Notes under the pieces: model-generated | The model's input: the letters and a program-made list of their open reading frames with translations, nothing else | What the model was told of the DNA's origin: nothing | The model's database searches: none | Position numbers and translations under genes: made by a program | Shown: piece after piece, positions 1-29,446 of the stretch | Numbering within the stretch: the stretch's first letter is position 1 | Layout: each line of letters starts with the position of its first letter | Virus record (IMG/VR): IMGVR_UViG_3300017755_000061 | Location: 1 to 29,446 of that record | Strand: one strand, 5' to 3' | Length of the DNA: 29,446 nt | Source: a virus

Positions 1-123
1 GATTAAGTGAGTTTTGTCTATCTCGAACTGCGTTACCTAAAATATCTTGTGTAGCATTACTTGGGCTAGGTGGTAAAAACACACCTGAACCATTTGACCA
101 ATTTATCATTCCTAATTGTAAAA
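1..123. repeat. Terminal direct repeat, left copy (circular overlap)
   Basis: These 123 bases recur without a mismatch at 29324-29446. They lie inside a gene whose frame continues across the junction, so they look like the overlap left when a circular or circularly permuted genome is assembled. The unique genome would be 29,323 bp. A true terminal repeat is possible but less likely inside a coding domain. Confidence 0.95.
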
Positions 124-919
124 TGCTAGATTGAGCAGGTTCATAAGATGCTCCATTGATAGTACCATTGTTACCTTCTCCTGAACTATCATAAGCAGTT
201 GAACCACTACCCTCAGTCATTGCCCACCAACCTTTTAGATTAGACACAGACAAACTTGATACAAGTTGATTAGGACTAGCGTAATCGTTATCTACATCTG
301 TAGCACTCCAAGCTGCGTTCCATATTTGAAAGTTTGAAAGTTGTCCATCAAATGCATTGGGAGCTGATGATGGACTAGCGTTATGTCTTGCACCAATTTT
401 TACTGCTGTTGCACTACCTATACTAAGGGCAGTAATAGTTTTATCTACACCTAATTGAACACCATTTACATAACATTTTGCACTTGTACCATTTAATACG
501 ATAACACACCTATTCCAAACATTTGTGCTAATTGCTCCAAAACCATAATAAGTTCCAGAGGTATCATACACAGACAATTTGTTGCTATTAAATGTTATAA
601 TAAATCTGTTTGTATTAAAGTCAAGTATGTGCCTATCAGCCGAAATATTATCTGTATTCATCCAAAACGCAAAAGTAGCAGTTGTACCACTCATTGTAAA
701 TCCATCAATATCTACATAATCATTACTTCCATCAAAATCAAGGCAATTACCTGTTAGCAATTTAGCGTTGTTGTTGTTGGTAGTTTCGTCACGAGAGAAT
801 TGACCATTAGCATTTAATATACTAGAACTAAATGGTAAGAACATCTTTAGACCATTTGTGATTATGCCTAACAGATTTTGAAATACCCCAATTGTGTTTT
901 GTATTATATTAACTAGCAT
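1..919 (-). CDS. LamG/jelly-roll receptor-binding protein, N-terminal part (continues at 29323)
   Basis: The ATG at 919 opens a frame that runs off the left edge and continues in frame at the right edge to a stop at 28794, giving a protein of about 482 residues. This part holds residues 1-306. Residues about 60-225 look like a LamG/concanavalin-A-like jelly-roll: LDFDGSNDYVDI at the start, then alternating beta-strand patterns, NVWNRCVIVLNG, a YVNGVQLG turn and a closing FDGQLSNFQIWNAAWS motif. A second similar domain lies in the other part. Such domains bind glycans, and in phage virions they usually serve in adsorption. It follows the spike-base gene by 10 bases in the structural block. The domain assignment is from pattern recognition; the receptor role is inferred. 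Confidence 0.85.
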   Translation of the reverse strand, partial: MLVNIIQNTIGVFQNLLGIITNGLKMFLPFSSSILNANGQFSRDETTNNNNAKLLTGNCLDFDGSNDYVDIDGFTMSGTTATFAFWMNTDNISADRHILDFNTNRFIITFNSNKLSVYDTSGTYYGFGAISTNVWNRCVIVLNGTSAKCYVNGVQLGVDKTITALSIGSATAVKIGARHNASPSSAPNAFDGQLSNFQIWNAAWSATDVDNDYASPNQLVSSLSVSNLKGWWAMTEGSGSTAYDSSGEGNNGTINGASYEPAQSSILQLGMINWSNGSGVFLPPSPSNATQDILGNAVRDRQNSLN

Positions 920-929
920 AAGACCTTAT

Positions 930-1187
930 TTAGAATAAAGCCACAATGTCTGTTGCAGTTGTGCTTTCAGATTTTACATGAGTTACTTGTATAGGTAAAA
1001 ATGTCCCATTTGCTATGTTCTTTAATAAGACTGTTGAACCTCCTAAAGTAATGACATTAAGATTACCCCCTGTTCCTACAAATAATGCTGCAGGACTATT
1101 GGCAGATGCACCTACTATTGAAGTTCCATCGCTTGGTGTAACTGCTAAAGCAGTTGTTGCTTGTCTTACTATTGTATTCTGTGGCAT
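930..1187 (-). CDS. Small spike-base-like structural protein
   Basis: This 85-residue protein is rich in Gly, Ala, Thr and Val. It has a beta pattern (AALFVGTGGNLNVITLGG, then FLPIQVTHVKS and ending TATDIVALF) that matches my memory of small phage spike-base proteins, in which a short strand-rich domain ends in a T.ATNIVALY-like tail. It probably trimerises as part of a spike or capsid/tail decoration. It is the first gene after the terminator at 1249-1280 and precedes the lectin-like gene by 10 bases, which fits a spike-plus-adhesin pair. No enzyme motif is visible. The family assignment is tentative. Confidence 0.6.
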   Translation of the reverse strand: MPQNTIVRQATTALAVTPSDGTSIVGASANSPAALFVGTGGNLNVITLGGSTVLLKNIANGTFLPIQVTHVKSESTTATDIVALF

Positions 1188-1248
1188 AATATTGTTTTTT
1201 AAGTATATTATTAAATAGTAAATATCCTATTCTGTTTTACAATAAGGC

Positions 1249-1280
1249 AAAAAAAAACCCCCACCAATCGGTAGGGGTTT
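1249..1280 (-). terminator. Rho-independent terminator after the capsid/tail-tube genes
   Basis: An 11-bp stem (arms 1255-1265 and 1270-1280) with a 4-base loop is followed on the minus strand by nine T residues (A tract at 1249-1257). One pair is G-U on the minus-strand RNA but C-A on the plus strand, so the minus strand is the functional orientation. It lies 17 bases past the tail-tube stop codon and separates capsid and tail tube from the spike and lectin genes. Confidence 0.9.
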
Positions 1281-1296
1281 ATTTTATATAGTATTA

Positions 1297-1857
1297 TTAT
1301 ACAGGAACTATTGTAAGGTTTGATGAAATAGCATCAAATATTGTTGTAGTTCCTGGTTCAACAAAAAGAGCAGACCTTTTCTCTCTTGATGTTATCGTTA
1401 ATGTATAACCACTCATATCTCCAAGTGCTTTACCCAAAGCAACAGTTCCACCTGTAACAGTAGCACCATTATAAGCACCTACTAAATAACATTGACCAAA
1501 CCCTGTACCTTCACTTACATTGTTATCCTCTGTGAATAACTGAAAACGACCTGCAGTAAGTAAACGTAAAGCCTTTAATGCTGCTTTGTCTAAGTTTGGT
1601 AACATTAGTGTAGTTACTTGCTCATAAAATACTGTACCATTGTCTTCTGATACTGTTATGGTTTCAGTATATTCTGAACTCTGTGGATTCAAGGCATATT
1701 TGAAAACATTTGTAGTTCCTCCAACAACAGTCAACTGACCATCGCTATCTACAGTATAAGCTCCTAATGTGTCATGGTTAGCAAAATACACGTTGCGTAA
1801 TCCACCAACTGCCTCTCGACACTCTAAACCTCTACCATTTGTTAATAAACAAGCCAT
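1297..1857 (-). CDS. Probable major tail tube protein
   Basis: This 186-residue protein follows the major capsid gene by 12 bases and ends just before a strong terminator. That position and likely high expression suit an abundant virion protein. It starts with a Cys/Gly-rich segment (LLTNGRGLECREAVGGLRN), then SSEYTETITVSEDNGTVFYEQ, a helical LDKAALKALRLLTAGRF segment, a strand giving CYLVGAYNGATVTGG, and a final GYTLTITSREKRSALFV strand. This beta-rich plan resembles tail tube proteins of Bacteroidota siphophages as I remember them. No other tail tube candidate is visible. A capsid decoration protein is the main alternative. Confidence 0.65.
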   Translation of the reverse strand: MACLLTNGRGLECREAVGGLRNVYFANHDTLGAYTVDSDGQLTVVGGTTNVFKYALNPQSSEYTETITVSEDNGTVFYEQVTTLMLPNLDKAALKALRLLTAGRFQLFTEDNNVSEGTGFGQCYLVGAYNGATVTGGTVALGKALGDMSGYTLTITSREKRSALFVEPGTTTIFDAISSNLTIVPV

Positions 1858-1869
1858 ACTTTAAACGAT

Positions 1870-2763
1870 TTATGAGTATAAGACCATGTCTGCACCTGTA
1901 GAGTAACCTACACCTGCATTGAATCTCATTACTAAATTAACATTATCTGAACCATCAACCAAAGTTTGGTCAAGCAATTTAACTTCAGTCATATCTCCTT
2001 CCAAATCTGTTGCAAAGAACATATTTGATTTACGACCTGCTACCATTTTGTTAGCACCCATACCTGGAGCCCATTTGATTGGAATACCTTCAAAGTTCGA
2101 CTCAGTTACACCTGCATGGTATTGGTTTAAGTAACCAAGAGCTGCCTGTGCTGAAACATAAAATTTAAATGCTGCCGTTCCCACATATATAGCTAGGTCA
2201 TCTTGACCATATACTGCATTAGGAATTGCATCCCTTACTGCACCAATCTGTGCAATTATGTTAGCAGCACTTAAAGTTGTAGCAGTTACATCTACAACAG
2301 TTGCATCAGCAGCAAGCAATGCTTGAAATCCATCAAACTGTCCACTATTTCCTGCTGCACCACTCCAAATTGAAGATTCAACTTGTTGTCCTACTAAAGA
2401 ACCTGCATAAGAAATAAGGTAAGTAGCAAAATCTGTTTGAAGAGTTCCATCAAGACCTGCTCTCATATTTGCACCTGCCCAAGTTTTTAACCAATCGTTT
2501 TTACACAATGCTTTGTTTACTTGTAATCTCTTTGGAGCAAGAGCCTTTTCTACATAAGTGATGTCTCCTGCCGTTGTGAAATCACAAGTTGCATCTGCAA
2601 CTGCTGCTGCTGCCAAATTAAAATTGTTTAGGTTAACTTTGTATGCTACATTTGGTAGCACAGTCAAGTTACCTTTTGCCAATGTTTCTCCACTTAGTAG
2701 AGATGCTGACATAAAACCTGCTGCTGCTTTTCCAGAATACAGTTCTGTTATACTATCTGCCAT
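1870..2763 (-). CDS. Major capsid protein (HK97-fold type)
   Basis: This 297-residue protein is encoded directly downstream of the putative protease and scaffold genes, the usual place for a capsid subunit. It is rich in Ala, Gly, Asn and Thr and poor in Cys, with a helical QVESSIWSGAAGNSGQFDGF segment (a spine-helix/P-domain-like region), a long middle region with IIAQIGAVRDAIPNAVYG, and a C-terminal strand region ending VMRFNAGVGYSTGADMVLYS. This matches compact major capsid proteins of Bacteroidota phages. The start is preceded by an A-rich leader (AAAAAATGG). There is no obvious N-terminal delta domain, which agrees with a separate scaffold gene upstream. Confidence 0.85.
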   Translation of the reverse strand: MADSITELYSGKAAAGFMSASLLSGETLAKGNLTVLPNVAYKVNLNNFNLAAAAVADATCDFTTAGDITYVEKALAPKRLQVNKALCKNDWLKTWAGANMRAGLDGTLQTDFATYLISYAGSLVGQQVESSIWSGAAGNSGQFDGFQALLAADATVVDVTATTLSAANIIAQIGAVRDAIPNAVYGQDDLAIYVGTAAFKFYVSAQAALGYLNQYHAGVTESNFEGIPIKWAPGMGANKMVAGRKSNMFFATDLEGDMTEVKLLDQTLVDGSDNVNLVMRFNAGVGYSTGADMVLYS

Positions 2764-2766
2764 TTT

Positions 2767-3375
2767 TTAAATATTTTGATTTTTATTAATTAAATAAGTT
2801 ACTCTTTCTTGTGGACTTAGTTTAGAAAATTCAATCATTGATTTATTTTCTACAACTTTTCCTTCAGGATTAGGTTTAATTTCCTCTCCCACTTTTTCAA
2901 ACTCTTCTACTTTAGCTTTGTTTACCTCTGCCTCAGTTTTAAAACTTTTTACTTCTTCTTTAAGACTTGCAAACTCTTGAACTAAATTTTCAAGAACTCC
3001 AATTGCTTGTACTAAAGCATCTTTTGTATCTGTGTTAGGTTCACTAAGTTCTTCTGTTTTAGAATCCTCAACAACTTCCTCTTCTTCTACTGCTCCGATT
3101 TGTGCAATGATGCCTTCCTCTTCTACAACTAGCAATGTACCATCTGCAAAAGCATACTCGCCTATTGGCATAGCTTGTCTTTCATCATCAACAACAATAA
3201 AAACTTCAGAACCTACCTCAAATTGGTCAGCACTTATTATAGTACCATCCTCAAGAGTAGCCTCTTCAAATTTCATGTGTTCTTTTGCTTCAGATAATTC
3301 TGCAGGAGTTGGGTCATTTTCGTTAACTACCTCAACCATCCCTAAAATTTCTTTAATTTTGTCTAATGCTTCCAT
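2767..3375 (-). CDS. Probable scaffolding protein
   Basis: This 202-residue, very acidic protein is encoded between the XkdF-like protease and the major capsid protein. The N-terminal half carries Glu/Asp-rich segments and a small beta region (residues about 40-85, ISADQFEVGSEVFIVVDDER). Residues about 115-165 form a predicted coiled coil (VLENLVQEFASLKEEVKSF), and the C-terminus is a short basic/polar helix (SKLSPQERVTYLINKNQNI). Acidic, coiled-coil proteins in this position act as internal scaffolds removed by the prohead protease. Function rests on position and composition; there is no diagnostic motif. Confidence 0.7.
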   Translation of the reverse strand: MEALDKIKEILGMVEVVNENDPTPAELSEAKEHMKFEEATLEDGTIISADQFEVGSEVFIVVDDERQAMPIGEYAFADGTLLVVEEEGIIAQIGAVEEEEVVEDSKTEELSEPNTDTKDALVQAIGVLENLVQEFASLKEEVKSFKTEAEVNKAKVEEFEKVGEEIKPNPEGKVVENKSMIEFSKLSPQERVTYLINKNQNI

Positions 3376-3408
3376 AATTTAGGTTTGTTTCTATTTTATT
3401 AAATAGTA

Positions 3409-4077
3409 TTAGTTTTTCTTTGTTTTATTTTCACTATCCTTAATGATTTGTCTTAACTTTTCTAAGACATCTTCCTTCTCCATTTTTATACCTTTAGAAT
3501 CTTTTGTGTCAAAGTAACCTTCAATAGAAAAACCCTTTACCTCACCTTCTTTTATGTAATTACTCCATACATCTTCATTTTCAATCTTCATACAGGCAAC
3601 CCAAGTACCTACCGGATAGTTAAATCCTTGTAATGCTGACTTGTCAATCTTTGAATCTTCTACAATCCAAGTTTCTATAGTTGTGATTCCATTAACTGCT
3701 CTCTCATGACCTAAAGTTGCAGATTGATGCTTTGAGTTTATCATGTAAAGTTCCTCTACTCTACGAATAGTATCTTTACTAAAATAGCAATTAAACTGAT
3801 TTCCATCTGCATCCATTCTTAGTATTGGCATATCAGGTATCATGACTGCACCCATCACAATTCTTTTCTCATCATTTAAAGTTGCAAACTTTTGTGGTTT
3901 CCCTGTCTTAGAGAAATACATAAAGTTCTCTTCTATTGCAGGGTCTTCTACTAAACTAATAGCAAACACTCCAACATCAGCATCTTGTTCATTTAATACA
4001 AACTCAACTAACTTCATAGCATCGTATTTTTTCTTTTTCTTTTTCTTTTTCTTTTTATTGTCGTCTTTCTTTTTCAT
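3409..4077 (-). CDS. XkdF-like prohead protease with poly-lysine N-terminus
   Basis: This 222-residue protein resembles the XkdF-type putative phage serine protease family: MGAVMIPDMPILRMDADG at residues 75-92, YFSKDTIRRVEELY about 98-111, LGHE with H124, ETWIVEDSKIDKS 135-147, PVGTWVACMKI 155-165 and GFSIEG with S184. H124 and S184 are candidate catalytic residues. The family matures proheads by cleaving scaffold and capsid. The start overlaps the tape-measure stop as TAATG, which supports the first ATG. The first 17 residues contain a run of ten lysines from alternating AAA/AAG codons, which is unusual; a later ATG (M21) would give a protein without it. Confidence 0.85.
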   Translation of the reverse strand: MKKKDDNKKKKKKKKKKYDAMKLVEFVLNEQDADVGVFAISLVEDPAIEENFMYFSKTGKPQKFATLNDEKRIVMGAVMIPDMPILRMDADGNQFNCYFSKDTIRRVEELYMINSKHQSATLGHERAVNGITTIETWIVEDSKIDKSALQGFNYPVGTWVACMKIENEDVWSNYIKEGEVKGFSIEGYFDTKDSKGIKMEKEDVLEKLRQIIKDSENKTKKN

Positions 4078-5567
4078 TACAATCTAGTTTGGTTATTAAT
4101 ATATTGTTGTGCCTCCTGTGAATCTGTAACCTCTTGTGAGATAACGTATGCTTGAACAGGCTCGTTTGCATTACTTTGATTTATTAAATCGTTTATATTT
4201 GCGTTTACAGGTACTGCTTGACCTATTGAGCCACCTATTGAAACACCTGTAGGAATTGCTTGTGTGCCACCACCTGTACCCGGAACATCCGTTGACATTA
4301 TAGTTCTTACATTTGCTAAACCTGCTGCTATAACTGCTGCACCTGTGATAAAACCTGCAACACCTCCTTGTGCAAATGCTTTATTAGCACCTACATAAGT
4401 GTCAATGATTGCTGATGCTATTGCCAATTCTTTGTTATCTCCTGCAAGACTTGATAACGCACCTGCTAATTGTGCTCCTGCTTGTAGTTGGTCAAGCGTA
4501 TTAGCTTTTCGTAATGCAGTTTCTTCTTCTAATTGTGTTTTTTCTAAGGCTGTAAGTTTAGCCATTTGTTGTTTTGTATCAATAAATATTAACTCATTAC
4601 TTTTAAGCCTAGATTTTAACCTTAAATCATCTGCCGATACAGCATTTAAAACTATAGCCTCTTGCAAACCTTCTTCTTGTCTTAATCTTATTTCGTTTTG
4701 AATTTGTCTTTCAACCTTTTGTTTTTCTTGTAGTTGAGCATCTAAAGATTGTAATTGTCCAATCAACGCCTTTCTTCTGTCGGCTGCCTCTGCTCTAATA
4801 TTTATTAGTGCTATCTCTTTTTCAGCTATAAGGTCTAAATCTTCCCTCATGCTATTACCAAGTCCCTTTTGTTCTTGTGCAATTCTTAAATTTTCTTCAG
4901 CAAGTTTTTCCTCTTCTTGTGCTTGTTTTTCAATTAATGCCATTGCTTCTTTTAGCTTTGTAACTCTAGTTTCTAAAGATGCATTTTGGTCTGCTGCTAA
5001 TGCTTCAGCCTCTCTTATAATAACATTGTTTTTTGCTTTTTGTACTGAAAACTCTCGTTCCATGTCAATCAAAGCATTTAATTGTTTCTTTAATTCTGCT
5101 GCTGCTTTAGCTTCTCTTATAATCTCATCACCTAAATCTGTAAATGTGTTTTCTAAACCTTCAACTGCACCTTTGAAATCTCCACTAAAAAACTTTATAA
5201 TACTTCCACCAAAGTTTGAAATTCTATCTACTATAACATCAAAAGCAGCACCAAGACCTGCCATCACTTCTGAAAGCATATCAGCACCTTTTTGTGTCTT
5301 AGTAAAAAAAGTAACTAATGAACCTAAAGCAATTACAAGCAAACCAATACCTGTTGCTGCAATAGCACCCTTTAATGTTTTAAAAGTATTTATAACAGTC
5401 TTAACACCACCTTTTAAAGTATTAAATGCATCCTTTACTTTTGTTGTTGCTTTCGAGAATAAAGTCTGCTCATCTGTTGCTTCCTTTATTTCTTCCTTTA
5501 CATCTTTTACATCCTCAACTACTTCAGACGTGTCTGCCGTTAACTTTATTTTGTACTCTTCTGCCAT
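4077..5567 (-). CDS. Tape measure protein
   Basis: This 496-residue protein has the tape-measure plan: a helical N-terminus, a hydrophobic segment (residues about 67-87, KGAIAATGIGLLVIALGSLV), a long Glu/Lys/Gln/Ala-rich coiled coil (about 150-360), a second hydrophobic stretch (GGVAGFITGAAVIAAGLANV, about 405-424) and a flexible Gly/Asn-rich tail. Tape measures set tail length at about 1.5 Angstrom per residue, so a short tail of roughly 75 nm is inferred. The hydrophobic segments may enter the host membrane during DNA ejection. Here the gene comes after the fibre and before the protease in transcription order, which is unusual. Confidence 0.9.
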   Translation of the reverse strand: MAEEYKIKLTADTSEVVEDVKDVKEEIKEATDEQTLFSKATTKVKDAFNTLKGGVKTVINTFKTLKGAIAATGIGLLVIALGSLVTFFTKTQKGADMLSEVMAGLGAAFDVIVDRISNFGGSIIKFFSGDFKGAVEGLENTFTDLGDEIIREAKAAAELKKQLNALIDMEREFSVQKAKNNVIIREAEALAADQNASLETRVTKLKEAMALIEKQAQEEEKLAEENLRIAQEQKGLGNSMREDLDLIAEKEIALINIRAEAADRRKALIGQLQSLDAQLQEKQKVERQIQNEIRLRQEEGLQEAIVLNAVSADDLRLKSRLKSNELIFIDTKQQMAKLTALEKTQLEEETALRKANTLDQLQAGAQLAGALSSLAGDNKELAIASAIIDTYVGANKAFAQGGVAGFITGAAVIAAGLANVRTIMSTDVPGTGGGTQAIPTGVSIGGSIGQAVPVNANINDLINQSNANEPVQAYVISQEVTDSQEAQQYINNQTRL

Positions 5568-5698
5568 ATCTCTTTCTTAAATTGTTGCCAAACTTCAGAT
5601 ATTGTTTCAGGATATTTGTATGCCCCAAACAATACTTTGTTGTGTTCTGTTTCTTTTATATTTTTAGATGTCACTAATCTTATTACTTCGCTTATCAT
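5546..5698 (-). CDS. Small conserved-position protein between fibre and tape measure
   Basis: The ATG at 5698 gives a 50-residue basic protein (starts MISEVIRLVTSKNIKETEHN, ends WQQFKKEIWQKSTK). Its stop lies 22 bases inside the tape-measure gene in another frame, a translational-coupling layout. I do not recognise it. It fills the gap between the fibre gene (stop at 5714) and the tape measure, and the charged codon content looks coding. It could be a small tail-assembly factor or baseplate peptide, but nothing shows this. Confidence 0.6.
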   Translation of the reverse strand: MISEVIRLVTSKNIKETEHNKVLFGAYKYPETISEVWQQFKKEIWQKSTK

Positions 5699-5713
5699 TT
5701 TATAACGGATTAT

Positions 5714-8700
5714 TTAAGTTGACGTATCAAATTCGATAACAAATGAAACAGTTGTTCCACCTCTACCACTACTATCTGTTCTTTTAATTGCTAAAGTTTC
5801 ATTTTTACTAAACGTCCAATCTGATGGGCAATCAGCAGTAAACACTCTTCCAGCACTTCCTGATACGTTAACACCATTAGTAACAGTTAAATCAGAACCT
5901 CTTTGGTCACCTACTAAATCGTCATCATCACCATCAATGTACAATTCAAATTTACTTGTTCCATTATAAATTAAATTTTGATGATGACTTGTTATTTTTT
6001 TAATAGTACCATCAAAAGGACAAGGTAATATTAAATGAAAAGATGAGGTAGTTAATACTGTGTTTTCATTTAAAGTAGCACCACTCATTGTAATATAAAA
6101 ACCTGACGTACTTACACTATGATAAGCAATGGTAAAGATTTGTGTTATAATACTACTACTGCTACCACCACTAGATTGTTCTGCCCAAGTTAACCCACCT
6201 GTGTTTCCTGACTGTGCAGTTAATACATACCCATTAACAGGAGCATTAGATACTTTTAGATTAGCTTCATCAACTACATTATCTGCTATAACTGTTGCTC
6301 TGTTTGTTGAGGTAACTTCTCCTGTTAAATTACCTATACTAGCAGTTGTAGATGATTGTAGATTTGCTACTTGAGTTGTAGATGATACTACTAGAGGGGC
6401 AGTTCCTGTAGCTACATCAGAAGTAAAACTTTTAGCTCTAAAATCAAAATTTCCTATATCTAAATTATCACTTGCTATAAGTGTATTTAGACCTGTGTCA
6501 TTAAATTCTAAATAAACAGAACTACCTTCTTTAATTTGTAAGGTGTTTCCATCAAGATTTAAAATTCTATCACCATTTAAAGTTAAATCAGTATTACCTA
6601 TATTAGTGTTTGTACCACCAGTAGCATCTTCCCAAGCAACCCCACTTCCTGTTGATGTTAATACTTGCCCATCTGTACCTTGTGTACCTGTTATAGTTAT
6701 ATTATTTGCATTTAATGTGCCATCTATTTGTAAGTTACCTGTAGAATCTATAGAACCAACTTCAGTAGTGTTATTAATAAATTTTAATGACCTACTTGAA
6801 GCACCTGCTGATGCAATATTTAATTCTAAATCATTTACAGATTGTAATTTTGTATTACCTGATACTGAAGCATCTAATATATTTGAACCTGCTGAATCTT
6901 GTATCTTATTACCAATAGCTTTTATTACGCCTGTGTCAGTAACTCCAAAAACAATATTACCACTATAATCTCTTATTGAAAAAGCTTTTGAACCTGCACT
7001 AGCATTTCCTAGATTAAGATAAACATCTACACCTGTATTAGTTGCAATAGCCATATTTTGACTAACAGTATAGATTTGATGTAATGTAGTTCCCCCTGAA
7101 ATACTTTGTAAAATTGGAGCATTTACAGCAGGGACTGTAAGTCTATTATTACCCTCATCATATACAAAATCTGCTTCACCTTTAAAAGTACCATTATCAT
7201 TATATTGTACAGAAGTATTAGGGGATGATGGAGTACCTCCTCCACCTGTGTTTGCAATCCAATTAGTCTGATTTGTAGCACTATTCCATGCAAGTATTTC
7301 TCCATTAGATGCATCTTTTCCTAATCTTCTGATTGTTCCTTCAAGATATATGTTTGTTGAATCGTTAACAGTTACATCAGATGCAGTTTCTCCTACAACT
7401 ACTTTACCTCCTGTTGTGTTTATGTTTGCAGTTGCATCCCAACTTATAGGGGGATTGCTTGGCTCGTCAGGTGTTGATGGTATATTCCAATAGCATAAGT
7501 TGTTATCAAACGTCAGATTGTTTGCCTCACAACAAGTTTGTGTAGGATTGACAGTTGCACCTGCAGAATTTTGCCAAACAGTAGTTCCATTTATATTTGA
7601 TGAAACCCAAGTTAAGTCACAACCTAATACACTTGTAGTGTTGTCATTTAAATTGCTTTCTATAATTTTAATCAATTCAACTTTTGTTGATGCATTTTTA
7701 CCTAAAGCATAGGATGATATTTTATTAATTCTATAGTAAGAATTTTCTACAAATATTTTATCATTGTATTTAAATTGAGCAATATCTTCAGGAGTTAAAT
7801 AAAAGTTTGCAATTAATATCCTAGAATCTTCGCTATAAATATTGTTTAAGTATTTTCTCCAACATTTAGAGTATGTATCAGTAGTAGTTTGTGATTCTAC
7901 ATAATATTGAGCATTCAATGCCCACCTACTTTTAAATCTAATATCTTCATCAGTTGACTCTACCATTGAGCCACTCATTGAATAATGGTTGCAGTATGGG
8001 TATGTTGTTTCTGTTGTATATGAACCTGTAGCTTGACTCCATAGTCTATATGGTTGACAAGTTTTTAAACCTGAATAAAAAAACAATTTAGACTTTAAGG
8101 TAGTATAGGTAGGATTGCCATTATTCCACTTATACAAATTACCAATAAGCATATCATGTGATTGTACCCTAGTAGAAACCCATGAGGAAAATATTGTATT
8201 TATTTGTAAATCCCCAACACCGAAATCACCTTGCAAATCTGCTTCAAAACTATTGTATATGTTTCTGTATTGACTTGTCCAATATTCGTTTGACCTATCC
8301 ATGTCCTCTAAGTCAGACATATTTATTTTAGCTTTCCTAAACTCATTTGTAGGTTTAAGAACTCTATCTTTATTCATGTCAATCTTATCACTCCAATCTT
8401 TAGATGTCCCTGTATCAAAATAATCTTGAGCAGGTTCTATGTTTAGTTGATTTGGAGTTGACTTGTCTAATTCTATTATAAGATTATATCTTGAGCAAAT
8501 TGCAGATATGAAATCAACTTGCTTTTCAGTTGGCATCACATTATTGTTAGCAGATAAATCTATAGTAGAGCCTTCTGCACTTACAGGTGCTTGAAACAAT
8601 TCTACATTAGTTTGGTCTTTATATATTGTCAAAGATTGACTTGCAGAACTTAAAAATATTTCAAAATATACTTCGTCATTTCCTGATAATGGAATTAAGG

Positions 8701-9781
8701 GAGAAACCACCTCTGTGCTTTGGTCACCTGTAGCGATGTTAAAAAAATTATTATCTGTACCATTCCACACATTTGTAAACTCAACACTATAACTAGCATC
8801 ATTTAATTTTTTTATAAAAATCTTTGCAACTGTTGTTGTTGTTGTTGTAAAAGCATAACCCATTGTTATTTTGAATGAGTAAAAGCCTGTTAATGGTACA
8901 TTATAGTGTGGTGTAGCATTTGCAGTATCCCAATTTCCACCTAAGTCAAATAAATCTCCTGTAGGATTTGTAGATGTATCATCATCTAGGTCTAAAATCT
9001 CTGTTGATGTTTGAACTTGATTAGATGCTAGACCTACTCTAAATGAATCTTGAAATGTAGAGGCAACAGTTTGAAATTCATTTGCAATTGTCATGTATTG
9101 TTTAGCAAAAAAATTAGTTGCAAAAAAAGTAGAATTAATTGTGTAACCAATAGATGCAAGAACTTTTTCAAATAACACTTTAACATTAATTGTAGGTTTT
9201 AATCTAGCAGGTAAAATTGCACTATCCGTTGATGGACTATTAATGCTATCATTTGTAAATCCATAACCATAATCTACTATAGGATATAGTATTTCAGCTC
9301 CTGTTTGACTAGCAGAAGTTGTATAAGTTGTGTTACCACTCCAAGAATCTTTTACATTATCTTTTGTTAAAACATGACTAAACTCACTTAGGTCTAATTC
9401 ATTTAGTTTTTTCTCATCCAAAGATGTAGCAATGTTTGATATTACACCAAAGACTAAAGCCTCGTAAAACTGTGTTGTATTATTTACATTAAGAAGTTGT
9501 AAGTATCCACTAAAAACAATATTACTATCTACATAAATATCTGCCTCACATTTTATTGATGAATCAAATGTTCCATCTACAGAAACTACATTGTAAAAGT
9601 GACTGAAAAAGTCATTGTTTGTTTTTGTAAAAGGCAATGTAAATGCTTGAGTAAAATCAGACTTCTGTGACTTTAAATCTTGTATCTCCTTTGCTGAGTA
9701 GTTACCTTTAATAGATACATCACTTACATCAAGATAATGCAATGCTGATGTTCCCTGTGTTTTTACAACTAACTGAACCAT
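5714..9781 (-). CDS. Large baseplate/tail-fibre protein
   Basis: At 1355 residues this is the longest gene. The first about 760 residues form a tail-proximal region (starts MVQLVVKTQGTSALHYLDVS; includes the acidic LDLDDDTSTNPTGD) typical of tail-associated or baseplate hub proteins of Bacteroidota phages. A Cys-rich patch (TQTCCEANNLTFDNNLCYW) and a Pro-rich hinge (PSTPDEPSNPPISW) at about 740-775 lead to a fibre region. That region starts with a glycine linker (NTGGGGTPSSPNTSVQYNDN, about 840-860) and has strand repeats of the SGNIVFGVTDTGVIKA and VGSIDSTGNLQIDGTLNANN kind. The last about 120 residues form a beta tip with an Asp cluster (DGDDDD), a likely receptor-binding head. It abuts the next upstream gene with no spacer. 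Confidence 0.8.
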   Translation of the reverse strand: MVQLVVKTQGTSALHYLDVSDVSIKGNYSAKEIQDLKSQKSDFTQAFTLPFTKTNNDFFSHFYNVVSVDGTFDSSIKCEADIYVDSNIVFSGYLQLLNVNNTTQFYEALVFGVISNIATSLDEKKLNELDLSEFSHVLTKDNVKDSWSGNTTYTTSASQTGAEILYPIVDYGYGFTNDSINSPSTDSAILPARLKPTINVKVLFEKVLASIGYTINSTFFATNFFAKQYMTIANEFQTVASTFQDSFRVGLASNQVQTSTEILDLDDDTSTNPTGDLFDLGGNWDTANATPHYNVPLTGFYSFKITMGYAFTTTTTTVAKIFIKKLNDASYSVEFTNVWNGTDNNFFNIATGDQSTEVVSPLIPLSGNDEVYFEIFLSSASQSLTIYKDQTNVELFQAPVSAEGSTIDLSANNNVMPTEKQVDFISAICSRYNLIIELDKSTPNQLNIEPAQDYFDTGTSKDWSDKIDMNKDRVLKPTNEFRKAKINMSDLEDMDRSNEYWTSQYRNIYNSFEADLQGDFGVGDLQINTIFSSWVSTRVQSHDMLIGNLYKWNNGNPTYTTLKSKLFFYSGLKTCQPYRLWSQATGSYTTETTYPYCNHYSMSGSMVESTDEDIRFKSRWALNAQYYVESQTTTDTYSKCWRKYLNNIYSEDSRILIANFYLTPEDIAQFKYNDKIFVENSYYRINKISSYALGKNASTKVELIKIIESNLNDNTTSVLGCDLTWVSSNINGTTVWQNSAGATVNPTQTCCEANNLTFDNNLCYWNIPSTPDEPSNPPISWDATANINTTGGKVVVGETASDVTVNDSTNIYLEGTIRRLGKDASNGEILAWNSATNQTNWIANTGGGGTPSSPNTSVQYNDNGTFKGEADFVYDEGNNRLTVPAVNAPILQSISGGTTLHQIYTVSQNMAIATNTGVDVYLNLGNASAGSKAFSIRDYSGNIVFGVTDTGVIKAIGNKIQDSAGSNILDASVSGNTKLQSVNDLELNIASAGASSRSLKFINNTTEVGSIDSTGNLQIDGTLNANNITITGTQGTDGQVLTSTGSGVAWEDATGGTNTNIGNTDLTLNGDRILNLDGNTLQIKEGSSVYLEFNDTGLNTLIASDNLDIGNFDFRAKSFTSDVATGTAPLVVSSTTQVANLQSSTTASIGNLTGEVTSTNRATVIADNVVDEANLKVSNAPVNGYVLTAQSGNTGGLTWAEQSSGGSSSSIITQIFTIAYHSVSTSGFYITMSGATLNENTVLTTSSFHLILPCPFDGTIKKITSHHQNLIYNGTSKFELYIDGDDDDLVGDQRGSDLTVTNGVNVSGSAGRVFTADCPSDWTFSKNETLAIKRTDSSGRGGTTVSFVIEFDTST

Positions 9782-11353
9782 TTATATCATTTGTTTAAGT
9801 TTGTGAGCATACTCAAAAGTAAATGAGTATTGAATCAACTTGTCCTTTATTGTTGTCTTATATTGTAATTCGTTATCTATTAAAATTAAAGGAACAGGCT
9901 CTTGCAATACGTTGTCATCTCCAACATCTACAGGAGCAATCAATTGTATATCGTTTGACTGCATCATTCCTTTAAAATAATCATTGTAAGCCTCATCTAA
10001 ATAGCCTGTGTTGACTGTTATGCGTTTAACACCATTAACAGATTGTACCTTCCCTCTTTCAAAACTATCTATTGAGAATGTAGCTGCACTCCATGAACCA
10101 GGATTCTTTTCATACTCTATTGACCTACTCATTGATACAACCTCTGTAGAGTTGTTATTAAAATAGTGATAATCCCATGTTCCAAACTTGTTTTTCCAAG
10201 CTATGGATTGAGATGGATACTTTGAGCATTGTGAAATTTTAAACAATAATGGTTTAACATATGTAAGACTTGGAGATGTCATTGTATAATATTTACCACT
10301 TCCTGAACCTGTGGCTGACACAATAAAGTTTGTTAATTGATTATTGTTAGGCGCACCCATAGCAACCCAATTTGTAGTTCCTACTGTATTTATAATTATT
10401 CTATCACCAATTTTAGCTTGTGCAGCAGGTTTTTCAGAAGTAACTGCTGAAGTTCTTACCTCGCTACCAATTTCAATAGTATAATAAATATCAGTTGTTT
10501 GCATTTGATACCCACCTAAATCAACGTATTTTAATTTTGCAACATTTTCATAACCTGCTGCTGCAAATAATAACATTTTTGTTTCTGTTCCTGTTGAAGA
10601 TGCAGGTGTGTTTCCTCCGTATGTCGAAGTGTTTGGAAGATATATTTGACCTGTGTAATTGCTTAAAGTTGCATCAGGGACGTCACTATAGAATTTATAA
10701 TTTATTGCTATAGGACTTGTACTAAAGTAAGTGCTTGATTCATTTAACCAAGAAATAGTTCTGTAATCTCCAACACCTGTTAAGTGAGCAATCATTCCAT
10801 TTGTGTCATTTGGTTGTGTTGTGGTATATGGAATCTTACTTAAAAACTTTTGAAATGGTGCATCTGTATTTGGAGCATATAAATCTGCATCAAAATTCAT
10901 TTGGTCTTCCCATTCATTAGAATAATTAATTATTGGTAATAATATACTTATATTTTGTGCAACTTTACTTATTGTGCCTGTAGCAGTTGTAGAATACTCT
11001 TCATAAAATTGTAACCCTATTAATTTTAAAGTACCTGTGTTTTTACTTATAGCAAAATCTACATTAGAGCCTGTTGATGGGTTAGGAATGTTTCTTGGCA
11101 TTAAGTGTATAGAATTATAAGATACTGCACCTGTAACTGTATTAGCTATCTTGTTTGATACCTCTATGTAATTCTTAACTATCCTTTCAATATTAAAGTG
11201 TGCAGCTCCTGCATTGTTTTTTGGTTGCTTTAATGTTGCAACTATACTTCCATCTATAACAACCTCAACGACATATCTAAAGTTGAATGTTGATGATGTG
11301 TCGCTAGTTGTGGTTATTATCCAATAGTTACTTCTAGTGCTAGTTGTTGCCAT
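9782..11353 (-). CDS. Tail/baseplate protein (distal-tail-like)
   Basis: This 523-residue beta-rich protein is encoded immediately upstream of the large fibre gene (stop and start are adjacent). The N-terminus has a strand pair FRYVVEVVIDGSIVATLKQP followed by HFNIERIVKNYIEVS. I associate this pattern with a Bacteroidota phage tail protein that caps the tube and holds the fibre. The central region is Thr/Ser/Asn-rich, and the C-terminus (DVGDDNVLQEPVPLILIDNE, then a tail of strands) looks like a packing domain. A distal tail (Dit-like) role is inferred from position and size; there is no catalytic motif. Confidence 0.6.
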   Translation of the reverse strand: MATTSTRSNYWIITTTSDTSSTFNFRYVVEVVIDGSIVATLKQPKNNAGAAHFNIERIVKNYIEVSNKIANTVTGAVSYNSIHLMPRNIPNPSTGSNVDFAISKNTGTLKLIGLQFYEEYSTTATGTISKVAQNISILLPIINYSNEWEDQMNFDADLYAPNTDAPFQKFLSKIPYTTTQPNDTNGMIAHLTGVGDYRTISWLNESSTYFSTSPIAINYKFYSDVPDATLSNYTGQIYLPNTSTYGGNTPASSTGTETKMLLFAAAGYENVAKLKYVDLGGYQMQTTDIYYTIEIGSEVRTSAVTSEKPAAQAKIGDRIIINTVGTTNWVAMGAPNNNQLTNFIVSATGSGSGKYYTMTSPSLTYVKPLLFKISQCSKYPSQSIAWKNKFGTWDYHYFNNNSTEVVSMSRSIEYEKNPGSWSAATFSIDSFERGKVQSVNGVKRITVNTGYLDEAYNDYFKGMMQSNDIQLIAPVDVGDDNVLQEPVPLILIDNELQYKTTIKDKLIQYSFTFEYAHKLKQMI

Positions 11354-11867
11354 TTTGTATTTCGTCTAATGTAAATTTCATGAACTTATCAAAGTCAAGC
11401 ATATATGCCCTTTTGATATCTTTAGGTAGTTTCTTGTATGTTTGTTTAAATGCTTTTGAGAAAAAACTGTTTCCCTCATAACCAAATCTGTTAATTTTTC
11501 TAGCAACTAAAAATGCTATTGACCTTTGTTGTTGTGTCTTATTTTTCCATGCCTCGTATTGTCCTCTACTATTTCTTGGTCTTAATCTCTTTCTTTTAAC
11601 CCACTCAAGTATGTTTTTGTAAACTACTCCACCTTGTGATGTGTTCGATTTACCTCTACCCTTTTCTATTTGCTCACCATAGTTTTCGTAATTAAACTTT
11701 AAAGAAAAAGCATTGAGAGTAACTGCCACATCATAGTCAAGAGATTTCAAAAGTTTACCTGTGTCAACTCCTCTTTTGCTTATGATTAAATTTGCACCTG
11801 CTACCTCAATAGTTCTTTGTCCAAATTTCTTTAATGCTTTCTCAAGATTTTCTCCTTTAAATTCCAT
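11340..11867 (-). CDS. HK97 gp10-like tail completion protein
   Basis: This 175-residue basic protein has the plan of HK97-gp10-like neck/tail completion proteins: an N-terminal helix (FKGENLEKALKKFGQRTIEV), then RGVDTGKLLKSLDYDVAVTL, a strand pair FSLKFNYENYGEQIEKGRG, an Arg/Lys-rich segment and a long C-terminal helix. The VDTGKLLKSL motif is characteristic of the family. It overlaps the tail gene downstream by 14 bases, and its ATG shares a base with the stop of the terminator-like gene upstream. It would sit at the head-tail junction. Confidence 0.75.
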   Translation of the reverse strand: MEFKGENLEKALKKFGQRTIEVAGANLIISKRGVDTGKLLKSLDYDVAVTLNAFSLKFNYENYGEQIEKGRGKSNTSQGGVVYKNILEWVKRKRLRPRNSRGQYEAWKNKTQQQRSIAFLVARKINRFGYEGNSFFSKAFKQTYKKLPKDIKRAYMLDFDKFMKFTLDEIQNGNN

Positions 11868-12325
11868 TACCTAGTCATTGGAGAATCACAAGCAGAGTTA
11901 TGTGCTTGTACAGTTATATTAAATGTGCCTTTCCAACCACTAAGTAAGTTTTCAAACCTATCTGTAAATGGTTCACAAGACAATGATTCAGGCATTGTTA
12001 TGCTTTGATTAACTGCTGATGTACTTGAAAAACTACCTGTTCTAAACTCTCTATATATATCAGCTAAGATTAGAAATGTTCTGTTCAATGTAAGCTCATT
12101 ATCCTCTCCGTCAGCATTAACTAAATCCATAACAAGCAAATCAAAGGTAAATGTGAAAGTTGTTTTGTTGATTGATGCACCTGTTTCAATTAAATGAACT
12201 TTTGTAAATACATCTTGTGTTTCTAAATCTGCTTCAAAGATATCACCTGTTGTAAATGTTCTTACTTGTTGGTGTTGTTCACAAATCTTTTTAAATGTGT
12301 TTACTATGTCGATGTAGCTTTTCAT
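11867..12325 (-). CDS. Tail terminator / tail completion-like protein
   Basis: This 152-residue protein is encoded between the tail chaperone frame and the gp10-like gene. It has an N-terminal helix (SYIDIVNTFKKICEQHQQV), an acidic strand region (TGDIFEADLETQDVFTKVHL), beta hairpins (TTFTFTFDLLVMDLVNADG) and a helix (TLNRTFLILADIYREFRTG), consistent with the small alpha/beta fold of tail terminators. It starts 4 bases inside the end of the chaperone extension frame (ATGA-type overlap). The function is inferred from fold pattern and position. Confidence 0.55.
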   Translation of the reverse strand: MKSYIDIVNTFKKICEQHQQVRTFTTGDIFEADLETQDVFTKVHLIETGASINKTTFTFTFDLLVMDLVNADGEDNELTLNRTFLILADIYREFRTGSFSSTSAVNQSITMPESLSCEPFTDRFENLLSGWKGTFNITVQAHNSACDSPMTR

Positions 12326-12555
12326 TTTGCTTTTTTGTTTACTCTATTTCTATCTTTGATATATGCAATGTATGTCAATGTTTCATTTATGTTTAGTTTA
12401 GTAACTGCACCCATTTTTAAGATGTCATCATTGCAAAGCATCATGAGTACAGAATACCATCCCCACCTTTGACCGAACTTAGCACTTCCTTCACTTTCTG
12501 CTCCTCCTGCAAAGACTCCATTGTGCCTCTCAAATAATCCTTCCCTAAACGATAA
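12322..12555 (-). CDS. Tail assembly chaperone, frameshift extension (T frame)
   Basis: A second minus-strand frame, -1 relative to the chaperone gene, is open from about 12598 to a stop at 12322 and has no plausible ATG. Its last about 45 residues (WGWYSVLMMLCNDDIL, then VTKLNINETLTYIAYIKDRN) look like real protein. I associate a WGWY-start helical domain of this kind with the extension half of tail chaperones in Bacteroidota phages. A -1 slip at 12561-12555 would give a 242-residue fusion (165 + 77). The stretch between the slip site and WGWY (starts LSFREGLFERHNG) looks less convincing, so the true switch point may lie nearer 12470. Confidence 0.6.
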   Translation of the reverse strand, partial: LSFREGLFERHNGVFAGGAESEGSAKFGQRWGWYSVLMMLCNDDILKMGAVTKLNINETLTYIAYIKDRNRVNKKAK

Positions 12556-13049
12556 AAAAAAACCAAGCAACTTTGAGCAACTGATGCTGGCATTTTCTCT
12601 TTAAATAGCTTTGCTCTATATTCTATCTTAGCATCATACTCCTTAATCAAATACTTTCCCTCGCCTTCTGTTGTAACTTCTCTGTAAAGGATAGCCATAA
12701 CTTGGTGTAGATTCTTATCCATCTCTTTGCATAACATATCAATGTCCATGAACTCACCTGTTGAGATGTTTTGAATGTCAGGATTAAATCCGTATTTCAC
12801 TCCATCTAAGACCATCAATTTAATTAAGGATGTTTGTGTGTTAGTCATTGCACATAGCTTCTGATACATCACCAAAAGGTCTGTCACCTTAATCCTATCT
12901 ATATTATCATCATTGACATTATCGACTAGCAACTTAATAACCTTCTTTGCCTTATCAATCTCTTCAATCTCTAGCTTCTCAATATCTGCTAGCTGCATCA
13001 TCTGTCCAAGATTAATTTCGTTCAAGTCTTGTGGAATTATTACCTTCAT
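12441..13049 (-). CDS. Tail assembly chaperone (G-type)
   Basis: This 202-residue, mostly helical, acidic protein is encoded ahead of the tail genes and overlaps a second open frame, as lambda G/GT and many siphophage chaperones do. Such chaperones bind the tape measure and recruit tail tube subunits. It starts MKVIIPQDLNEINLGQMMQL, has a helical middle (TDLLVMYQKLCAMTNTQT) and ends EEQKVKEVLSSVKGGDGILY. Unusually, the tape measure lies more than 6 kb further on, with baseplate and fibre genes between. Assignment rests on the overlapping-frame layout, size and fold pattern. Confidence 0.7.
   Translation of the reverse strand: MKVIIPQDLNEINLGQMMQLADIEKLEIEEIDKAKKVIKLLVDNVNDDNIDRIKVTDLLVMYQKLCAMTNTQTSLIKLMVLDGVKYGFNPDIQNISTGEFMDIDMLCKEMDKNLHQVMAILYREVTTEGEGKYLIKEYDAKIEYRAKLFKEKMPASVAQSCLVFFYRLGKDYLRGTMESLQEEQKVKEVLSSVKGGDGILYS
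12555..12561 (-). other. Candidate -1 ribosomal frameshift site T TTT TTT
   Basis: In the chaperone frame the codons read GTT TTT TTT TAT, which gives a perfect X XXY YYZ heptamer in the correct phase for a -1 shift into the extension frame. It sits in a tract of nine T residues (12562-12554). I found no other canonical heptamer in the 12510-12441 stretch. It lies 112 bases upstream of the zero-frame stop, further than in lambda, and the tract is also prone to sequencing length errors. Confidence 0.5.
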
Positions 13050-13080
13050 ACTATTAAATAGGTTTAAGTTGTTATTGTAT

Positions 13081-13115
13081 AAAAATAAAAAAACCCCTGC
13101 CGTTAAGCAAGGGTT
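13081..13115 (-). terminator. Rho-independent terminator upstream of the tail operon
   Basis: A 9-bp stem (arms 13092-13100 and 13107-13115, loop 6) is followed on the minus strand by T7-A-T5. One pair is G-U only when read on the minus strand (C-A on the plus strand), which fixes the orientation. It lies 20 bases past the stop of the 56-residue gene and just before the chaperone gene, so the tail genes need either read-through or their own promoter. Confidence 0.85.
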
Positions 13116-13126
13116 GAACTAGGTTA

Positions 13127-13145
13127 AAGGAGCATTATGCTCCTT
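13127..13145. repeat. Perfect inverted repeat over a stop codon
   Basis: AAGGAGCAT and ATGCTCCTT form 9-base arms around a single base. The repeat overlaps the TAA of the 56-residue gene and lies 12 bases before the terminator stem at 13115. It could be an RNA hairpin forming a double-hairpin end with that terminator, or an operator. On the minus strand it also reads AAGGAG-CATA-ATG, an SD-like sequence placed before an ATG with a three-codon frame. Confidence 0.6.
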
Positions 13146-13305
13146 GTTTACATTGTTCGATTCTTTTTTTAACATTCATCAAAGTTTTAAATCTTTCGGT
13201 GTTGCAACCACTCATGGTAATGTTGCTTATTTGCATTTCAATTGCAAAACCTAATGCTTTCAATTCTTCTTTTGTTAATGTAATTCCTTTAGTGTAAGTT
13301 GTCAT
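13135..13305 (-). CDS. Small unknown protein with its own promoter
   Basis: The ATG at 13305 gives 56 residues (starts MTTYTKGITLTKEELKALGF; ends VKKRIEQCKQGA). The leader is A/C-rich, and a well-formed Bacteroidota promoter lies about 38 bases upstream (13343-13373). The protein is a small, charged, two-helix type without membrane segments. I do not recognise it. A dedicated promoter and a terminator directly after it make it a single-gene unit between the terminase and tail blocks, so it may be expressed at its own time and could be regulatory. Confidence 0.7.
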   Translation of the reverse strand: MTTYTKGITLTKEELKALGFAIEMQISNITMSGCNTERFKTLMNVKKRIEQCKQGA

Positions 13306-13342
13306 AATGTGTGTTTTTAGTTGTTTTGTTTGTTTGTTGAGA

Positions 13343-13373
13343 CAAATATAAAACTTTTTTTCACAATACCAAA
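13343..13373 (-). promoter_or_regulatory. Bacteroidota-type promoter
   Basis: On the minus strand TTTG (13373-13370) and TATATTTG (13350-13343) are separated by exactly 19 bases, matching the Bacteroidota -33/-7 consensus TTTG ... TAnnTTTG. Transcription would start near 13336, about 30 bases before the 56-residue gene. It is the best match to the consensus I found in the window. Confidence 0.75.
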
Positions 13374-13390
13374 TACAATATGAAAATATT

Positions 13391-13588
13391 TTACTTTATA
13401 TCTAATATTTTTTTTAATTGTTTTACAACAACCATTTGATTGTGATAGGCAAATGATGCTCGTTCTATCTCTTCATCACTTATCATTGTGCCATTAGCTG
13501 CTCTGTTAAAAGATTCCCATCTTTCTTCTAGGTCTGCTATATATACCTTAATCTCGTTAATATTTTTTTCGTTTCTTACTGCTGACAT
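13391..13588 (-). CDS. Small unknown protein downstream of large terminase
   Basis: The preferred start is the ATG at 13588 (MSAVRNEKNINEIKVYIADL), giving 65 residues. An upstream in-frame ATG at 13621 lies inside the loop of a hairpin (13604-13651) and encodes an unconvincing extension. The protein is helical and charged (DLEERWESFNRAANG; then AYHNQMVVVKQLKKIL), possibly a small coiled-coil protein. I do not recognise it. Its 5' side is the structured spacer behind terL, so it may be expressed separately from the terminase. Confidence 0.65.
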   Translation of the reverse strand: MSAVRNEKNINEIKVYIADLEERWESFNRAANGTMISDEEIERASFAYHNQMVVVKQLKKILDIK

Positions 13589-13603
13589 ATCTATGCTTTT
13601 AAA

Positions 13604-13651
13604 AATATAAGAGGGACGCAAACGACCATGTTTTAAAATCCCCCTTATATT
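13604..13651 (-). terminator. Long hairpin with T tract behind terL (terminator or leader structure)
   Basis: The arms at 13604-13616 and 13639-13651 form a 13-bp stem on the minus-strand RNA with one G-U pair (C-A on the plus strand, so the minus strand is functional). The loop is 22 bases and the stem is followed by T5. It ends 16 bases before the start of the 65-residue gene, so it could end terminase transcription or act as a 5' leader element. Confidence 0.6.
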
Positions 13652-13743
13652 ACCCTCGATGTAGCACTCAAGCAGCTTACTCTCTTATAATAAATCTTTT
13701 GACTCTCACATCTATAAGACTTAAAAGACAAATATAATACTTT

Positions 13744-14910
13744 TTATTTAATTGCGTACCTTCCAATGTTAGGTCTTGACTTTGTCATAATAACTGCATA
13801 CCTAATTGCATCAATACCATGATTGTAATTGTCAACAGGTTTGTTTATTAAGTAACCATTCTTATCCTCTTGCCACTTATAACTGTTAAACTCGTTTATT
13901 AAATTACTGCTCTTGCTTGTCACCTGTAGATTGTACCTCTTCAATAAATCTATTCCTATGTTTATGCTATCTTTTCCTTTAGATGCAGGTTTAATATTGA
14001 ATCCTAATCTATATATTTCCTCGATTGATTTAGGCTCTGCAGAATCTCCATAAATAGGTCTTCTTCTATCAACTCCGAAATTGTGTAAAGACTTAGCAAT
14101 GTCCTGGTTAGTAAGTCCTCGTTCATATATTAATTCGTTAAATATTAATGCTCCTTCATGTTCATATACTTCTATCAATGCAGTGGGGTCATTTGTATAG
14201 CCAAAATCTAAACCAATTGCGACTTCTTTAGCATCTGTTGGTATTGTTCCAATGACCTGCACCTTATTAAATATAATTGATTTGCTAAAACCTCTCTCGC
14301 CTAATCCGTAAATTTTCCAATACTCTTCATCGGTATCTTTCAACCTTTCAATCTCATTTGCTAACTCGTCAGCTAAAAATGGATTATCAAGGTATGTTGA
14401 TTTAATAAACGTACAGTCTTCTCTGCCTATAACCTTATCATAAATCCAATGATGTGTGTCTGAGGGATTGTAATCAATGTAAACCTTTTCCTCTGTTCTT
14501 ATAATTAATTGAAAAAAATCCTCCCAAGTGAGTTCATTTGCTTCATTACAGAACAAGTAGTTTCTTTTTGTTCCCCTTTTCTTTTGTGGTTGGTCTAGTG
14601 ATATAAACTCAAAGGAGTTACCATTGAGCATATAGGTGTGGTCAGATTTGTTGTGGTCTGCTTCGTTATATAAATTTAGGTTGTTGAGTATCTCAAAAAA
14701 ATCCTTCATCACAGATAGCTTCAAACTAGGTAGAGATTTTCTAACTATGCTAAATCGTTTACCTGATGACTCAAATGCTTTAACGATAAGTAGCTGACAA
14801 AGTGAGTAGGTTTTCCCTGACCGAGTACCACCTTGATTTACTACTATCTTTGTAGAGGCATTGTAATTCCTCTCAAAAACATTACTCGTCCTTATCTTTA
14901 GACTTGACAA
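13744..14910 (-). CDS. terL: Terminase large subunit
   Basis: This 388-residue packaging motor and nuclease has Walker A GGTRSGKT (residues 27-34), a Walker B-like region YLFCNEANE (118-126, catalytic Glu likely E123), and a C-terminal RNase-H-like nuclease with the three expected acidic residues: D235 in GLDFGYTNDPTA, D289 in YGDSAEPKS and D367 in NHGIDAIRYA. It is of the compact PBSX/Terminase_3 type. It converts ATP hydrolysis into DNA translocation at the portal and cuts the concatemer. Its ATG lies 29 bases inside the end of the small terminase gene. Followed by a structured spacer. Confidence 0.95.
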   Translation of the reverse strand: MSSLKIRTSNVFERNYNASTKIVVNQGGTRSGKTYSLCQLLIVKAFESSGKRFSIVRKSLPSLKLSVMKDFFEILNNLNLYNEADHNKSDHTYMLNGNSFEFISLDQPQKKRGTKRNYLFCNEANELTWEDFFQLIIRTEEKVYIDYNPSDTHHWIYDKVIGREDCTFIKSTYLDNPFLADELANEIERLKDTDEEYWKIYGLGERGFSKSIIFNKVQVIGTIPTDAKEVAIGLDFGYTNDPTALIEVYEHEGALIFNELIYERGLTNQDIAKSLHNFGVDRRRPIYGDSAEPKSIEEIYRLGFNIKPASKGKDSINIGIDLLKRYNLQVTSKSSNLINEFNSYKWQEDKNGYLINKPVDNYNHGIDAIRYAVIMTKSRPNIGRYAIK

Positions 14911-15241
14911 TCTCTATCTCTATTTTATTAATTTTTTCGCCTTGTGTTGTTACATCAATTAATTGCCTTTCATTTAAACCTAACTGTGTTTTTGCTGCAT
15001 GAATAACAACGCTAGGCACTTTATCTTTAATGCACTCGTAATACTTAGACCTTATAAAATCATGTTCTATAGATTCAACCTCTTTCACTTGCTTTGCAAA
15101 CTCCTCATCTTCTTTTAGCCATCTATAAAATGTAGTTCTACCTACATCAGCAGATTTCAATGCAGTTGTAACAATTCCTAATGAACTGCTTAATGATTTT
15201 AGCATTCTCTTTTTAGCTTCTTGTGTTCCGATTTGTTCCAT
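14882..15241 (-). CDS. terS: Terminase small subunit
   Basis: This 119-residue protein is placed directly before terL. The N-terminus has a helix-turn-helix (KSADVGRTTFYRWLKEDEEF, residues about 29-48), followed by a long helix (IEHDFIRSKYYECIKDK) for oligomerisation and a short C-terminal strand/charged tail (IEIEIVKSKDKDE) that would contact the large subunit. It recognises the packaging site. It overlaps the genes on both sides by 29 bases each, so the three packaging genes form a tightly coupled set. Confidence 0.85.
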   Translation of the reverse strand: MEQIGTQEAKKRMLKSLSSSLGIVTTALKSADVGRTTFYRWLKEDEEFAKQVKEVESIEHDFIRSKYYECIKDKVPSVVIHAAKTQLGLNERQLIDVTTQGEKINKIEIEIVKSKDKDE

Positions 15242-15491
15242 ATCGTTTCATATAAACATTGTGTATTTCTTTTAATTGTTTCTTGTGTTTTGTTTTATCT
15301 CCATATTTAATATGACAGGGTCTACAGACTGCTTGCAGGTTCTCAATGTAATCTTTTGTCTTGCTTCCTCCCATACCTCGAGCATCTATGTGATGTATAT
15401 CATCAGCAGGAGAAAAGCAAACCTCACATTGAATGTAATCGCTTACATCAAAGCCAAAGTATTCCAAGTATATTTTTAAATGTTTCGTCAT
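15213..15491 (-). CDS. HNH endonuclease of the packaging module
   Basis: This 92-residue protein has a complete HNH plan: a zinc pair C22-x2-C25, DDIHHID (residues 30-36, catalytic His region), a GGSKTKDYIENLQAVC segment with N51, and a second zinc pair C56-x2-C59 followed by H60. HNH proteins encoded beside terminase genes are known to stimulate terminase cleavage in cos-type phages, so a packaging role is more likely than a homing role. The start is preceded by an A-rich leader (CAAAAAAATGAC), and the 3' end overlaps terS by 29 bases. Confidence 0.9.
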   Translation of the reverse strand: MTKHLKIYLEYFGFDVSDYIQCEVCFSPADDIHHIDARGMGGSKTKDYIENLQAVCRPCHIKYGDKTKHKKQLKEIHNVYMKRYGTNRNTRS

Positions 15492-15516
15492 TTTTTTGTA
15501 TATTAGTCTTATATAT

Positions 15517-15587
15517 GCGATGAAAGTGTTATTGGTTACACGCTAAGCTTCCAGCTTAGAATTGGAGTTCAAATCTACCTCATCGCT
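15517..15587 (+). tRNA. Aberrant tRNA-Gly (anticodon TCC), antisense to the mom 3' end
   Basis: The 71-base sequence folds as follows: a perfect 7-bp acceptor stem (GCGATGA/TCATCGC), a 4-bp D stem (GTGT/ACAC) with GG in an 8-base loop, a 5-bp anticodon stem (CTAAG/CTTAG) with loop CTTCCAG (anticodon TCC), and T loop TTCAAAT. Discriminator is T; CCA is not encoded. Bacterial glycine identity elements are present (G1-C72, C2-G71, G3-C70, U73, C35, C36). It is abnormal: A at position 8, T at 14, G at 38, and a T stem that either carries mismatches at 49-65 and 51-63 with a 3-base variable loop, or has one base missing and a bulge. It is the only plus-strand gene, followed one base later by its own terminator, and bases 15543-15587 also encode the Mom C-terminus. 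Confidence 0.8.
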
Positions 15588-16193
15588 CAAAGCCCTTCTC
15601 TCTTGGAGGGTTTTTTTTGGGTATGGTTTTTTTAAAATTTCACAATCTTTTTTTATTTTTTTTGTTATTGGATAAATATATCTATACTTACTACTACCTT
15701 GTCTTATAATTGTTCCTTTAGGTAATTTATCTTTAGCCCTACTACCATTTATTGAACCAACTGTTCTCGGGTGCATCCACCTACCTTTTATGTAGTATTC
15801 TTTATCTCCTTTAAATTCTCCAGTATAAATCCAATTTGTAGCTTGATAAATAATACCTAAATGTTTTTGACCATTATCAGCAAAAGAAATAATTGCCTTA
15901 ATTAATGGTAAATCTTTTTTAATTAATTTTAAACTTAATGATAAAACTTTACTTGTAATTTCTTGTTTACCATTTAAAGCCATTCTAACTAATTCAACAT
16001 ACTGACCTTGATTTAATTTTAATTGTTTACCTAAATTATTAGATGCACCACTTCCGTATAGAATTACTCCACACCATTCATTTTTATCATTAAATACTGA
16101 ATAACCAAATACATTAACCGGTACACTTTTAGCATAATGAAAGTTTAAACAAGCATATTTTATTGCTTTATATGATGCTTTTTTTAATATCAT
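15543..16193 (-). CDS. mom: Mom-family DNA adenine modification protein
   Basis: This 216-residue protein shows the landmarks of the phage Mu Mom family (GNAT-like fold): FHYAKSVP (residues 18-25), CGVILYGSGASNNLG (41-55), VELVRMAL (66-73), ISFADNGQKHLGIIYQATNW (102-121) followed by IYTG, and GRWMHPRTVGS (137-147). In Mu, Mom turns some adenines into N6-carbamoylmethyladenine, a glycinamide adduct that protects phage DNA from restriction enzymes. The start lies 4 bases inside the ParB-like gene (ATGA-type overlap). The last about 15 residues are encoded antisense to the tRNA-Gly, and the stop (TAG) lies in the tRNA anticodon stem. The exact modification made here is not known. Confidence 0.85.
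   Translation of the reverse strand: MILKKASYKAIKYACLNFHYAKSVPVNVFGYSVFNDKNEWCGVILYGSGASNNLGKQLKLNQGQYVELVRMALNGKQEITSKVLSLSLKLIKKDLPLIKAIISFADNGQKHLGIIYQATNWIYTGEFKGDKEYYIKGRWMHPRTVGSINGSRAKDKLPKGTIIRQGSSKYRYIYPITKKIKKDCEILKKPYPKKTLQERRALSDEVDLNSNSKLEA
15589..15618 (+). terminator. Terminator of the tRNA gene
   Basis: Arms 15589-15598 and 15605-15614 form a 10-bp stem (two G-U pairs, valid only on the plus-strand RNA) with a 6-base loop, running into eight T residues at 15611-15618. It starts two bases after the tRNA discriminator and lies inside mom, so plus-strand transcription of the tRNA would end there. Its orientation is independent support for plus-strand expression. Confidence 0.85.
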
Positions 16194-16753
16194 AATTCGC
16201 CTGCACTTACACTAAAGAATGCACCTTTATACTTCCTATCAATTAATTCTTGTATATCTATTTCTGCTTTCTGTAATTCATCAACATTATTAAAAGTTAT
16301 TTTAATTGTTGCAGGTTTGTTTTTTTCATCATCTGTCAAATCGTCAAAACTAGGTTCCTCTTCATCATAAACTTGGCCAAACTCATAAGGTTGGAATCCC
16401 CAATCTTTTAGAGAATCCATATTAAAATAGTTAGCCAACATATCAAAATCAAACTCCCCTGTATTTTTATTTAGCCTAACATTTAACTCCATCTCAGCAG
16501 CTTCATCAAGCTCGACCTCAACAGTTGGTATTGTATCGTTTCCTAAATCAAACCAAACTTTACATCTTTGATGTCCTCCTACAATTATATCCTTTCGCAT
16601 AGGGTTAGAATTAATTACAACAGGCTCAACACAACCAAATGTCTTCAACGACTTTTTAAGCTGCTTGTATTGCTTATCTGTTAATTGTCTTGGGTTGTAC
16701 TCAGCAGGATTCAACTCTGAGATTTTTCTTTGCTTAATCTTTATAGGCTTCAT
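16190..16753 (-). CDS. ParB/sulfiredoxin-fold protein
   Basis: This 187-residue protein has an N-terminal ParB-like nuclease/nucleotide-binding fold: ISELNPAEYNPRQL (residues 11-24), a helix KQYKQLKKSLKTFGCVEPVV and the signature IIVGGHQRCKVWFDLG (56-71) with GGHQR at 59-63. The C-terminal half is acidic (EFGQVYDEEEPSFDDLTDDE) and ends in a small alpha/beta region (ATIKITFNNVDELQKAEIDI). It lacks an evident helix-turn-helix of a plasmid-type ParB. Such domains are often found beside phage DNA-modification genes. The mom start overlaps its stop by 4 bases, suggesting co-translation. A nucleotide- or DNA-handling partner of Mom is inferred. Confidence 0.8.
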   Translation of the reverse strand: MKPIKIKQRKISELNPAEYNPRQLTDKQYKQLKKSLKTFGCVEPVVINSNPMRKDIIVGGHQRCKVWFDLGNDTIPTVEVELDEAAEMELNVRLNKNTGEFDFDMLANYFNMDSLKDWGFQPYEFGQVYDEEEPSFDDLTDDEKNKPATIKITFNNVDELQKAEIDIQELIDRKYKGAFFSVSAGEL

Positions 16754-17108
16754 ATACTTCTTTTAAATCGTTTACTGTTTGCTTTACACAACTTGCACAA
16801 CCTGACACCTTTTTATTCATTCCAAAGATGTCGTTGTATATGTTAGTCAAGTTCATGTTTTGCTCATGCGTTACTCTATCACCCTCAATACCTTCAAACA
16901 CTCTTTTAAGTATTGACAATTGGTCTTTAGTAATATCTGTTTCTCTTCCCCATTTATCTATTGGGCATTTGGTAAAAGCTATTCTTGCTTTAATCTGCAT
17001 AAAGCAACCACACTTTTTACATTGATTTATTGACTTGCGAAAATGTTTGCACTTATTACAGATTGCAAGTCTATCGTTCAAATTCTTTGTAGTTGCTCTC
17101 AACTTCAT
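16734..17108 (-). CDS. Zinc-ribbon protein, conserved phage type
   Basis: This 124-residue protein has an N-terminal cysteine cluster C17-x2-C20, C29-x2-C32-x-C34 and C48 in TKCPIDKWG, which would bind zinc, followed by a helical region (DQLSILKRVFEGIEG) and a second CASC pair near residue 105. Proteins of this pattern (CxxC, CGCF.q.K, CP..KW) are common in Bacteroidota phages near packaging or ParB genes; the function is unknown to me. It overlaps the sigma-like gene by 38 bases and the ParB-like gene by 20. Confidence 0.7.
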   Translation of the reverse strand: MKLRATTKNLNDRLAICNKCKHFRKSINQCKKCGCFMQIKARIAFTKCPIDKWGRETDITKDQLSILKRVFEGIEGDRVTHEQNMNLTNIYNDIFGMNKKVSGCASCVKQTVNDLKEVYEAYKD

Positions 17109-17601
17109 CTCTAAGGTATTTTTTTACATTCTTTAGTGTTGTGTATATTGATGTAGTAGATATGCCTGTATCTTTTGCTAATCTTCGTATGCTCTTTCCT
17201 GAAGAAAAATAAATCTCAAATAAAAGTTTATCATACTCATGCAAATCGTTCATTTTATTTTTGACAAACTGCAACTTGTTCTCAAACTCTAAATGCTCAT
17301 CTATCTCATCCAAATATTTAAAGTTGTTTATAATATAATTTTCTGTTCTTAGCTTTGTGTAGTATTTTGTTTTAAATGCTGAGTTTGTTCTAACATATTG
17401 ATTCATCAAAACTCTTGCAGACCAAAAGACAAGATGACCATTTTCTATAATCTTCTTAATCTTATCTTTGTCGTATTCTAGTATTATAACATAAAGGTCT
17501 TGTACTAAATCTTTAGCATCAGCCTTATTTCCTTTTGTTATTTTTTCGGCTAGATTTAACAACTTTGGGTAAAAACTCTCCAAGTTTTGATTTAATAGCA
17601 T
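17071..17601 (-). CDS. Sigma-70/ECF-like RNA polymerase sigma factor
   Basis: This 176-residue protein has the two-domain plan of small sigma factors. Residues 26-70 resemble region 2 (KADAKDLVQDLYVIILEYD, then WSARVLMNQYVRTN). Residues 117-165 resemble region 4, with a helix-turn-helix (IRRLAKDTGISTTSIYTTLK) followed by VKKYLRD. It would direct host RNA polymerase to late promoters, which fits its place between the early block and the modification/packaging genes. Its start lies 77 bases inside the gene upstream in another frame; no later ATG would keep region 2 intact. Confidence 0.75.
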   Translation of the reverse strand: MLLNQNLESFYPKLLNLAEKITKGNKADAKDLVQDLYVIILEYDKDKIKKIIENGHLVFWSARVLMNQYVRTNSAFKTKYYTKLRTENYIINNFKYLDEIDEHLEFENKLQFVKNKMNDLHEYDKLLFEIYFSSGKSIRRLAKDTGISTTSIYTTLKNVKKYLRDEVESNYKEFER

Positions 17602-17731
17602 TGTATCTGTATTGAAACACTTCTTTTGTAATTGTTATGTTGTGCAATTTTTTTAATGTATTTTTAATTTTAGTTTCAGAATGATTAGCCTTTAAGCCTT
17701 TAAATATTTCTTGATTTATAATTCCTCTCAT
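17525..17731 (-). CDS. Small basic unknown protein
   Basis: The preferred start is the ATG at 17731 (MRGIINQEIFKGLKANHSET), giving 68 residues. A longer in-frame extension to 17800 would be encoded by the terminator hairpin and is hydrophobic junk. The protein is strongly basic, ending KVVKSSRKNNKRK, with HSETKIKNTLKKLHNITITK suggesting a small helix-turn-helix or nucleic-acid binder. The last 77 bases overlap the sigma-like gene, so the two may be translationally coupled. It is the first gene after the terminator at 17748-17782. No family recognised. Confidence 0.6.
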   Translation of the reverse strand: MRGIINQEIFKGLKANHSETKIKNTLKKLHNITITKEVFQYRYNAIKSKLGEFLPKVVKSSRKNNKRK

Positions 17732-17747
17732 AATATATACTTTAAAT

Positions 17748-17782
17748 AAAAAAAGGGGATGTAGGAACAACCCAACATCCCC
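17748..17782 (-). terminator. Rho-independent terminator closing the early block
   Basis: A perfect 8-bp stem GGGGATGT/ACATCCCC (arms 17755-17762 and 17775-17782, loop 12) is followed on the minus strand by seven T residues (A tract 17748-17754). It separates the replication genes from the sigma-like/modification genes. Confidence 0.9.
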
Positions 17783-17843
17783 AAACAAAACAACTAACAA
17801 TCATTATAGGAGTTACAAAGATAGTTTATTTTATTAAATATTT

Positions 17844-18038
17844 TTACTTTGTTGATATCTCCTCTATTTTAATTAATTTTTCTATATAAACACAAGCATC
17901 CATTAACTCTTCTTGTGTATGCTTTAACCATTGTAATCTAGTTAAGTCATCTCTCTCCATTGTAACACCATACTTCTTTTTACCAACTTCAGACCTTTTT
18001 AGTATTTTCCAACAGACTTTCTCTTCTATACTATTCAT
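17844..18038 (-). CDS. MazG-like small protein
   Basis: This 64-residue protein has the pattern KYGVTMERDDLTRLQWLKHT then QEELMDACVYIEKLI, which matches the core helices of small MazG-like/nucleotide pyrophosphohydrolase-related phage proteins, where the EELxDA motif carries metal ligands. It is shorter than catalytic MazG domains, so it may form dimers or lack activity. It is the last gene before the early terminator and follows RusA by 15 bases. Confidence 0.65.
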   Translation of the reverse strand: MNSIEEKVCWKILKRSEVGKKKYGVTMERDDLTRLQWLKHTQEELMDACVYIEKLIKIEEISTK

Positions 18039-18053
18039 AAATAGAAATTTTAT

Positions 18054-18440
18054 TTATTTGTTTATAACAGAGATATAAACACCTGCTTTGTTTTTGTTAT
18101 ATTCATACTCTATAAATACAGGTATCATTTCTTCTGCATTGTCATCATCTAGCCATCCGTACTTCACCATTTGGTCTTGTATAGTTTGTGCAGGATTTAT
18201 GTAATCAAATTTGTGTCTGCTTTTTCTGACAAACTTAAATGCAATCTTATAAGGTTTTTTGTTTTGTGAATCTAACCCTTTAAGCATTTGTTTAAAATCT
18301 TTTTTATACTTTAACCAATATCCTTTTGTTTCTTTGTAATACCTCATAGTTTGTTTAGAACCTATAAAGTATTTACCTGTCCACCTTCTTGAATTTTTGC
18401 TTGATGGAACATTGCCTGGAATAAATATTGCTTCAAACAT
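18054..18440 (-). CDS. rusA: RusA-like Holliday junction resolvase
   Basis: This 128-residue protein matches RusA-type resolvases: IPGNVPSSKNSRRW (residues 7-20), a basic segment (FVRKSRHKFDYINPAQTIQD, residues 70-89) with D79 and D89, and WLDDDNAEEM (96-105) holding the D98-D100 cluster. These acidic residues would bind metal and cut four-way DNA junctions symmetrically. In a phage it clears branched replication intermediates before packaging. The gene overlaps the one upstream by 8 bases and lies in the replication block. Confidence 0.85.
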   Translation of the reverse strand: MFEAIFIPGNVPSSKNSRRWTGKYFIGSKQTMRYYKETKGYWLKYKKDFKQMLKGLDSQNKKPYKIAFKFVRKSRHKFDYINPAQTIQDQMVKYGWLDDDNAEEMIPVFIEYEYNKNKAGVYISVINK

Positions 18441-19113
18441 TTTCTATTACCTTGTAAATTTCACTTCTTAAATCGTAGCCGTTATTTTTCCACTTACCAA
18501 AATACATACGAATAACTTTTTCTCTACATATTAATACAGGATGAAATTCTTTGCCATGATTATGTACAAATCTTTTTTTATTTTCTACATCATCAACAAC
18601 TTGCTTAAATATTTTATTTTTTTGTTCATCGTTAAGTATAATGAATTTATTATTTTCTAACCATTCATATACTTGTGTCACTCCTTGTAAAACAATTTCT
18701 TCACCTTTACAATGTTTTTCAAATAATTTAATTATACATAATTCAAGAAACTCTATTAAAACTTCTTTTTTGTTGACCTGCTGAACTTTCTGTTCAATAG
18801 CTAACCTTTCGCCTTCTTTAGAACTATTAATGCGTAATTTGTTAGATTTCATCTTTTGTTTATTTAACCACTCAAACCAAGTTCTTGGATTAATTGCCAT
18901 TTGATTACCTTCCCTAACACCTAAATGAAATGCCTTTGTGACATCTTCTTTTGTTAATCTAAAGAACTTTGTGTTTATATCGTTTTGTAAAATGTTGGCT
19001 AATACTTTTCTATCTCCCTCTGCTCTGTTTTGTGACATCTCAAACAATGCTTTATTTATTGTATTAAAGCAAAAGTCTAATAATTGTTCTGTTGGTTGTT
19101 TTCCTATTTCCAT
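18433..19113 (-). CDS. Unknown replication-region protein
   Basis: This 226-residue, basic, mostly helical protein lies between the initiator-like gene and RusA (4-base gap, 8-base overlap). The N-terminus (LDFCFNTINKALFEMSQNRA; FRLTKEDVTKAFHLGVREG; INPRTWFEWLNKQKM) has a pattern I associate with Bacteroidota phage proteins encoded near replication genes, in which a helical domain ends in a WxxWL motif. The C-terminus has VYEWLENNKFIILND and a Lys/Arg-rich end. A loader or accessory role in replication is possible from position only. No catalytic motif seen. Confidence 0.65.
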   Translation of the reverse strand: MEIGKQPTEQLLDFCFNTINKALFEMSQNRAEGDRKVLANILQNDINTKFFRLTKEDVTKAFHLGVREGNQMAINPRTWFEWLNKQKMKSNKLRINSSKEGERLAIEQKVQQVNKKEVLIEFLELCIIKLFEKHCKGEEIVLQGVTQVYEWLENNKFIILNDEQKNKIFKQVVDDVENKKRFVHNHGKEFHPVLICREKVIRMYFGKWKNNGYDLRSEIYKVIENV

Positions 19114-19117
19114 AATG

Positions 19118-19768
19118 CTAATCTAATAATTTTTTATCATTAATAAAATTACCAAAATATTCTTCTGCTAAACCTTTCTTCTTTGGCTTGGCATTCCTAA
19201 CCCATCTATTCGCTGCAAGTTTCCACTTTTTCATTGCGTTTCTGCCCACTTTCCATCCATTGCTTTCATAATACTCATAGAAATTAATTGCCTCGCTTAA
19301 ATCAAAGGATTTAAATTTAAAATAATCTTTAACAATTTCTAGAGAAGATGGTTTACCATCTCTATTAATACTTGTATTATTAATACTTGTAGTATTATCT
19401 TTAACAATTTTGTTAATACCCCCCTTAACAATTTTGTTAATACCCCCTATACAATTTTGTTTACAGGTATTATCATTTTTGTTAATAGGTACAATGCTAA
19501 TAACTCTCTTGTCAACTTGCTTTGTATTTGGTATATAAATCATTTTAACAGATATAAAACCTTTTTTTGATAATTGATTTATCCATCTTGATATTGTTAT
19601 TTTAGAAACATCATAAAGTTCTGCAAAATAATTATTAGATGCCCAACATTTACCCGTCTTACTTGACAAGGCAGTTATCTCTGAATATAACAATTTTGCG
19701 TTAGGTGTAAGTTCTTTGTCATACCTAACCTCTGCTATTAATATTGAATAATAATTTGGATTTTCCAT
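19118..19768 (-). CDS. Phage replication initiator-like protein (winged helix)
   Basis: This 216-residue protein starts with a winged-helix domain (residues about 17-95: LTPNAKLLYSEITALSSKTG, then YDVSKITISRWINQLSKKGF as recognition helix), typical of phage replication initiators of the DnaD/helix-turn-helix-36 class. A low-complexity linker (residues about 107-135, INKIVKGGINKIVKDNTTSI) is encoded by direct repeats, as in lambda O, where the origin lies within the initiator gene. The C-terminal part (EIVKDYFKFKSFDLSEAINF; WVRNAKPKKKGLAEEYFG) resembles a DnaD-like end. Its ATG overlaps the upstream stop as TAATG. Confidence 0.75.
   Translation of the reverse strand: MENPNYYSILIAEVRYDKELTPNAKLLYSEITALSSKTGKCWASNNYFAELYDVSKITISRWINQLSKKGFISVKMIYIPNTKQVDKRVISIVPINKNDNTCKQNCIGGINKIVKGGINKIVKDNTTSINNTSINRDGKPSSLEIVKDYFKFKSFDLSEAINFYEYYESNGWKVGRNAMKKWKLAANRWVRNAKPKKKGLAEEYFGNFINDKKLLD
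19364..19447. repeat. Iteron-like repeats inside the initiator gene (candidate origin)
   Basis: Two near-identical tandem units (19401-19424 and 19425-19447) each contain the inverted repeat TTAACAA-TT-TTGTTAA followed by TACCCCC. A truncated third unit follows near 19448-19464. Just before them, ATTAATACTTGTA occurs twice (19364-19376 and 19379-19391). A hairpin AGATGG/CCATCT lies at 19346-19361. Repeats with palindromic cores inside the initiator reading frame, next to AT-rich sequence, are the layout of lambda-type origins. Confidence 0.65.
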
Positions 19769-20067
19769 TAAAATTCAGCAATAATAAATGATTTATCATC
19801 TATGTGAATAACAGTTGTAAAATCCATTAAAACATCTGTATTAGGAAAATCTTGTTTGTTATAATCGTTGTGAAATTCTTTTAAATTCTTGTACTCAATA
19901 TATTCACATGATATTGCGATAACATCAAGTTCAATATCTTCACCTGTACATTGTTCATAATCTTCAAAATATTCCCATAATGTTACTAATCCTTCAGGTG
20001 TAAAATCGTTAGGTCTTAATTGTTCAAATGCTTTTTGGAACTCGTAAAAATTAATTGTCTTTTTCAT
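19768..20067 (-). CDS. Conserved small phage protein
   Basis: The preferred start is the ATG at 20067, giving 99 residues (MKKTINFYEFQKAFEQLRPN). It follows an A-rich leader (AAAACAAAACAACATG); an in-frame ATG at 20091 lies in the terminator/promoter-like spacer. The pattern LRPNDFTPEGLVTLWEYFED, then CTGEDIELDVIAISCEYIEY is familiar from many phages as a conserved protein of unknown function. It is acidic with a likely small alpha/beta fold. It sits between a terminator and the initiator-like gene, with a TAATG overlap to the latter. Confidence 0.7.
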   Translation of the reverse strand: MKKTINFYEFQKAFEQLRPNDFTPEGLVTLWEYFEDYEQCTGEDIELDVIAISCEYIEYKNLKEFHNDYNKQDFPNTDVLMDFTTVIHIDDKSFIIAEF

Positions 20068-20095
20068 GTTGTTTTGTTTTTGTTTTTTCAAATAT

Positions 20096-20123
20096 AAAAA
20101 AAAGAAGGGAAAACCCCTTCTTT
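20096..20123 (-). terminator. Rho-independent terminator after the SSB-like gene
   Basis: A perfect 9-bp stem AAAGAAGGG/CCCTTCTTT (arms 20101-20109 and 20115-20123, loop 5) is followed on the minus strand by eight T residues (A tract 20096-20103). It begins 2 bases beyond the SSB-like stop. A TATATTTG element (20096-20089) directly follows it, without a matching -33 box. Confidence 0.9.
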
Positions 20124-20125
20124 AT

Positions 20126-20437
20126 TTAAAATGGTAAATCATTATTGTCTTGTGACTCTTCTGTAGTTGTACTCTCATCTAAATTTACCTTCCAACATCT
20201 TAGACTTACAAAGTGCTTATCTTTCCACTCTCTACCTGAGATGTTAATGCTAAATGTATATGAGCTTCCTTGCTTTAATTGGTTAGCAAACTCAAATATA
20301 CTTTTATTGATAAATTCTAGGGGAACTGTCGCATCATACTTGACACCTTCCTGCTCAACTAATACTTGTACTTTGCTGAACTTTTCTGAAAACTCTTCTA
20401 GCTTTCCTATCTTAATTACTTTACCTTTTAATTCCAT
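20126..20437 (-). CDS. SSB-like OB-fold protein
   Basis: This 103-residue protein resembles the DUF3127 SSB-like family: MELKGKVIKIGKLEEFSEKF opening, KVQVLVEQEGVKYDATVPLE strands, an FSINISGREW segment (residues about 62-71) followed by FVSLRCWKVN, and an acidic tail ending DNNDLPF. That tail mimics the DDIPF-type C-terminus by which bacterial SSB recruits partner proteins. It would coat single-stranded DNA during replication. The gene overlaps the DnaA-like gene by 10 bases and is followed by a strong terminator. Confidence 0.8.
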   Translation of the reverse strand: MELKGKVIKIGKLEEFSEKFSKVQVLVEQEGVKYDATVPLEFINKSIFEFANQLKQGSSYTFSINISGREWKDKHFVSLRCWKVNLDESTTTEESQDNNDLPF

Positions 20438-20907
20438 AGTTTTGTGATTTGTCTTTTTAATTTATCTGCTTTAATTCTTGTTGATTCATGTGATAATTTA
20501 AGGTCATTATGTTTAACCACTAGATTATCGTATTTAGTTTTTAAATTCATATAGATGTCGATGTCAATTAATTTGCCTTTTTTTTCTATAAACTCTCCTG
20601 TGTTATCATCATGACAACTCATTAATTGCTCAAAACTAAGTCTATAGTAATCATACATTTCCATATCTCTTTTGTGACATTTGTGGTAGTGTACTACATT
20701 AGTGTGATTACCTTTTACATCGTTAGTCAAAAAATCTGCAATCTCTTGTGTGTGCCATTTACCTGCAATCAAAACACCTGTAATTAATTGTCTAGCCTCA
20801 ACCACAAACCTTCTTCTATCTCTTGCTCTTATAGATTTTATATCGGTCTTACATTGTTCTGCTGCAGCAAACAATATTGCTTCAGCCACTCCTCTACTTA
20901 TCTTCAT
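20428..20907 (-). CDS. DnaA domain IV-like DNA-binding protein with coiled coil
   Basis: This 159-residue protein has an N-terminal region (about 7-80) resembling the DNA-binding domain IV of DnaA: KTDIKSIRARDRRRFVVEAR (a basic loop/helix), LITGVL, HTQEIADFL and a signature-like GNHTNVVHYHKCHK that matches the DHTTVLHA-type helix-turn-helix. There is no AAA+ domain. A C-terminal coiled coil follows (YDNLVVKHNDLKLSHESTRI). It may bind DnaA boxes in host or phage DNA and divert or recruit the host initiation machinery. Its start overlaps the upstream stop as ATGA. Confidence 0.7.
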   Translation of the reverse strand: MKISRGVAEAILFAAAEQCKTDIKSIRARDRRRFVVEARQLITGVLIAGKWHTQEIADFLTNDVKGNHTNVVHYHKCHKRDMEMYDYYRLSFEQLMSCHDDNTGEFIEKKGKLIDIDIYMNLKTKYDNLVVKHNDLKLSHESTRIKADKLKRQITKLWN

Positions 20908-21110
20908 AGCATTCTTATAATTTCAATCAAAGATGTATTGCTTTCCTTTGATATGGTTTGTAATTGTTTAAATGTATATTGTGACTCATTTAAAAATAAC
21001 TTTCTCAATGTTGGTTGAGTTACCCCTAAAACATTACAAGCCTTGTGCTTAGATTTAAAGGTCTTATGCAGTAGTTCTTGCAACTGCGTTTGTGGTATCC
21101 ATGTTCTCAT
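20904..21110 (-). CDS. Small helix-turn-helix DNA-binding protein
   Basis: This 68-residue basic protein has a clear Cro/XRE-like helix-turn-helix: KSKHKACNVLGVTQPTLRKL (residues about 20-39), then NESQYTFKQLQTISKESNTS. The C-terminus (LIEIIRML) may form the dimer contact. It could be a transcription regulator of the early genes or a DNA-binding replication accessory. It abuts the gene upstream (2-base gap) and overlaps the DnaA-like gene by 4 bases. There is no divergent lysogeny promoter, so it is not a typical CI/Cro pair. Confidence 0.75.
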   Translation of the reverse strand: MRTWIPQTQLQELLHKTFKSKHKACNVLGVTQPTLRKLFLNESQYTFKQLQTISKESNTSLIEIIRML

Positions 21111-21112
21111 AT

Positions 21113-21487
21113 TTATTTTCTTTTAAAGTCTTCAGCCTCATCTTCGCCAAAGTGACCTAGTTCATAAAATCCTGTTAATTTTAATACTGCCCTACTCATT
21201 GCTCTCTTCTCTGCCATTGCAACAGGATAAGCATTTGTTGTATTGCTAGGAGAAGACTCTCCAAATGTTTGAATAACTTGCTCACCACTCTTTGCAGTTG
21301 CTTTAATGATTATGCACTTGTTGTCTGCTGAGTTATGTATGAGGTCGTAGTGTATCTCAATCTTGTTCTTTGCTTGTATCTTATCAATACCACTTCGAGA
21401 TATGATTGTGTAGAACTTGTGCTTGAAGACATCATCAGCAGTCAAGCCATTTTGCTTGTACAACTCATTTAGTTTTTTAGAATCCAT
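21113..21487 (-). CDS. Conserved phage protein, possible ssDNA-annealing/recombination factor
   Basis: The preferred start is the ATG at 21487, behind the A-rich leader AAACAAAAAAATGG, giving 124 residues (MDSKKLNELYKQNGLTADDV). The middle has strands KIEIHYDLIHNSADNKCIII, then TFGESSPSNTTNAYPVAMAE, KRAMSRAVLKLTG and the acidic end FGEDEAEDFKRK. The AEKRA..RAVLKL.G core recalls single-strand annealing proteins of phages, but I cannot confirm the family. It lies directly ahead of the DNA-binding genes in the replication block, which fits recombination-linked replication. Confidence 0.6.
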   Translation of the reverse strand: MDSKKLNELYKQNGLTADDVFKHKFYTIISRSGIDKIQAKNKIEIHYDLIHNSADNKCIIIKATAKSGEQVIQTFGESSPSNTTNAYPVAMAEKRAMSRAVLKLTGFYELGHFGEDEAEDFKRK

Positions 21488-21614
21488 TTTTTTGTTTTTC
21501 AATTTCGTTTTCTAACTCTTTAACTCTTGACATTAAGGCATAGCCAAAACTTTTAGTTCTATCTGCTTCCTTTATTATCTTTTTCAATTCTTTTAGTAAT
21601 TCAATCTTACCCAT
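21477..21614 (-). CDS. Small coiled-coil protein
   Basis: The ATG at 21614 gives 45 residues (MGKIELLKELKKIIKEADRT, ending VKELENEIEKQKNGF) with heptad-like Leu/Ile/Lys/Glu spacing, so it is likely a short coiled coil. The leader is A-rich (AACAAAACTAAGATGG). Its stop lies 11 bases inside the next gene in another frame. The unknown protein is one of a run of very small early genes. It is too short for a family call. Confidence 0.6.
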   Translation of the reverse strand: MGKIELLKELKKIIKEADRTKSFGYALMSRVKELENEIEKQKNGF

Positions 21615-21615
21615 C

Positions 21616-21813
21616 TTAGTTTTGTTTAGTTGGTTTGTTTAAATATTTCCATTCTTTAATTGTGCAATCTTCAGGTGTTCGATTCCCACATCGCCACTCT
21701 TTAACATACTCACAATACTCATCATATTGAGCATTGATTTGCATTTCAATCATTGAATCTCTGTCAAGTTGTTGTGGTCTTGAACCTAGTAATAGTCTTT
21801 TAATTAATCCCAT
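21616..21813 (-). CDS. Small unknown early protein
   Basis: The start at 21813 is chosen because the 17-base segment before and over it (AAAAAACAAAACAATGG) is identical to that of the neighbouring gene at 21973. This gives 65 residues (MGLIKRLLLGSRPQQLDRDS) with a basic N-terminal helix and a Cys/Trp-bearing C-terminal half (EYVKEWRCGNRTPEDC). A longer in-frame start at 21870 lies inside the upstream gene. Function unknown; likely an early host-takeover protein by position. Confidence 0.65.
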   Translation of the reverse strand: MGLIKRLLLGSRPQQLDRDSMIEMQINAQYDEYCEYVKEWRCGNRTPEDCTIKEWKYLNKPTKQN

Positions 21814-21973
21814 TGTTTTGTTTTTTAAGTGTGTTTTTAAATGCTGAATTAAATGCTCTAAGATGTGCATAGGATTCTACAAGTAGTTTGCCTGTTGGAG
21901 TAAAATATTCTTCATGTGACATCTCATCAATGTGCTTTTTAATATCCTGTAGTATTTTATCTGTTGTTTCCAT
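21800..21973 (-). CDS. Small unknown early protein
   Basis: The start at 21973 is supported by the shared A-rich leader (AAAAAACAAAACAATGG, 21986-21970). It gives 57 residues (METTDKILQDIKKHIDEMSH; then YFTPTGKLLVESYAHLRAFN). The protein is helical with no membrane segment, and its 3' end overlaps the next gene by 14 bases. I do not recognise it. The ORF extends upstream to another ATG (22009) without the leader. Confidence 0.65.
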   Translation of the reverse strand: METTDKILQDIKKHIDEMSHEEYFTPTGKLLVESYAHLRAFNSAFKNTLKKQNNGIN

Positions 21974-22005
21974 TGTTTTGTTTTTTGTAAATGTATTAAT
22001 ATTTT

Positions 22006-22344
22006 TCAATAAGGTCTAATTATTGGACAAGTTTCGTTCTTATAAGGATTGTGTTTAGCATTATCCTCTTCGCATATCCTGTCTAGTTCGTCATCATCAA
22101 AAGCCTTAAACTCTTCTTTATCTTTATCACTCAATTTATCGTATAACCAATTTGGAAAAATAAACCAATGACTATCTGTTGACTCTTCAAATCTATATTC
22201 CGTATGCTTCTTAGATAAGAATAGCATATTGCTTGAATACTTGCTATAAGTTATTGCATAGGCTTTCTCTGTATCGCAATTCTTGATATACTGATTGCTA
22301 TCTGCTCTCAGCATTTTCTTATCGCTTAGTTTAACTATTTTCAT
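22006..22344 (-). CDS. Small acidic unknown early protein
   Basis: The start at 22344 is supported by a 19-base segment over the start codon that is identical to one at the upstream gene (22341-22359 and 22487-22505). It gives 112 residues (MKIVKLSDKKMLRADSNQYI). It has a Trp/Phe-rich middle (DSHWFIFPNWLYDKLSDKDK) and a very acidic C-terminal part (FKAFDDDELDRICEEDNAKH). Strong negative charge in a small early protein can indicate DNA mimicry or host-protein inhibition, but this is speculation. No family recognised. Confidence 0.7.
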   Translation of the reverse strand: MKIVKLSDKKMLRADSNQYIKNCDTEKAYAITYSKYSSNMLFLSKKHTEYRFEESTDSHWFIFPNWLYDKLSDKDKEEFKAFDDDELDRICEEDNAKHNPYKNETCPIIRPY

Positions 22345-22359
22345 AATTTCTAGTTGTTT
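22341..22359 (-). promoter_or_regulatory. Duplicated translation-start leader, copy 2
   Basis: Minus strand AAACAACTAGAAATTATGA, ending in the start codon of the 112-residue gene. All 19 bases match copy 1 at 22487-22505. No Shine-Dalgarno sequence is present; A-rich leaders of this sort are usual in Bacteroidota. Confidence 0.7.
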
Positions 22360-22490
22360 AGGGTTAAACATATAAAGTATCCGAAAGGAAGTTTTATAGA
22401 GTAAACTTTTGCATTCTCATTTTGATAAACTAAAGTAAAAGTTTTAGCTTGGTTGAAAGTTTTTGCGAATTTTGCGATTTTGATTGTCAT
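22350..22490 (-). CDS. First early gene, small unknown protein
   Basis: The ATG at 22490 gives 46 residues (MTIKIAKFAKTFNQAKTFTL; then VYQNENAKVYSIKLPFGYFI and CLTLNN). It is basic at the N-terminus with strand-like hydrophobic residues after it. The start carries the 19-base leader duplicated at the next gene. It is the first gene after the terminator at 22572-22600 and so probably opens the early operon. Function unknown. Confidence 0.65.
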   Translation of the reverse strand: MTIKIAKFAKTFNQAKTFTLVYQNENAKVYSIKLPFGYFICLTLNN

Positions 22491-22505
22491 AATTTCTAGT
22501 TGTTT
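22487..22505 (-). promoter_or_regulatory. Duplicated translation-start leader, copy 1
   Basis: The same 19 bases as at 22341-22359, here ending at the ATG of the first early gene. A TAGATTTG element (22528-22521) lies about 30 bases upstream, but no TTTG box sits at the expected 19-21 bases from it, so I do not call it a promoter. Confidence 0.7.
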
Positions 22506-22571
22506 GGTTTTTGTATTCTACAAATCTACATTATTTTGCTTTATAAAAAAACTTTTCACAAAGAATCTTTC

Positions 22572-22600
22572 AAAAAAAAAGAGCCTCATCTGTGAAGCCC
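22572..22600 (-). terminator. Rho-independent terminator closing the lysis/late operon
   Basis: An 8-bp stem (arms 22581-22588 and 22593-22600, two G-U pairs on the minus-strand RNA, 4-base loop) is followed by nine T residues (A tract 22572-22580). It lies 22 bases after the metallophosphoesterase stop and marks the boundary between the late and early transcription units. Confidence 0.9.
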
Positions 22601-22622
22601 TTACTATTGGGGGGATTGTAAT

Positions 22623-23702
22623 CTAAAAATAATGTGTCAACCTTGCCACTTGTCCTGTGTCAAACTCATGAATAAAAGCCTCAACTGCTTTTGGTGAACC
22701 TGTGAATCCTTTTCTTGAATGCCATGAATCTGCTGAACTTGGACTTCTTAAATACTCTACTGTTACCCCAATGAAATCCTTTCCATCTCTCCATTTATGT
22801 TTTACTTTATGATGTATATGATGTAAATACCAATACCTAAACTTAGTTGATGCCCAATCTTCTGCTTTTTCTTGAGCCATTAGCAATGGTAGGTCATTCA
22901 TCTTAGCACCATCACCATGCTCTAAGCCTATTAAGTTGCTTCCCCACTTGTAATATTTACGATGACTTACCGATGCGTCTACTGATACATCATCACAGTT
23001 CCTAAACCAAGCCTTTAATGAATGTGCTAGATGAAAACCTGATTGATAGTCATGATTTGACATAGAATGCACACAATCAACAGGAGCAATCTCTCTAAGC
23101 ATCTCAACGCATTTAACATATAGCTTCAATGCTATCTCATAATGCTCCCACCATTTGCCATCAGCATCTTGTGGGGTTCCTTTTGTAGTTGTGTTGTAAA
23201 CATTATCTACATGAAGAACGTCATTGCCAATGCAGAACAATACTCTGTCAATATCAAAGCCTTTAGACTTATGTATTAAGCCTTGCACACCTTTAATAAC
23301 TCTTGTAACTGCTATAGGAATGTTATAATCTTCACCTGTTTCCTCTTCATTAGCATACTTACCTATATGTATGTCTGCAGGATTTATAACTAGCAGATGT
23401 CTACCAACTTTGTGTTTAATCTTCTCATACTTTGGAGAATGCTCTGATATAAATTTGTGAACCTGACCTAGTACATCATTTTCATTAATGAGTTGTTCTT
23501 TAGTGACAATTGAAAATCTAGCTTCACCACCTGCGTTTTGCCAATGCTTTACACTTACAACATCTTTTTTTGGAATACCTCTTTCATTTAGATATTGGTC
23601 TAATACAGAATTATGATTTATATTGTCAATTCCTTTTGCTCTGTACTCCAATATTAGATTCAACTCATCGTCTGAAAGTCTAGGTCTATATTGTTTACTC
23701 AT
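22623..23702 (-). CDS. Calcineurin-like metallophosphoesterase
   Basis: This 359-residue protein has the metal-binding motifs of the family in order: DIHIG (in LLVINPADIHIGKY), GND (in CIGNDVLHVDN), NHD (SMSNHDYQSG), HGD (IGLEHGDGAK) and HHIHH (YWYLHHIHHKVKHK). An N-terminal helical region (residues about 1-60, LSDDELNLILEYRAKGID) resembles a DNA-binding extension. Similar phage proteins are annotated as metallophosphoesterases of unknown substrate; a nuclease or nucleotide phosphatase is possible. It overlaps the small membrane gene upstream by 4 bases and precedes a strong terminator. Confidence 0.85.
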   Translation of the reverse strand: MSKQYRPRLSDDELNLILEYRAKGIDNINHNSVLDQYLNERGIPKKDVVSVKHWQNAGGEARFSIVTKEQLINENDVLGQVHKFISEHSPKYEKIKHKVGRHLLVINPADIHIGKYANEEETGEDYNIPIAVTRVIKGVQGLIHKSKGFDIDRVLFCIGNDVLHVDNVYNTTTKGTPQDADGKWWEHYEIALKLYVKCVEMLREIAPVDCVHSMSNHDYQSGFHLAHSLKAWFRNCDDVSVDASVSHRKYYKWGSNLIGLEHGDGAKMNDLPLLMAQEKAEDWASTKFRYWYLHHIHHKVKHKWRDGKDFIGVTVEYLRSPSSADSWHSRKGFTGSPKAVEAFIHEFDTGQVARLTHYF

Positions 23703-23917
23703 GCTTTAGAAAATACTGTGAAACATAATGGTAGTATAGCTATAAAACTTAGTATGACATTAAATTCAGTTAAGCCACTTACTGCCATATCAGAAACTGC
23801 AGCAGTAACTAACAAGCCACTTACTGACCTTTTAGCACTCCATTTTTTTTGTCTTTGCCCTTCTTTAAATACTTCACTTATTTTACCTAAAGAATTTGCA
23901 ACTGCTTTGACTCCCAT
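23699..23917 (-). CDS. Small membrane protein of the lysis region
   Basis: This 72-residue protein has a basic, soluble N-terminus (MGVKAVANSLGKISEVFKEG) and two hydrophobic segments (about 33-48, SGLLVTAAVSDMAVSG, and about 52-70, FNVILSFIAILPLCFTVFS). It fits a small phage membrane protein such as a holin or holin accessory. It lies in a run of short membrane proteins around the endolysin gene, overlaps the metallophosphoesterase gene by 4 bases, and begins directly after the stop of the next gene. Confidence 0.65.
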   Translation of the reverse strand: MGVKAVANSLGKISEVFKEGQRQKKWSAKRSVSGLLVTAAVSDMAVSGLTEFNVILSFIAILPLCFTVFSKA

Positions 23918-24076
23918 TTACTTTAATTTATCTTTAATAAAAAAGTTAATAAGATTATCTAGTTTTGCAAAAATGGCATTGTCTTTTTCTGTGGGAGTTA
24001 AGTTTACAATCACTTTAGCAAATGCCAAAGCTGCTATAATAACTTCACCCCAATTTGATGCAATAAATTCAATCAT
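23918..24076 (-). CDS. Holin-like membrane protein
   Basis: The ATG at 24076 gives 52 residues (MIEFIASNWGEVIIAALAFA, then KVIVNLTPTEKDNAIF and a basic end). One membrane segment followed by LTPTEKDN, with a W near the N-terminus, is a pattern I associate with r1t-type holin-like small proteins. It would pair with the nearby peptidase endolysin. Its stop adjoins the next gene's ATG. Holin role inferred from size, membrane segment and position. Confidence 0.65.
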   Translation of the reverse strand: MIEFIASNWGEVIIAALAFAKVIVNLTPTEKDNAIFAKLDNLINFFIKDKLK

Positions 24077-24203
24077 AATAAATGTCTAAACAAATGAATA
24101 AAAATGGTAAATATAAATAATGACCTATGCCATCATCATGCTTTTGTGTATATACTCCTATGAGTATGCCTGTATAAAAACCTAGATTAAGAACCCAATT
24201 CAT
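24069..24203 (-). CDS. Small two-segment membrane protein
   Basis: The ATG at 24203 overlaps the endolysin stop by one base (TGATG), so translation is likely coupled. It gives 44 residues (MNWVLNLGFYTGILIGVYTQ; then HYLYLPFLFICLDIYYD) with two hydrophobic segments separated by KHDDG. Possible holin, antiholin or superinfection protein; there is no family evidence. Confidence 0.6.
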   Translation of the reverse strand: MNWVLNLGFYTGILIGVYTQKHDDGIGHYLYLPFLFICLDIYYD

Positions 24204-24553
24204 CAATACATCCACATTACTTCTTGAGGGAGTTCCATATCACAATCTACATGGATAAAGGTCTTTGCAACTCCTATTCTTGTAAATCCTGCACTTATTA
24301 AAGCCTCTAACATAATAAGTCTTTGAAATGAACTAACACAAGCAATGTCAACTGCATTACCTCTTAAATGAGCTGAATTAGGTTTTCCTCCTGCTTCCTT
24401 ATTTTTAGATTCCGACCTCCAAGTGCTAGTCAAAGTAAATGGTATATCTGCTTCTTCTCTCGCATTTTCTAACATCTGTAATAGTTTTGGATTCATCTTA
24501 TCAAAACAATTAATACTATCACAAGTAAACTCTGATTCTTTAAAATATTTCAT
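24203..24553 (-). CDS. Peptidase M15 endolysin
   Basis: This 116-residue protein matches the M15 (D-Ala-D-Ala carboxypeptidase/L-Ala-D-Glu peptidase-type) fold: R46 in TLTSTWRS, the zinc motif S60-A-H62-L-R-G-N-A-V-D69 and the second site FIHVD with H101 and D103. It would cut peptide cross-links in peptidoglycan to release progeny. There is no signal peptide or cell-wall binding domain, so export must depend on a holin. It sits among small membrane genes and overlaps neighbours by 1-4 bases. Confidence 0.9.
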   Translation of the reverse strand: MKYFKESEFTCDSINCFDKMNPKLLQMLENAREEADIPFTLTSTWRSESKNKEAGGKPNSAHLRGNAVDIACVSSFQRLIMLEALISAGFTRIGVAKTFIHVDCDMELPQEVMWMY

Positions 24554-24795
24554 TTATATATTTCTCTTTTTAAACCTTCAATCTCTAATTGTAACAACTC
24601 TATATCTTTGACTATGTTGTCGTATTTGTATTGGAACTCAATCTTTGAAATACTTGCTTCAGGTAATCTTTTAGCTTCATCAATATCTTTTTGCAATACA
24701 ATATACTCACCAATTAATAATATTAAACCTGCTGCAATAGCAAAAAAAGTCTTTACACTAATTATAAAAGTTTGGTCTTGTATTTCTTTACTCAT
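24550..24795 (-). CDS. Membrane-anchored coiled-coil protein (spanin-like)
   Basis: This 81-residue protein has a short cytoplasmic end, one membrane segment (about residues 12-34, TFFAIAAGLILLIGEYIVLQ) and a charged coiled coil (IEFQYKYDNIVKDIELLQLE then IEGLKREIYK). This layout equals that of an inner-membrane spanin (Rz type), which would help rupture the outer membrane of a Gram-negative host. No matching outer-membrane lipoprotein (Rz1) frame was seen inside it, so this is a tentative call. It overlaps the endolysin gene by 4 bases. Confidence 0.55.
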   Translation of the reverse strand: MSKEIQDQTFIISVKTFFAIAAGLILLIGEYIVLQKDIDEAKRLPEASISKIEFQYKYDNIVKDIELLQLEIEGLKREIYK

Positions 24796-24934
24796 TACGC
24801 AACTTTTTTATATTATATAATAAAGCAGTAACTAGAACTAAAACAGTCAGCACTTGTTCAACACCCATAAATGATATGCTTATTGCACTAAAATTTATAC
24901 TATTAAATATTAAAGTGTCAACTCTTTCGTTCAT
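24788..24934 (-). CDS. Small single-pass membrane protein
   Basis: The ATG at 24934 gives 48 residues (MNERVDTLIFNSINFSAISI; then GVEQVLTVLVLVTALLYNIK) with a membrane segment at about 24-42 and a basic C-terminus. It overlaps its neighbours by 17 and 8 bases. One of the small lysis-region membrane proteins; the precise role is unknown. Confidence 0.6.
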   Translation of the reverse strand: MNERVDTLIFNSINFSAISISFMGVEQVLTVLVLVTALLYNIKKLRNE

Positions 24935-25001
24935 TACTTTTAATTTTAGCTAGGTAAGTTTTTAGCTTTTTAATGTTCTTAGCTTTTGGTTTGTAACCCA
25001 T
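24918..25001 (-). CDS. Very small basic peptide
   Basis: The ATG at 25001 overlaps the stop of the connector gene as TAATG, a coupling arrangement. It encodes 27 residues (MGYKPKAKNIKKLKTYLAKI then KSNERKS), highly basic and helical. It may be a genuine small gene or a coupling/leader peptide. Evidence is the start geometry and composition only. Confidence 0.45.
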   Translation of the reverse strand: MGYKPKAKNIKKLKTYLAKIKSNERKS

Positions 25002-25513
25002 TAATCTATTTTAATTCCAGGATTAAAAGCATTACTAATTGGTTCAATATCAGAATTAGCATTTGTAGAGTATTCAGGAAATGAACCTGTTTTATATATT
25101 AGATAATCTATAATCCTCTGACCATAAAACTCAGCCGAATCCATTTGTTTTCTTATCAACCAATCAACATCTGTCTTACTTGCTGCAGTTCCGTTTTCAC
25201 TATTCTTTTGAGTTATAGAACCATTTGCAATTTTATACGATATAAATGGAAGAGCCTCAACAATAGCATAATGAACTAAAGCATCTTGAATGTAATCATC
25301 TACTAGAATTTTATACTCGCCTGTTAAAGATGCTCCATTTGTTCCCTTAATATCGTTCTCTAGCTTTTCATACAACTTTGTTCCTAAAATAGCTTGTAAG
25401 TGCTTATCTTGTGAAATCTTAACAAATGGTAATAAATACTCTGTATCTATATTGTAGTTAAGTGCAGTTGATGTTTTTAACCTGTCCTCTGATATGAATA
25501 AAACTGTTGCCAT
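25001..25513 (-). CDS. Head-tail connector-like protein
   Basis: This 170-residue, mostly helical protein is encoded immediately after the portal gene (stop and start adjacent). It has LFISEDRLKTSTALNYNIDT, LLPFVKISQDKHLQAILGTK, YIQDALVHYAIVEALPFISY and a C-terminal helix FYGQRIIDYLIYKTG, with a Gly/Ser/Asn-rich linker between. This fits Bacteroidota phage connector or head-completion proteins of the DUF6712 kind, as I recall. It would form the ring below the portal. Confidence 0.7.
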   Translation of the reverse strand: MATVLFISEDRLKTSTALNYNIDTEYLLPFVKISQDKHLQAILGTKLYEKLENDIKGTNGASLTGEYKILVDDYIQDALVHYAIVEALPFISYKIANGSITQKNSENGTAASKTDVDWLIRKQMDSAEFYGQRIIDYLIYKTGSFPEYSTNANSDIEPISNAFNPGIKID

Positions 25514-27850
25514 CTATTTATTTTTTAAACTTCCTCTTGATGGAGTTGTGATAGGAGCAATTGCCTCCTCTCCTTTTTGTTTAACATAAGGATTATTTCC
25601 AACTCTTTTTTCATTTGTCATTCCTTCGTTTGGTAAAAATTTACCAGCCTGTTGTTTTCTAAAGTATATTCTTCTCATCCAACCATGATAACAGTAGACA
25701 CCACCTTTATAGGTAAACAAATCGTATGTGCTTCTACCTTTCGGTGCAAATTGACCATTAACTCCATCTCTACCCATCTTCTTAATATCCTCGTATCTAA
25801 ATTCAATACCTGAACTTGCCATCATCATCATTTCTGTACAAAATGGTCTGCTTGAATTTTTAGGTGTTTTAGTTGTAGTTTTTGTGTAAGCATACCTTAC
25901 CTTGTATAAACCTTTATCACCCCATTTAGATTTGTCATCAGGATTTGCATCAGATTCGTTTGCTGACCTAGCAAAGTATTCTTTTTTACTATACTCAGAT
26001 TTTTCTACATTTTCAATCTCTTGTACTTTTCTTTCTGACCAAGCAAAACCTGCATCTCCACCCCATAAAAGCCAAGCTATCTTTCCTCTTGATGGATAAC
26101 CTTCATCGCCACTTTTGTAACCTTTACCACCTTTAGTTGCTTTTTCATGTCTACTAAAAAATGAGTACATCCTTTTAATTGTATCTATAGACAAATTTTT
26201 ACCATTTGATATATCCCTTGCTCTAGCAACTCCAACCTCTGTACCCCCTCTACCATACTCTCTTCTTAACTCTAAACCTCTAGCTGCTTCTGAAACCATT
26301 TCATTTGTTGGCTTAGTGTCAATTTCATCTAATGTTTTAAAGTTGTGAAAATTATCTTTGCTAGTATCTATTAACTCTTCATGCACTAAATCCCATTCAT
26401 CATCATTGTTAATTTCTCCATATATCTTTAATTCCTCAAGCAACTCCTCAGACTTTTTATCATCTAAAAATGGTCTTGTATCTTTTTTGGAAAACTCTAC
26501 TTCATTTCTGCAACCACAGGTTACATTTTCTAATTTCTCAATAACTTGCTTTGCTTGATTATGGTCTTTAAAAGGCATATATCTAACAGTTCCGTCAATT
26601 GTGTGTTCATGATAACCTGAACCACCTAACCTTTTTGCTTCTGCTTCTGCTTCTTCTATGTTGTCGTACAAAGGTAACTCAATGTTATCAGTTATGACTG
26701 TAGCAACTTTTGACAATTTAACACCTGTTTCTTTTTCTCTAGTTTCTTCTGTCAAGTCATCAATATCTTCTGCAAACTCAATAGGTTGTAAAGTCTTAAA
26801 GTAAACATCTAAGTGAATACCATTAACTGCAAGAACCTCATCAATAGCTGCTAAGATTAAATTCTGCTTTGGCTTGATAACTGTGTTGTCGAACAACTGA
26901 CTTGCCACCTTTATCTCTTCAGCATTATTTCCTAATCCTGTTTTGTCTTTAATACCAAACAACATGGGAGATGTTACCCTGTGACCTACTAGAATTTTCT
27001 TTGTAGCTTCTTCAGATAAGAACTTATATTGCTCTGCTGCTTCTGATATAGGTATTTGTTCAATAGTTGTAGCTTGTACTGCGTTATCATTAAATGATAA
27101 AACAAACTTCTTTCCATTTGTAGAGGTAAACTTTTGTGTAATCTTTCTCTCAATAGTATCTTGCTCCTCTTTTGTTGGAGTACCATTGTTAAAGTTTAGC
27201 ATCATGCTAGGGGCAAATCCTTGTTGGATATTCGTCAGGTGATAGTTACCTATTTCCTCATCAATTTCAGACCATTGTATAGAACCCTGATAATCTACAG
27301 GAGAAAAGTAAAAGAATCCCGGTGAATAAGGATGAATAATTAATATTTGAGTATCACTAGACTTTCTTTTGCCATTAAAAGCATCGTACCTTATAGGCTT
27401 ATACTTGTCTTTTCTAAATTGCATCCAATCATCAGAGTAATAATACCCTTGTATCTCCCCATCAATTGCTTTTTCAGGTCTTAGGTTTTGTATTGGTAGA
27501 TGCTTTGCCTTCTTTATTTCTGTTTTTCCTTTGTTCCAAACAATACAAAAACAAGCCTGTCCCATTAACTTTAAATCAAGGGACACTTTTCTTACATCTT
27601 CATTTCTAAATATAAGTTGCATTTTAGCGTAGTCTAAAGGTTTTTTATCTGCATTGGTAGCCTCAAGACCTTGACCATAAATCATCTCTCCTATACCTGT
27701 TATAATAGCGTTATTTACGGCACTACCATTAAACCTGTCAATAAGAAATTGATAGTAATTATTATCTTTGCCGTATTCAACCCATTCCCTTGCAGGATTC
27801 TCCTCAATTTTTGGAGTTGTATAGGATGCCATGTTTACTAAATTAATCAT
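25514..27850 (-). CDS. Portal protein fused to extra C-terminal domains
   Basis: The 778 residues divide in three. Residues 1-380 form the portal (VDYQGSIQWSEIDEEIGNYH; MLFGIKDKTGLGNNAEEIKV; helical wing and stem), which docks the terminase and passes DNA. Residues about 408-505 are a linker with GGSGYHEH and VTCGCRNE. Residues about 520-605 hold a conserved-looking module, AARGLELRREYGRGGTEVGV then GYPSRGKIAWLLWGGDAG. Residues about 667-740 have RPFCTEMMMMASSG then YKGGVYCYHGWMRRIYFRK, resembling the C-terminal part of MuF-like head proteins. Portals are usually 400-600 residues, so this is a fusion or a large extension. A second ATG at M7 (27832) is an alternative start. Confidence 0.85.
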   Translation of the reverse strand: MINLVNMASYTTPKIEENPAREWVEYGKDNNYYQFLIDRFNGSAVNNAIITGIGEMIYGQGLEATNADKKPLDYAKMQLIFRNEDVRKVSLDLKLMGQACFCIVWNKGKTEIKKAKHLPIQNLRPEKAIDGEIQGYYYSDDWMQFRKDKYKPIRYDAFNGKRKSSDTQILIIHPYSPGFFYFSPVDYQGSIQWSEIDEEIGNYHLTNIQQGFAPSMMLNFNNGTPTKEEQDTIERKITQKFTSTNGKKFVLSFNDNAVQATTIEQIPISEAAEQYKFLSEEATKKILVGHRVTSPMLFGIKDKTGLGNNAEEIKVASQLFDNTVIKPKQNLILAAIDEVLAVNGIHLDVYFKTLQPIEFAEDIDDLTEETREKETGVKLSKVATVITDNIELPLYDNIEEAEAEAKRLGGSGYHEHTIDGTVRYMPFKDHNQAKQVIEKLENVTCGCRNEVEFSKKDTRPFLDDKKSEELLEELKIYGEINNDDEWDLVHEELIDTSKDNFHNFKTLDEIDTKPTNEMVSEAARGLELRREYGRGGTEVGVARARDISNGKNLSIDTIKRMYSFFSRHEKATKGGKGYKSGDEGYPSRGKIAWLLWGGDAGFAWSERKVQEIENVEKSEYSKKEYFARSANESDANPDDKSKWGDKGLYKVRYAYTKTTTKTPKNSSRPFCTEMMMMASSGIEFRYEDIKKMGRDGVNGQFAPKGRSTYDLFTYKGGVYCYHGWMRRIYFRKQQAGKFLPNEGMTNEKRVGNNPYVKQKGEEAIAPITTPSRGSLKNK

Positions 27851-27853
27851 ATC

Positions 27854-28246
27854 TTATTCTTTAAAATAAACGTAATTTTGTGTTGTTGGATTTGCATACT
27901 GCGTATATGTAACCTCACTTGCACCATCAACAATCATTGTTCCTTGCCACCTTAAACCTAAAACAACTGCATTAGTTGGGTCAATATTTGTGTCGTTAGT
28001 TTGCTCATAAACAACTAAGTTATAAAAGGAGTTTAATTTCAGATTATCAAATTGTGGTGATAGTGTTCTTGGTAAAAATTTTATTGCTCTTTGATTTGCA
28101 GATGCCACAGGTATAACTTTATAAGTTGCAACTCTAGTTTGGTCGTTAATAACACCTATCAAAAAATAATTGGATGTAGGATTTGTACATTGATTGTATA
28201 TGTTCAATGTTAAATTATTACCTGCATTATTCACCCAATGCTCCAT
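27854..28246 (-). CDS. Structural-type unknown protein
   Basis: This 130-residue beta-rich protein starts MEHWVNNAGNNLTLNIYNQC and has FLIGVINDQTRVATYKVIPV, KLNSFYNLVVYEQTND and GLRWQGTMIVDGASEVTY. The Asn/Thr/Val-rich strand pattern matches small virion proteins found near portal genes in marine Bacteroidota phages in my memory. It is 3 bases from the portal start. Function is unknown; decoration or adaptor protein is plausible. Confidence 0.6.
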   Translation of the reverse strand: MEHWVNNAGNNLTLNIYNQCTNPTSNYFLIGVINDQTRVATYKVIPVASANQRAIKFLPRTLSPQFDNLKLNSFYNLVVYEQTNDTNIDPTNAVVLGLRWQGTMIVDGASEVTYTQYANPTTQNYVYFKE

Positions 28247-28435
28247 TTATTTTTTTCGTTTTTTAATTAATGTAGAATGTACTTCACAATTTCTTTTTTT
28301 AGCATACCATTCAGCAAAATCTTTTGCGTCTTCATCACTATTAAAGTATTTTGTAATAGTAACATCATCTCCATCAACATGAGTAACTTTGTAAGTGTGT
28401 GAGTATTTCAATTTTATTTTGTCTAAATATATCAT
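28247..28435 (-). CDS. Small unknown protein
   Basis: This 62-residue basic protein (MIYLDKIKLKYSHTYKVTHV; then DDVTITKYFNSDEDAKDFAE; ends STLIKKRKK) looks like a small alpha/beta fold with a beta hairpin and one helix. It overlaps its upstream neighbour by 4 bases (ATGA). No family recognised. Confidence 0.6.
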   Translation of the reverse strand: MIYLDKIKLKYSHTYKVTHVDGDDVTITKYFNSDEDAKDFAEWYAKKRNCEVHSTLIKKRKK

Positions 28436-28788
28436 ATTTCATCTGATGTGTTATCACTAATAAACTTTGATGCTTCTGTTGCACTCATTAAACTATTCTT
28501 AGGATAAGCCAAGCCTTCACCTAATTTTATTAAAGCACTTGTTTCTCCTTGCTTCCAACTTACTTCTAGTTCTACAATATAATATTCAGAACTATCTATT
28601 GTAACTACAGGAACTGCACCAAACTTTTGTAAATTATATGCTCCTAATTCTTTAAAGGTAGGATGTAGTGTTTCTACAAACTCACCTTCTTCATCGTAAG
28701 ATGGTATGCCATAGGTTGCAACTAATTCAATAGGAATCTTTGCGTTGTAAGTTGTTGTGTTAAGACACATATATACGTTTCCTCTCAT
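28432..28788 (-). CDS. Unknown structural-region protein
   Basis: This 118-residue protein (MRGNVYMCLNTTTYNAKIPI; SYDEEGEFVETLHPTFKELG; VEVS-type strands in YYIVELEVSWKQGETSALIK) has alternating strands and an acidic end. It is encoded 5 bases after the lectin-like gene and before two further small proteins and the portal. Possible virion accessory protein; no specific motif seen. Confidence 0.6.
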   Translation of the reverse strand: MRGNVYMCLNTTTYNAKIPIELVATYGIPSYDEEGEFVETLHPTFKELGAYNLQKFGAVPVVTIDSSEYYIVELEVSWKQGETSALIKLGEGLAYPKNSLMSATEASKFISDNTSDEI

Positions 28789-28793
28789 AGTAA

Positions 28794-29446
28794 TTAATTT
28801 GTGTGTGCAGATAATCCTGCATTATAGTTTTGTAATAATTCGTCTGCTGATAATTCTATATTGTAAAGTCTTATATCATCAATAAGGTTTTCGTATTGTC
28901 TATTTGCTTGTTTGTCAGTACCAATTACTTTTGCAATAGTATTTGTAACATTACCTGAAGAAGTAAAAGTTTTTGTTGTAAAATTAGCATCACCAGGTTC
29001 TTTTAAATAAAATTTACAATTACCTGAACCATCTCTTGTTACACTAAAATAAAACCAATCACCAACTGAAATTGAGTTACTAATATCTTCAAGTTGACCA
29101 CCCCCTGCATAAGCAACATAAGCCCTAACAACACCACTAGCTAAAGTAGTAATTGCAAATGTTGTTGAAGTTGTTGCTCCCCCCCCGTGTGAATATATTA
29201 CATTTAAACTTGAGCCTTTATTAGTGAAACCATATTTTGCCCAACCATCTATTGAGAAGGCTCCTGCACCAAAATCTAAACTATTATCATCAGCTACTTC
29301 TGCATAACCATCTAAACCTGTCTGATTAAGTGAGTTTTGTCTATCTCGAACTGCGTTACCTAAAATATCTTGTGTAGCATTACTTGGGCTAGGTGGTAAA
29401 AACACACCTGAACCATTTGACCAATTTATCATTCCTAATTGTAAAA
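28794..29446 (-). CDS. LamG/jelly-roll receptor-binding protein, C-terminal part (starts at 919 across the junction)
   Basis: This is the 3' half of the gene starting at 919; the frame is open to the right edge and in register with it. Residues 271-482 of the whole protein lie here, starting near MINWSNGSGVFLPPSPSNAT. The second LamG-like domain spans about 311-470: DGYAEVADDNSLDFGAGAFS, FYFSVTRDGSGNCKFYL and a closing NLIDDIRLYNIELSADELLQ, the standard last strand and helix of the fold. An internal ATG at 29432 would start only the second domain, but the continuous frame makes the longer protein likely. Confidence 0.85.
   Translation of the reverse strand, partial: LQLGMINWSNGSGVFLPPSPSNATQDILGNAVRDRQNSLNQTGLDGYAEVADDNSLDFGAGAFSIDGWAKYGFTNKGSSLNVIYSHGGGATTSTTFAITTLASGVVRAYVAYAGGGQLEDISNSISVGDWFYFSVTRDGSGNCKFYLKEPGDANFTTKTFTSSGNVTNTIAKVIGTDKQANRQYENLIDDIRLYNIELSADELLQNYNAGLSAHTN
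29324..29446. repeat. Terminal direct repeat, right copy (circular overlap)
   Basis: Identical to bases 1-123. Joining the two copies restores one lectin-like gene of 483 codons (919 + 530 bases). Confidence 0.95.

Follow-up and report, generated by a model that had tools for sequence, protein, structure and literature searches.

A glycine tRNA beside the phage gene mom and the possible source of the glycine unit placed on DNA

Mom is a GNAT-fold DNA-modification protein, and that of phage Mu makes N6-carbamoylmethyladenine, in which adenine carries a glycinamide. The donor of this glycine unit is not established in any paper found here, and earlier work assumed an acyl-CoA donor such as glycyl-CoA (PMC7824862). 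The present locus raises the question of why a gene for a glycine tRNA should lie antisense to the end of a mom gene, and whether the tRNA could supply this glycine. A preliminary description, made from the sequence alone, reported that the only plus-strand gene was a tRNA-Gly with its own terminator, that it overlapped about the last 15 codons of mom and kept the bacterial glycine identity elements, and that its T stem was broken around pairs 49-65 and 51-63; it was proposed that the tRNA may be charged with glycine but escape translation, feeding Mom. In this study, these points were examined using tRNA and terminator searches, covariance and protein profile searches, structure prediction and a comparison of related loci.

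The mom locus and its tRNA

The window, i.e. the whole stretch of DNA that was analyzed, is a phage record of 29 446 bases. A 123-bp exact direct terminal repeat (1-123 and 29324-29446) indicates that it is probably a complete phage genome of about 29.3 kb. All of the protein genes that could be annotated, including terminase, portal, replication initiation, ParB_N and Mom, lie on the minus strand. The features around mom are as follows.

15517-15588, plus strand: tRNA-Gly(UCC)-like gene with acceptor GCGATGA/TCATCGC and discriminator U73; CCA is not encoded
15550-15552, plus strand: anticodon UCC, in which C35 and C36 are glycyl-tRNA synthetase identity bases
15564-15579, plus strand: T arm GG-AG-TTCAAAT-CT-A-CC, fully paired around one bulged A
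15577, plus strand: conserved bulged adenine of the T stem
15589-15614, plus strand: intrinsic terminator of the tRNA gene
15543-16193, minus strand: mom, encoding a Mom-family (GNAT-fold) DNA-modification protein of 216 residues with a conserved domain at residues 4-193; the last residues are encoded antisense to the tRNA and its terminator
15951-15953, minus strand: codon of Mom Ser81, equivalent to Ser124 of Mu Mom
16190-16753, minus strand: ParB_N-domain gene (PF02195) directly upstream of mom and overlapping its start
16734-17108: small Cys-rich gene (CxxC, DUF6171-like) just upstream

The observation was confirmed, with one correction. ARAGORN found a single tRNA, tRNA-Gly(tcc), with its anticodon starting at position 34. 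The Rfam tRNA model RF00005 scored it at 40.3 bits against a gathering score of 29 in a restricted scan, although a gathering scan of the whole window missed it, and a covariance model of the Mom-linked elements (R1) matched 15517-15587 with 59.9 bits and a rough E-value of 5e-15. The terminator comprises ten pairs followed by Ts, with three terminator-like sites found against 0.2 expected. The tRNA overlaps the last 15 codons of mom, which was identified by PF25680 (137.7 bits against a cut-off of 27.1, which all 33 aligned relatives also match) and phrog_1384; because the Pfam domain ends at residue 193, the remaining tail is what antisense reading of the tRNA and terminator happens to encode. 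The identity elements G1-C72, C2-G71, G3-C70, U73, C35 and C36 are present, and positions 8 and 14 are A and T as described.

The correction concerns the T stem, which is not randomly broken. The first idea that it had decayed was replaced after the alignment of relatives, which follow the rule GG-xyz-loop-z'y'x'-A-CC; on moving the stem by one register it is fully paired with a single bulged A in its 3' strand. Of 85 unique elements selected near mom by acceptor and anticodon features, 83 were genuine and all 83 have this A; two false elements from a fold-based scan (locus L105 and a wrong one in locus L124) were removed before counting. In 38 elements of less than 80% identity the bulged structure pairs in 98.3% of cells, with 238 cells changed on both sides against 65 in shuffles, and the T stem pairs in 100%.

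Linkage of the element to mom

An absence of linkage between mom and tRNA-Gly in related phages had been named in advance as grounds for rejecting the proposal, and the linkage was instead found to be nearly universal in this Mom clade and far broader than was known from the single sequence. A first scan used only the Mom protein. In the 78 of 80 viral loci with a complete mom 3' end, R1 found exactly one element each, always at that end, and none in the rest of 636 kb. The acceptor pattern alone gave 78 hits at mom ends against 11 in the rest of the 636 kb, with 6.2 expected after shuffling. With looser Mom relatives, the tally by cluster at 70% identity was 20 of 20 (scan 1), 33 of 37 (scan 2), 12 of 26 (bacterial genome contigs) and 2 of 20 (scan 3, a large separate Mom clade), giving 58 of 94 clusters in all, reached without tRNA information. 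The pairing occurs in Bacteroidota, Acidobacteriota, Chloroflexi and Firmicutes records. A search with the Clostridium Mom gave one new locus.

The possibility that this is an ordinary phage tRNA that boosts the translation of glycine codons and happens to sit next to mom is favored by its recognizable tRNA-Gly(UCC) character, by the retention of U33 in the present copy and by the canonical appearance of the copy in Microbacterium phage Appa, which encodes CCA. However, ARAGORN, which uses none of the present patterns, gave 74 hits within 150 nt of mom, of which 58 are tRNA-Gly and 16 are CC-type tRNAs with odd anticodon loops, with no other isotype; further away it found seven of mixed isotype. 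The element also tracks mom across phyla in both orientations. Taken together with the conserved bulge and the loss of translation features in relatives described below, a plain translational role appears to be very unlikely.

The association was also tested in reverse. A DNA pattern for the bulged T arm plus acceptor end (GGNGGTTCGATTCCNACCNNNNCGCTC) hit 97 viral loci, of which 92 encode Mom by HMM and one more (L356) by Pfam; two of the other four lie at contig ends. The same pattern without the bulged A hit 72 loci, three with Mom, and canonical tRNA-Gly(UCC) hit 120 loci, one with Mom. A full-database count of bulged-A tRNA-Gly against Mom was not made. Two bulged-A tRNA-Gly elements (L306:1186-1256 and L326:4078-4148) have no Mom recognized nearby, and the L306 neighbor shows a weak ASCH-domain match. 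One extra adenine in the T stem thus takes the association with Mom from about 4% to about 95%.

The element lies downstream of mom in sense, downstream in antisense as here, or upstream in sense as in Chloroflexi records. Both downstream orientations occur even beside near-identical mom genes and are found in 9 of 20 clusters at 70% identity; the window's 81%-identical relative (L003) has the element in sense. A cis-acting role is therefore unlikely, and a trans-acting RNA is indicated. A fast tree of 131 Mom clusters, which includes clusters found by the tRNA pattern and has many weak forks, needs at least 21 changes between linked and unlinked states, so the pairing has been gained or lost many times. 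In one clear case the pair is separated but on the same contig, with a bulged-A tRNA-Gly(CCC) 1.37 kb downstream of mom (L129:1939-2010).

Isolated phages show the same pairing. Salinibacter phage B2_17 carries an annotated tRNA-Gly, with the bulged A and G33, right after its unrecognized mom. Microbacterium phages Appa and Pickles13 carry an annotated tRNA-Gly(ccc) on the opposite strand just after mom, and Arthrobacter phages BarretLemon and Wyborn have an unannotated tRNA-Gly-like element with a short D loop that overlaps the mom end. The actinophage elements have a regular T stem, so the bulge is not needed everywhere. A mom-adjacent, shortened tRNA-like hairpin set without the bulged A (L421:2500-2590; GCGGGCC...GGCCCGCT with a CC loop) may be an extreme minimal form. 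No element was found near mom in Mu, phiEf11, Listeria LP-125, Aeromonas AS-szw and pAEv1818, Microbacterium WaterT, Polaribacter P12002L, Proteus P2-71, Salmonella SP-031, Enterococcus RioGrande, Bacillus Riggi, Corynebacterium Darwin or Klebsiella RaK2. The dedicated tRNA is therefore an add-on and not a requirement.

A remnant of prophage integration at a host tRNA-Gly gene (attP), or neutral hitch-hiking, was also considered because phages often integrate in tRNA genes. However, no integrase-family hit was obtained among the window proteins scanned against Pfam and PHROGs, the element is full length in either orientation, and 16 of 20 pairs show compensatory change, so the fold is under selection. 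At most 9 nt are shared with the sampled host tRNA-Gly genes; since the records are metagenomic and the real host of this phage is not known, the comparison with host genes does not decide the matter by itself. This explanation is considered to be highly improbable.

A further possibility is that the glycyl-tRNA serves a neighbor such as the ParB_N-domain protein. A same-strand ParB_N neighbor lies beside mom in 88 of 133 Mom clusters, including actinophages and phiEf11, suggesting a three-part cassette. However, 45 of the 133 clusters have no such neighbor within 1.5 kb, 11 of the 17 clusters with an upstream tRNA are among them, and the DNA pattern predicts Mom itself in 93 of 97 loci, which makes this role possible but highly improbable. 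With regard to the small Cys-rich gene, mom of Mu is regulated by the zinc-finger protein Com, although a similarity of role is only a thought.

Identity elements, translation features and the Mom protein

The bacterial glycine identity set has been given as U73, G1-C72, C2-G71, C35 and C36 (PMC9976931). These bases hold in the window and in the linked elements, and G3 is kept in 66 of 68 non-redundant elements. Part of this set was in the search pattern, and the pattern-free support is therefore the ARAGORN isotype result; aminoacylation was not assayed. In the same 68 elements translation features are eroded: only 14 of the 37 with a normal 7-nt anticodon loop keep U33, 29 have an 8-nt loop region, in which 32:38 can pair in 27, the T loop is canonical (TTCRA) in 53 and the D loop holds GG in 52. 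Of 135 unlinked phage tRNA-Gly, 134 have each feature. Mom-linked elements of Deltaproteobacteria/Thermoanaerobaculia records (L099:5593-5665, L100:5605-5677 and L102:5593-5665) have anticodon loops of the type GCACCCC or GCUCCCC, which are unusual even for tRNA-Gly.

A comparison of T-stem defects with those of unlinked phage tRNA-Gly had likewise been called for in the preliminary description. The bulged A is present in 142 of 142 unique Mom-linked elements (83 of 83 among those chosen without a T-stem pattern) and in none of 189 unlinked phage tRNA-Gly or ten host tRNA-Gly; a regular T stem was found in 181 of the 189 phage and all ten host controls. R1 bit scores alone do not separate Mom-linked elements from the best canonical tRNA-Gly of Bacteroidota (55-59 bits), so that the bulge, and not the score, is diagnostic. 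EF-Tu contacts the T stem near this place, as had been pointed out, and poor EF-Tu binding is a fair inference; since affinity was not measured, the position of the bulge does not settle whether binding is weakened. These comparisons support the interpretation first proposed.

The AlphaFold model of this Mom (mean pLDDT 88) matches Mu Mom (PDB entry 8bv8) best, with a Z-score of 19.2 over 173 residues and an r.m.s.d. of 3.4, followed by ordinary GNAT acetyltransferases with Z-scores of about 12. Fem and LFTR structures do not appear among the best fold matches examined, which excludes nothing and leaves a closer kinship to tRNA-dependent GNATs undecided. Entry 8bv8 is the S124A mutant, which is called inactive in its title, and an HMM alignment places the mutated residue opposite Ser81 of the present Mom, which is nearly invariant in 33 relatives.

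A possible glycine donor for Mom

The best explanation, to which a probability of about three in four is assigned, is that the element is a dedicated glycyl-tRNA that serves Mom. In this view, the tRNA is transcribed, here from its own plus-strand unit and elsewhere probably as part of the mom transcript, processed and given CCA by the host. Host glycyl-tRNA synthetase would charge it because G1-C72, C2-G71, G3-C70, C35, C36 and U73 are kept, and the bulged A, together with the eroded anticodon-loop, D-loop and T-loop features, would keep the Gly-tRNA out of translation. Mom would then take the glycyl group from this tRNA, possibly carrying it on Ser81 (Ser124 in Mu), and place it on adenine N6 of phage DNA. 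N6-glycyladenine is an isomer of the Mu product, so that a single intramolecular Smiles-type rearrangement, in which the glycyl amine attacks C6 and N6 is released as the amide nitrogen, would yield the known base without any other donor. Phages without a linked tRNA, such as Mu, would use host Gly-tRNA.

The linkage, the conservation and the predicted fold come directly from the analysis. In contrast, the steps up to exclusion from translation are inferred from sequence and strong comparative evidence, and the transfer to DNA is inferred from linkage, fold and chemistry; no charging, EF-Tu or transfer data were obtained, Mom was not co-folded with tRNA and DNA, and the modified base of these phages was not analyzed, that of Mu alone being known. 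The fullest version, in which an EF-Tu-rejected glycyl-tRNA delivers glycine to Mom for N6 glycylation and rearrangement, and the bulged A sets this tRNA apart from translation and is possibly the handle that Mom reads, is considered to be somewhat more likely than not.

The main rival, which cannot be excluded although it is considered unlikely, is that the RNA acts on or with Mom in another way, as a structural cofactor, a guide, a decoy or a substrate of Mom, with glycylation being incidental. GNAT toxins that act on Gly-tRNA show that GNAT enzymes can bind such tRNAs, the bulged A could be a recognition mark for an adenine-modifying enzyme, and linkage alone does not fix the direction of the chemistry. 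However, a glycine-only identity across very divergent elements while the rest drifts fits use of the amino acid, and the known Mom product contains a glycine unit.

If charged tRNA is the donor, a translation substrate feeds DNA base modification, which would be a new kind of chemistry linking tRNA and genome defense and would show which glycine source Mom needs. Literature searches for a link between tRNA and Mom gave nothing, and a broader search gave only a tRNA review, although the papers searched were incomplete and a prior report cannot be excluded. The analysis also identifies a large class of phage tRNA genes, many of them missed or mis-scored by tRNA finders, whose purpose would not be translation, and the cultured phages BarretLemon, Appa and B2_17 make the proposal directly testable.

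Among known systems, Mu Mom belongs to the same protein family and has the same fold and the same key serine position, but there is no tRNA near mom in Mu. The phage CmoX/CmoY system also gives a DNA base carrying a glycine unit (5cxmC-glycine amide; PMC12783734), but the base is cytosine, and free glycine and ATP ligase chemistry are used without a tRNA. LFTR/Aat and FemX are GNAT-fold enzymes that use charged tRNA instead of acyl-CoA; they modify proteins or peptidoglycan, and none is known that modifies DNA. In Staphylococcus aureus, non-proteinogenic tRNA-Gly is set aside from translation by weak EF-Tu binding and is used by GNAT-fold Fem transferases for cell-wall synthesis. There the acceptor is peptidoglycan, the tRNA is host-encoded and no conserved T-stem bulge is known in it, whereas here the acceptor would be DNA and the tRNA is phage-encoded next to its enzyme.
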